DNA of 64,000 nucleotides from Protonemura montana (taxonomy: Eukaryota; Arthropoda; Insecta; Plecoptera; Nemouridae). The stretch is taken from NCBI GenBank assembly GCA_947568835.1, contig OX387608.1, positions 5,060,001 through 5,124,000 on the forward strand. Reading direction: 5' to 3'. Shown piece by piece: positions 1 through 64,000 of the stretch; position 1 is the first letter of the stretch; each line of letters begins with the position of its first letter. The translations under genes and the position numbers were made by a program. The notes under the pieces were generated by a model. That model was not told the DNA's origin and made no database searches. It worked only from the letters and a program-made list of their open reading frames with translations.

Positions 1-1195
1 TTGTGTAATCTATAAAAATGCGCTCCGTATAGTTTGCATGGACTCGGATTTTGTGTCCTTAAGACCCAGTATCAATCCAGGAGTTATCCTGATCGTCGTT
101 GAGTCAATGGTCGCTGGACACAGGCCATGGTCATCTAGGTTGAGTCCAACACGATCGCACTGGGCTTCTCACTCCATTGTTGCGTCATGCAAGGCTGACG
201 AAATTCTGGCGCTAGCGATGTAATTTCTTATGACTTTACACGGATAGAGCAGTTAGTACAATTTTTTTTATTGCAGCGTGATATCTGTTTGCAATAAAAC
301 TTACAGTGAATTTCCTAGCTGTCATTCTATCTGCTATAATCATTTTGACAGTTTCATACCACCTTTGTTTCCTGATAACAAAGGAAATTTAAGTAATTTT
401 TTTTCCGACTATAATCGCATTTCTTTAAACATGCAAAACGCTCAAAATTTTTTTTTAACCACCCTTAAAATCTTAGATGCGCAACTTGGAAATACTGAAA
501 ATATCTGGTCAAAATATTGAAAATAAATCCTCCCTAAAATCAACCCTTTCGTCACGGCTAGTGGAGGTCCTCGGTTCGTTGCTGGGCAAGGTCACACACC
601 ACTGTCTTAAGGTGTCCTAAGAGAAACAGCGTCGATCGAAATCTCAGAGCTGACAATCGCCAGAAATCTCTCCCACTGTTTTTTTTTTTTTTTTTTTTTT
701 TACCCACCGATAGGCGGTGCAGGTGTTCATAAATTAGGTTATCACAGCTCTGATTCTTGTCTACTGATTACAGAAATCGTGGGCGGCAAAATTAATATTA
801 ATTCACGTGGCCACTGGTATTTGGTATTATGTAATTTTTTACCACACGCCTATATGGAGTCATAATTACTTTTCATCGACAGCATTTGAAAACGCTCTAA
901 TTTATATGCCTTCATGAGAGAACGTTTCGAAATCTTTTGTAAAATTAATTTCGATTTTAATGTGTAGACAATGAAATGTATTTGATTATTTTGGTATTTG
1001 TTCATTCACTATTGTGAAAACCAAGGGCGAACACCAACTGGAGCAACGGGGGTCGAACCTGCTGACCAGCACAATGAATTACATTTTCAATTCTATTTTA
1101 TTGTGTGACTCGCTTTCAGGATTGCAAGCGACTTATTAATCTCTTATCTATATTCCGACAATGGGGCTAGAGCCAATAGTCACAGCGCTAATGTT
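1..1195. other. non-coding DNA, nothing recognised
   Basis: AT-rich sequence with short chance ORFs only. It contains a pure T run near 680-702. No splice-consistent exon, RNA gene or clear repeat is seen. It is probably intergenic, or an upstream intron of the RhoGEF gene. Confidence 0.5.
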
Positions 1196-1510
1196 AACTT
1201 TTCTCCAGAGCAAACGTGGCAAAGGTGGTGACCACCCAATGGCGCTTGCGTGCGCAAAATTTAACAACTAAAATTAAAGCATACAAGTGAAAATATCGAT
1301 ACTTTTATATCAATCGTTAAGGTTAGCATTAATACAGTTTAATTGAGCGTAAACTAGTCTCAAATGCGAGTAATCTGCGAGAAATATTGAATCTAAATTT
1401 CTGAAAACTCCAAATGACGGTTACTCTATTTAGTAGCAACTGCTATTTTCGTCGGTTAAGTTTTTGATCGATCGGTATTTTTCGCGAAGTCAGTTTAACA
1501 TGAGCAATGG
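1196..1510 (+). repeat. dispersed repeat, copy A
   Basis: This stretch matches 57495-57800 in the same orientation and order. Shared blocks include GGCGCTTGCG, the pair TATCGATAC and ATCAATCGTT, then GTTAGCATTA, AGTCTCAAATRCGA, AAACNACGGT-type sequence and TTTTTCGCGAAG. Divergence and small indels are considerable, so both copies look old. No ORF or terminal structure identifies a class. Confidence 0.6.
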
Positions 1511-4315
1511 TACTCTGACTATAAACTATAGACCCGCATTGTCTTTCAAAGCGACGCAAACCTAGATAAAGGCGGCATGAGATTAGTAGTCAAGACGGTG
1601 CCAGCTACGGTAAGACGCTTGGTCTCTTTCTTATGTGGAGTGTTTTTGTGGTCGCTGTGTGCTCTGAACAATAAATAACTATTGGGGGCGGGCGTGTCTA
1701 GCACGTGCGTGCGGGCCACTTCGTACACGTGGGGAGAGCACGCGTGGGCGATGATGACGGCATGGATGGGCGATGATGAGTCTTGGCTAGTCAGGTATTG
1801 CACATAAAATGTTTGTCTTTAATTTTCTTAAGGGATTTTTTCTAAAAATGTGGGTTTCACAGACAAGATGACTTATGAAACTGATGAAACTCGTTAAACA
1901 AACTTAAACATTACAACTCACTCTTAGTCTTTGGGTCTCAATTCAATAAATGAAAGGTTTTGATTATTATTTTTTACGCTTTGGTAATTCTATGCATTCA
2001 TCGGTTTTAATTGATATCAGATACAATTCATAAGAGTATAGAGATTGGAAATCAACAGCTTTTTTTAAATCTCGGATACATTTACAAGAGATTGTTCGTG
2101 ATAGCCAATAAGCAATGAAGAAAATCAGTTTATAATTTTTACAGTTCTCTGACGAAGGTTGAGATAGTTTTATTACCAACGGGACATGATTGTCTCCTTA
2201 CCAAATTTCAGTACTGTAAAGGCAAGATATTAGAGCGAGTGAAGGTACCAGGACATGAACTGGCCCCAGCATTACCACACCAACTCATGAATAAAATTTC
2301 AGTTATGATTTCAGTGGCGGGATTTGAAAAATCATATTATATTTGCAAAATAATTCGCAATACTGTTAAAATTGGTTGAAAAATGCTTAAAAATCATTTA
2401 AATACTAAAAATCTTTGGACAGAAAATGCTTTACAGCAAAGGAAAATGATGAACATCAGCAAAAGTGATGTACAGAGTTTAAAAAAATGACAACTAACCC
2501 AAAAATCACCCCAAAACGACCGGTGGCACCCCAACCGGAAAATTATGTTCTCTCCCTGAACGTTGGAGACCATTTGACCGAAAAACTGTTAATAACCGGA
2601 GTACCCAAAGGATTTTAAAACGGGACCGCTTCAAGTATTCGCACTCAGCACATTGCATGCTCCCATGGGCGTGTTGAGCTCTTGTGACCCTCACCCACAC
2701 AACCCGTTTGCCCAGATAACCCATCTCGACTAACCAGAGTAATTGCTGTACGGTGTAGTGCGGTATGTAACTAATATGTCGCCCCATTCTTTCTGATAGC
2801 AGATTGTTTGCAAATAATAAATGCGTCAGACCTAGCTGTAAAACTGCTGCTTTTCATTTGGGTCGTCTGGAGGTTTTGGATGGATCAAATTACCCTTTTT
2901 GTGTCCGTAGACTTATGGTACTTCTTCTGTCAAGGCTGCAAAAGCTTTGTAAGTCTCAACTCACGGTGCAAGCTCTTGTGCTGATGCCAAACAGATGACA
3001 CAAAAAAAAAAAGTAATCCTAAATTAATTTCTATGATTACTTCATAATGATTATATAGCCATTAGTTAAATAAGGAAGTACGCGGTGGAGTAGCACTTAT
3101 ATTAAGTTACTTTATCGAATAAAGACAAGACTCGAGTGGTATGATTTTTAAAAAGTTAATTTTTATTTACACTATTATGAGTTGATAACACAAAGGTGGA
3201 CCTAGCCTTACATGGATATGCTTCTACACCTTTCAGACTTCTGTGTATGGCTAACATTAAGCTGTCTAGAGTAATTGTGAATACAGTTTCAATGTCACCG
3301 ATCACAAATGAAATGAGGAGACCATTGCCGGAAACCTGTCTGCAGAGTTAGGTAGTAGGTACAGTTACGGAACAGCGATTTTCCCCATTACTCTGTAGAT
3401 CATCGATTATTATGTGCTTCATGTGATTGTCAGCGAGTTGTTTTCTTTTTTTTGTATAAAAATGTGATTCAAAAATGGATTTATCTGGTTTACAGAATTG
3501 GTAACTTGTCGTTCAATGTTGTTTTGTACCTAATTAGCGAGCGCGAGTTGGAAATTGCTGAGGAAAAGAATTCTCCGATTGAATCGCTGGCTTGTTTGGC
3601 AAAAATGCTCTCTCGTGAGGAACAAATTTGCGGGCAATTTTTCGTATGCGATTCGCTTTGCACGGCTGAGTCATTGTGCACAGAAAGGAGGGATTCATTC
3701 TCAACTTTACACGTCATTGAAATTCTCGTCGAAATCGCTCGCCCGATATAAAGTAAATGCATGGGAGACTTCAATGCAAGACTACACTCGTATAATTTCT
3801 GTGTACGTGAATCGATGTTATGTCATTCGTAAAATCGCTTCGTGATGCTATCAATTCAAACAAGTATTCTTTCCTTGCAATTGAAAACGTAGCCGATTGT
3901 GTTTTTTTTTTCCCCCAGCATAGCTTGTTCATACAATGTCGGTCGACGCCTACGGAGAGAGCATACCTGTTTGTATGTTGTATTCATTCTTATTTCCATC
4001 AAACGAAAATGTTATTCTGATATAATTTTATAAATTGAAAATAGTTGTAGAAAGTATACCAATTGAAATGCCAATCGACTCAGAGACGTGCATGAGTTAT
4101 TGAAGCAAGAGTTGGAGCTGTGAATATCCTTGAGCATTAATGGGTTAGATTTTGTGTTCGATTCTTTCCTATTCTAATTCTTAAGTGGGAGACGTTCTTC
4201 TGTCAGGGACTACAGCAGAAAACTGTTAAAACAGAAGAATTTTAAGAAAAATTTTGGATTTACTATTTGTGGAATATAGCAAAAATTACGAGTTTTCTTG
4301 AGAAAGTTTAATTTG
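1511..4315. other. non-coding DNA, nothing recognised
   Basis: There are no supported genes. ORFs here are short, overlap on both strands and lack splice-site support. A short block near 2515-2560 (ACGACCGGTGGC) recurs at 46951-46990, suggesting a decayed dispersed repeat, but too little is shared to name it. Confidence 0.5.
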
Positions 4316-4584
4316 CAGGGTTTTTGGTGTTTCCACTGTGGAGCTGAAACCAGCAAGCGAAGGGTGGAAAGGAAGCTAGACTGGACTGAATGCGCAACCG
4401 AACCGGAATACGAACCCGTTGAGGGCATTCCTTATCCCATTCCGAAACTGTACCGAACTGTGTTCCTTATCCGAAACTGTATCTGTGAGCCCGGATAGCT
4501 CAGTTGGTAGAGTACCCGACCGGCTATTAGAAGGTCCCGGGTTCGTAACCCGGGTCGGTTGCGCATTCAGTCCAGCTTCCTTTT
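4316..4584 (+). repeat. tRNA-derived fold-back element (family T1)
   Basis: The right half contains a tRNA-like segment. It starts GCCCGGATAGCTCAGTTGG, a perfect pol III A box, and later has GGTTCGTAACC, a near-consensus B box. The anticodon arm does not pair, so this is not a working tRNA gene. The left arm (about 4370-4424), starting GGAAAGGAAGCTAGACTGGA, is the reverse complement of the right arm (about 4528-4584), so the element folds back on itself. Outer sequence (GAAACCAGCAAGC) is shared with the copies at 31567 and 36820. Confidence 0.75.
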
Positions 4585-7220
4585 CTAAGTATAATTCGTT
4601 CAAAATTTTGTCCGCAACTTCTTTTAACAAGACAGTTTAGTTAATATTTTAAAGTGCGGACACGGTTTTACCATGCATCCTTTCAAAATTCAAAAATAGT
4701 TTCATTTAGCATTACAGAAATCTCGTTGGTTTTCCCCTTGTCACATTGTTGAACTTCTTTGAGGTCCCCGAACGTGGGTGCGTTCACCAGGTGCGTATAA
4801 TGCGTTGGAAACGGGGTCAGAGCCGTCGCCCAAGAAGCGCGTGTGTGGAAGACGAATTGTCGTAGACGCACAATGCGTTATACGCTCTTACGCGCCTGCT
4901 AGTTGAGAATGGGTTTAATTGAACATGAAAATGCATCACAATTTTTACTCCACAGGGGACATGGAGAAAAATTATTAGATAATTTTTAAAACGTGATAGA
5001 AATTTTCGATTTATTAGTATTGAAAGTTAAGAGGATATTCTCGTTAGGAATTTTATAATAAATTATACTTTAATAAATTCCCTTTTTTAATCTATGGATA
5101 TCGTATCGGATATTTCATATAAGAATAATATTTTTTTATGCTTATAGCAACACCGTAATACTCCATGTTACCGATTTCTACGCCAAACAATTAAACATAT
5201 CGTAACACATATTTATTATAGTATATTTCAATAAATTAAATCCATTCGCAATAATTAATTTCAATTGGATGTCCATACCGTATGATACACTTTATAACTA
5301 TTCAACAATGCAAACACAAACACACATACCGTTCCCTTATTCGATAACAATGGATTTTTTAATGAGATTTCACTATTGATATGCATTGAAAATTTGTTGT
5401 GGAACTCTTTGTGTACGCGGGATAGAGATCAACGCTCGTGACTCCGAGAATGCGAGATGCAAACGCACCAGACTTACATAACCTCCCGTCGAAGTCGTCG
5501 AACGATGAAACCACACGCAGAGAATGGTTTAGATAATTGGCACAGTGTTATCCAATAAGATGTACTTGTTTGTAATTTTTCCGATAACATGATGGGTGGC
5601 TGCGATTTCAGTTATTCTCATTTTTTTAGACAAGAGATCTTGCAAATATAATTGGAAGTCGAGGTTCGTTTATCAAATCGGCCGCGACTGAAACAATGGT
5701 CGCAAGGTCTTGAGACGATTGTATTGTTGTATAGAATCAATGTCATTTTACTTTCGCGATTTTCCATGCGCAATCGGTTCTTCTGGGGAATATTTTAGCG
5801 AGATTTGTGGTTTTTTTTTTGGGTTACGGTGTTTGCACTCGAAGAAAGTGAAACTGAGGCCCGCAAAGAAGTGATTAAAATGCAGTTGCATGTTCTTATA
5901 GCGCAATCTTGGAAAGAGAACGATACCAACAAAACAATTTGGCAAGAAAATATTTTCAGCTCGACTGCGTTTACAGTTTGGTAATGAAAAAGGACTTCGT
6001 GTTACTTGCAGATTTTCTCTGCGTATATAAAGTACCGAAAAAAAATATATTAAAAATGCTAAAAACTTGACAATTGTACTTGCTCTTTCATTTCCTAATT
6101 GCCCTCTTAAGTCTTCTTACGGATGGTGGTGTCTTTTAAGAGTTGTTACACTTTCGCTGAAAACAATGCGGCGATTTCCAACAATGCACGTCGTCTCAAT
6201 TAAACAATAGGATTAAACGCAAAAATCTCCCAGGCTAGGTGACAAGCAAACATGCGGCATTACCGTAAATAATGAAAATACACGAAGATCTGTGTTACTT
6301 TAAATCACTACTACTTTACTGTAATTAGAAAGTTAAATGATTCATTCAAAGACAAAGAAAATTCACATCGAGACTATTTTTTTTTTTCGATTTGCCTTTA
6401 ATCTAATTGTTCTTTGTGAGGTTATGTTTGCACTTTCGTACGATATGACTTTTGATAGCAAAAGTGTACACACTTAAGCCGCAGTAGCCATTGAATTAAG
6501 TACAGTTTTTCAAAAAAATCTTGACCACAATCTTAAATTTATATATATTTTAATAAAGAAATCGTTTTTTCTCACCGAAAAAAAGGATCTTCTTAGAAAA
6601 GTGAAATCACAATTGATTTGTTTAACTCGTGGCTGATTTCTGCTTCATGTTCTTCGCCGTTGATACCTTGAACTTGAGTCGATTGTGTTGGAAAAAGTCG
6701 CCAGTCCGAGTCGGAGAACGAACGCGGAAATCCATTGCGGAATCGAATCGTAATTAATCGATTGCGTTCTCTGATCTCTAGATAAATGCATTGATCACGT
6801 GGGTAGAGTGATTTCAGTGAATTCTCACCACGATTTCAGACATATTCGCTTCCTATTTGAGTATTTAGCTTTGGTTTTGCTCCACAAAAGAAGGTTACAT
6901 TGCTGGCTTCAAGCAAAATAACAATTGCATCTTTTTTAGATCTTGGTGGCGTTGCTATTTGAAATAACCATGCGTAACACGGGTTCTTGCTTAAATGCTA
7001 GATTACAACAAAAAAAATTGTCACACTTAAAAACTTCTATTGCGAATCTATTTTAACACGTCGCAAAAATTACCGGATTCGATGACAACAGAATTCCGAA
7101 GTTCAAGCGAAAAAAACATTTTTACAAGCATATCCAAGACGCCAATCACAGAATCAAACAGAATCAGACAAAAGCCCTTATAAAATTGATCATTTTTACA
7201 AGATCAAAAAAATTCTAAAG
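4585..7220. other. non-coding DNA, nothing recognised
   Basis: AT-rich, with scattered poly-T and poly-A runs. No coding exon, RNA gene or clear repeat is recognised. Confidence 0.5.
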
Positions 7221-7369
7221 CACTCTGCATTACCTATTAAAAAAAAAAAAACCCGTTGGAGACAACAACTTTAAAATCCAATGACAGTCAAAAACAATGC
7301 TGTTCAAACAAAGATATCCACGTATTTTCCATCAAGTCGTACAGAGCTTCTATTGGTAATGCAGTCGAC
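7221..7369. repeat. possible short inverted-repeat element
   Basis: The segment begins CTGCATTACCTATT and ends with the near complement AATAGGTAATGCAG in degenerate form (TATTGGTAATGCAG). It spans about 150 bp, contains no ORF and has an A-rich interior. The arms are short and a target duplication was not verified, so a MITE-like origin is tentative. Confidence 0.35.
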
Positions 7370-7757
7370 AATTTGACCCAATTTCAATGTCCCATTGGCC
7401 ACACTCCAATACGGTAACCTTCAACTTGGAACGCTTTGTCCCTAGTAAAATATTATCAAATCACTTGGCACTTATATTCTGTATTAGTCAAGATTATAAC
7501 GGTAAGTAGTTGTCGCATGTTTTCATATGGTCACGGCTTAAGGAGACCCCCATCCGATTGCTCTAATTAAGTGACTTTTGGTATTAAGTGGACTAGAGCC
7601 CGATTAGGCGATGGCGCTGAACCTGCCCGCGTTTTTTGTTGCAAAATAGGTATTAAATTGATTGGGATTGAAACAACTGTGATGCTTTTACCTTAATTTT
7701 CAGCAATAATTCTTTAGATCTTGATTGAACTCACTACAAACCACTACCAGCATTAGG

Positions 7758-7960
7758 ATGAATGCTTATTTAAATTGCAAACGCTCGCATTGCGTGGAGT
7801 ATTTTATTATTAACAACACTATAACCGTCTCAAAAATTGGTGCCCAAACGCGGACTCGTACCCCGATCTCCACCTATCGCGGGTGTTGCTCTGAACCATT
7901 GAGCTATTTGGACACCGGCTTTTTGAGACGATTTTAGTGCATTTAGGTATTTATTTATTT
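7758..7960 (-). repeat. tRNA-derived SINE/fold-back element (family T2)
   Basis: On the minus strand this reads as a tRNA-like head: ATAGCTCAATGG (close to a loop-modified A box), then GGGGTACGAGTCC in the T-arm (B box). The putative anticodon loop CGCGATA lacks the U33 of a functional tRNA. The flanking tail, on the plus strand, is a CGCATTGCGTGGAGTATTTT block followed by ATTATTA, which recurs in the copies at 23640, 45400, 48052 and 51085. TTTTTGAGACG occurs on both sides of the head in inverted order, giving fold-back arms. Confidence 0.7.
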
Positions 7961-8587
7961 ATTTATATATTTGCCAGCATGTCGGTTTTCTTTACTTTTG
8001 GAAATATTTTACATGATTTTTGATGAGCAAATATTGTTGATTTTTCTTTTGTTTCTATGATATTTTCAAGAATGTCCCCCAAGAAAACATGGCTTGGTAT
8101 ATGGAAATGAGCAGGACTTTTCGTCGGTCCATAGCAAGGATCAAGTAAGGAAGATCGGCAAATTGTTTCTTCCACAACTGGATCTTCTCCCCTGCAATAA
8201 GTCTTTAGGTTGTTTCGAACTAAATTGGAACAAATCCTGGTTATCATTTTCTTGAATACTTGATTGATTCTTGGCACAATGCAGCATTGCCAACTTGATA
8301 TATGATATGCAATAACAGTTTCTCCGCGAGAGAACCTATTTTACACAGGTTTATTGAGCAAGAGATCCTTCAGAGTGATGATCTTTTGATGATTTTATAG
8401 CATGGAATAAAATTGTTCTGCAGTTAAGTCGAGAAAAAGCTGACTCTGAGCCTTGTTCCAAGGGGGAGAGTTTTTAACATCATTGCAGACATTCCGTTCG
8501 CATCGCTATCTTCCGCTGTCCTGTGAAACTTGTTGGCAGAAAATTGCAGGTCATTCAAAATTGTGCTTGATAAACAATCGGCAAAAT

Positions 8588-8905
8588 ACCGAACCGTTTG
8601 GCACTCTGATATAAAAAAATGTCGCCAAAGTTAAGCAGCATTGTATTGAGTAGGTGACCGCACATGGGAAGAAGAGTCTGACAGGACTGCAGCGACTTTC
8701 AAAGGCTTACTGTGCGAACCATCTCGAAGACTTTTGTGACCGTCCTTCGGAAGGGACGTTAAGTCGATGATTCTCTTGATAATCTTCAACAGGAGTAGAA
8801 GTTACTTGCCGGTACCGGTTTTCCCTCCTCATCAACTAACCTAGCTTTGCCATCAACCTATAAGCCACACACAGACAGTGCGTCGTTAAACACCACAAAT
8901 CGAAA
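8588..8905 (+). repeat. 5S rRNA-derived SINE, full-length but diverged
   Basis: The head contains AAAGTTAAGCAGCA and GAGTAGGTGACCGC, corresponding to box A and box C of the 5S rRNA internal promoter. The body has the family marker CCGTCCTTCGGAAGGGACGT, then TTCAACAGGAGTAGAAG and CCGGTACCGGTTTTCCCTCC. The 3' end is CAGTGCGTCGTTAAACACCA. This copy defines the 3' terminus best. Many substitutions suggest an old insertion. Confidence 0.8.
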
Positions 8906-11900
8906 GTGACCACAACTGGACATGTTAAAGCCATGATTGGTTATTCACACGAGTTGACCTGTTTTTCAATGCAGTAGCTGATTGATTTTCGCGGTGCAAA
9001 TCGAACGTCGTATTGGCGTGGGACGCTTGGGAGTTGGCGGCATTGATTGCGACTTGCGAAACGTTTCAGTCTGCGAATGACGCTGTGGTTTTGTGCTAAT
9101 AAATCGTGATCCGAAGCTAATCAACCTGTTTAATGTCAACCGAGAGGCGACTGCATAATAATATTTGAACTCTTTTTAGACGTGCGCATAATATATCAAA
9201 GCACCACATTTATAACGAGGTAAAGGAGTTCAATGTGAAAAATGTGGTTTGATAATTTTCTCTTTTTAGGTTAAAGTCTGTTATTAAAATCTTTTTGAAT
9301 ATGCTAAGCTTACCAAAACCGAGTACTAATCGGACATTTGGCGTAATTTTTGTTATTTCCTGATTTAAAACGTTACTTTTGTCTCAATTTGCTCAATCTG
9401 AATTTGCTCCAAATTTGAATAAGGAACTCAAAACTGACATTTCCCATTCGGCAATTGTGATAATTGATAAATCAGCTTAATTTAAATTCCTCGTTGTACG
9501 CAATTTCAGCCATTATCTTTATATTTTCGATGATATCAAAGGAAATGTCAAATACATTAACATTTCCCTCGACTTACCCATTTGCGACGCAAAATATCGT
9601 TTAGAGATGATTTTTCAATGACGTAAGCATTGTCTGGCATCTTCTTTCCCTTACATAACCAGGTATTATGCACCTATTAGATCGATATACTTAGTGAAAT
9701 GTCACAACAGTTGGCAGTCATGTCTACGACATGAAATATGCCAGCCAGAGAAAGAAACACAGCTTTTCCTCCAGCACGTGGTAACTTGATGGAATGTCAC
9801 ATGGTTTGTTGGTACACTTGGCTTCGATGCCAACTTGCCGACAGTTGCCGGACCACAGGGTTACAGATATGTATATCGATGACCTTGTATCTTGTTTACC
9901 AGCCATAATGCACCCAAAAGTGGTATCGGTGGATCTTAAAAATACGTGGTTGCCAGACAGGTTTGCATGGTCCAAGCAGAGTCAGATGCAGATCTTTGTT
10001 CATGGCTTGGAAATGGCGTTTCAACTAAATTACAACAAAATATGGAAGAAAATAATGTAATTTTAAATCGAAGAAGAAAAATTTCTGATGGCAAATGGAA
10101 GAAAATGTTTTTAAAACAGAAAGTCTTTGTCCCAAAATATTGAATCGCTCTTAAGTACCTTTCATTATGTGATCTCTAAACAATAAAGTAATTATTCTTA
10201 GAAATGTTCACCAAGTACACAATTATGATAAGAAATGTGGTTAAAGTGATGATTTATTGAAAAAATATCGGTATTTTCGTGCTGCAAATTTCGTCTGGTG
10301 AAGAAGAATTATTCTTATGTAACTTGTTTCTATAAACCAAGATCAGTTTCCCAACTGGTCGGTTCAAAATAATGTCGTGAGTCGATTTGTTTTTGTGCGT
10401 GAGCTTGATGGCTCGTCTCCAATTCGGGATGAATCACACCAATGTATCACATCGCCACGATTCTTCGCCCTGGTCTCGAGAGAAAGTTGACTGAATTTTA
10501 ATGTATTCATGATTTTTTTTCTTATGTCAAAATCTAAACAATATGTCAAATGGATCTTAAAATGCGATTTCTGGTTTGGCAACCATAATCGGTAATACGC
10601 AATACTTGATGGTCTTGTAACAATTAAACTTTTTTAAATATTTAAAAGCTTCACATGGAGAATTCTCATAGCGTTTCGCGCGAAATATAATTACAAAAAG
10701 TCTCACTCATTAAGAGACTTAAAGCGAGTAATTGAGCAAAGAATAATTTTGGTAAATTTTTTGTTTTTGTGCAATAAGGAATGTGGAGCTAAAAAATAAA
10801 AACGTTTTTCTGAAAATCCAGGATGTTTGTTCCTAATAAACTGTCTGGATGGGACGATATTTGTTTTGCTTCTCAAAATTCACCGCTAGTCGTTCATTTC
10901 TGTGCTTTACTAGGACACCAACGGATGACAGTTCGTCGCATTGAAGATGACCGACTTTTGCCAGACAAGAGACGTCATTATTTCTAACTCCTTTTGCTAA
11001 TTTTTTAAGAAATGGCCAAGAAGTAACTACAAATTTCTTTGTGTTTAGCACTTTTATTGCATTTTTTTTTCCTTTAAATAATAAAAGTTGCATATTTCTC
11101 GCTGGAAGTTGCAGATAAATTATATTACTGGCTTATAATTTTACTGCTCGTCGTGTTACGTAGATGAAAAACACCTTTTGTGTCATCACAATAAAAATTA
11201 TAAGAAAAAAATTGCACTCTTCCCTAATTAAACAAGAAGGCCTCATATAAAATAATTTAACATCTAATGTAACAAATAAATTACTGTCGTAATCCCTTAC
11301 CATGTGTACGATGTGATAAAGTGGTAACTATTTATCACGTAGAGTATGTGGACTTTTGTGAGCCCTTTTTTCCTGATTAAACATCTCTTAAGTTAAGTAA
11401 GAAACGCCCTCTCCTCGTGCATTTCTATAATAAGTCCCATAAACACAGATGCATTGAGATTCTAATTTTTTCTAATGAAGGGCCTTTGTTCGTTTCCTAT
11501 TTATCTTGTCAGGTGTTAACATTTCAACTCGGCTTGTCTCGACTATCTCAGCTGTGTTGCCAACTCACTTACCTACCCTCAACCCTTCCCAAAAAGTTAA
11601 AACACCTAAAATGGTATTGCAATGCAATGCAAAACATGCGACAATGCAGCTAATTTTTAATTTTGACAGCCGTCATGTTTCAGAAGTAAATATTAGTGAC
11701 ATATAGGTGAAATAAAATTCGATTTATGGGATTTTTTGGGATGCACCATACCACTCTATTGTCGACGGCAACCTTAAGACGCTCAAGAATTACTTTAAAT
11801 CACTCCTTCAAACGTTCAAGAAGACTTAACTTGCACCTAGGTGACAGTTTGTAACAAATGAACAGCCGAATTGATTAATTTCCATTCAACTTCATCATCA

Positions 11901-13148
11901 GTTTTGTACTTTCCCGAAATTTATTTGTAAATCCAACTTTCTTCGCGACTTGCACTTTGTCAAATATTTGTCTGCGTTTTGTTTGTTCAAGCTCTCTAAA
12001 CGCTCGTATGTCATGAACTTGAACATTGGCTTTGAAAAGTTTGCCGACAAAATTGGATACCTTGTCACGGGCTTATTTAGCTATGTCGACACTTCAACAA
12101 AAATAAGAAATCGTTGGGTTTCGATAAGGTTACCATAAAAGGAGGTTGAAAACAGTTTAAAAAGTGATCCTAGTCTATCAAATCTTAAAATCTAGCAACA
12201 GCCTAGCACTGAGACCGAATAAAAACTAGGTTATGAAGCATTAAGACTCATTTACGGTTACCATTCTTGCATAACACAGTTTAAATTGTTTTTCTTTACA
12301 GTAATACAACACAATATTATATTAGAATTACCTTCAACGACCTTGAAGACAACACGACCTTTGCAAAAAAACAAACTGCATTCAGCAAATGAACTAAAAC
12401 GAATGTACTATCTATCGAAATCCGATATCCGGTAACCGCGTATCCGGCTGGTTCGATGGTATAGCTGTGCTCAGGTATGCTCAGGTATTCGCGCGGTCAG
12501 CGTCACCCACTCAACGTCTCGACTACCTTGACTTTTTAAGTAGGCTAGATCGTGGGTGGAGTTCTTCTGATATCTGCACCAGGGTCAAAAAGCCTGGCCG
12601 CTCACGAGAACTGTCCCATTATTAATGCTAACCTATGGCTGGTCAAGACATGTCATAGGGGACACTCCCTAAATGCAATTTAAGACTGTATTTTGGGCTT
12701 TTTGGCACGGATATATGTTCATGTCTGTAGATCTATATTAATTTAATCCATTTTAAGCACTCTTTCTAAGTTCAGATACTTTAAAAGTACTACAGGCCAG
12801 CACGCGTTATCACGCAATATTTTGCAGCCTTTGTCAACACCTCTTTCAAACATTCATTCAATAACGTATAATTAATTAAATTGATAATAAATAAACTAGC
12901 CTAGTCTAGAAGAGGACAATGTTAGATGCTTATAAATCCATTCCTTGGGAAGACGGTTCCACTCAAAGGACAGAGTTTTATTGCTTTTTAATACACTTAA
13001 CGTCAGACGGTCTTTTCTATAGAGGTGACAAATCTAACCTAGCCTAGAAGGACAAAACGATTGACTTGACGTGCCTTTCTGATGTAGGTATGTTATTCTG
13101 GTATTTCATGAGGCGTGTTTTTTTAGTAGTATTTCCTTCAATGTTTGC
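8906..13148. other. non-coding DNA, nothing firm recognised
   Basis: Overlapping ORFs of 83 and 88 codons on opposite strands at 9724-10060 resemble no family I recognise. A segment at 12415-12660 is more GC-rich and has a short direct duplication (GCTCAGGTATGCTCAGGTAT), but no structure can be named. Confidence 0.5.
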
Positions 13149-13270
13149 ATAGGGCACATCAGCTTTTTTATGGACCAGGCATAGAACAAATCAGCTTATT
13201 TAGAAACCTACCATAGAAATAAAACAGCTTTTGAAGGGACCTACCATAGGACACATTAGCTTTTTTAGGA
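13149..13270 (+). repeat. short degenerate minisatellite, about 32-bp period, 4 units
   Basis: Four units begin CATAGGGCACATCAGC, CATAGAACAAATCAGC, CATAGAAATAAAACAGC and CATAGGACACATTAGC at about 13149, 13180, 13212 and 13245. Each is followed by TTTTT-rich sequence and an ACC-type spacer. No coding function is suggested. Confidence 0.65.
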
Positions 13271-15104
13271 ACCCTGCCGAGGGTTTTTTTACAGTCTCAG
13301 AGTATTACAAAGTTGCGCACGTTTGCGAAGATTGAAACAAGATGCGGGCAAGGCCCGTAAGAAACGATTGGTCTGCAATTAAAGGTCAAAGGAAGTAAAT
13401 TTTGGCGCGGTATTTGATGAATGGTAACTGGCCATGGCACCTCAGGAGAAATATAAATCCTTACTAGTTGATTGTAATCGATAGAACAATTGACCGGGTC
13501 AGTGAAAAGAGGGCGAATATTTCATTGGTTGGCCGAATGCAGACGGAATGACGGATCGATATGGGTTACGGAGTGGAGTTTGTTTTATGATTAATTGAGT
13601 GTTTAGATCTGTATTGATTTATAGTTTTTGCATCGAGATGCGTCAGTCGAACCTATAAAATGCAAGAGGTCACGATTTTCTTGCGTGAAATCTGTGATTT
13701 CTGACCAAATTTGGCTGCGTGCAAAATATGAAAACATCTCCCGAGGTGTCAAAACGTCTACAAGAACTGAGATGCATTTTGTTTTCTTGGAGTAATTGTG
13801 CTGACCGAACAGAAAGGCGTTAATTTAACCTTGTGTTGCCTTATATTGCGGTCGAAAGGTGCCAATGTCAATTATGAAGGCGCGTGCCCATTTCTAGTCA
13901 ATGTTATCCCATCATCTGAACTGGAAAAAAAGTTAAATTATGCAGGATAATTTCACGAAAAATAATCATCATGCTGTAAAAAATTTGTAGAAAATTGACG
14001 TCGTTCGATTCGACATGGTCACAATCGATATTTTTATTTTTCAAAAAATCAGCTAAATTCTGGTCATATTGTTGGTAAGTTGTTTAAATTTCTTTTATTT
14101 GTCCCTTTTGGTATTGGACACCAAAAAATCAATATCGCAGTATAAGGTCACTTAAAAAATATTTTGTAAAATGTGTAAAATGTCCTTAAAAATCATCTAA
14201 AATAGGTAAAATTAGAATACAGTCAGAAAATTTTGTCTGCCATGTTTGTTTGGTCTTTCCACCTAAACAGAAGATCTGTTGGCTGCTTCGAAAAAACCTC
14301 ACAAGATCACGACCATTCCATTTAAACCAAAGTTTTTCCTGCACTCGTTAGGAATAGGTACGCTAAAATTCTGTACATTAACATTTTTTTCGCACAACGT
14401 TCGTGGCAGAAACGACCTACCTGTAGATACCAACACGTCATCATTACCAACTCTGACATTTGCCCTTAATGAGACAGGAGTGCCACCGCTCAAGCAATAC
14501 AAACTTAAACAACTTCTGTTCTGGTAACGATACCAGCACACCTGTTGAAGACACCAAGAGAACGCAAAACTAAAAAACATACCGTGACCTCTCAGAATAC
14601 CTCGCGGTGCCCTTAATAGCCGTGTTTTTTTTTTTCAAACCACCTCAACAATCAAAAGAATTGAATTCGTATAACGACCGACGAATTTATTGCGAACTCA
14701 AGTTTTTTTTTCGGTTAATTTTTAATTACCGTTTTTTTGAAGACGCGCTGAAGACGTTTAATCACAACAGGAAACGAGGTGGTCCGGTTACCCTGTAAAT
14801 CTTGTCTACGTGTTGTCTTGCATGTGGGCATACCACTGTAAAATGTAACTACTTACCTATAAACATGTCAAATTAGTGATCTTTTAGGCACCAAGTCTAG
14901 TCTTCTCAAAGAAGAGGACACTTATTATTTCTTTGGTTCTGGCGAGATAAACTTTAGGCCTTGTCCGTAGGTGCTACGAATTTGTCAGGTAACCACTGGC
15001 ATCTCTGGCAGAAGAACTATCCTAGTATTTGCGAGGAAGTGAAGAAATTTAATGGAATTCAGATCCAGAAAATCCGATCACTAGAATTGAATTAATTGAT
15101 TGAT
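13271..15104. other. non-coding DNA, nothing recognised
   Basis: No exon or RNA gene is supported. Overlapping ORFs at 14279-14580 lie on opposite strands and show no family motif. Confidence 0.5.
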
Positions 15105-15385
15105 TTATGATGTTTAACGAAGCATGTTTTGGCAACTTGAGAAGTGGCACTGGTCTTACGACGTCAGTAAATGAGCGGGTGATGATTTACCTTATCTAGC
15201 CTAGAAGAGTGTTTGAGAAACCCGGTGGCGGCACGTAGTCTACTCCTGTCGAAGATCACCAAGGGGACCACCGACTTAACGTCCCTTCGAAGGACAAGAC
15301 TAACAACAGGATTCCTCCACAAATCCATGCTGTCGAGAAGTTGATAAGCAAGGCGAGTATTAGTATTAACTTTTATCCCTAAAAC
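15105..15385 (-). repeat. 5S SINE, minus strand, body and 3' end only
   Basis: Reverse-strand copy of the SINE body. It contains the complements of the 3' TTAAAC block, TCTAGCCTAGAAG, TACTCCTGTCGAAG, the GTCCCTTCGAAGGAC hairpin and CCTCCACAAATCCATGCTGT. The 5S head is missing, so it is 5'-truncated, as expected from incomplete reverse transcription. Confidence 0.75.
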
Positions 15386-16026
15386 CTCTGATGTCAGGAT
15401 AGATCCAGTGACTTCTTGAATGTAAGGAAGACGCGTTCTCGCTGCATTATCGCATCATATTCTTGAAATACTTTTCGCAAACCTAAAACAATAATTTACA
15501 AACCTGTTAACTTTGATGTCAAGTGATTTCAATTGAGTATTTCATAATAAATAAACGTAAAAACATAATTTTTTCAACTCCACACAACTGCACAAAGTTG
15601 CCTCTTACGAAACAAGCAACTAATCTGTTCCTGAAATCGGTATGCAACATTGGAACGCACGATTCTAACAAACCTAACCTCACTTCTCGAAGACTACGCG
15701 TTTGTCCTAACCAATCCCTCAAATATCAGAGCATGACACTGTTAATTCAACACTTAATTAGGTAGTCTCGGTGCATACGTCGTGGCGTCGTACGTGCGCC
15801 CATCGTTCATGTCTTCAGATCGAACGGCTAGCCTAAATTAGTACCGTTACCAGTACACAAAGTCCGCGGCCGTTTGAATTCGATCACGTGACCGATGGTT
15901 TCATTCATTACTAGCGATGAGCTTGTGATTATGCGTACGAGAGACGTGTGCGTTGAATTAACGTCATGTGTGTTGTCTTAGGGTCTGTTGGTGGTCAATC
16001 TGTTGTCTGGTAGTTTTATATGTTTT
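15386..16026. other. non-coding DNA, CpG-containing stretch
   Basis: No gene is recognised. 15775-15960 is richer in CpG than its surroundings and could hold a promoter or 5' exon, but no splice donor or initiator there is convincing. Confidence 0.3.
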
Positions 16027-16195
16027 AGTTTTAGGTCAGGTTTTACTAAAATATCAACTCACCGCTGAATTGTAAGTTGAAACTGATGCCATGGCGACTT
16101 CCAATCATGTGCAGTGATGTTCAGATGTTTCTGTGAGTTAGAGATCCAACTCATAGTTGAAAATTTTGGTAAAACACGACCTTAGTTAAAGGTTA
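16027..16195 (-). repeat. MITE-like element M1, minus orientation
   Basis: About 165 bp. The ends AGGTCAGGTTTTACTAAAAT and ATTTTGGTAAAACACGACCT are inverted complements. The interior shares ATGGCGACTTCCAATCATGT and GTTAGAGATCCAACT with the copy at 18092-18247, in reverse orientation. It has no ORF. This fits a non-autonomous DNA transposon. Confidence 0.7.
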
Positions 16196-18091
16196 GTTAA
16201 GTTAGGCTAGGTTTTTGTATGTCTTTGATTGGTATTACATGAAATTTTCTTAAAACAGACTCATACTTTTTTTGGAAATGTTCAGTATTTTTAAGGATGC
16301 TTCTCACTAAAGTAAATATAATATTTTTTTTACGGAATTTACAGAATATAGAAATTATGTAAGATATGGAGATAAGGTTGCCATGGTCTAAAAATTACAT
16401 TAGATGTTATTATTTTTTGTAGATTTTGGTTGTTCCTTAAGGGTAAACCACCAGGAAGAAGAAAAGAAGTCAATAATTTCATATTGATCATACCTTTTGC
16501 TACCAAAAATTGCACTCAAAGTAGTTAGCTGAAATAACATATAATCAAAATCTGCTTAATCATAGATATTCATTGATTCAAGAATCACGCTCAATTAATT
16601 TGACATGGCATGTTTTTTTTTTAACTCTTTGTAAATATGAAAGGCGAAGGTTATCCCCGATAAGTGGACAAATTATATCGCGATTTGTCTCCAAAGTAGT
16701 AAAATTGAAATAAGTTTTAAAGTTATGTACATAGATATTATTCCAGTCAAATTATCCACATAAGACAAGCATTTTCGTTGCACGCATGCTTAAGGTCGTA
16801 CTTGTTCAGCAATGACATTGACTGGACAGACAAGGAATTTCCTTCTCAGAGAGAGAAACTGTTTCGCCAAAGGAATTTGCAAATTTACACCCGACATTCA
16901 TTACAAATGGAAATATCTCGACTTGTACCCGCGTAAACACTTGTACAATGGCAACGACACACGAGAAATTAAACGGCAAAAGAACGTTCTATTATGCAAA
17001 GAAAATACTATCTTGTCTTAGAGTTTAGTCTCACACGTTTAGTCCTGACAGTGACTAAATGTGTCTCTTCGTCATTCGTCATTCGTTGCTCATAACTCGT
17101 ATTTTTATCATTGACAATGACTGTAATATTATAAAACGAGCCAATGCACTTTGAAAGTAAAATACCAAGAATCACTTGCATAAATATACTGGCGCTCATT
17201 TCTGAAGGCGTACAATAAAAATAAAAATAACACGTGTATTTCTTTTGTTTCGATAAAAAGGCTAAACCCACAATCAAATCGGGTAAAGCTTCATGCTTTA
17301 GGTTAATTATATAGCGATACGATAAGACCACAAAGCTAACTTTTTAGTTGAGCAAAACAATTCTGTGTTTATATAGGGTAAGGCCGAACTCTTTTACCAT
17401 CTGTTTTGCTTTATTCATTTTAGTCTTCGTCACTCGGAGACAAGAAATCGAGTCAACCATCGCTAATCGCAGTCAGCATGGCTTTAACAAGGATTCGTTC
17501 TGTCAAAGATGGTTTTGATGAGAAATTTAGTAATCAGTGCATGATATCTTTGCTGTTGCTGTGGCCACGTCGTTTCTAGGACATCAAACTCGGTGGCTAA
17601 ATACCAATTGATGATTTCTTGATTCAAATGTAAATATTAAGTAGTGACGTATGTTTCTATGATGTTAATTACCAGTTCATTAGTAGAGTTTATGTTAGTT
17701 TGCGTTGTGGTTGGCTGCATGTATTTGGTTGAGCTGCTAGTTTTTGCTAACGGGCACGTGTAGTTTACTGTAAATCAACAATTGTAATTGGATTTTATGA
17801 AGATTTTGAAATGGGTTTGACGATAATTTTTGAGGTGCGCACTGTCTGTAAAGATGCCAAGGTGAGAATTTACAAGATATGACGATAATAACTCGTTTCA
17901 ATTCCTCGCATTTGGTGATTGAATTATCCCTGCTTGACCTTTTTCGAGTGATTTACGTCACTTTTGGCTAAATTTTAAAACTGATATCTAGGGGTGACTA
18001 AACTTAATTTTGAGCTGAAAACGATGCCTGTGTATGCATGTAGGTGTTTGTTGCCAATAGTCGCATATTGGCAAATAGTTTAAAAACTTCA
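16196..18091. other. non-coding DNA, nothing recognised
   Basis: AT-rich. The ORFs at 16812-17021 and 17008-17331 lie on opposite strands and have no recognisable domain or splice context. Confidence 0.5.
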
Positions 18092-18247
18092 CTTAGGCCG
18101 GGTCTTACCAAAATGTTCAACTATAAGTTGGATCTCTGACTAACAGATACATCTGAATTTTACTGCATGTGATTGGAAGTCGTCATGGCAATAATTTCAA
18201 CTAACACTTCAACTTGAAGGCGAGATTTTGGTAAAACCGGACCTGAA
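18092..18247 (+). repeat. MITE-like element M1, plus orientation
   Basis: The ends AGGCCGGGTCTTACCAAAAT and ATTTTGGTAAAACCGGACCT form imperfect terminal inverted repeats. The interior GGATCTCTGACTAACAGATA and CATGTGATTGGAAGTCGTCA matches the copy at 16027-16195 reversed. Two copies within 2.1 kb in opposite orientation define the family. Confidence 0.7.
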
Positions 18248-18248
18248 T

Positions 18249-18352
18249 GGTACGTTAAGTAATTAACAGACCGTTAAAAAATATAGCACATTTTCTAGGT
18301 GACTGTGGCCAAGCAAATAACAAATTAACGAACTGTTAGGTTCTTAAATCAA
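18249..18352. repeat. short inverted-repeat element M2, small copy
   Basis: The arms ACGTTAAGTAATTAACAGAC and GAACTGTTAGGTTCTTAAAT are imperfect inverted complements. They match the ends of the 271-bp element at 47959-48229 (TTAACAGTCTGTTAA, TCTGTTAGTTTCTTAACGTG). It has no ORF and abuts the M1 copy directly. Confidence 0.55.
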
Positions 18353-21300
18353 CAGTAAAAAACCGACATTTTGTGGACCTCAAAACATTGCAGTTAATTT
18401 TTAAACTCTTTTAGATCTTGTCACATAGAAGTGTACTTCTGAATACCGCTCCCTGCCTTGAAATTATTCAACACAATGACTTATCATCCAAGAAATGACA
18501 TAATCCAAGGAATCTATAATTGAAACGAGGTAAATTCATTCGCAAGTCGGCACCAAAATTGGCCAAGGAAACCAAACACGCGAGCGAGATGATTCACATT
18601 TTCCTCATCGTACCTTTTGTGCATAATTGATGAAAGTGACCTTTCACAGGTTTCCAAAGGTAGCGCATGTGGGAGCTCCTTGCACGTGGTGTGAGCAAGA
18701 CGCCATAAAAAAAAACATATATCGCGGACACGTAAAGTTTATTCTGGTTCCTTAACCTCCGGGAAAAAAAAAACAATGCGTGAGTCCAATTATCCGTGTT
18801 ATAATAAACCATGGCACACCGCGTTGTTCAGACATACGAGCAGACATTTCTCATTTAGGATTTTTTTCGGATGAAATAGGTGCACCCATTTAATAAAATC
18901 ACGAGGGGGAAAAAGTGTTTTCGCGGGAATTTTCAGCATCGGTGGTCACCGGATTGAATTCGCTTTGGTTTCATCTGGGTGATTCTTAAAAAGCCAGAGA
19001 GTTTCGTGCCAACTTTGGACCTTATGGTGCCTTGTGGTGTCTGCCTCGAAGTGGTCGTCTAATGACGATGATTTGCATGGATTTTTAAGCGACAAGAAAA
19101 TCTGCTACACTTATTATCTTAATTTCAAGCGAAGACAGCCGCCAGTTGCTTGCGGATTGGAATCAACGACCCGCTGGGCGATATTCTTAGAAATATCGCA
19201 TTTGATTTGTATCTTTTAATATGATTGTAAATTGCCACTGCTGCTATACCCAATGTCGAATATATCAATCCATATCTTGAGATAACATGACTCTAAAGAA
19301 AAGGCTCGGAAGACATAATTGAAATGTTTACCATTCAATTACTTTTTACCCGAAACTCTAGCTCCAAATCACAAGGTAAGGAAATTACTGGACTTTTTCG
19401 GTATAAAAACCCAGATGACACTGGATTGAAAGGCTATTAGGGCCATAGTCGGCCATCAAGATCGAACCTGGATCATCCCGATTCGACGGCAGATTCAAAG
19501 CATTTCGAAAAATTTCAGCATCGTGGATTTTGATAAAAAGAGAGACTGACGTTTTTTACAGAAAATCCGTATGCTGTCTAAGCTCCTCAGGCCTGTGTCA
19601 GTTCCAACCATTATACGGTAACACCGTCTTGCCCGTGCATTGAAGTCTCCCATGCTAAAATACAGCTAACCTCCGATTGGCCCAGCTTGGTTCCCGCCAT
19701 TGTCATCATCCGTGTCGAGTTATGAGAGGTTTATCGTTGGACATCTGTACAACAATGCTATCGTCTGTACCGTACGCCATTTTTAAAAACCGTTTGTCAT
19801 TGTTGAAAGATGACCACTATCGTTTAAGTGGAAAAATGATTTTCGATCATGATTGAATTGTTACGACTCAGTGTTCCTTGCAAAAACGTTTCCGCATTTT
19901 TTACCCACTTTGTTATCGAACCGATCTGTAAATGCATTCCTCTTTTCCGTTTATTACAAAGTCCGTGTTTAGATTCCGACAGAGATCCATTTATCGGTGC
20001 TTTGATAATTGCTTTTGTTCTGATGGTATACTCATTGTAAAGTGGCATCTTGCTTGTAATCATGCTATTATTAAAACTGACATGGAGTTTTTATCTGGCT
20101 TACCGCTTGTGAACAAATACCATAAGGTTGCTGACACGATGGTTTTGTGTGTGTGTCCTACTAGTGGAGGGCCGAAATCTGCAGGTACCGAGTTTAACAA
20201 TCCTACAGTAAGAAGAAAAGAAATTACTATATAACTGTACCGAATCACAGCATAGCACGCTCATTGTTGCTTTCTTTGCGAATCCGCAATTTTATTTGGG
20301 TTATTGATTCTTGCACACCGACAGGTACCAAAAGGAAATAAAAAATAAATTAAATCGATGCAATTTTAAAATAAAATGCAGTACGCCAATTTTATTGTGC
20401 CGCATGTTTCTCGTGTATGTTTCGGACATGTAATTATTTAACGCAAATCAATTCACGAATAGATTTCTTAGAAATTACATGGATTTTTGTTTTCGGTCCA
20501 CCTTATGTGAGAAGCTGCGTTCAGATTCAACGAGTAAATCGATGACTACATCAACCTATTGTTGTTGTTTAAACAGCGCCTGGTTGTGAATACAATGGTT
20601 TCATTCCAAGTTTGCTTTCCTCCCATATGTATATCTGAAAGTCGTGACTGTAGGTTGTTGGTTTGCTCGTGACTTTTCGATAAAATCGCTCGCATTTTGT
20701 TGGTTCTCTTGAGTTTCCGGGAGGGATTATCCCCACTTTTTATGCCCCATGCTATAGATTTATTATTGCAAGCATTAAACACAGAATTTTGTTTCGCCAG
20801 TCAATCACGATATCGATTATCTAATCGGAAAGGCAATTTTGTTTTTAACTAATCGAAGATTCACGATTGTTTAAACTAAAATTTGGAATTCCATTGTTGT
20901 TAGTTGTTAGCTATAGGGCCCCACATTTCCTAATTGAAGCATAGAAGCGAACTCAAGACCGCAGTAATCACAGTTTTTTCATGGTTCCTCATATCGAACA
21001 ATCGAGTGGGTTTGGTAATAAATATCAATTCACCAAATATTCGTTTATTGAGATTCTCAATTGATATGTTAAAAAAAACTTAATTCTATCAAACTATTCA
21101 TAGTAAACCTCTCAGAAACACCTCACATTTAATTTCTTAATACATGCACAATGTTTGGTAATATCAGCAAAAATCTCTAATCTCACGGAATTCTAACAAC
21201 ATATACCGCATTAGAACCAATAGTTTATTGTTGTAAAAACGGTGTGTAGTCGGCCATTTTACTTCTCATGTACTTCTCTTTACTATTCATCTATCTTATC

Positions 21301-22557
21301 CTGGTAATGCAATGTTTAACTTCACACCTATTAGGCCACTGTACATGATAAGGTAATCTCACAAAACTGTAGATGCATAATAGACCGAAAACGCGGTCAG
21401 TGTTTTAGACCCAACAAAGTTATTTCGCGTTGTAGTAGGTGCCAAGAAAGAAACACCAGACTAATTTCCTACCTTGACTTCTTGCATGCGGTAATATTAT
21501 TTTTGCAATTATATAACAGACGTTCTCCCAGTGGCGCGGCCGTTTGTGCGTCCATTGTGTAACGCAAAACGGACGAGATGGCTTTAATGAGATTAAGAAA
21601 AGAATACATTTTACAGTTTAGAATTATGACAGTGGCCATGGTTCACTTACTAAATATGCCATTGGGATTTAATTCAATTTTCTTATAAACTTATAATTCT
21701 TCTTACATGCGCTCGTGCTTTCAGCGATTGAACTACTGTGCAGGCCTTAAATGCAAATTCTGAACGTATATCTAACCTAATTGAGCTCATATCAGCAATT
21801 AAAATATAGCCTAAAACTTGCATGTAAGATTTAATTGTTATACAATGCAATAAACTGCAACACATATGCATATTATGCATTGTGCTTTGGTGGTCAATTC
21901 ATTTTTAATCCACATCTCGCGCCCACACATAACCTAAATCTGATGAATTTTGCAATGGATAATCAGCAATCACAATGAAAAAAACACACAGTTTTACCGC
22001 CCGTTACGCGCGTTTTACCACAGATCAGATTTCGTGCACCTTACAGTTTTTTGCCTCAATAAACATGAACTTGAAAGATGCTTTTTTCACTTATAATCGT
22101 CGTGTAATAATTGCATAATTACTGGGATTTTAATCGAGCCCCACACTCGAGCGCATGCAAGGAGATGGTCTCACGCATAGCCGGTCGTGGCTTGCATTGC
22201 ATCTTGTCTGGATAAAAACTGCACGAATCACGCGTGGTCTCTGTGTAACTGCGTAGGAAACTAGCAGAATACTTTGCATGATGTAGGAAAATATTCTGCA
22301 CTGAAAGATTAAAACATATTTTGTAGATAGTTCATCTGCAGGCTCAGAAGGATTCGGCAAAAATGCAAAGGGTCGGTTGACCAAGGTAATATTTGATAAA
22401 AATTAATTTAACTATAGAGAAGATAAACAAAGGGTTCTCCTCTTGAATGGCAGCAAAACTTGGATGCTTCGTTCCATTGTTTATGATGTCGAGAACCAAA
22501 AGGCTAATTAGCAAAAATGAGTGAACTTTGCCCCAGTTTTATACCTTACATTCTCTA
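18353..22557. other. non-coding DNA, nothing recognised
   Basis: No exon, RNA gene or named repeat could be supported. ORFs at 19824-20248 overlap on both strands without family motifs. Confidence 0.5.
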
Positions 22558-22890
22558 GAGAGTTAAGTAAAACTGCGCTGAGTCAGGTATTGGATGGGTG
22601 ACCATCATACACATGACCAGTTCTGTTCGGGAGAGAGGTTGGACGGATGAAAGTTAGTACAGCAACTTTATTCGCTTTGCTTATCAACCTCTCGACAGTA
22701 TGGATTTGTGAAGGAATCCTGTTGTTCGCGTTGTACCGTCCTTCGGAGGGGACGTTAAGCCGATTATCTGCTAGGTGCTTTTCGACAGGAGTAGACTACT
22801 TACCAGCACCGTGTTTCTCCCTCTCCTTTTTAAGCTAGGTTCATCATCATCACCTAATCAATCACCGACGTCATTTGACTAAAACTACTG
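22558..22890 (+). repeat. 5S SINE, head truncated at its 5' side
   Basis: It begins inside the 5S head (GAGAGTTAAGTAAAACTGCG) with box C TATTGGATGGGTGACCATCA. It continues through the body: GACCAGTTCTGTTCGGGAGA, GTTAGTACAGCAACTT, CGTCCTTCGGAGGGGACGTT, and CACCTAATCAATCACCGACG near the 3' end. Divergence from the other copies is moderate. Confidence 0.8.
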
Positions 22891-23639
22891 CCAACATCAC
22901 CAATTATCATGTTTAACACTCTCTATTAAAAAAGATACTTGCTATTTCATGAGCGGTCACCCATCCAACTACTATTTCAGTTTTATATTGCTGATCCGTG
23001 AGCAAAGCAGTTTCCCAGCCAACGGACAAACTCTATCACACATAGTAAAATCGGCCCCGCGAGGTAAGCGACAAAACAGCGACAGTAGCACGCCACCAAT
23101 CCCTCGAAGTGCCATCAGCAATGTCAATTTCTAGCGAGCACGCGCGTCAAACCGGCAAAACCTAGTCTTAACTCGAGACCAGAGGGTGAATTCCAAGCCC
23201 ACGAGGATTGCAGAGATCAGACTCCTGAGGAATGCGACACCAAGATTGCTCAGGTTGTCTTGCTGTTTTTGGCGCATACCGGTCATCATCGATTGACCTG
23301 TCTGATTTGGTGGCTTTGGTTTTCACTAGTTATACAACCGAGAATTAATCAAGTCAAGACAGAATCGGTGTATTTCTTGCAGTGGTAGATGTTGATTGAT
23401 TTGCCTGTACATGGGTTTTGATTTAATCAAATTGCATGCGAGTTGGATATCTGAGTTGCGTGGAGAACACCTGGGAAATGACCTTAGGGTCAGTCGAACA
23501 AGCTATTATATGGCCAACTTAGAGACAGGACTTGCAATGGAGAATTAGGTAGCAAATTGCATATTGATTTCGTGTTGCTTATCACATATAATAAATGTAG
23601 GAAATTTTTTTTTTATAATTAGAACCTAAAAAACCCTCT
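22891..23639. other. non-coding DNA, nothing recognised
   Basis: Apart from a short block near 22948-22973 resembling the SINE body (a reverse GGTCACCCATCCAA), nothing can be assigned. Confidence 0.4.
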
Positions 23640-23800
23640 AAAAAATGGATGACCAAACGGGGACTCGAACCCCGATCCCCATCTATCGCGGGTGTTGCTC
23701 AAACCCATTGATAGAGATCGGGGTTTGAGTTATGACATCAATTTTTGAAAGGGTATAAAATACCCCGCGCATTGTGTTTGCAATTTCAATCAGATTTCAC
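23640..23800 (-). repeat. tRNA-derived element, family T2, rearranged copy
   Basis: The T-arm complement GGGGACTCGAACCCCGATCC and the head interior ATCTATCGCGGGTGTTGCTC are followed by an inverted ATAGAGATCGGGGTTTGAGT, then TCAATTTTTGAAAGGGTAT and the tail AAAATACCCCGCGCATTG. Part of the head is therefore present in both orientations, giving a fold-back. Confidence 0.65.
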
Positions 23801-24280
23801 ATAATGTAAGAGGCAATTCTCCCGTAAAATCCATATTTTCTAAATTTAGAATTCGGCATTGGATTCGAATAGAATAGCTGTAACAATTTGGAGGTGTTCG
23901 TACAGTGCTTCTAGATTTAATTGAAAATATTAACGAAAATTGTTTTTCTTTTTACATTTTAGTGGCTCAAGGTAGCAGAGATGATTGTAATAAAGTAAAA
24001 TGCAATTACCCGCAAGACGGTCAGCGTTTCGTTCGGTTACCAAACGGCGTTGTGCTTGACATTCTTTAGGTTTTAATACAGCAATGTCCGGCTGTCACTA
24101 GTGGATTAACAGTGGTCAAGATCGTGATCTACTCGTGATCTAGGTGGGCGGGGAATCGTGGAGAAAGGTGCCCTGTGTACCACCACGAGGACACGTACAT
24201 TATTCTAGATCTGTACTTTGACGGTCGCAAGTCACTGTCCACTTTGTTACATAGTCAGTGTTTTGTTAGAATGTAACTAG
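23801..24280. other. non-coding DNA, nothing recognised
   Basis: Spacer between the T2 copy and the 5S SINE array. No feature is recognised. Confidence 0.4.
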
Positions 24281-25165
24281 GCTTGATGTCTCGTAAGGTC
24301 ACCGAAGCTAAGCAACACTGCGCTGAGTCAGGTATTGGATGGGAGACCATCATACACATGACCAGTTCTGTTCGGGAGAGAGGTTGGAGGGATGAAAGTT
24401 AAACAACACTGCGCTGGGTCAGGTATTGGATGGGAGACCATCATACTTATGACCAGTTCTGTTCGGGAGAGAGGTTGGAGGGATGAAAGTTAAGCAACAC
24501 TGCGCTGAGTCAGGTATTGGATGGGAGACCATCATACACATGACCAGTTCTGTTCGGGAGAGAGGTTGGAGGGATGAAAGTTAAGCAACACTGAGCTGGG
24601 TCAGGTATTGGATGGGTGATCATCATACACATGACCAGTTCTGTTCGGGAGAGAGGTTGGAGGGATGAAAGTTAAGCAACACTGAGCTGGGTCAGGTATT
24701 GGATGGGTGATCATCATATACATGACCAGTTCTGTTCGGGAGAGAGGTTGGAGGGATGGAAGTTAAGCAACACTGAGCTGGGTCAGGTATTGGATGGGTG
24801 ATCATCATATACATGACCAGTTCTGTTAGGGAGAGAGGTTGGAGGGATGAAAGTTAAGCAACACTGCGGTGAGTCAGGTATTGGATGGGTAACCATCAAA
24901 CACATGACCAGTTCTGTTCGGGAGAGAGGTTGGAGGGATGAAAGTTAGTACAGCAACTTCACTCGCCTTGCTTATCAACCTCTTGACAGCATAGATTTGT
25001 GGAGGAATCCTGCTGTTCGCGTTGTACCGTCCTTCGGAAGGGACGTTAAACTTATGTTCCCCCTGGTGCTCTTATGAAAAGGGGAAGTTTGCGTGGCGGC
25101 ACAAGGTTTCTCCCATCTAAGCTACCAACGCCATAAGACCAATGCCATAGCTTTAAAACACAGGG
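24281..25165 (+). repeat. 5S SINE with internally amplified head (array plus body)
   Basis: It starts in the 5S head (TCGTAAGGTCACCGAAGCTA), then runs through seven copies of a 91-bp unit, then into a normal SINE body: TTAGTACAGCAACTTC, CGTCCTTCGGAAGGGACGTT, and AAGCTACCAACGCCATAAGA near the end. Apart from the amplification it is collinear with the copy at 59738-60120. Confidence 0.85.
24310..24946 (+). repeat. tandem array, 7 x 91 bp, within the 5S SINE
   Basis: AAGCAACACTG-type starts (one reads AAACAACACTG) occur at 24310, 24401, 24492, 24583, 24674, 24765 and 24856, exactly 91 bp apart. Each unit carries 5S box A remnants, TATTGGATGGG box C and the first part of the SINE body, ending GGAGGGATGAAAGTTA. 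Units differ at a few sites (GATGGGAGACC, GATGGGTGATC, GATGGGTAACC). The repeat boundary is the short sequence AAGTTA, present in both the head and the body. Confidence 0.9.
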
Positions 25166-27544
25166 TGTGACATTCTTGCAACGGATAGACTGTAGCTCTG
25201 TGCTATCAACGTCGCTAATTACCATGGTCAGTACGACAGTGTAAATGCTTTTAAAAGTACTTTGCTTGCGTCGCTTTCAGGCGGTGGAAGTGTGCCATTG
25301 TCGTCCTTCTAATTGCAGCGTCTGTCGCACTGACCAATTTGCAAAGACTTCATTAGCGCCGGCGTGGGCTGAAAATAGGCCACGCTCGCTCTAAGTGATT
25401 TTTTTTTTAATTACGTTTACGAAAAAGACAATTAGGTGGGAATTACGTGCGAAGGTGAATACAAGTGGAAAATAGTTTTTAAAATTGATGAAATCTGGTT
25501 AGATTTGCAATAGCTAAAAGCCTTAGTACTAATTATAGTCAAACCTTTTATTTTGATGCAATCTTACTCTCCTTTAGTTGTGATAGAGTTTTCTTTAGAA
25601 CGTTTTCTTCTAGTAAGAAGTTAAATTCATTTTTTTTTTACAAAATATCAGTCAAAATTATTAGCTTCCAAGGAAAAAGTTCTTCAACCAAAATCAAACC
25701 CAAGATAAACGACTTCTTTTGAGTTTTTTTAGCAGTTGATTCGAAACGATATCTAATGTTACTAATTTACCACGTACCAGTACCAAGCTGAACGAACGAT
25801 CGATAAGATCTCCTGTTCATCAAGAGCTCACAAGACACCTTGCTCTGTCAGAGACAGGAAAGGACCACTCAACAACGTCGTCAATTCGGTGCCGTTTTTT
25901 TTTCATAAAACACCGCTTTTTTCTCAGACCAATAAATCGACCCGTCGATCTAACGTCATCTCACCAACAAGCGAAGAGGTCGACGACATCACAGACATGA
26001 CTTGAGACTTGAGACTCCAACCACTTGGACAGACCATTCCTTACGAAATACTTAAATTTAAAACCAAAAAAAAAAAATCGTGCCAACACGTATTGTTTAG
26101 GCCATAAATATTTATAAAAACGAGAAAATTGAATGCTGATGTGAATTTTTCCTTGCCTTGCTACCCGCAAGGTGTTTATCTCTGCTAAATATGAATGTAT
26201 ACGAGATTTTATCAAGAAAAACAACAATAATATCCTTTTTTATGTATGTTCTTTAATTATTTAACTTCCTAGAGGTTTGATAGCCGGAAGGGTCTACAGG
26301 GATGTACTTAATTACTAATTTCTAGTACCTGCTGTAAAGGGCTAATAAAAAAAAACACAGCCACAAAATTAATTTTAATACCGAAACCTGAACACAATCA
26401 TTGACAATTTACAAAACGAGCACCGACAGCAATGAAAGGAAACTTAAAAGTACTCCCAAATCATTAATTAGCAGTAATTTCTTGATTGAAACCTGCAAGT
26501 CCCGTTATTGTTGTGCATAAGCAAACGTAGCATGGATTAACAATAATTAGCAGTCCAGCGATAATTGCCTATCATTATGCTACCAGCCCCAACGGCTGGG
26601 TTTCAATACGTGACTGCCTCTGGGCGTCGGCTACTGGTTCCCATCATGTCCCATGTGTACTGAAGGAATCCCGTGCAAGGATTCGGTGAGAAAAGGCAGA
26701 TTTTACTCTCGTGTCTCGTGCAGAGCTGGAAATTTAAAGCGCAGATGAGTGGAGACGGTGAAATGGCAGAACGCGACTGCGTTTTGGTTTTTCAGTTTTG
26801 GTTTTTTGTTGTTTTGCAAATTAGTTTGGCCACTTCCGTTCGCTTAACTTGTTCGGAATTACCATGCAAAGCTGCGAAACTAAAAAACACCCTTAAACCC
26901 ATTTTTTTTTTTTTTTTTGGCTATGACTCAAAGTGAAAATAGGAATTGTGAGTCGCATTTGAATATAAATAATATATTTTGGTACAAGCTATACTTAGAA
27001 GTCTATGAGCGAAAATCTACTTGAAAAACATGATTTCTTCAATCAATTCATGACAATCATCGCCCTCGGCATCACACAAACGCACTGTTTTTCCCATTTC
27101 AAGGTCAAACCATGTGTATTTATAATTTCGGAAACCCCCCTGACTTTCCCTTACCGCAGCCAATTAGCATATTCCATGCGGGTGTGACAATACCTGTAAG
27201 TGGCAAAAAAATTACAAGCTGTAGCGAAACAGCGACGACCGGTAGTGTTAGTGAAATAGACTAAGTCTTAAACAACGCCATCCCTTAGATGAGTTCAGAA
27301 TTATTTTCCAGGGCTTCTCTCTGTTTCTCAAGAGAAAGATCTTTGACATAAATCAGTCGATGACACTGTAGACCCATCGAGATTTAAGGGAACTGTTGAT
27401 TTATCTGTATATTTTCTTATTTTATTTACCAATTTTGTGGGAAAGTAACCAAGAAACAGATCAAATCTTAGCTCTGAGGTAACAATAGAAGTTAGGTTAA
27501 GTTAAGTTTCGTGGATTTTCGGTTAACGCTCTTTTGTGAAGGGT
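25166..27544. other. non-coding DNA, nothing firm recognised
   Basis: AT-rich with poly-A and poly-T runs. A mildly GC-richer segment (26580-26770) could hold an upstream 5'-UTR exon of the RhoGEF gene, but no donor there is decisive. Confidence 0.4.
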
Positions 27545-27620
27545 TTTTAGCCCTAAAATGGACTTGTCCGAACGTTTCGACAGAGATCGCTCTGCCATCT
27601 TCAGGGTGAGACTGAAGTTA
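27545..27620 (-). repeat. retroelement-type motif with hammerhead-like core
   Basis: On the minus strand, CTGAAGA (27598-27604) is followed by a stem-loop: GGCAGAG, loop CGAT, CUCUGUC. Then come GAAAC and GTTCGG. This resembles the CUGANGA - stem II - GAAA core of hammerhead ribozymes found in Penelope-like retroelements. One extra nucleotide sits between CUGAAGA and the stem and stem III is very short, so catalysis is doubtful. The same pattern occurs at 56980-57009. Confidence 0.35.
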
Positions 27621-27969
27621 GTAATTTAAAAAGTCAGTTAAGTTGTATACGAAAGCACATTTGAAAGATTGAATTTAGTACAAAAGGGGTATTTTTTTTC
27701 GAAACTGTATCTACTTTTTCTAGTTAGATTTTCTTTTGGCTAAGACTGAATGCATTTTTGAGCGTTCATTTTGGGTGATAATTAGAAAAAAATAGCCTGT
27801 CTTTATGTAGGGAGTCATTTTTATGTGCAACAAACTTGGTTTCTAGAATCTTTAATTTAACCCACCTATAGTCTGTAAACACGAGGGGGTTCCCATTAGA
27901 GACTTTAAATCCAGAATGACCTTTTTTCTATCTATGTGCTAACGTGTTTTTTTCTCACTTGCCCCACAG

Positions 27970-28037
27970 CTGGGTCGTGTCACGAGCCATGCCCGTCGCT
28001 AGCGGCCGTTTGACGACGCAACCGACGCCGCTACATC
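27970..28037 (+). other. 5' untranslated part of RhoGEF exon 1
   Basis: It follows a good acceptor (TTGCCCCACAG, ending 27969), so a further upstream non-coding exon is implied. An in-frame TGA at 28011-28013 precedes the ATG at 28038. This fixes the reading frame start and shows that this stretch is not coding in the main frame. Confidence 0.65.
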
Positions 28038-28054
28038 ATGACGCTCCCGGGTAA
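27989..28054 (+). promoter_or_regulatory. upstream ORF overlapping the RhoGEF start codon
   Basis: ATG at 27989 opens a 21-codon reading frame (MPVASGRLTTQPTPLHHDAP, then G) ending at TAA 28052-28054, in a different frame from and overlapping the main ATG at 28038. Overlapping upstream ORFs usually reduce translation of the main ORF. That effect is inferred here, not shown. Confidence 0.5.
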
Positions 28055-28148
28055 CGTGATCATGATGCGACGCCACAATTCGACGCCGCACGACGCCGTC
28101 AACGGCGCGTCGCCGTACTACGTCAATGGCAACGGACAGGTGAACAGG
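28038..28148 (+). CDS. RhoGEF coding exon 1 (residues 1-37)
   Basis: It encodes the N-terminus MTLPGNVIMMRRHNSTPHDA and ends QVNR at the donor AACAGG|GTAAGT, phase 0. Translation continues directly into IGPLDNTKPKK of exon 2. GC-rich CpG-laden codons contrast with the AT-rich intron and match the later exons. Further ATGs at codons 9 and 10 are possible alternative starts. No signal peptide is seen, as expected for a cytosolic exchange factor. Confidence 0.75.
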
Positions 28149-31100
28149 GTAAGTTTTCACGACCTTGTCACTTTCGTACACAGAGATTTAAACGCAGGTT
28201 GTCATTTGAACGACCATGGTAATGTTTTGGTGGGAACGAACTTACCAAACATTTACAAAATAATTGTGTTGAACGCGTTTCTTTTGATATCTTAGACACT
28301 TCTACATCGTCTTGAAGACTTGGGACTGGATCCAAAAATTAAGTTTAAGTTTAACCCTCATAAATTCGGATGTTAAGTAGTTATCACCATGGTAACTACT
28401 ACAAAAAAATCTGGAAACACAGTCTGTGATTGGCTGAGCATCTTTAGCCTCTTTTAGCCTCTTTTGTGTTCAGAATTTTTCGAAACTTTATTTTCCAGTA
28501 ATCTTTACACATTTTCTTTTCAAAAATATTCCAAGAGCAAAATATTGGGTGCCTTTTTGAGAGCTTTTGATTTCAAGTGATTTCAAGCCAATTGCGTCAG
28601 AAACAAAATTCGTTTTCTTTCGATTAAAATATTTTTACACCTGCTTAAAGTTTAGATGCAGTGACGAGATTTATTGGTCATCGTCGACAGACAAGTGGCC
28701 TAAATACGATGCTAGCGCTCAGTTTTTAACTCTTGCAAAGAACGAAAACTCCTGTCATCTGCTTGGAAAACCATTTTCAAAAGCAGCTCTCGCTTCGTTG
28801 ACAAATGCAAATGCAGTGCCACATGCTGCCTAAAAATCTGACAGAAAGTTGTTCATCGATGACCGATGACCGATGACCGTTACGAAAATAAATCAAAATA
28901 TTCAAAATATCACAAAAATTCTTGAACGGTTTTGTTTCATGTTATTTTCATCACCATGGCAACCAGTGTTGCGTTGAAAGCAAAGTAGCGGCAATCAACG
29001 ATCGCCTGCTTACACTTTCCAAATGACACACTTTACATTGGTGCCACGCAAATTGCATACCCACCTGCATTAGAAGTAAACGTAATGTTGTGCAAAGTAT
29101 TCGATTTCATTACGTATAGAATGGCATTGTAATGATAGATAATTATGCACATTTTGTGCAACAACCTTTGATGGTATTTTACTATATGTAATCTAGTGTT
29201 GAAAATCAAGAAGAAGTCCACTCTCTTTATTCGACCATTATGCAGTAACCGGGCCTCGTTAGAGCCGAAGTTAAGCAACACTTCACTGGATCAGGTATTG
29301 GATGAGTGACCACCGAACGGTTTGGCGTGTTGGAAACACTGGTCCTCATGAGATCACCGAAGTTAAGCAACACTGCGCTGGGTCAGGTATTGAATAGGTG
29401 ATCATCGTACACACGACACGACCATTTCGTGTTAAACCTTTCTTCGAAAGGGACGGTAAACCAGTGACCATGCTGCTCTTTGGCTACGTACCGGCACCGG
29501 GGTACTCAAACACCTTTCTGGGCTAGATTAGGTGCATCATCATCCACTCATTCCCTGACCACGTAAGACCACTTTACGCATTTTTTAGGATTTTATTCTT
29601 ATTGAGTGTCCTTCCACATCTTTCTGATTCCTAAAATTATTGTAGCTTCCCATAACAGCGAGAGAGAGAGACGTAAGCGAAATTGTGAAATGGCAATAGT
29701 AGGTACCTGCTGATCCGGGGTACGGACCGCCCTACCTTACTTTCCTGGTACTGGTAGCCGATGTAAATATATCTTAAATCAATGTTTGTATTGTTGCGAA
29801 AACTGTTTGAGATCTACGGAAATCGGTTGAGTATTGTTGACCTTTTATGGGTGCTATGAAGGTAATTAATGTTCCCCGAAGTGAACATCAAAAGAGTTTG
29901 AAGTCGCAGATCCCCAAAGTTACAATGTTTTGCTTTGGGTTTGGACTCTACTTCGGATTATTCACTTTATTGCCACTATACCGAACTCCCAGAAATGCGA
30001 TGCGCACTCTCTTCCATACCTGTCGACCTAGACCATTCACCGGCAAGTATTTTATACTTATTTCTACTATAGTATTGCTGGTATATATTCTGGAATCTTG
30101 GCCGCAATCCTAGAAGGTCCCATTGTTGATTCTTCGCCGTCGATTGTTGTTCGACCATATGGATTCGCCCGGTTTATAATTTACCTGAACTCATTGTTGC
30201 GACATTTCATACCCGAGAACACTCTCACACTCCTTGTTTGAGTAGGGTTCATCCACGTGTGGGTTCATTTCATTTGCAGTTTCGCTGGCATCGAGTTGAC
30301 TTCGGTTCTATCTCTGCAGTTCTTTTAAACCGTTCGGTTTATTTTACTAGTTTTGTGGAGGTGTTTTTATAGCGATAGTTCATTAACTTCCGTGATTGCT
30401 TCTGTGATAGTTTTGTGTCAAAATGGAAAATAAGGATGGCGAGGAAAAAAGACCATCAACCCCTAACGTCCGGTTCTCCACGGATCTCGATGAAATCACC
30501 ATTGATCCCTCCAGTTCCCGTTCTCAACCACTCGTCACCCTCTCGCCGGGTCACAGTGGATCTCGCAGTACTGAGGATGGGTTGAAAAGGAAACGCAGGA
30601 TATCGTTCGTCCTGAACGATGAAAACGAGGGGCAGGCCGTTGTTAGAGAATTGGTCGAAGACATGGTCGACTCTGCGATTGGTGACGTTTACGTTGATCG
30701 ACCACAGTTCCCGGATTTTGATGATGATCTCCATGACGACGGCGATGTGTCGGTTTATAGTCTGGAAACAGAGTCCCCGTTCGTTCACTTCAAGGATAGA
30801 GTGACCACAATGTTGTTTGGTAAGAATATCGTTATGGTTTAGGGAGGATATCATTTAGCTAAAATTGTGACAAAATAGATCTACTCTTTCATATCGTCGA
30901 AGATAAAACATTAATATTAGCATTTTTTGTTGGAAAATTATTTAATTTGGGTCTCCCAAAGCTCAATTAAGATTTTTTTTAGCGTTTTTTGATTCACGCT
31001 TAGAACCATGTGTAAAACATAATAAGTAACAATTTAATAAAAATACTCTATTGGACCCAGATTAACCTAACCTAACCTAACCTAATCTAACCTAACCTAA

Positions 31101-34100
31101 CCTAACCTAACCTAACCTAACCTAACCTAACCTAACCTAACCTAACCCAACCTAACCTTACCTTACCTAACCTAACCTAACCTACAAAACATTCGATCCA
31201 TCCGTAATTTCCGTAAACCGTGTTCCTTCAAACATCCCTAATTTGTCTGATTAAGCTAAGTGATTGGCTATTTTTCGGGTTTGTATTATTTTCTAGTTAA
31301 TTTGCAAAATCGTATTTCAGGCTACCCGTACAAAGACATGATTGGTGTGTTTGTCCACGTGGGCTTGTGGGCTGCTTCGACATTCCTCTTGCTACTTTTA
31401 TGTATTATTTACCTGGTTTACGCGGAATATAAATATTTCTACGCTGCGTCCATCTTGATAATCATCAACCATCTCGTAACCATAACGTACAGGTATTTGA
31501 AAATATAATACTTCAGTGATTTAAATTCATTTGTTCGATTTTGTTTAATTGTAAACATTTTGAAGCTGGAAAGGAAGCTAGACTGGAAAAACGAGCGACC
31601 GAACCGGGTTACGAACCAATTGCCTGTCGGGTGGTCCCGAGTTCGTATCCAAGTTCGGCCTTATATTGTTCCAGTCTAGCTCCCCTTCCATTCATAGCTT
31701 GCTGGTTTCAACTCCCTAGCGGAATCACCAGGAAAACCAAAAAACTTGCAACGTTGAAGCTATTTGTCAATTTAAACCACAACTCCAAAAATTCTGACAA
31801 CTACTGCTCCATTTATTGAAATAATTTACATTTTAGCTTAGATCTATTGTAATCAAGCGATTCCAGTAATTTTGAATAGAGATAATCAATTATTTTCCTG
31901 AAATCGCGCCTATCTACCCAGATACCGCCGTGCCAAACGAGAGATCAGACACGATCCAGTCGTCTGCTCAAAACGTAGACTATTCCTCTCGATACTTTGC
32001 CGAGTGGTGACATTCCTCGACACCTTCCATTTGGCCACCTACTGGCTGGAAAACTCTTTGCAACGAAGGAAGGTATACGAAGTGACTGCAAGGAGACTTC
32101 GCTCCGATACCTCGTTCTACACCGGGCCTACGCTAGAGAGGAACGTATGGCTGGCGGTATCGCTGTACTCGGCACCGCATAGAACGATCGCCCCGCTCAA
32201 GGTGGGGGTTAGTTTGTCGTGGGACACACTGCGTTGGTAACGGGCTGTTATTTCGGACTGGTCTTTTGATGCGAGGAACATAAGATTTTCTTTGGTACTT
32301 GCTTAATTTTTCTTAACTCTTAGTTGCTTTTCTTTGTAAGTAAGACAGTCGCTGACTTATTATCTTACTCCAATTATTTTTATCTCTCGTTTTCCGAGCA
32401 ACTATCTCAATTTACTTCAAAACTATTTGGGATTTGACTGCTAAAAGTTCCTACTTTTGCAGCTGTTCATATCTAAAGCTGCATCCATGAAACTTCTGTT
32501 TGGAGTACAGCGACATTTCACTCAAAATGAACAATTTTTTCTTCGCTTCACGAATCTTATTACTTTTTTCAAGTTTTTTCAACATAAAATTCAACATGAA
32601 TATATCATACCTTTGCTCCGTCAAAGCTAAAAGACCAGTGCCACCCACTTGTTGCCCATTGAGCGGCCAGCCCCCTTCCGAAGGACTTATCATAGTACCC
32701 GTCATTGCGAAGGTGTCCTGCCTGCTTGCCGCCGCCTGCCACTGCTGGCAAGTTGTCTTCCTGCTCGCAGCCCATGCTGACCCTGTCATCAACAAACGCA
32801 TAGCCGTCAGAAATATAATCCGACTGACCATCTTCGTGATGACCATCTTTATTTGCATGGCGGTCTCATGGAATCTGCCTCTGAGGCGACAACGCATCAT
32901 CATATTTGACAGCAAGTTGTGTTTTACTGCTTTATGCGCATTGTTGCGTGAGGGGTTGGCAACAATGACTTGTCAGTTGGCACTGGGTGTAACTTCTTCA
33001 TTACATTTTTCTACATGACATGCTTCCTTTTTGCAAGTTCATTGAAGCTAAATGACTATTTGGATTAATTTGTTTGCGTTATGAATATACTGCATGCAAT
33101 ATACCTGTGGATGATTTTCAATTAAGAAAATATTGGAATTTGAGTTCTCAAACGGAAATGTGGCATCAGTGACTACTTTTCGAATCGAATAAATTGCGAA
33201 CATTATGACATTGTTGCCCACCCCAAACGAAATTCAATATTCCAACTACATTTTCAACCATTTCTAACAGACATTTCTAACCTTGTTTTCTCCATTTCAC
33301 CACACAGCGAAGAGTATGAATCTCATCCAGACATTGAAATTCCTCTGGCTGACATCGTTGATGATCTCCCGAATGATCGCTTTCCACTACAACGCGGTCG
33401 CATTTGGCTTCAAAATGGTTGAGGTTGCTTTCATCTACTGGTTAATATGCTTGATAATGGTGCTCATCATTACTCCAAACACCAAGAACCTGTGGTTCTC
33501 GTTGCTTGTTTACAAGCCCGTGCTAACTTCGGCCGTCCACATGTTCTTCTACATAGATATTGTGAGCGGCCCGAAGGAGAACTGGCAAGGCTTGATGTTC
33601 ATTTTCGGGTTCTTCACGAATCTGATCCTGATGTACTCAGCGGTAGAAGCTAACGAACTCCACAAGAATCCTATTTGGTGGATGTTGACGTTTCATTGTA
33701 TAGGGGGGTTGAATCTGATTGCTTCTACGTTTTTCCGGTCTCTCTGGAGGAAGAGGAAGGTGGTGTTCACTGTTTCGCAGTGAAAAGGAGCGGTAGGGTT
33801 TTATTGATGGTGTTTTTTTTACTATCTCCGTTCTGAAGTTGATATGTCCTATCTGAAGATTGTTTTGATCTGCACTTGACTGTAGATTTGTACTGTTAGG
33901 ATTGGCATCTTGTACTGTGTTCAAAATGTACTATGCACTTTTATTTGCATTCTTCTTATGTATTGGTTTTAAGACCTTTTGGTGGCAAATAAAGATGGCG
34001 TGAGGAACGTTTACTTGGTCGAAGAATTTATATTTCACACTTGCTAACAAATACTTGGGGTAATTTAGTATATACAAATACAGGTGAAAGACTGATAAGT

Positions 34101-37100
34101 TCTAGACCGTGAAATGCCGTGAATTTTGCAGGGGATTTTAAGCAAATGCGCTGTCATAAATTTAATGAACGCCATGATCTGTGGACCAAAACCGGCTGCA
34201 TTTAAATTGACCCGTTTTGCTTACAACAATAAGAACATGTGTCATGTATCGCTCACATATGGGCATTGTTGCATAATCCCTTTATGAATGAAACAAGTGA
34301 AAATGACTTGGCACCGAAGTGTGTGTGATTCCGCGAAAAACTTACCTGGTCAACACTGGAGTGCCAAAGCCAATTACCGATGCCTCAAATGAAAGTAGAT
34401 TACAAGTGCAGGAGAAGTGATAAGATTCGACTCAGGGCGTTTAGTGAGCATTGTACGGACAGAGAGTGGATATCTCCTTACAATGACGGCCATGTCGGCT
34501 CCATTAAGATGATCACCAACGCTAATTTTCTTTGATTTTTTCTTCCCTATATTACTATCTTTGCTGGTATGACTTCGGAAAGTCTTTGAGTATCACACCA
34601 CTTACAAAGGAGATAAAAAAATCTGCACTGTTTAGCAGTAAATTATGAATTTTAGGCAAACATGGCGGAAACATCTTGGAAATGACCGCTCTGTAAGTGT
34701 ATGCAGGCTTCGTTAGTCAACGAAAGTGACCTTATACCCGTTTGGCCGGTAGCAGAGTTTGACCCACTTTTAAACGCCGGTCGGAGAGCGCCTCATCAAT
34801 GGGCTGGTCGTAATGAGCATAATTCGCTCGGTGTGGGTGGACACTGTACGGAGCAAACGTAATTGCTTGTTGCTTTTATAAATGCACTTGTCATTGGGTG
34901 AAAAAAGAAAACGCGTTTCGAAAGAAATTATTTTTGGCTTGGTTGTCAATGTTGGAACTCTGCATCAAAGCTGATGTAGGTGATGCTCTAGTCTCTGGTC
35001 ACTTTGTTAACCGGTCTAGCTTTGGACGACATTTTTATATTTGTTTTTAAAAGCTGCTCCGTAATCGAAAGAATTTAAATAATTTCGGAACTACTAACGG
35101 CCAGTTTAACAAGCAATGGACCGGCTGGTACCATGAAGATCTGTCTTTAGCGGACAGTTCGATTTTTAACAGGGCATTGTTAAACTGACTTTTAGTAATC
35201 TAGGGCTGACTATCAGGAAATATAACGGTTAACAAAGACTTGAGTTAGAACGGAAATGTTTTTTTATTTATTCTTTATTTTTGTGTTAAGAGGAAGAAAA
35301 TGCTGGATCACAGCCGTGGTCCACAACAACGATACTCAATTTAATTTTGCCTTTTTTCTTTTCCTTTGAATCAAAATCTATTTAATTTGTTTTATCCTTT
35401 CTCTCTTCTTATGAAAAGATATTTATATATTAGGCTGAGATTAAATGACAAGTGCGATTCAAACACAAAAGGTGCATAGGAAACGCGTGCTTTAAGATTT
35501 TTTAACTTTTTATATCCATAAGAAATTTCGTTGCAACCATTTTTACCTTTCTCCCGCGAGGGTTTATTCAATTTGGAGCCGATGAAACTGCTTTTATGTC
35601 TACGGTTTTAGCAGCGACCTGCTATTGAAACCTAAAGTCGTACGTTCAGTGATTCTTTGTTGCACCTGAGATTTCTATTTTTCAAGAAAAGTTAATCTAT
35701 TTATTGTGTTCGTGACTGATCCACTTTTTAAAAAACAAGGTTCTTTCAAAATTCAGTTACTTTAAACAAATAACTGGTTGAAAATTAAATAATGGCAGCT
35801 TCTGATGTTACGACTCTCCTGTCGAACGGTTTGGCGTGTTGGAAACACCGGTCATCGTACGATCACCGAAGTTAAGCAACACTGCGCTGGGTCAGGTATT
35901 GGATGAGTGACCACCGAACAGTTTGGCGTGTTGGAAACACCGGTCCTCGTGAGATCACCGAAGTTAAGCAACACTTTGCTGGGTCAGGTATTGGATGTGT
36001 GACCACCGAACGGTTTGGCGTGTTGGAAACACCGGTCCTCGTGAGATCACCGAAGTTAAGCAACACTTTGCTGGGTCAGGTATTGGATGAGTGACCACCG
36101 AACAGTTTGGCGTGTTGGAAACACCGGTCCTCGTGAGATCACCGCAGTTAAGCAACACTGCGCTGGGTCAGGTATTGGATGGATGACCACCCTAGCGGTT
36201 TGGCGTGTTGGAAACACCGGTCCTCGTGAGATCACCGAAGTTAAGCAACACTTTGCTGGGTCAGGTATTGGATGTGTGACCACCGAACGGTTTGGCGTGT
36301 TGGAAACACCGGTCCTCGTGAGATCACCGAAGTTAAGCAACACTTTGCTGGGTCAGGTATTGGATGAGTGACCACCGAACAGTTTGGCGTGTTGGAAACA
36401 CCGGTCCTCGTGAGATCACCGCAGTTAAGCAACACTGCGCTGGGTCAGGTATTGGATGGATGAAAATACCCTCAAGTACAGAATTTACAACATGTTTATC
36501 AAACCCGTCTAAATGTCAAACATTTCTTTTTCATCAAACGAAAGCCTGTCTTTTGTTATCATTCCATCTCAGTGTTGGCAACTTTACAAAATCACTTTCC
36601 GGTATGTCTGCAAACGTTTGCATTCCTGAAGACAAGATTGCGCGGTGTCTTGAGCGCAATTCCTTGTCATGGATGCCTTTAACTGCCGCTCTTTACTCTC
36701 ACTTGATTTTATCACTGTCGACATAATCGCTATCGACATTACCAATATCGAATTTATCACTATCATCATTATCACTACAGGAATGCTAACTATCATAGAA
36801 TTATTAGTTTTTCTAATTGTTGCTCAAACCAGCAAGAGTTTGAAGAGGAAGCGAATCTGGAAACATATGCGTCCGATTCGGGTTGCGAATAGGTAACCTC
36901 CGGATAGCAAGGCATTATAGCAGGCAAGGATAGCAGGCAAGGATAGCATTATCACTATTATCACTATCAACAATATTAAAGTCGATAACTTCTGATGATA
37001 TCTTGCATTCGAAAGGTCGCAGGTTCGATTTTGGTGGCCGGCTACCCAAATTGTAGTTCTGTTATTTCTCACAAAAATTCTTAAAAATTAATTCTGGAAG

Positions 37101-40100
37101 GCCATTCTTCAAAAAAAAAAAAAATTGTCATTTGATGTTCTTTTACTCTATTTTTATAGATCTCTTTTCCTTTTTGACAAACCGTTCGGGCCCTTTGATT
37201 TGATCCGTCATTCTCATCAAATGCACTAAAAACCCTATAAAAAATTATGCGTCCAAGTAGCTCAATGGGTTAGAGCAACACTCACGATAGCTAGAGATCG
37301 GGGTTCGAGTCCCCCTTCGGGCATTACATTTTGAGAGGGTAGTGTGTTACTAATAATAAAATACTCACGTTCAGCATCAAATTAGAAGAAAACCTCAATC
37401 CGTTTGGCAAGATTCGCTCAGCGGCGATTTGGGCAGACCCACGATCTAACCCTCCAGCAAAAACTGTCTTTATCAAGTCGACTGACCTATCACGATGCTG
37501 CTAACTAGAACTACGAGCGCTAATTACCTAAAGTACAGTCTGGTACTGACGTGGTGCAATTCATCGCAATTACGGTGCAATGGATCGACGGTAGATTGCT
37601 AAACGTTTCGAGTTTTTGTGAAAGAACGTGGCAGTGCACGATTTGATTCGATGATTTGTGGTGTTTAACGACGCACTGTTTTGACAATGGGCCGTGCGGC
37701 ACTGGTCTAATGGCGTCGGTGAATGAGTGGTTGATGATGAGAATGATGATGAACCTAACCTAGCCTAGAAGGGAGGAAGGCAAATTCAGTGTCTGGACGT
37801 AGCCTACTCCTGTCGAAGAGCACCAAGGGTACCACCGGCTGAACGTCCCTTCCGAAAGACGGTACAACGCGAACAACAGGATTCCTCCACAAATCCATGC
37901 TGTCGAGAGGTTGATAAGCAAGGCGAATGAAGTTGCTGTACTAACTTTCATTCCTCCAACCTCTCTCCCAAATAGAACTGGTCATGTGTATAATGATCAC
38001 CCATCCAATACCTGACTCAGCGCAGTGTTGCTTAACTTCGGTGATCTCATGGGAACCGGTGTTTCTAACATACCAAACCGTGCACGATTTGTAATGGAAA
38101 TTGTTGCAACTTGCAACCTGAGTAGCACATGCGATCGTGGATGCATTTTTGCTAGCATGTGGTTCGTTGCAGTGAACTGATTTATTGACGGGGAAGCCGA
38201 TTATATAGTACTTTAATAATAAGATAAAGTAGCCCTTGTGCCAACATTTCCCTATTAATTCTTATGGGTTTATATATGACGGAAGAAGGCTGCATGTTGG
38301 CCATTTTAACTACTTGGTTGCTATTCTGAAGATGGTATAGATGTTCTGATGGCGTTTTTGTGACTAAAAGCTGTGAAACCATCTCGAAAATTGTTTGATT
38401 GTAGCTATTTTAGATCGAATTTCTTTGCAATTTTTTTATTTTATTTTTTTTATCAACTTCTTTACTAAATAGTAAATAGACAATTTCACATAAAATAAGC
38501 TGTCAGATAATTTATTTTCGTAATCTCTATTCTTCTTCTTATGCCTCACTCAAAACCAACTTCTACCAAACCTTTTTATCCGTCCAGCTTTGCAATTACA
38601 ATAAGTCATTTTTGCTGCTCGAAAATTTGCCGTCCTGTATTCATAAAATGAGCCCATAACATTACCATGCAAATATGCTTACCGGAAAGAAGTTATGCTA
38701 CTTTTTCCTCAGTTAATAATGTTGAAAAGATGTACAAATAAAAAGATATCAAGAATTTGAATTGTTGGTGCCTGAAATCAGTTAAAAATTAAAGTTTATA
38801 CTCATATCATTTAAATAAATCTTGATCCCTGATTGTGGGGCAGTTATAGGTAATCATAATTATATAATTTTGATGTACTGTGAAGCTAAGTACTCGAATG
38901 TACCGAGCCATCTAAGTACATCTGCCAGTCACAGACGTTTCAAAAGCTCCTCATTGCAAGTTACCATCTGCGCTGACCTCTGAAAGTCTGCAAGAAGTCT
39001 CAGCTAGCGCTCGTCACAAGCGAAACGAATCAAACGCGGATATGAAACACGCTGTCCACGTTGGCCAATCCGTCAAAGCGTGCGCTGGACAATTTCAAAA
39101 CCACGCGACACAACCGTTTAATTCCATATAAATAAAAATCAGCCATCGTTTCTCTTCCACCATTATAAATTACAAGAACCATACGCTTGGTATCTGTATT
39201 TAAAAATGATTTAATTGTTGTTGCCTTCAGGGGCAACTTCTCACTGCTGGCGAGATTGATATGTCCCTTTGCTTCCTACTTGGATATTCTCCCTCAAGCA
39301 TTCCCAGGACTAGTTTCATGTTTTTCTTCGCCATGATTTTCCAGCTCTTAGTTTTTTTGTTCTTCTGCTTTTACCGCTGGTTGGGATTTCTGCGAAGTTT
39401 CGCGTCGAGTTTCGCGTGTCGTAAGATGTCAAGGTTTGAAAGTGACTATTGTGGTCACAGGGTTAGTTTTTGTTGTTGTCATTAGTCGAGTCAGATGCCG
39501 TTTTATTTTTATCCATGTTGTTTGGTTTTTAAATATGAAAAGGTCGTTTAACTCGTATTGCATAATAAATTAGAATCGATTTTATCTCATAAAGTATATG
39601 AACTTTTCTATGTCCGCTATTTTGAAGTGTTAGTATATTATGCATTACTCCAAAGAATCATACTTTTCCACACACAATCGCAAGCTTAAATGGATTTTAT
39701 TTCTGTTAAAGAATATGGATTTTTGTACCAGAAAATGGCAATTTAAAAGGAAATTAAAAGAACACATAAAAAACCTCAGCTTTATAGAAGCAAACCCATT
39801 CTTTACTTAGTTATTGTCTCAAAATAATGCTCTGCGCTAAATGCTCCACCATAATATCCTGCACTAAATTTCTTTGAACTTCCGACCTACCAAACCTAGT
39901 TAAAAATCACCGACAATCTTGCCATTTCACGCCAAATTAGGCAATCAGCGAAACAACGACCAGCGAAATCACACAAATGGCAAATTGCTTCGCATCTGGA
40001 TTGAAATGTTACCGTTCAGAACACCGCTAGAGCGATTGTCACCGCTCAGCTGTTCACGTCTGCATCATCCCGTTGTCCGTGCTATGCCATTACAAACCGT

Positions 40101-43100
40101 GAACTAACTCTATTGCTCATTACTTCCTTGCAGATCGGACCACTAGACAACACCAAGCCGAAAAAGTCATGGGGTGAACGCCTCAAACTTGGTGGCACCA
40201 AAAGCGACAAGCTGCGAGATGACGATCGCCGTCAACAGCAACAACTGCAACAACAACAAGAAGCCGCCCACAACAACTACCTAGTCCAAGAGTACCACAA
40301 GTACGGCACCCTATCCGACGGAAGCGCTTTATCCAAGTCGATGAAGTATGCCGAGACCTGGTTGTACGGCAGCGTCCGTCAACCATCATCGTCGCATCCC
40401 CTTCTCTACCAACAACCCCCGTCGATGTCTGTCCTTCCCGCCGAACTGTCTCGCAACACGTTCAATCCCTCCCACATTCCGCACATCTCCATGTGTTCCT
40501 GTCCCGAGTTCATCGGCGGCACGATGCGTTCCAAAAAGAACACCTCATCATCGGGTATCTGCAAGAAGTGCGGTGGTTCCCGTATGCCTTGGCGTGGTGG
40601 TGGTACCCTCCGCGCCGGCACCGTACGCATGACGGCCGACACCGCGCGATTTGGAGGCACGGTCCGCGTTACCAGCAACCGAGTGCGACCCTCGTTAATG
40701 AACGTCGCCCCAAACATGTCCACCTTCGTGCCAGACCCGTACGACCTGATGAGGAGGAACAGGCTTGCTGCTCCCGCGCCTGACGACGACGTCAAACGGG
40801 GACGCCGCGCGAAGAGCACTTCGCCGGGACGCCACAACATAAGGAGGTCGCCGTCGCCGCCGGCTTCGCGCGCTAATGAGGCGCGAAGGGCGCGTAGGGA
40901 CTTTGCTTGGGAGAGCGATGACGTTGATGTCGAGTCGCCGGACAACAAGAGGAAGTCGATTCTGGAGTGCGACGTCAACCCTTATCGGCTGATTTCGAAG
41001 GGGAACAGCGATGAAGTTGAGGCTCCGCACGAAGACGACGACGAGCTGAGCGATGACATGAGCGACAACGCGCTCGAGGACGTTAAAGGGGAGACGGTGC
41101 CCGCTGAGCGGAAGACCAAGACCCCTGAGGTCGAGAAATCGGTGAAGAAGGGCGTGACGATCGGTGGGCAACGCATCAAAGTGTTTGCTAGCTCGCCGTC
41201 GGTCTCCGTCGACGCCGAGTATGTCGCAGACGAACCTGAAGAGACAAAGCGACCGACGGCGACGTCGATGATCCCTCGTTTCCAGTCGCCCAAGCGACCT
41301 CAGCGCAGGATCAAGTCGCTGGACGGCCTGGCGGTCAAGAGCACGCTGTCCACTGCCAAAGACGAAGCCGAAATCGAGAGTGGAGAGGCGCAGAGTTCAA
41401 GCAACTCCCAAATAGAAAGGAGAAGCAATTTGATTTCTTCGAACATCAAGTCCATACTGAAAAAACCATCTTCGCCGGCCGCGGGCGGCAACGGCGAGCT
41501 GCCGACTACGGTTACCAGTTCTCAGCTGCCGTCGATGACTTTCAGTGACACCATTCGGAAACCGGACAGCGTCGAGAGTCAGTCGAACGTCAAGCGGCCA
41601 GCGACCACCACGACGGTTGCTAAGGACAAGACGGTGGTTGCGAGTGCTATCCCGAAGACTATCAACGAGAAACGGGAGGGCAGGAAGAAGAAACAGGTGC
41701 AGTTTGACGACTCGGTCATCGGGAATGTGAGCGTGGAGACCGAGTTGAGTGATGTGAAAGAGGGTGATGATGTGGGTGATGATAAGGTGATCGAAGTGCG
41801 GTTTAAAGTGAGCGAGCCGAGTGCGCAGCGTGTTTTTGGTGTTAAGGATGATGAGGACAGGTTGATAGGTGAAGACTCTGAGGATATTTCTGAGCGGGTT
41901 GGCGACGAGAGGATGGCGCCGACCGTGGGACGTGTGTGGACCAATCAATTGCTGACTCCTGGTAAGTTGAACGCACGGCGCTGGGTTGTAGACAGTTTTT
42001 GATTTTGGGGGTTAGCTGATCAGAGAGTTTTCGAAAGACAAAATGAAGCCAAAAATCGTAAAATAAGCATCACATATTATATATAAAAAAACTTACATTT
42101 TGGCGTCATTTTGGCGGATTTATCTATGATAACATATAAATATTTTCGAGTCTTGACGGCATCAGGCAGCTTTTGGGCGATCGTAGACCATTTCTCGAAA
42201 TATTCTAGGGCCATATCCACAGAACAGATAATAAATTTAGCCCCGGAGTTTAAAATTATTAGCCAATCACAGACCGTGTTTTCATATTTTCATAGGTGAC
42301 CATGGAGATAAAAACTTTACTCACTCATTTTTAAGGGTGTAGCTTAAACTTTGCTTTGTGAATCCGACCCTTGATATCAATATTTCAAACAGACGCATGG
42401 TTTTAAAACAACATGGTGGCTAAAAACATGCATGTGTCTTTTGCTAAAACAGCCCATTCCTTGCCAATTGTATAAATTTCAGTGAGTACATGCATATAGC
42501 AGTGCATCATTTGGGGGTGGAAGGCGTGGAAGAAGATAGGAGATAGATTTTAGAAGGAAAAATTTAGAGGAAAAAATTGGCATGAATTTAAATTAATGGG
42601 GGAAAAAAATAGGAAAGAAAGGGATTAAGATTGTAGAAAAAGGTGTTGAAAAGTGGAATGGAATTATTGGTATGGATGAAAAAAAGGATGAAAAATGTGA
42701 ACAGTTTTAGGGAATTGATAAAGAAGGGGATGTGATTCGAAGAATGGAAAGAAATACTCAGATACTGAATAAATCTTTTTGAAATAAATATAAATATCAA
42801 TACGGTTTAGTTTTCAAGGCAATCTAGGTACGTTGCAAGAGTAGCTACAATTTATTTGCTTTACGTTCAGAACACGAACGATGGTCAGGTATTTTACAAC
42901 TTCAGTCTTACGACAATTGGCGGATGGTGTTAGTCTAACCGTTAGACGGGAAATTAACCTAAAATTTTCGCCAAATAATTACGGTACTTGCCATAAAGAT
43001 GGTCATTTCCTGAATTGCTTTAATTGCAAAATCGGTTCAGGTTTGAAAATGACTAGCAAATTCACACTAGTCGTGCTAAGATTTATTTACTCCTCAGTTC

Positions 43101-46100
43101 GGGCAATTATTTTCTTTAACACTTAACACAAATCAAACACTTTCCCAAATTTATTGTTGCTAATCGGTAGTTACTTGTAATTACACGTTCGACAAACGCT
43201 ATATTAAATCTTACAAGCTTAAAATCCAATTCACCACCTTTGTTACCGTTTGACCTTGTTCGGAAATGACAAATGTTATGATAATTAATTGAACAAGATT
43301 CCCACATTAATCTCATTGTGTTCGTGAATTCTTTCTGCCTCATCACTTTCTCCCCGATTCGAGAGAGGGGAGTTGATCGATCGACTCGTTTTATCGCAAC
43401 CTAGAAAATTGCACTTGCTTAGTTCTGATCAAACTTACCATACATAATAACACATGTCGTTAGTGCGTACCTCTACTCGTACCCACTTGGGGATTTCACT
43501 TCCGTTCAGCAACCTCTAATACGAAGCGATTTTGCTCAGCGGAGAAATTACCTAGATCGAATCAAGCCGATCAAAATGCTTTGCAATCTAATCGATGCTC
43601 TTTTGAAATCGGTTACGGATTTAATTCGAAACTATCGGACAATTCGTTGTAGAGATTTCGTTATTTTGTAACGGGGGGGTATATAATTTGTGTCTGGTGA
43701 CTCTCGTCTTTTTTTCTCTGTCGTGGTGTAATTAAATTTTGGTGTGCCGCGTGTATACGGCTCACATTTTCGATTTCATTTCCCTAAACAGATAATTAAA
43801 TAGTGATCAATTGTTGTGATGTCAATTATATTTTGGTCACACTATTAAAATGGCATGATGGATTTTAAATATGTCCGAGCGATAATCAAGGGAGAAAGTA
43901 TGTAGATATTTTTTTTAATCTAATACTTTTAATATAAAAGGCACATACTTATACGTGTCAATTATTCGAGTTGAATTAGACATGTGTCAAATTGACTGCT
44001 TTATCCCGCAAATTTTTTATTAAGTTTTACCCGATTAGCTCTTTGTTATTGACCTTAGAGAGATGTTAATGTTGTTTCGTTTTAACGCTACGGGCAAATT
44101 GGGCGCCGATCGAAATTAAATACCTGTGCATAGGCTCGATTCCGTGCGGGTTCCACACACAATATCGTATCCTTTCACTGCTGTATTTATTTACCATTGG
44201 GTTTCTGAGAGAAAATCAACTCTAAACTTTAGAAAGCATGCAGTTAGCGTGTAGTGCTACCTGCGCTAGAGCGTACGTGTTTTTTTTTTGTGATATAGTT
44301 TTCGACTAGGTCTAAACTCGATTAAAACTTTGCCTGCGTAGTGGTTATCTTGTTGGGCGAAGTAAGGTTTCGGTGAGGCTGTAGCTTTGATTTAACTCAA
44401 GTTAAAACTATAAGAATTATTTTAAGATTGGTGAAGTATCTTGTTTTTGCGTGGAAACTATTGTCGAAGCTTGGCGATTACAAGGATTGATCTATCTCTT
44501 ATGAATCATTATAACGGTTTAAGTTATTATTATTATTATCATTATCATTTTTTTTTTGCAAAACTTTCGCCGAATCTGCGTTGAATATTCGCCGAAGAGT
44601 TTGCTAATAGTAAAATTCAATGACAAGGTTGAGCTCAATGATCGGATGATACTTTTAAAAATGTATTGCCGAAACTATCGCCGAAACTTCAGTGAAGACT
44701 TCGCTAGTTGAATTCAATCACAATGTCGATCAAAAAGACTTTAAGCCAGATTTTATTTAAAGTGTATTTTGAGGAAAATGTGTTGCTACCCAGCAGTAAG
44801 CGAAGGTTTGGGGAATAATTCAGTCGTTGATCTTGAACATTGACGGTCACAGTCGACACCAGTTGATCTCTTCCGCGAAATCGCCAGGAAGAAATTGAGC
44901 GATATGCGTCGAACACCTCACCGGAGAAAGGTCACAATTACTGCAAGTGAATAAAAAAAGTTAATTGCATGCAGGGTAATTTCTAAACAATTTTTTTGTA
45001 CCTCTTGCGAAATTGATTTTTTTATTCCATGTGCGTTTTAGTTTTGAAACTTCTTAATTCGATTTCCAAGAAATGGTTTTTGTGGTCATAAAAACTAGAC
45101 GTGTGATTTTTTTTGTTTGTTTTCTTAAACTTTAACATAAACATTCGGAAGTTGCAAATATCGATAGAAGCGTAGGCTACTTACCGGCATCGATTTTCCC
45201 ATCCTCCCTTCTAAGAGAGGTTGGGTTCATCATTCCCATCATCATCCACTCATTTATTGAAGCAAACAAACCAGTCCCACCCAACCCGTTGTCAAAACAG
45301 TGCGCCGTTTAACAAAGAAATAAGATTTTTCAGTCTTATTTGTTAACATTTATTAAAATAAAAATTTAATCACATTTAGGTTCTTTGAAATCTTATTTAA
45401 ATTGTAAACGCTTGCAATGCGTGGGGTATTTTATTATTATGAACACTGCTACCGTCCCAAAAATTGATGCCCAAACGGGGACACGAACAATGACACCAAA
45501 CGGGAAGTTCCCCGTTTGGGCAGCAATATTTGAGACGGTAACGTAGTGTTCATAGTAATAAAACACAGTTAGGTTAGCCACATCGAAATATCTGAGCCAG
45601 TTTTTTAGTACACGACGTTTCAAACAAGCAACTCTCGATCTCGATCATGCCAATCAGATTCCAATCAAATTCCATGCTATGTTTTCGCTGACCAATTGAA
45701 TAATGTGCATCAATCGATAAAAAAAAAAAAAAAAGACAGGTGTTTGCAGTTTACACGCTCGTGATTGGTCGACACCCAACGGTATTGAAAAGGGAAAGGA
45801 ATTCCTTCAAGATAGGATACTCGTTCTTGAGCATTCCATTCGACAGTTTTGAAAGTCGTTAGTCGCCCTTTGACACGAGCTGGGAGACCGACTACGAAGC
45901 TTCAGAACATTTCGCACTTTCAGTTTTCTTGAGGAGCAGAAATTATTCAACTTTTTTTTCATGCTTCTGTCCCGTGATGTCAATTTGCCGAGTATGAAAG
46001 TTACAAGACGTTTTTTTACACTGTGGCGCCAAACATCCATATTGAGATGAGACTGACAGTCTAGCCCGTGAGAGAAGATGCTAGCACAAGGACTGACCCT

Positions 46101-49100
46101 GCATTGCTACAGTCTAGCCTGTGAGAGAAGATACCAGCACAAGGACTGTCCCTGCATTGCTACAGTCTAGCCCGTGAGAGAAGATGCTAGCACAAGGACT
46201 GACCCTGCATTGCTACAGTCTAGCCCGTGAGAGAAGATGCTAGCACAAGGACTGTTCCCTGCATTGCTACAGTCTAGCCCGTAAGAGAAGATACCAGCAC
46301 AAGGACTGTTCCCTGCATTGCTACAGTCTAGCCCGTGAGAGAAGATGCTAGCACAAGGACTGCCCCAGCATTGCTACAGTCAAGCCCGTGAGAGAAGATA
46401 CCAGCACAAGGTCTGCCCCAGCATTGCTACAGTCTAGCCTGTGAGAGAAGATGCTAGCACAAGGACTGTCCCCCAGCATTGCTACAGTATAGCCCGTGAG
46501 AGAAGATACCAGCACAAGGACTGTCCCCTGCATTGCTTCAGTATAGCCCGTGAGAGAAGATACCAGCGCAAGGACTCTCCCCAGCATTGCTACAGTCTAG
46601 CCCGTGAGAGAAGATACCAGTACAAGGACTGACCCAGCATTGCTACAGTCTAGCCCGTGAGAGAAGATACCAGCAATAAAACTGTCTCCAGCATTGCTAC
46701 AGTCTAGCCCATGAGAGAAGATACCAGTACAAGGACTGACCCAGCATTGCTACAGTCTAGCCCGTGAGAGAAGATACCAGCACAAGGACTGTCCCCTGCA
46801 TTGCTACAGTCCAGCCCGATTACAGCTCGAAAACAAAACATCTTCTCATGACAAAATATCTAGAGCAAAAGCAAAATGGCGGATATCAACGGAGAAGATA
46901 TGAAGCGTTTTTTTTCTTCAAAATGGCAGTTGACCCGTAGGTCACCCGACAACGACCGGTGGCGCCTCTATCGGGAAGTAATGTTTTCCAGTTGAATGGA
47001 TAAGAGCTATAAATCGACCACATTGCGCGACCGATGATTAGAATATTTGTAATCCCCGTCGCCATTCTGCACGCAATATAAACTCGTTGTAACAGATGGT
47101 GTAACAGCTTGTTATCATTTTGATTGACAGTTTAACAATGATGGAGCTATACTCTCTCGTGTCCTAGCCGGTTGAGATCTGCCATTATTTTCTATCATCT
47201 CTACAATTAAGTTAACTACAGAACCTCGCTGCTCGATCGGTGACCTACGATAGGCCTGTGTCAGCCAATGTGCGCCTTATGATTGTATTTAATTCTTATG
47301 CATTACACGAGGAAAAGAACATTGAAAATTGCAATACTCTATGTTGGTTCGACGAAAAAGAACAAAAAAACGGAGTAAAAACAAGCTGGGAACACATTTT
47401 CTATCATTTTAATACATTCACTAATGATAGCTTCACTTTTAAACTAAAAAAAAATCTTCTGATTTCGTCATCGCTTTCAGTTTCCACGGTAAATTTTTTT
47501 GTGAATTTTTCCACACCTCTCCATGTCTTGAAAAGTGTCCATGTCATTACCGGCCAAAGCGTCCACCCACCTCGGTTGTAAACGCAACGCAATTACTCTC
47601 CACTGAATTTTGAATGTAAATTACCGAAAAACCTGCATGTAACCACGGTGATTTTGTGAGTGACCATCGCGGCTATGCGTTCCTGATTATCTCACGTCCA
47701 TTGAAGGCGCATGTGGGAGACTTTATTGCTTTCCTGGTTTGGAGGTGGACTTAAGATGACCACTTCGTGGTTTGTCAAGATGAGGTTGATGGCCTTTTGA
47801 TGTGTTCAACGCATGACTGAGGGGGAAATTGGCGATATAAATTGTTTTTTTCTGAAGTTTGAAATTGTAGTGAGAAGTTTCTTCGAGTCCGGAGGTCATA
47901 GGATTTGAAATGGTGTTTGAAAGTTGATTGACATTATTTACAGGATTAAGAATATATTTTTTCAGTGGTATTTTAAATAATTAACAGTCTGTTAATATAT
48001 TATTTGCTTGGTAACAGCAGAAAATGTATTTTTTCGCTTATGAAATATGATGTAAATTGCAAATTCTTGCTATGCGCGGGGTATTTTATTATTAGGAACT
48101 CTAAAAACCTATCATCGATGTCCGTTTGGGTATCTTTTGAAAAGATAATAGTTTTCCTAATAATAAAATTAAAAATTAAAATATTTTCTTTATTAACGGT
48201 CTGTTAGTTTCTTAACGTGCCACTGAAAATCTGTTCATAACGTATATTTATAAACTTGACATACTTTTGAGCATTAAAAGTCAGAATTATTCATTAGTAA
48301 TTCTCTGTGGTTATTGAAAAGGTGTTACATTTTTTTGCTGGTGCCCAATTCGGTTAAATATGGGTTTATTTAATCCGCTTTTAACAGATTTTCTGTTCAA
48401 AAATCATTTAAATTGGTTTCATCTAAACGATCCAGTAAACACCTCTAAATTTAACCTAAAATAATCGCTTTTAACTCATCATTAAACCACTGACCAGCAC
48501 TAAACTGGCATCAAAAACTCCTTTTCAATCAGCTTTTGTAATCTTTATTGTTTTCTAAAAGCATGAAATCGATTTTTTGATTATTTCACCCTTTTCTCGA
48601 TCTCGATAACGCATCATTTCTGAGCAACGCAAATTCCTATCTTACGTCAAGAGTGATGATGGTAAATTTCTCCTCAGGACCAAAGCAATCTATGATTTAG
48701 ATGCTAGAAAAAAACTCGTGTTCTGGCGCGAGATCGTTAGGCTCTACACCTTGAACTTTCTAAGACGTTGTACGTACGCTTGACTTTTCAACGAGAATAG
48801 TAGAAGATTTTTCTGAAAGCCTATGCTCGTAATAACATGATATTTAAAGCAAGGTCGAGCACAGTTATTACAAACTTTTTACAATGAGTTTTTTCCAACG
48901 TGAAAAGGTTGAAAAATGAAGACTCGCTTCAAGCTTGCGCGACAAACTAACAGATTCAATTACAAATATATTGCATTACCAGTTTTTTTTTTTGGCTTGT
49001 GTTTGTGTGACGCATGCATTTTATTTTTATCCACTTGACAATCGTCTCGGATTCGCAAATGCAATTAAATATCGCAACGAGGTCGCACGATCTACCCACA

Positions 49101-52100
49101 TTTTTTTGTCTATCTATAAAAATATGAAAATCATATCTCTAAGAAGTAATCCATGATAAATCGAATAAATTAAAGATGCAAGAAATTAATCTCCATGAAA
49201 CTAAGGTTGCTCTGCAATATAAATAGTCTTTTCTTTATAATATATCCTTCGATCGTTGACTGTATTGCTTCAAAACCAGACTCGTATTCGACCTGAGTCC
49301 GTTTACCAGCATAGCAGGTATTGAACCAAGAACCTCTTCCAAAAGATAAAAGCATGTAATTTCACATGAGAAAACATAATCTATCTCTTCGGCTTCCTCC
49401 TTTTCACAATTAGCTTAATAACAAGTCCGGCAGGCACAAAAAAAGAAAGAAAAAAACTGTAGAAAATCGTGAATTTTGTTTCTTTTTGTATCGTTCAAGC
49501 GTTCCAGCCTCGCTTGTTGTTTTACGTTCGTTACGACCTGATGAATAATGGATTTCAAACCCCTATTATCACCTGACGAGCATAGCTGACCATCCCTTCG
49601 GTTGATTCATTTCTTGCTCTCAGGGGTATAAAACAGACACAAAGATATTTTAATATCTGTAGATGTGTATGTGATCTGAAGTTAAAAAAACTCAAGTCTT
49701 GTAGCGTAAAAAGTTTGCTGATATCTTCAACGATTGTGAATTTGCAATCAATTGGAGTTAGCATCTTGTGCGTTCCTCAAATAAACAAAATCTTATCATC
49801 GCAATGCAATGTGGAAGGCTCTGACTATCGAGTCACAACAATCACGGTCGACTTTCAACTATCTTCTCTTTTTTGTCTGAAAGTTGATGAAGTGGAAAAG
49901 CTACAAATATGACCACAAATTTTTTATCAAATCAAGAATAAACAAATCTAGTTTCACAGTAAAAAAACTCGGAAAGTTTGGTACATGTTCGGGGTTTAGA
50001 ACCCCGATCTCCACTTGTTGTGGCGGTTAATCTTACTATTTGAGCTTAGAAATGGCATTTTGAGAGGATTTTTGTGATGTTTTTACTGTTCTTCATAAGA
50101 CAATTACGAATTGCAAGCATTTTCAATTTTAAATAATATTTCACAGAACCTAACATATGTATTTGGCTGCTTGCTTTTTCAACGATATTTTAAATACTCA
50201 CAAAAACACACGCGTTTAAAACAACAAAGTCAGATGAAATTATACTGTTGTTTATCCCTGAAACAAAAGCTGGGACCGTATAGCAGCGTTACCCAGCAGT
50301 TGAGCTCCCTTACCATTAGGTCCATGCAGCCAGCGGCCATCGAGAGACCTCCAGCTCAAGTCTGGCGACCTCAAAAAACCGATCCACTCTTCGAGGTAAC
50401 ATCTTCTCGGGCTACACAGGTGTAAAAAAAAAAAAAAACTAGACAATATAAGTTGAAGACCTTACGAAACGATTTCACCTGAAATTAGATCGGACGAAGA
50501 AACTGTTTTTTTTTTAAATGGACCGAATTTTGAAATCAATTTAAAGGGGTGTCAAATTTGATGCTAATAAGCTAGAAGATAAATGGGCTTTTGTGTTAAT
50601 GGTTAAGATCGTTTGGATTCAGTGCATCTATGAAGAAAGTGAGCATTTTTTAGGGTTGCCCGTTTTGAACCAAGGTCAAAGCAGAGTGACCTTCCCCCAG
50701 TTTAGCTAAGCGGTTTTTTTTCTTCTCAAAACCCATCATAATTTGTTTCGTAAAGGTGATTTATCTGCAGTTCAAAGGATGAATTGTTTTTAAAGAGTGG
50801 CCACCCAGAGCGGCGAAACGAACGCAGCGATTTGGCGGTCAGACGATTTGAAAACAGAGTTTCTGTCTGTTAATTTGCCACTTTCACGGGTCATCGAGCT
50901 CCTCGGGTTATAAGTCGAGAGACAAAACCGTTCAACCGTGAACACGAGGTGTTTGTTTTCAATTTCTTCACGCTCCAACTGAAAGCTGGGGTCAACTGCA
51001 CAGAACGATTTACATCAATTTTCTTAGGTTATGTTCTTGTTATTATTATCTTTCACTTTTCTATGAGCAAAGCAAATCACGGGCAAATAAACGTTCTTGT
51101 CATGCGCTTGCAATGCGCGCGGTATTTGCGTCCAAACGGGGACTCTAACCCCGATTTCCACCTGTCGTGGGTGTTGCTCTAACCAATTGAGCTATTTGGG
51201 AACTTAATTTTTGAGAGGATTTAAGTGTATTTGATGAGAATGACAGTTCTCCAAGGAGTATAACGAAGAGACTGTGAATACTCACAGTTACTCTGATTCT
51301 AGTGACGCTATATCACGTCACAACCTGTCAAACTCGAATAACTCCAATTTGACGTTTTATTTTTGAGATTGTAGGTTCATAATAATAAAAATCTCTAGTA
51401 ATTTTTTTTGCAAAAAGAGAAATGAAAAGTTGACTTCTGTCCTACACATTAAATCAATTTCTTCCTATTTTTGTCATCGGCCACTCGATAAATGACCATC
51501 CTCTCAGCCGATGACGACAATAAAAACGCTCAACATCGTCTTCCACATAAAAATTAATAATATCGTCAATATTTTTAAAACTTTCCTTTTGATACACAAC
51601 CAGCAGAGGTGCGAGCGAACTTGAAGTAGGTGAGCAAAGCGAATCTGCATTCGCTCGATTCGTTCCTCGCCTCAGGCATAGTTAGTCAGTTGATATTTAT
51701 ATCAGTTTTGAGCGCGTTTCCTCTAAAATTTCACATGCGTACCTCAACTTCGAGCAAGCGGGACTTACCTTATCAACACAATTCTGCCATTTCTTATCCA
51801 AATGTAAAGAGAAAATGATCTCCTATCACTGGTGTAAGTTTTCAAACTTTCCAAGACTTACACGAGAGCACGTTGTTATCTACAACCATGCAGCGCTGCA
51901 TTACGTGCGCCGTCTTAGCATGTACATGCATCTGAGATAACAGTATGCAAGAAGAAAGTTGTCTGACATTGAAAATTCGTGAATAAAAGCCAAACGTGAA
52001 CGTATTTCCGAATCTAGCGCATGCTATTACAATACAATTGAATCAACTATTCATTATGCTCCATACAATTTTTTTTCTACCACTTTCAAGTGACAGTATT

Positions 52101-55100
52101 TGTACTTTTAAATGATTTTCATCCTCGCTTGTACCTATTTTTTTTTAGACGGTATTCTTACTTTTTGTTGATCTTTCTTTTGAGAAGAGACGTGGTTTCA
52201 ATAAGATTTGGGTTTGTGTGTGTGCGTGTTTTTTTTCCGACGGATCACGAGCGTCGTTAAAAGTTTATGGCGTCGAATTCTTTTGATGAAAAGCAACATT
52301 GGAAATGTATTTCAAATTTAAATTCTTCGGCGCTCGGCGTCGGTCGTGTTTTCGATGGAGCGAAATATGCACGACATAGCAACGTGTTTATGTGTATACG
52401 CGTAGGTTTTCAAAACACGATCAAACATTCGTCTTTAATTAAATCAGATTTTGATTGAGACGTGTTCCTGGAATTTGCCTCTTCTCGGAACAATCTGTCC
52501 CTGTCATCGTGTGTACGCTCATTTATATAATTAGACAGTTGTGGGTCCTGAAAGCAATGCAAGATCTTCATTAGACGGACACCGAAAAACATGGCATTGT
52601 TGGTGAGATTCAGGAAACGTAGAGAGAGTAAGGATATTGTGTTAAAAAAACTTTTTTGTTATGAAGGAGTGGGGCAGTTAAGAAGATAACGAAATTAAAA
52701 TTAAAATAAACAGTAGGTTTGGGGAGCGTAGTTCTTAACGGAAATTGACAGTTCTGTTACATTTTTGAAGTTTTTTAATTGAGTTAGGGCTCGTTTTTAT
52801 CAAAATACAAGCACTTATAGGATATTGACCATCTTTGTCCTCTACGCTAGGACATGGTAGTGAGAAGCTATCGTATTTGAAGAAAAATTCAGAAAATAAC
52901 GAACATTAGCGGACAATTTTTTCAAAGCCAGTACCTAATTGACGTATTGCGGATGTTTTTCCTACGTGCTTGATTAGTTTTTCCCGGTACCATAATGCGT
53001 AGCTCGTTCCAGGTAGCGAGAAAGCAATTACCTTTATGTAGGTGCATGGGGTACACCCACCGCGCACATTAGTCTATCGGTCGGCGGTGCAAGTGGATTT
53101 GTTGACATGAAAGCAGGCGATGAACAGAAACGATAAGCCCCCTTTTCCTGTTACTTGTTAGGGCGGGGGTTTGAAAAATGTTTCTGGAATTTTACAGAGG
53201 AAATATTGACTGATTGTCATGCGGATGGTTTCATTTTACAGATTTTACCCTATTTTGATCTCAATTGGGCAAATCATGAGACTCACAATGCTATGAACTT
53301 TTTAGCCTTGGTCCAGGACTTCGGTCACAGGTTAAGTTATTCAATCGTTTGAACATCCAGGTTTTTTTAGCTCATATGGATCAATATTTTGACGATTCTT
53401 ACAGTTTTGCAACACTTGTTCAGTTTTTAAGCAACAGAATTTTTGCCTTACTTCCACTTGCCCTCATGACATGCTAATTAATCAGACATGGGCAATAAAT
53501 CAAGGCAAAGCCACACAATGTTTTCTGACCAACTGCATCACTTCTAACACGTGTTTGCTGTCCACAGACGTCGTCGAGATGACATCTCGCGACCCCAACG
53601 CTGTGGTCACCCTGCGCCGGAGTCTGAGCGACCGCCAGATGATTCCAGGCGAGGACGCGCTGGGCCTGACGAAGCAGGAGCAGACGGCCGCTATGTTTCA
53701 CGACACCATGCGTCTACGCATCATGTCTGGACGACGCACGGACAGCCGTCATGCGTTCAGCCATCCAGGCTCCATCCAGGACCTCAGCGCCAAGTCACGC
53801 CGGGTCCTGAGCCCGAATCGTCCCAAGGAACCGCCACCACCGCCGCCGTTGCCCCCCGCGACAAAGGAGGTCACGGACAGGACAAAGACGGTGGTCGAAG
53901 TTGAAAAAGAGCGACCGAAGTTGAAGCTCGTGATTGCTCCGCACGTAGCGAAGCCCGAGACGCAGAAGCAAGACGTCGATGCGACGGAAACCGGCAACAA
54001 TCGATCCGAGATAAGATTCGTGAGCTCGGAAGTCGCGGCGCCACCTCAGCTTCCGCCGCGTCACATTTTCCCGTTCACCAAGAAACAGATTCAGAACATC
54101 AACAACCAGAAGCGACACAACAGCTTGCAGGCGTCGCCGACCTCGACGCTGGCCCGCGGCAACGCTCGCGGCAAGACGCGTCCGAACTCGTGCATCCCGC
54201 AGCTGCACGGCGTTGCGACGGACGTCGGTTTGGTGCACGTGGCGTCGCGGATACGTCATCGCAACAGCGACCCGGGCCCGGCGATGGGCGACGTCACGTT
54301 GAGGGTAGCCGACGATGGTGTCCGCACCGTCGTGTCGGTCTGTCCGGACTCGCCCGATATCCACCGGCTGCAGATCAAGACAGACTCGCCACCGAGTCGA
54401 CGCACCTCGATCAGGATCAACGGCGACGACCACGGCGAAGCCAACGCGCACTCGACGTCGGTGACGATCGACGAGGCCGATCGGAACGTGAACAAAGTGA
54501 CGATCAGCGTCGGCGGCGTCGACAGCACGACGTCGTGGAACACTTTCATCGACACGACGCAGCGGGCGAGCGCCGCGACGCGGTTCAACCACTCGAATCA
54601 GATCACGATTCCCGTTTCACCCGAGCCCGTCTACCATCAGCGCAGCAACGTGCAGGTGGATGACAGGAGCGTGGTGATCGTGGACCGCACCACGGGCAAG
54701 TCCCTGGGCACTCAGCACGAGTACGAAGTGCTCGAGATGTTGATGGACCCCGTCGAGGCCGTGCGACGTCACATGGTGCCCCATGTGTGTGGACGGTCGA
54801 ACCCCGATGGCGGCGCCAACCTCGTGTCGGCGTCGGCGATGGAGCGACTCAACTCACTGCTGGTCGAGCAGAAGAGCTGCGAGTCGGACGCGAGCGTCGT
54901 CGAGGTTTCGTCGCCCGAGTCGTCGTTGACGGGACGCTCGTCGGAGAACGGCGATCAAGACTACAACGGGATTTCAGTGCACTATTTCTCGGCGCCGCGG
55001 TTTGTAATCGGTGACCAGGCCGACGACGACAAGAACGACGACGGGCACATGAATAAAGACATCTACGACGACGCCGAAAACATTTACGAAAGCATCAAAG

Positions 55101-58100
55101 ACCCGATTTATGAGGAGATTGGGTTGCCGGACACGCCGCCTCCACTGCCGTTGTCGCCGCCGCCGTCGTTGGACGACTTGGACGACAAAAGAACGTCGCG
55201 ATCGATCTTCGAAGGAGCGTCGAAGTACGACATCCTCAACTACCTTGTCGACGCCAAAGAACGGGGCTACGTAGAGTCAGACTACAGCAACGGCGAAGAG
55301 GTCCTCGACGCCCTCAATGACAAATCCGTCGAGCTCTCGCTGGGCAACCTCAGCAGTCGCATCAGCAACCTCAGCAATGTCAGCGACTCCAGCGAAGACA
55401 ACATGGCCATCATAACGGCAATCACCAAAGACGAAGTGACCAGGAAGAGCTCCGCCGACGTCGAACGCAACGATTCTGGAGTCGGTTCAGAGACGAGCAA
55501 GTCGAGTCGGAGTCGATGGCAAACGCTTCCCTCGGGCGTCATTCGGGAAGACCAGACGCACCTCTGCGAGGACTGCGACGTGGTGGTCGACACGCAGGTC
55601 ACCGACAGCGGCGTCATGTTCGCGCCGCTCGTCTGCCGGAAGTGCAGCAAGAAACGCGCAGAGCGGAAGGACACGATCACGGAGATCGTCGAGACGGAAG
55701 AGAAATATGGCGGAGATTTGAGGATTATTTTGGAAGAGTTTTATCGACCGATGTTGGTAGCTGGCCTACTGACATCAGAACAGTTGTCGGCGATCTTTTT
55801 GAACGTCGAAGAACTTCTTGAGAACAATTCGGTGCTCGCCGAGAAGCTGCGCGATGCCCACGACATCGCCATCGAGCAGGGGGACGAAGATCTTCTCACA
55901 GTCAACGTCGGGAGTCTGTTCTTGGAGGCCGCGCCGATGCTGCACGCTTTTGAGTCTTACTGTACTCGACAGGTATGGCAAAAACATCTCTGAATGCGAG
56001 GCAGGGAAATACTTTCTATATCCAAGATGGCAATCATAACATAGTATGCAGCCGCTGAGCTTTCTAAGTACTAACTCTGCTCGTAGAAAACCAGTAGCTA
56101 GGAAAGACACCTACTATACATTGAGCGTGGTAAAAATGTCGGTGAAGTTAACGCCCCGTTTGGCCGATGTCAAAGAACTGATGGGCGTTTGTCTAGTACC
56201 TAAGACTGCTCGTAGATTGCTGTAAACGTCTAGGAAATGGTAATCGGGATTCTAGTTTGCGAATATGCCGGTACTTGTTGCGATGACTTAGTATTTACAA
56301 GTTACCTGTGTAATTACGTTGATTGTAATTAGTAGGAAGGTACATGCTTGTTCGTTAGTTTCGGGATTACGCTGTCGGTGATGGACTCGTTTCGCATCTT
56401 CCGTGCAAAACCGTAAGCACGCGATTTGGTAGACAACAGGTGCTTAACGTTTTAAAAAAACCTGATGGTTGTTTTACTGGTATTTTCTATAAATTCATAG
56501 CTAAACTTAAATCGTGGAAAGTTTGCACAAAGATTCGATTAGCACAGACAGGCTTCAAGTACTGTTTAAGTGTTGTTTTTTTTCTGTCAAAATCAATGTA
56601 ATGTGAGTTAAAAGTATGTGAAAACTATCAGATGTTTGCTTTTTAAGCTGTCTTCTTGTCACGGTCGTCACATTTTCTATCAATTTCTATTGAAATCGAA
56701 GATATAGAAGGTAACTAAAAGATGAATTTGACAAATAAACGCTTCAAATGATCGCTCAATGCATGGGAATAAAGTCTAAAATACCTTTTTTTGAGGTTAT
56801 TCATTTATCGCTTATTTATCTCACTTCTTTCTGAATCGCAAAACATGGAAAGATCTCACACGTCCATATGATGGTTTTTAGACTCATGTCTACTTATTTT
56901 ATCCTTAGCACAAGTTTTTAGAAAAACTATTTGAACTGGGTTTTGAATGCTAAGTAAAGGGCTACTAAATTTCCCGACGTTTCGCAACATATACTAGTTA
57001 CTTCTTCAGAGGTTTGAGCAGTCCTGACAATTTTCCGATAACAAAATTAAAGCATTCAAAACCCAGTTCAAATAGTTTTTCTAAAAAATCTCACACGTCC
57101 AATCAAAATAATCTGCAAACACCATTAAAGTCTCTCCACCCATCGTTTCAACTAGTATAAAGATTAACGCTCTCAGCTCCGATGCAGACACGATTCTTCG
57201 TATGTCTGGTCCTTTACTTTCACGATGACCTACCTCAACTCTGAGCGAAATTCGCGGCACGTCGCGCTCCTTGCCAAAGACTGTCGGGTGATTTGTGATC
57301 GCGGACCGTTTGTTGAGGAAGGTCATTTCTTGTTCTTGAGACATTTTGCATGGAACCACGATAGGACATTTTGAGGCATTATAACCAGGTTCAGCGTCGT
57401 ACGGACGTTTGGTCCTTAAAAGGTCCTGCTTACGTTTCGACCTCCTTGGCGCAAAATTCTTCAAGACTGGTTCGGTATTACCATCTAGTGTATGGTTATG
57501 GTCTGAGTCACAGCGTTAATGTTAGTTTTTCTGGTGACCGAAGGTGTCACTCTATGGCGCTTGCGGTTTTTTTTTTAACAAACGCCTTCAATTTAATAAT
57601 TACGATTCAAAATATCGATACATGTTTATCAATCGTTGAAGTTAGCATTATAAAATATTAATTAAGCATAAACCAGTCTCAAATACGATTTATATGAAAT
57701 ACAATTTCTTAACACTTCAAACGACGGTAATTCCTCCTATTGTGTCTGTAAAGCAGTCATTTGGCGGTCATTTTTCGCGAAGAAGTATCAAAGGTCTTCT
57801 GTACAGAGTAGAGTCCCGTACACTAAAACGTCTAAGTGCATCTTTGAATCACGCCCATCTCATGTCCCTAGTTTCTTTTACGGCGTACTGCACCTAATTT
57901 CGGCCTCTAACTTGCAATAAATTTGACCTACGTCCTTCACCAATAACTCTAGTAAGTACACGCGGCTGTTAATATGTGTGAATGCATCTTTTCTACGAAT
58001 CAAATTCACTTTCTCGCCTCGCATCGCGCAGTAACGAGCTGACAGCAAAAAAACAAATTCACGTTTCGATTTCCGTTGCCCAATTTCGCGTCGCGCGTTC

Positions 58101-61100
58101 AAATCTTTTGCGTCGCGCACCTCCGCCGCTAGGCGTTAAACTAGCGCTAGACGCCACGTATCTACTAGCGCTGATGCTCAACGCCCGAATCACGAACTGA
58201 CAAAACGGATTTTTTTCCCGTTGAATTAACGGTCATTTCTGTTTTCGGTCGCGGTTTCTCTCGAGTTTGCTGTGGCCCCCACACGAATTTGCGAATTTAC
58301 CATTTCGTGAAAGTGAAATTTGGTCCTTTTTTGCACGGTGCTTGTTATTTGGCTAGTGATGACCGCATTTGAACCCTCAGGGCTGGATTACAGATTTTTT
58401 TTAGGAGAGTAATATTTCGCGGTATTTTGATTGTGGGTGGATAGATTATTAGATGGAATAAGCTACGATGATTCGTTTTTTTTAGAGAGAAAACGTAATC
58501 GGCTGATTTCGCAAACGTGCTGGAAACCGTGAGAAATTGGATGAACAGTTATGCATTTTTACTTACATTCTTTCACACAATGCGGGCTTTTTTTTTTAGG
58601 AAAATATGAATTCTAGGTATAGTTCGACAGAAAAAGTTATGAATTACCCGCGCTCAAACCTGTTAGTTATATGGATGATGATAAAACACACAGAGAATAA
58701 TTAAATATGTGTCTTTCATGAGTAATAACTGTGTCCAAAGATGTTTTTTAGGTACAAGGGGTGGTGTTTTCCGAAAGAGAACTCATTTTTAAGAGGATCG
58801 TAGTCAGACTTGGCTTAAACGTTTACTTTTCAGAGCCATATAGATAATTTTACAGGAGAAATTCACACTGCTGTACTGGGAACTTTTTTTTTTTAGTAAA
58901 TTTACCACGCGACTTTGACATACAAGTCGGCGGTGAAGGGTCACTCCATGTTTTGATGCAGTGGTCAGTAATTGCTGCACCTATTTACCGATTATAATTA
59001 CCAATCATCGAAAGTATGATAACAAGTTTTGTCCGACCTTTTTTTTTTGCATCTCATAATTTTGCACAGCAAACTTTCTCGATGCGTCCTACAGCAATAG
59101 GTGTGCACCGTGCGCGCTCATACGAAGATAGGTAAAGAAATATTAAATTGAAACGCTCGAAAGTGTCCTTATAAAAGCGATGAGGTCATTTAATTTTTGT
59201 TAAAAGTGAGTGGTTAGATCAGCGGAGGTCATACGTGTTACATTACCTGCATAATCAATTCGGTATTTTCATTGGTTTCATATTTTTGGTGATGCCAACT
59301 TTTACTGCAACGAATTTCTGAACAACTGATATTTAAACATTTGCGGGTTACCAACGAGGTGCGGGTGTGCGCATTGTCGATTTTCTTTTCATAATCGAGT
59401 TCTGGAAAACAACCCGGGGTCGGAGGTTTCGGAATTTGATAGGAGGTACAAAGATGGAACTTCGGTGAAATGTTTTATACAATTAACCTCCTCCATACAG
59501 AGGTTTATTTTAAAAATAAAACATGCGCATGGTTGACGAAATGCAGATAAATCGCAATTGCATAACTTCAAAGAAAAAGGTCGAATGTAAATCCACTTAA
59601 AACATAATCAAATTATTTAAATTTCTTGTAAAATTTTTACAATCTTGGCATATGAATGTTCCGTTATTGGCAGGCGTATCTATTTCTTTCTCTACACAAC
59701 GACAGAGCAACAAATTACCGTTTACGTAGTACTCATTACTGAGCCAAGTTGGTCACCGAAGTTAAGCAACACTGCGCTGGGTCAGGTATTGGATGGGTGA
59801 CCATCATACACATGACCAGTTCTGTTCGAGAGAGCAGTTAGAGGGATAAAAGTTAGTACAGTAACTTTACTCGCCTTGCTTATCAACCTCTTGACAGCAT
59901 GGATTTGTGGAGGAATCCTGTTGTTTGCGTTGTACCGTCTTTCGGAAGGGACGTTAAGCCGGTGGTCCTCTTGGTGCTCTTCAACAGGAGTAGGCTATAC
60001 ATGCTGGCAACGGTTTTCTCCTAGTCCTTCTAAGCTAGGTTAGGTTCATCATCATTTATATCATCACCCACTCATTCACCGACGCCATTAAACCAGTACC
60101 ACATGACCTGATGACAGTGAAACTGTCACCAATGATAAATAGTAAAACTTTGTTGTCATAAACTGACATTTGCTCGTGTTTTTTTTTTAGGGTGGAGCAT
60201 CGCTTCTTCTCGCGAATCTCGAGAAGGAAAAAGAGCTGCTTAGGATTTTCCTGCGAGTTTCCCAGATGGAAAATGCTGTGCTGCGACGAATGAACCTCAA
60301 CTCTTTCCTGATGGTAAGCAATCGCGTCCCTTTTTGTAAACATACGTTCTAACAGCGACCATCCAATATTTTAATGATGGTATCGCTTGGTCTTTGCTTC
60401 AGCTGAAAATTTGGTAAACATTTTTCTAATTACCTCAATGCATGAACCAATTATTTTCTTCCTAACATTTGAGAAAGATTCCTGTCTGCATTGTTTTGAT
60501 TTTGCACAGGTTAGTTGATTGCCATCATCTTTGGACTTATAACTTTGGTCTTCGGACTTACAACCGAATTTTCGAATACTGAAAACCAGGTCTTTAAATT
60601 AACCAGCTTTAACGGCTTCACAGTACTGGGTTTACTTGGGACATACAAACTCCTCTCGTCTCAGAATGATATTCAGTGTAGCTATATCCCTAACAAGGGC
60701 CAGGTTTTGGGCATCCAACCCCCCACGGTGCCAGACCCCGAACGGCCGCTGGGTGGAAGCATTCTTAGCGGTCTTGGTGTGAATAACAACACCCATTTTT
60801 TGACGGGCCGCAGCGTTTAGGGGAGTAAATTAGAAACGAAGCGTGTAATTACCGTCGAAGAATTGACAGGCACGCGTGATTTGGGGTATCTTTGTCGCTA
60901 GAGGCGTCGTGTTAGACTCGATGCGTGGGGTTTTTTGTTTTTGTTGAGAAGATTTGTGAGGTGGCTTTCGTATGAGATTGTTTTTTTTTTTGTGTTCGGT
61001 TTGTGGTTGGTGGTATTTTTTTGTATTGATGTTTTGTGTTTGATGTGAATTGGTTAGCTAGTAAACAAGAATTTATTGACAAGTTAATTAAAAATTAGAA

Positions 61101-63814
61101 GAAAAACGCGTTTTAGAGATTCGTTAAAAAATGACAATATTTAAGATAGGCTTTTGTCCTGAACATCTTGCCTTTGCTGTATCAAAATTGGGAAGGCAGT
61201 GAATAGTCAAGACATTTTTGAGCTTCAGTTGTTTCTTCCTTCATAGCACAACGTTCTGCTAAAAAAAATTGATGAGTATGTCATATATGTAAATATATAT
61301 TTGCATATATGTAAGAAATTTTCCTCACATCTATTTCTATAGTTCGCAGTAAAGTGGTTTGCGGTATAAATTGCGGTTTCCTAGGCAGTTTAAATCCACA
61401 ATTGCCGTGATTTAGAGAAACCAAGTGAAATCAAAGATATAGGTACTTACCCTTCTTACGATATTTACAAAATAAACGACCAGCAAGTTGATGCTCTGTC
61501 CGCAATTAGTTTAAACAAATTATCCTCTCAAATAATTACTCTTCAATCTACGTTTCTGTGCCATCCTCGATGCCAATGCTAAGAACATAATTGCAGTAGC
61601 CGTTAGTTATCATAAAAAGGATTACACCTAGCTTCGTGGTTGACACAAATTTGATAAGCTACCTCCATTTATGGTCATTTATAAAAAAAAAAATACAAAA
61701 AAAAAACTAGTTATAAGTACTTCTACGTGCATTCTAGACAAACAGCAGAATAGCCGCGAGTCAATTTGAACTTTCATCTAATTTCACGAATTGGAACAAT
61801 AAATCTGCTATCACTATTACAACTTTGATTGACATTTGGCCAGTAATTTGCAGCGGCCATTTGCAGCTCTAAATCGGTCTCGATTTGAATTTCAAGTGCA
61901 CACTGGCCGTTACTCAAAACAGTTGAATGTAAACTGCTCGCATTTGACCGGCGGCAGACGTGTGAATTACTAGAGATCATTTGTCAGGAAAGATCGTCCG
62001 TGTCCGTGTGTGGTCATCAGAGTAATCCTCCACGTCACGACACGTGCATTGATCGCTCGAAAACTAAACTCTTTCGCTTAAAGAGAGACGGCAAAAAGCC
62101 ACGTCAAATTAATGTTGTCTTTTGCTCTTTTAAAACTGTAAGCAGCTCTCGTATTCCTATGACTAGCCAAACAATTCGCTATTATATTTCCTTACGAGGA
62201 TAGTCCAGTTCAATATCAGGGAGTTTTAGGTTCCTCATTGTCTCATTTTTTGGTTCTTTTGAGCGTTCCATTAGTGTGGTTTTCAAGAATTTGATTCTTA
62301 ATACCAAATAAGGCGTAGCTCGGGTGTATTTAAAGTTAACAGACAGGAGGGAGTGTGCGAAAGTTGGGGCAAAAATCAGACGATTGGCACATGTCAGATG
62401 ACCCCATCAAGGTCTGTATGAAGACCGCGGATCAGTGAACTTTACCGAAATTCTCACCGCTTTTTTTTTTAAGACAGAGAATCACCAACATTCCCCAACT
62501 TAATGTCTACTGGAAGTTGTCCCTTCAAGGTTTTGTTCACCATTGTTACACTGCGCATCCCTGCGCATCCTGGATCCAATGACAGCTCTGACAGCTCGCT
62601 ATTATTTCTAAACACCCTGTTACCTTGGGCAGGATCCTCAAAGCAGAGTTCACACTTAAACTCCCATAAATTTGGGAGTAAAGTTTTTATCATCATGGTA
62701 ACAACTCCTCAAAATCTGGAAACGCTGCGATTGACTGATCAATTTTGAACTCTGAGGTTAAATACTCTACTTTGAGGATGTTGCTCTTGGGTGCTTTGAC
62801 ACCTAAGACAGCTCTCAAGCTCTCTAGCATTTCTGGGCACCTTCATAGGTACTGTGACAGCTCTAACAGCTGTCTGGGCACCGTCACGTGTACACTGACA
62901 GCTCTGGTACCTCTCTGGGACCCTGCTAGCCATGATACCCTTCAACCGTTACAGCTTTGCCACCCTATTGAAGAGTTTCCTCGTATTGCCACCAGGTGCC
63001 CGTGCAGCGCGTGACGAAATACCCGCTGCTGCTGGCGCGACTGCACAAGGTAACGCCTGCGCATCATGCTGCCCAGAGGGAGCTGCTCAAGCAGGCGCAG
63101 CACAAGATCGAGCTGCACCTAGAGCATATGAACTCGGTGAGTAATGCGTTGCTGCATAAGAGGTTGGGCAGCCAAAGCTCGGGTGATATGTAAAGGAACT
63201 TATTTGGTGGTCAACAATAGTTGGGTTAATTAGATGCGACAGAGCCTTGTTTGAAGTACGCTAGGTGGGCGCAGGTTGAAGATGAAATTAATTTTTAAGG
63301 ATACCTTGGTTTCTTCGTTTAAAGATAGAAAAAAAGTTGACAAAAATATGAGGTTCAAAATAGAAAAATGATGTTCTTACCACGGCCGACTCTGAAAAGT
63401 GAAAATAAACGTTTTTCTCGCATATTTTCCTCTCAATTCATGAGTTAAAATTAATTTTTCATAAGTTGTTTGGAAGACGCGTACGAAGCTTACTTAAAGA
63501 AAATTAAGATATTTTGACACCTTCGAAAAAGAGCAGGGAAATCTGTATTGTAGACTCTCATTATGGAAAAAGGAGACGATTTGCAGAAAAAGGCTATTTG
63601 AAGGGGAAACATTGGGGAAAGCATCTTTTGGTTTGTGTTGCTACCAGTGAAATTATGGCTAATGTGAAGTTTTCTTGAAAATTGACCCTTGTTTTCTCTC
63701 CCAATGCAGGTGGCCAAGGATTTTAGCTCGACCAAGCTGTGGCGAAGAATATCCATCGCGAATGGACGCCGCTCGAGCAGCGAGATCGACATGATTAACA
63801 TCAAACTGCGAAAG
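28038..63814 (+). CDS. RhoGEF (Dbl family) gene, six coding exons, 3' partial
   Basis: The model joins 28038-28148, 40134-41961, 53568-55972, 60191-60313, 62996-63136 and 63710-63814. Every junction has GT/AG borders and compatible phases (0,1,0,0,0), giving 1571 codons without a stop. The protein has a long low-complexity N-terminal region: Gln-rich near residue 70, a Cys pair set at 158/160/180/183, Ser/Arg-rich and acidic parts. It then has proline-rich stretches, a second Cys set (1313/1316/1336/1339) and a DH domain from about residue 1345. DH domains catalyse GDP/GTP exchange on Rho-family GTPases and control actin. Conserved parts seen are TITEIVETEEKYGGDL (CR1) and PVQRVTKYPLLLARL (CR3). 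A PH domain normally follows and should lie downstream of this window. Intron 1 contains a complete XKR gene on the same strand. The exact orthologue was not identified. Confidence 0.9.
28345..28440 (+). repeat. short dispersed element M3
   Basis: It shares ATCACCATGGTAACTACTAC, AAAATCTGGAAACACAG and GTGATTGGCTGA with 62642-62755 (same strand) and 42245-42370 (opposite strand). Length is about 100-125 bp and there is no ORF. In the 62642 copy CAGAGTTCA and TGAACTCTG bound the element, suggesting terminal inverted repeats. Confidence 0.55.
29243..29580 (+). repeat. 5S SINE with a duplicated head
   Basis: Two 5S heads lie in tandem: GCCGAAGTTAAGCAACACTT... and ATCACCGAAGTTAAGCAACA.... They are separated by GAACGGTTTGGCGTGTTGGA and followed by a diverged body with CTTTCTTCGAAAGGGACGGT, TACCGGCACCGGGGTACTC and CATCATCATCCACTCATTC. 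This looks like the first step towards the 92-bp head array at 35824-36463. Confidence 0.8.
29581..30422. other. intronic DNA upstream of XKR, presumed promoter and 5' UTR
   Basis: This lies between the SINE and the XKR start codon. Sequence complexity rises from about 30230 and the last 180 bp are probably 5' UTR. No TATA box at a sensible distance was convincing. Confidence 0.35.
30423..30819 (+). CDS. XKR exon 1 (N-terminal cytosolic region)
   Basis: The start ATG has a good context (GTCAAAATGG, A at -3). It encodes a charged, disordered-looking stretch with acidic runs (FPDFDDDLHDDGDVS) and basic KRKRR, ending TTMLFG at donor TTTG|GTAAGA, phase 1. The junction completes a Gly codon and leads into YPYKDMIG of exon 2. 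Confidence 0.85.
30423..33783 (+). CDS. XK-related (XKR) multipass membrane protein, nested gene
   Basis: The model joins 30423-30819, 31321-31492, 31922-32201, 32671-32947 and 33308-33783, about 533 residues, close to the usual size of larger XKR proteins. The N-terminal ~130 residues are hydrophilic, acidic and Ser-rich, and probably cytosolic. Transmembrane helices then follow, including GLWAASTFLLLLLCIIYLVY and VTFLDTFHLATYWLENSLQ. Exon 5 carries the family's C-terminal core: QTLKFLWLTSLMISRMIAF, then a long hydrophobic helix, then a DIVSGPKENW loop and further helices. XKR family members include caspase-activated phospholipid scramblases, and the plasma-membrane role here is inferred from that. 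The gene sits entirely inside RhoGEF intron 1. Exons 1, 2 and 5 are firm. The exon 3 to 4 junction is uncertain because the expected conserved block between them is poorly matched. Confidence 0.8.
31063..31184 (-). repeat. interstitial telomere-type array (TTAGG)n, about 24 units
   Basis: The plus strand shows nearly uninterrupted CCTAA pentamers with a few variants (CCTAATCTAA, CCTAACCCAA, CCTTACCTTA). TTAGG is the ancestral arthropod and insect telomere repeat, so this supports the arthropod assignment. It lies in intron 1 of the XKR gene, not at a chromosome end. Array edges show mutated units, consistent with an old insertion or slippage growth. Confidence 0.9.
31321..31492 (+). CDS. XKR exon 2 (first two transmembrane helices)
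   Basis: The acceptor ATCGTATTTCAG ends at 31320. The exon encodes YPYKDMIGVFVHVGLWAAS, a long hydrophobic helix and a second helix with ASILIIINHLVTITYR. The donor ACAG|GTATTT leaves phase 2, which fits exon 3. Confidence 0.85.
31567..31700. repeat. tRNA-derived fold-back element T1, in XKR intron 2
   Basis: Left arm GGAAGCTAGACTGG and right arm CCAGTCTAGCTCCCC are inverted complements. The inner tRNA-like T-arms CCGGGTTACGAACC and GAGTTCGTATCC are also inverted. The flank shares GCTTGCTGGTTTCAACTCC with the element at 4316-4584, reversed. The A box half is lost, so this is almost a pure palindrome of T-arm ends. Confidence 0.75.
31922..32201 (+). CDS. XKR exon 3
   Basis: The acceptor CTATCTACCCAG ends at 31921, and the phase-2 join gives R-YRRAKREIRHDPVVCSKRR. 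Next comes a helix including CRVVTFLDTFHLATYW, a recognisable XKR segment, then RKVYEVTARRLRSDTSF. The donor is placed at CTCAAG|GTGGGG (phase 0). The last ~30 residues match the family weakly, so the true donor could be earlier. Confidence 0.65.
32671..32947 (+). CDS. XKR exon 4 (boundaries uncertain)
   Basis: Only one frame is open through this stretch. It encodes KVSCLLAAACHCWQVVFLLA and LTIFVMTIFICMAVSW, hydrophobic segments that could correspond to the family's FLEAAPQ helix and the helix after it. An acceptor at GCGGCCAG (phase 0) and a donor at TTGC|GTGAGG (phase 1) fit exons 3 and 5. Both sites are chosen mainly by phase, and other acceptors (after 32638, 32695) are possible. Confidence 0.4.
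33308..33783 (+). CDS. XKR exon 5 (C-terminal core)
   Basis: The acceptor is TTCACCACACAG (ending 33307). It encodes the hallmark C-terminal XKR region: LKFLWLTSLMISRMIAF, EVAFIYWLICLIMVLI, a HMFFYIDIVSGPKENW loop, GLMFIFGFFTNLILMYSA, and a last helix in NPIWWMLTFHCIGGLNL. A basic tail ending VVFTVSQ runs to TGA. This is the strongest evidence for the family. Confidence 0.85.
33988..33993 (+). terminator. XKR polyadenylation signal AATAAA
   Basis: AATAAA lies 205 bp after the XKR stop codon, within GGTGGCAAATAAAGATGG, followed by a GT-rich tract (AACGTTTACTTGGTC). It fits a short 3' UTR that ends well within the RhoGEF intron. Confidence 0.6.
33994..35087. other. intronic DNA, nothing recognised
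   Basis: RhoGEF intron 1 downstream of the nested gene. No exon, RNA gene or repeat could be supported. Confidence 0.5.
35088..35207. repeat. short inverted-repeat element
   Basis: The arms ACTACTAACGGCCAGTTTAA and TTAAACTGACTTTTAGTAAT are imperfect inverted complements around a 70-bp middle without an ORF. It is about 120 bp in total and MITE-like. No second copy was found in the window. Confidence 0.45.
35824..36463 (+). repeat. tandem array of 5S SINE heads, 7 x 92 bp with 277-bp higher-order repeat
   Basis: Units start with GAACGGTTTGGCGTGTTGG or GAACAGTTTGGCG at 35824, 35916, 36008, 36100, 36193 (variant TAGCGG), 36285 and 36377. Each holds only the 5S-like head (CACCGGTCCTCGTGAGATCA, GAAGTTAAGCAACACT, TATTGGATG.GTGACC) and no SINE body. 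Units 2-3-4 repeat almost exactly as units 5-6-7, giving a 277-bp three-unit period. Confidence 0.9.
36820..37075. repeat. decayed tRNA-derived element (T1-like) with simple repeats
   Basis: The left part (AACCAGCAAGAGTTTGAAGA, GGAAGCGAATCTGG, GATTCGGGTTGCGAATAGG) parallels the left arm of T1 at 4335-4415. Further right, AAAGGTCGCAGGTTCGATTT is a good B box. Between them are duplicated GCAGGCAAGGATA units and TTATCACTA microsatellite-like sequence. Confidence 0.5.
37160..37385 (+). repeat. tRNA-derived element, family T2, plus orientation
   Basis: The tRNA-like head GCGTCCAAGTAGCTCAATGG, GTTAGAGCAACAC and GATCGGGGTTCGAGTCCCCC has good A and B boxes, but its anticodon arm does not pair properly. 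The upstream flank TCATTCTCATCAAATGCACT matches (reversed) the block next to the 51085 copy. Downstream comes TTTTGAGAGGGTAGTGTGTT then AATAATAAAATAC, the T2 tail, cut short. Confidence 0.7.
37640..38090 (-). repeat. 5S SINE, minus strand, nearly complete
   Basis: Read on the minus strand it has the 5S head (ATCACCGAAGTTAAGCAACA, CACTGCGCTGAGTCAGGTAT), box C with GATGGGTGATC, and body markers CTTTCGGAAGGGACGTTCAG and TTCGACAGGAGTAGGCTACG. The 3' end is CAGTGCGTCGTTAAACACCA. Length is about 430 bp. Relatively low divergence suggests a younger copy. Confidence 0.85.
38091..40133. other. intronic DNA, nothing recognised
   Basis: Last part of RhoGEF intron 1, AT-rich. It ends at the acceptor ATTACTTCCTTGCAG (40133). 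No other exon was supported. Confidence 0.5.
40134..41961 (+). CDS. RhoGEF coding exon 2 (residues 38-646)
   Basis: 1828 bp, phase 0 in and phase 1 out (donor CTCCTG|GTAAGT). Features in order: basic start GPLDNTKPKKSWGERLKL; a Gln tract QQQQLQQQQ near residue 70; a Cys set C158, C160, C180, C183 (CSC...CKKC, possible zinc site); Arg/Gly repeats with TVRMTADTAR-type units; an RS-like RRSPSPPASR patch; acidic DDDELSDDMSDNALEDV; SILKKPSSP near 477; and KQVQF at 557-561, which fits the RVxF protein phosphatase 1 docking pattern. Most of this region looks disordered and regulatory. GC content and CpG density are much higher than in the neighbouring introns. A zinc-binding role and PP1 docking are inferences from motif shape only. 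Confidence 0.9.
41962..45164. other. intronic DNA of RhoGEF intron 2, first part
   Basis: No gene is seen. It includes an M3 element at 42245-42370, a purine-rich stretch around 42520-42740 and an ATT/ATC microsatellite near 44525-44550. Confidence 0.5.
42245..42370 (-). repeat. short dispersed element M3, minus orientation
   Basis: It contains the complements of the shared M3 blocks: TTAGCCAATCACAGACCGTG, GTGACCATGGAGATAAAAAC and TTAAACTTTGC. It matches 28345-28440 and 62642-62755. Confidence 0.5.
45165..45325 (+). repeat. 5S SINE, 3' part only
   Basis: It starts in the body (GAAGCGTAGGCTACTTACCG) and runs through CATCGATTTTCCCATCCTCC, TCATCATCCACTCATTTATT and CAAAACAGTGCGCCGTTTAA. The head is missing, so it is a 5'-truncated insertion. 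Confidence 0.75.
45400..45575. repeat. T2 element in palindromic (snap-back) form
   Basis: The left arm GTATTTTATTATTATGAACA, ACCGTCCCAAAAATTGATGC, CCAAACGGGGA is mirrored by the right arm CCCCGTTTGGGC, TTTGAGACGGTAACGTAGTG, TTCATAGTAATAAAACAC. Each arm is about 65-70 bp and the loop is a dozen bases. The tRNA-like head is gone and both arms are the same T2 tail in opposite orientation. Confidence 0.8.
45576..46054. other. intronic DNA, nothing recognised
   Basis: Holds a poly-A run near 45720. A 77-codon minus-strand ORF here has no recognisable domain. Confidence 0.4.
46055..46815 (+). repeat. minisatellite, about 54-bp unit, 14 units
   Basis: The unit reads ACAGTCTAGCCCGTGAGAGA, AGATACCAGCACAAGGACTG, then TCCCCTGCATTGCT (53-54 bp). 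Two variants occur, one with GATGCTAGC and one with GATACCAGC. Their order along the array is A B A A B A B A B B B B B B. Homogeneity is high at the right end, suggesting recent unequal exchange or slippage there. A reading frame runs through a few units on each strand by chance, as unit length is often a multiple of three. Confidence 0.9.
46816..47958. other. intronic DNA, nothing firm recognised
   Basis: A short block at 46951-46990 resembles one at 2515-2560. The ORF at 47240-47581 has no recognisable domain and is AT-rich like its surroundings. Confidence 0.4.
47959..48229. repeat. inverted-repeat element M2 with nested T2 fragment
   Basis: The 36-bp arms TTTTCAGTGGTATTTTAAAT... and ...TTCTTAACGTGCCACTGAAA are inverted complements with few mismatches. 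Inside, 48052-48185 is a T2 fragment (CTATGCGCGGGGTATTTTAT through CCTAATAATAAAATT) that is itself a fold-back. The T2 element therefore appears to have inserted into M2. Confidence 0.75.
48230..49974. other. intronic DNA, nothing recognised
   Basis: RhoGEF intron 2, AT-rich. No exon, RNA gene or clear repeat is seen. Confidence 0.5.
49975..50110 (-). repeat. tRNA-derived element, family T2, decayed
   Basis: The complement of the tRNA-like head is recognisable: GGGGTTTAGAACCCCGATCT, CCACTTGTTGTGGCGG and TTACTATTTGAGCTTAG. It is followed by CATTTTGAGAGGATTTTTGT as in the other T2 copies. The B box is damaged. Confidence 0.6.
50111..51084. other. intronic DNA, nothing recognised
   Basis: The 104-codon ORF at 50111-50425 shows no domain. 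Its 3' part is only somewhat GC-richer. No splice-supported exon is seen. Confidence 0.4.
51085..51245 (-). repeat. tRNA-derived element, family T2, best-preserved head
   Basis: On the minus strand it reads CCCAAATAGCTCAATTGGTT (A box), AGAGCAACACC, CACGACAGGTGG and ATCGGGGTTAGAGTCCCCGT (T-arm), then TTTGGAC, which pairs with the 5' side of the acceptor stem. The anticodon loop CACGACA has A, not U, at position 33, so it cannot be a normal tRNA. The T2 tail CGCGCATTGCAAGCGC follows. Confidence 0.7.
51246..53567. other. intronic DNA, nothing recognised
   Basis: End of RhoGEF intron 2. It finishes at the acceptor TTTGCTGTCCACAG (53567). No other coding exon was supported. Confidence 0.5.
53568..55972 (+). 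CDS. RhoGEF coding exon 3 (residues 647-1448, start of DH domain)
   Basis: The phase-1 junction completes an Asp codon: LLTP-D-VVEMTSRDPN. In order it encodes: a Ser/Arg-rich start (VTLRRSLSDRQM); a proline run KEPPPPPPLPP near residue 735 (SH3, EVH1 or profilin type ligand); a long polar region; two closely spaced tyrosine motifs YESI (Y1153) and YEEI (Y1161) in NIYESIKDPIYEEIG, the second a classic SH2 ligand shape; a second proline stretch TPPPLPLSPPPS; a Cys2-Cys2 set C1313, C1316, C1336, C1339; and from about 1345 the DH domain (CR1 DTITEIVETEEKYGGDLR, then EEFYRPM and LFLEAAPMLHAFESYC). Donor is CGACAG|GTATGG, phase 0. GC-rich with heavy CpG. Confidence 0.92.
55973..56866. other. intronic DNA, nothing recognised
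   Basis: First part of RhoGEF intron 3. Nothing else was recognised up to the short retroelement at 56867. Confidence 0.4.
56867..57087 (-). repeat. 221-bp non-autonomous element with 14-bp flanking direct repeat
   Basis: ATCTCACACGTCCA stands at 56853-56866 and again at 57088-57101, a 14-bp target-site duplication flanking the segment. Inside, 37-bp arms at 56915-56951 and 57051-57087 are perfect inverted complements (TTTTTAGAAAAACTATTTGA...). Between them, on the minus strand, are CTGAAGA (57003-57009), a GTAAC/GUUGC stem, then GAAAC and GTCGGG, a hammerhead-like core. A duplication this long is typical of LINE- or Penelope-type target-primed insertion, not of cut-and-paste transposons. 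Perfect arms indicate a young insertion or gene conversion. Confidence 0.75.
57088..57494. other. intronic DNA with unassigned minus-strand ORF
   Basis: A 127-codon minus-strand ORF (57081-57464) contains KCPIVVPCKMSQEQEM and VGHRESKGPDIRRIV. It is open for longer than most in the window, but I recognise no family. It could be a fragment of an older mobile element that the 221-bp element entered. Confidence 0.3.
57495..57800 (+). repeat. dispersed repeat, copy B
   Basis: Same-orientation relative of 1196-1510. It shares TATGGCGCTTGCG, ATATCGATAC, ATCAATCGTT, GTTAGCATTA, CCAGTCTCAAATACGA, ACGACGGTAATTC and TTTTTCGCGAAG. Both copies carry independent indels. Confidence 0.6.
57801..59737. other. 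intronic DNA with a CpG-rich patch
   Basis: 57980-58280 is notably richer in CpG (TTTCGCGTCGCGCGTTC, TTGCGTCGCGCACCTCC) than the surrounding intron. It could be an internal promoter for a short DH-containing isoform or a decayed repeat. No splice donor and start codon pair was convincing. The rest is AT-rich and featureless. Confidence 0.3.
59738..60120 (+). repeat. 5S SINE, full-length, best reference copy
   Basis: Head GGTCACCGAAGTTAAGCAAC, CACTGCGCTGGGTCAGGTAT, TGGATGGGTGACCATCA. Body GACCAGTTCTGTTCGAGAGA, TTAGTACAGTAACTTTACTC, CCGTCTTTCGGAAGGGACGT, TTCAACAGGAGTAGGCTATA, CTAAGCTAGGTTAGGTTCAT. 3' part TCACCCACTCATTCACCGAC, GCCATTAAACCAGTACCACA. It ends only about 70 bp before RhoGEF exon 4. 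Because it is not internally amplified it is the reference for the arrays. Confidence 0.85.
60191..60313 (+). CDS. RhoGEF coding exon 4 (residues 1449-1489, DH domain middle)
   Basis: The acceptor is a long T run ending TTTTTTTTAG. It encodes GGASLLLANLEKEKELLRIF and ends NLNSFLM at donor GATG|GTAAGC, phase 0 both sides. In DH domains the pattern 'LxSFLxxPVQRVTKYPLLL' crosses this point, and exon 5 continues it exactly. Confidence 0.92.
60314..62559. other. intronic DNA of RhoGEF intron 4
   Basis: It contains an open frame at 60515-60820 (IIFGLITLVFGLTTEF..., GQVLGIQPPTVPDPERPLGG) that is GC-richer than its surroundings. I could not link it to a family or to the RhoGEF frame. There are AT microsatellites near 61290. 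No other feature was found. Confidence 0.4.
62560..62935 (+). repeat. degenerate GACAGCTCT-type repeats
   Basis: Irregularly spaced GACAGCTCTGACAGCTC, GACAGCTCTAACAGCTG, TGACAGCTCTGGTACC and TTCTGGGCACC/GTCTGGGCACC copies suggest a decayed local repeat. It overlaps the M3 copy and has no constant period. Confidence 0.45.
62642..62755 (+). repeat. short dispersed element M3, third copy
   Basis: Bounded by CAGAGTTCA and TGAACTCTG, inverted complements. It shares ATCATCATGGTAACAACTCC, CAAAATCTGGAAACGCTG and GATTGACTGATCAA with 28345-28440. It has no ORF. Confidence 0.55.
62996..63136 (+). CDS. RhoGEF coding exon 5 (residues 1490-1536, DH CR3)
   Basis: The acceptor GTATTGCCACCAG ends at 62995. 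It encodes VPVQRVTKYPLLLARLHKVT, the conserved CR3 helix of DH domains, followed by HHAAQRELLKQAQHKIELHL and EHMNS, with donor TCG|GTGAGT. Phase 0 both sides. CR3 makes much of the GTPase contact, and its key residues (QR, KYPLLL) are intact. Confidence 0.95.
63137..63709. other. RhoGEF intron 5
   Basis: 573 bp, AT-rich, GT...AG borders (GTGAGT / TCCCAATGCAG). Nothing else was recognised. Confidence 0.7.
63710..63814 (+). CDS. RhoGEF coding exon 6 (residues 1537-1571, end of DH / linker to PH)
   Basis: It encodes VAKDFSSTKLWRRISIANGR and SSSEIDMINIKLRK with donor GAAAG|GTATTT, phase 0. The LWRRIS and INIKLRK pattern fits the DH C-terminal helix and the linker to a PH domain, expected downstream of the window. 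Confidence 0.85.
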
Positions 63815-64000
63815 GTATTTCAATTGCCGACGATACAATGGAGAGACTCACTAACTGGCATGCTACTGCAGGGAAAAAACAATCTGCAATATCAGCATGT
63901 TATGGGTTTTCTTATATTAAAATTGACTTGTAAAGCGACGATTTGCTCCAAAATTCGTCATATGGCACTATTCATTTTCATTCGATTGTCCAATCTTAGT

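Follow-up and report, generated by a model that had tools for sequence, protein, structure and literature searches.

The window, the whole 64,000-nucleotide stretch of DNA analysed here, carries a tandem array built from the head of a 5S-derived SINE. Comparison of copies showed that the parent element consists of four modules, A-B-C-D: A, a 46-bp 5S-like 5' sequence; B, 45 bp containing box A, IE and box C of the 5S promoter; C, a 46-bp body; and D, a tail of about 290 bp. The 92-bp unit of the head array is AB, and the 91-bp unit of a separate array at 24306-25166 is BC. Box names follow the covered part of PMC8010984. The features were as follows:

35823..36463, + strand: head array (AB)7 of seven units, each 92 bp long except the fourth (93 bp); a 277-bp higher-order repeat is present, and no body or tail lies behind
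35823..35914, + strand: unit 1, which begins CGAACGG and so lacks the first 2 bases of the 5' end of copies L071 and L086 (ACCGAACGG)
35915..36191, + strand: units 2-4, one copy of a three-unit block (92 + 92 + 93 bp)
36192..36463, + strand: units 5-7, a further copy of that block, ending inside unit 7
24306..25166, + strand: (BC)7D, body-type 91-bp array with SINE tail
29269..29573, + strand: B-A-B multi-head copy, 5'-truncated, with most of the body missing, a degenerate tail and the same BA junction as the array
37651..38082, - strand: single-head ABCD copy (w38), head slightly 5'-truncated, with a perfect 12-bp target-site duplication
22561..22885, + strand: 5'-truncated BCD copy
59759..60122, + strand: 5'-truncated BCD copy

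Tandem Repeats Finder reported a period of 92 at 35823-36458 (6.9 copies, score 1123) and a period of 277 at 35823-36463 (2.3 copies, score 1203), confirming the 92-bp 5S heads and 277-bp higher-order repeat described in the first-pass annotation. Relative to the coordinates it gave for the array (35824..36463), the start lies one base earlier, at 35823. Units began at 35823, 35915, 36007, 36099, 36192, 36284 and 36376, showing that the single 93-bp unit noticed earlier is the fourth. Units three apart were on average 97.5% identical, compared with 94.3% for neighbours. As had been proposed, a single block is present twice, as units 2-4 and as units 5-7; either of the two may be the older. No SINE body or tail was present behind unit 7, where the flank begins directly, and no target-site duplication was visible by eye around the array. 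Two other repeats were observed in the window. An interstitial (CCTAA)n tract of 24 copies lies at 31063-31184; TTAGG is the telomere repeat of many arthropods. A 53-bp minisatellite at 46056-46818 looks related, by eye, to a 54-bp one at L064:1-152, which adjoins another head array, on C14.

Rfam 5S matches in the window fell on the head array (three), at 37970-38078 and at 29316-29427. In both tandem units, module B was identical to the genome's own 5S gene across box A and across box C, and altered in between. The family thus carries box A, IE and box C in a 5S-related head; its ABCD copies add an unrelated body and a simple-repeat tail (with an AAT-like end in L066 and an AAAT-like one in L083), both missing from the window array. 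Module transitions were scored in the window, in 18 array loci, in L066 and in 12 loci taken at exact BA junctions; most of these 32 sources had been picked for holding an array or a BA junction. Between modules no more than 12 bp apart there were 199 AB, 180 BA, 78 BC, 62 CB, 15 CD and 1 AD transitions and no other, with the duplicate pair L050/L051 counted twice. In these sources A and C each take turns with B: AB, BA, BC, CB and CD account for 534 of the 535 transitions. The same module order was found in the window's other SINE copies, which were not junction-picked, and in four copies picked by their tails (L083-L086). Some arrays were mixed: L079 has four heads and then BC units, and in L076 and L080 a BA join comes after BC units. 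In L066 (C1:20983500-20989500) a 2.7-kb middle separates two SINEs with 91-bp arrays whose tails face each other, and in 1-kb samples three of four similar inverted pairs (L067, L068 and L070) matched this middle at 93-96%, with no match in L069; this suggests a larger composite or foldback-like element.

Junctions were counted across the 258.5-Mb genome at no more than 3 mismatches. The BA (head-head) junction, searched as a 30-base pattern, had 2,396 matches, the BC (head-body) junction 35,341, the CB (body-head) junction of the 91-bp array type 26,402, the CD (body-tail) junction 9,290, AB 9,714 and A with its 5' end 6,817; every reversed control gave 0, so the BA junction of the window is not a chance sequence. 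The BA figure is for one junction sequence, and head-head joins with other breakpoints would be missed. The counts balanced across modules, with 9,714 + 26,402 into B, 2,396 + 35,341 out of B, and 26,402 + 9,290 out of C. CB joins outnumbered CD joins by about 2.8 to 1, and roughly a third of the A heads counted would come after B, both ratios being rough because the search patterns differ. BC is the major tandem form of the family and AB the minor one. Single-unit copies made up three of the four tail-picked copies (L084-L086) and three of the five copies in the window that combine B with a tail; tandem repeats are therefore common in the family, yet in part of its copies only, and the idea that tandem repetition is the SINE's ordinary state was dropped on these counts. 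That one SINE family formed tandem DNA by two different junctions, as first annotated, held up, and the 91-bp array at 24306-25166 is real. The accompanying view, that the amplification was born within a 12-kb stretch, was not supported in that form: the BA junction recurs 2,396 times in the genome, and 18 other loci share the 92-bp register. Likewise, the two-head copy near 29.2 kb is real, has the same BA junction and is a sibling of the array; its supposed role as the starting state is conjectural.

The CB join sits within a shared AAGTTA. At the BA join, GTGACC is followed directly by ACCGAACGG. Two copies, L071 with two heads and L086 with one, begin straight after the target-site duplication with ACCGAACGG, a sequence that also forms the downstream half of the BA junction; the join thus uses the SINE's true 5' end. 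L084 begins ACCGAATGG after a 7-base repeat (by eye). A second head would thus have been gained when the exact 5' end of the SINE was joined just after the box C end of another head. We infer that a template jump led from one RNA's 5' end onto the end of box C in a second RNA; joining at the DNA level may have occurred at the same point.

The two-headed element L071 (ABABCD) lies between perfect 12-bp target-site duplications and is inserted as one unit, showing that the head duplication was able to retrotranspose. The same structure was found in L073, with (AB)6CD in L075 and BABCD in L082. Perfect 12-bp duplications flanked 3 of 21 copies (L071, w38 and L086), one of them (L071) multi-headed, several of the 21 being tailless or cut by the fetched ends. 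Among 12 seemingly isolated loci with the exact junction, eight had two to four A modules on one strand; of the rest, L075 had six, and L077, L081 and L082 had one A behind at least a partial head. At least a partial tail was present in seven of the 12 (L071, L073, L075, L077, L078, L079 and L082). No tail was detected behind the heads in L087-L090, of which L088 continues into the body. Multi-headed (AB)nCD copies would accordingly be elements that spread by retrotransposition, as target-site duplications indicate for one copy and as we infer for the others.

At some loci the heads would then have multiplied further by block duplication, giving 7 to 15 units in the fetched arrays, probably through unequal exchange or slippage. 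The arrays probably grew locally: units resemble one another more within a locus than between loci, and block repeats vary from locus to locus. Mean unit identity was 95.1% within loci and 92.1% between them, a difference of 0.031 compared with at most 0.006 in 1,000 label shuffles (L051 omitted). Units were more alike within than between loci at 18 of 19 loci, the exception being L058 (90.3 vs 91.1). Among 119 unit variants, 20 were private to one locus yet present in at least two of its units; 56 occurred in at least two loci, a finding also compatible with movement of arrays as sets of several units. The repeated block was three units long in the window and five in L054. The window and the 18 fetched loci share one 92-bp register, which was partly selected for since the window array served as the query, and their immediate flanks differ except in L050/L051. 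Four of the 18 others continue into SINE body or tail (L053, L058, L060 and L063), as does L062 by eye. Arrays started at unit position 1-2 in 6 of 19 cases (the window, L048, L053, L055, L064 and L065), the window array without the SINE's first two bases. L050 and L051 (C15, 1.54 and 1.50 Mb), about 41.7 kb apart, each hold a 13-unit head array. The two arrays match and the 1.5 kb downstream of them is identical, but an upstream 47-bp array has 22 vs 30 copies; the pair would be either a recent segmental duplication or an assembly duplicate.

The longest head array had about 15 units (about 1.36 kb) among the best 40 of 3,000 candidates scored. The 58 places with long arrays were clustered, with a median nearest-neighbour distance of 0.19 Mb compared with 1.54 Mb under uniform placement, and 43 of them were on C11-C15. 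None of the 58 was on the 29.6-Mb contig C16, where about 7 were expected by length; C16 is perhaps a sex chromosome. In the outer 40% lay 28 of the 58, which was not significantly distal (simulated fraction 0.13). All 36 exact BA clusters on C1-C4 were in the outer fifths, and 4 of 27 on C5 were central. Central positions thus held 4 of 63 exact BA clusters compared with 31 of 93 single exact heads (p 6e-5), the two sets differing in that clusters came from C1-C5 and single heads from C1 and part of C2, each list being its first 100 places and clusters being collapsed by hand. In the stretch covered by both lists there were 7 BA clusters, 0 of them central. SINE tails on C1 were themselves denser toward the ends. 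A non-SINE minisatellite of at least three copies lay within 2 kb at 10 of 18 array loci (units of 41, 47 and 68 bp and others); when these neighbours were compared with the SINE modules, the 68-bp unit alone matched, over 22 bp of the tail. The placement would fit growth where tandem expansion comes easily, perhaps in regions of much recombination.

Three further observations concern other sequences in the genome. Gene order on the mitochondrial contig follows the arthropod ground pattern, which makes the genome probably that of an arthropod, and a tRNA-Leu-like stretch lying between cox1 and cox2 is in keeping with Pancrustacea. Matches to cox1 were found on a chromosome-sized contig at C4:5760925-5762262 and C4:5776811-5777755, at a distance of 15,886 bp, which exceeds the length of the mitochondrial contig (15,885) by a single base; the pair would be either a tandem nuclear mitochondrial insert or a misjoin. 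At the start of another contig (C11:1-106000), 5S matches come in recurring groups, with two on the same strand and a third on the opposite one. The period is initially about 9.5 kb, as might be expected if they belonged to a larger gene unit that is itself repeated.

Taken together, it is likely that a SINE head was joined to another, spread by retrotransposition and then grew into arrays in place, with no host function needed, the window array being a SINE-derived minisatellite whose body and tail were lost or never present. Weighing on the other side are the missing tail and target-site duplication of the window array, the few other arrays that continue into SINE body or tail, the small share of copies with perfect duplications, the unit variants common to several loci, the behaviour of L058, and the choice of loci and BA junction by the array itself. 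Alternatively, whole long arrays could have been inserted by reverse transcription of multi-head Pol III read-through RNA, with little growth in place. The TTTT run that stops Pol III is absent from the 92-bp/91-bp unit consensus and from 14 of 19 arrays, L075 holds six heads with body and tail, and 56 of the 119 variants are common to at least two loci, all consistent with such insertion. However, variants and block repeats that are peculiar to single loci speak for growth once the element was inserted, and a body or tail directly behind the array is absent in 14 of 19 cases, the window included; we regard wholesale insertion as unlikely. We think it quite improbable that tandem heads were kept since each holds a complete Pol III promoter that would offset upstream signals missing from a retroposed 5S promoter. 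Both tandem units do contain the whole of module B, with box A and box C stretches identical to the 5S gene, and type 1 promoters have been proposed to depend on upstream signals, a proposal repeated in the covered parts of PMC3272025 and PMC8010984. Within arrays, by contrast, the mismatch was 0.041 for module B and 0.045 for module A (0.035 and 0.031 without CpG sites), giving no sign of selection on the promoter half. The predicted RNA fold of one unit was no more stable than shuffles (z -0.01).

The first-pass annotation had also suggested an early stage of a centromere- or 5S-like satellite, and the array is indeed tandem, higher-order, 5S-related and locally more alike. This reading was abandoned as very improbable. 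Head-array matches to the Rfam 5S model scored 43.7-45.5 bits compared with 108.7-117.5 for the 47 genome 5S matches scored, and the window array has no complete 5S gene at the genome's own score. Among the best 40 candidates per search, arrays were short and dispersed instead of long and at one place per chromosome, none exceeding the 1.36 kb given above for the best 40 of 3,000; the outer position of the C1-C4 clusters and the 4 of 27 central on C5 would also argue against a centromeric role. Tandem repeats are prone to misassembly, yet 40 array places (65 rows merged by hand) and the different flanks and locus-specific variants of the 19 arrays read leave an assembly artefact with almost no credibility.

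Comparisons with known systems refer to the covered portions of the papers cited. The head array is best filed as being like the SINE-derived satellites (sSats) of squamates (Vassetzky et al. 2023, PMC10702118); the source here is an arthropod 5S SINE, whose two unit types have one promoter in common. An sSat has at least four tandem units matching a portion of a SINE, and the window array has seven; the terminal unit of an sSat is expected to reach an end of the SINE, and here 6 of 19 arrays began at unit position 1-2. As in squamates (PMC10702118), the tandem portion can include the promoter, several unit types occur per genome, loci have their own subvariants, and many loci are short. Squamate sSats derive from tRNA-type SINEs and reach hundreds of units at some loci (PMC10702118), whereas the SINE here is of 5S type. 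Squamate sSats prefer subtelomeric regions (PMC10702118); here 4 of 63 BA clusters were central and the 58 long arrays were not significantly distal. Also unlike the squamate case as covered (PMC10702118), the two unit types share a 45-bp promoter module and are mixed in single arrays, and target-site duplications flank a two-headed copy. The squamate study points out that multimers can arise from SINEs and that dimeric SINEs are known (PMC10702118). In the German cockroach, the dimeric SINE Sbg9 likewise consists of two joined elements transposing as one; it joins two different SINEs (PMC9191728), whereas in the present family a single head recurs, from twice to many times. Insect 5S SINEs are known in Lepidoptera, where HaSE3 (PMC3272025) and PxSE4/PxSE5 (PMC8010984) likewise have a 5S head with box A, IE and box C, an unrelated body and a simple-repeat tail. 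Head arrays like the present ones are not described for them in the covered parts of these papers, whose main texts contain the word 'tandem' 0 times. Hy/Pol III of Hydromantes and Satellite 1 of Xenopus are likewise tandem families from a SINE Pol III head; their heads are tRNA in a review table (PMC9659126), and here the head is 5S. The PcP190 satellite of frogs (PMC11675491) is likewise a tandem repeat with a 5S-like part; its unit of about 190 bp has a 120-bp 5S-like region and a hypervariable region, and the abstract makes no mention of a SINE. As far as the literature on SINE tandems, 5S SINEs and 5S satellites was covered, a 5S SINE with two unit types sharing a promoter, mixed arrays and a two-head copy between target-site duplications is new.

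The step from a dispersed retrotransposon to a tandem satellite is seldom seen in progress. Here, one compact genome has single-head copies, a two-head copy with target-site duplications, and mixed and longer arrays, and thousands of junctions of two kinds coexist in it. Comparison with relatives could order the events of joining, spread and local growth. A tentative and rather doubtful extension is that module B acts as an exchange joint, with mosaics (AB)n(BC)mCD arising during reverse transcription by jumps of RNA 5' ends onto the box C end and by slippage at the AAGTTA microhomology, then transposing, seeding minisatellites and possibly offsetting a weak type 1 promoter. If true, the SINE family would thereby make its own tandem promoters.
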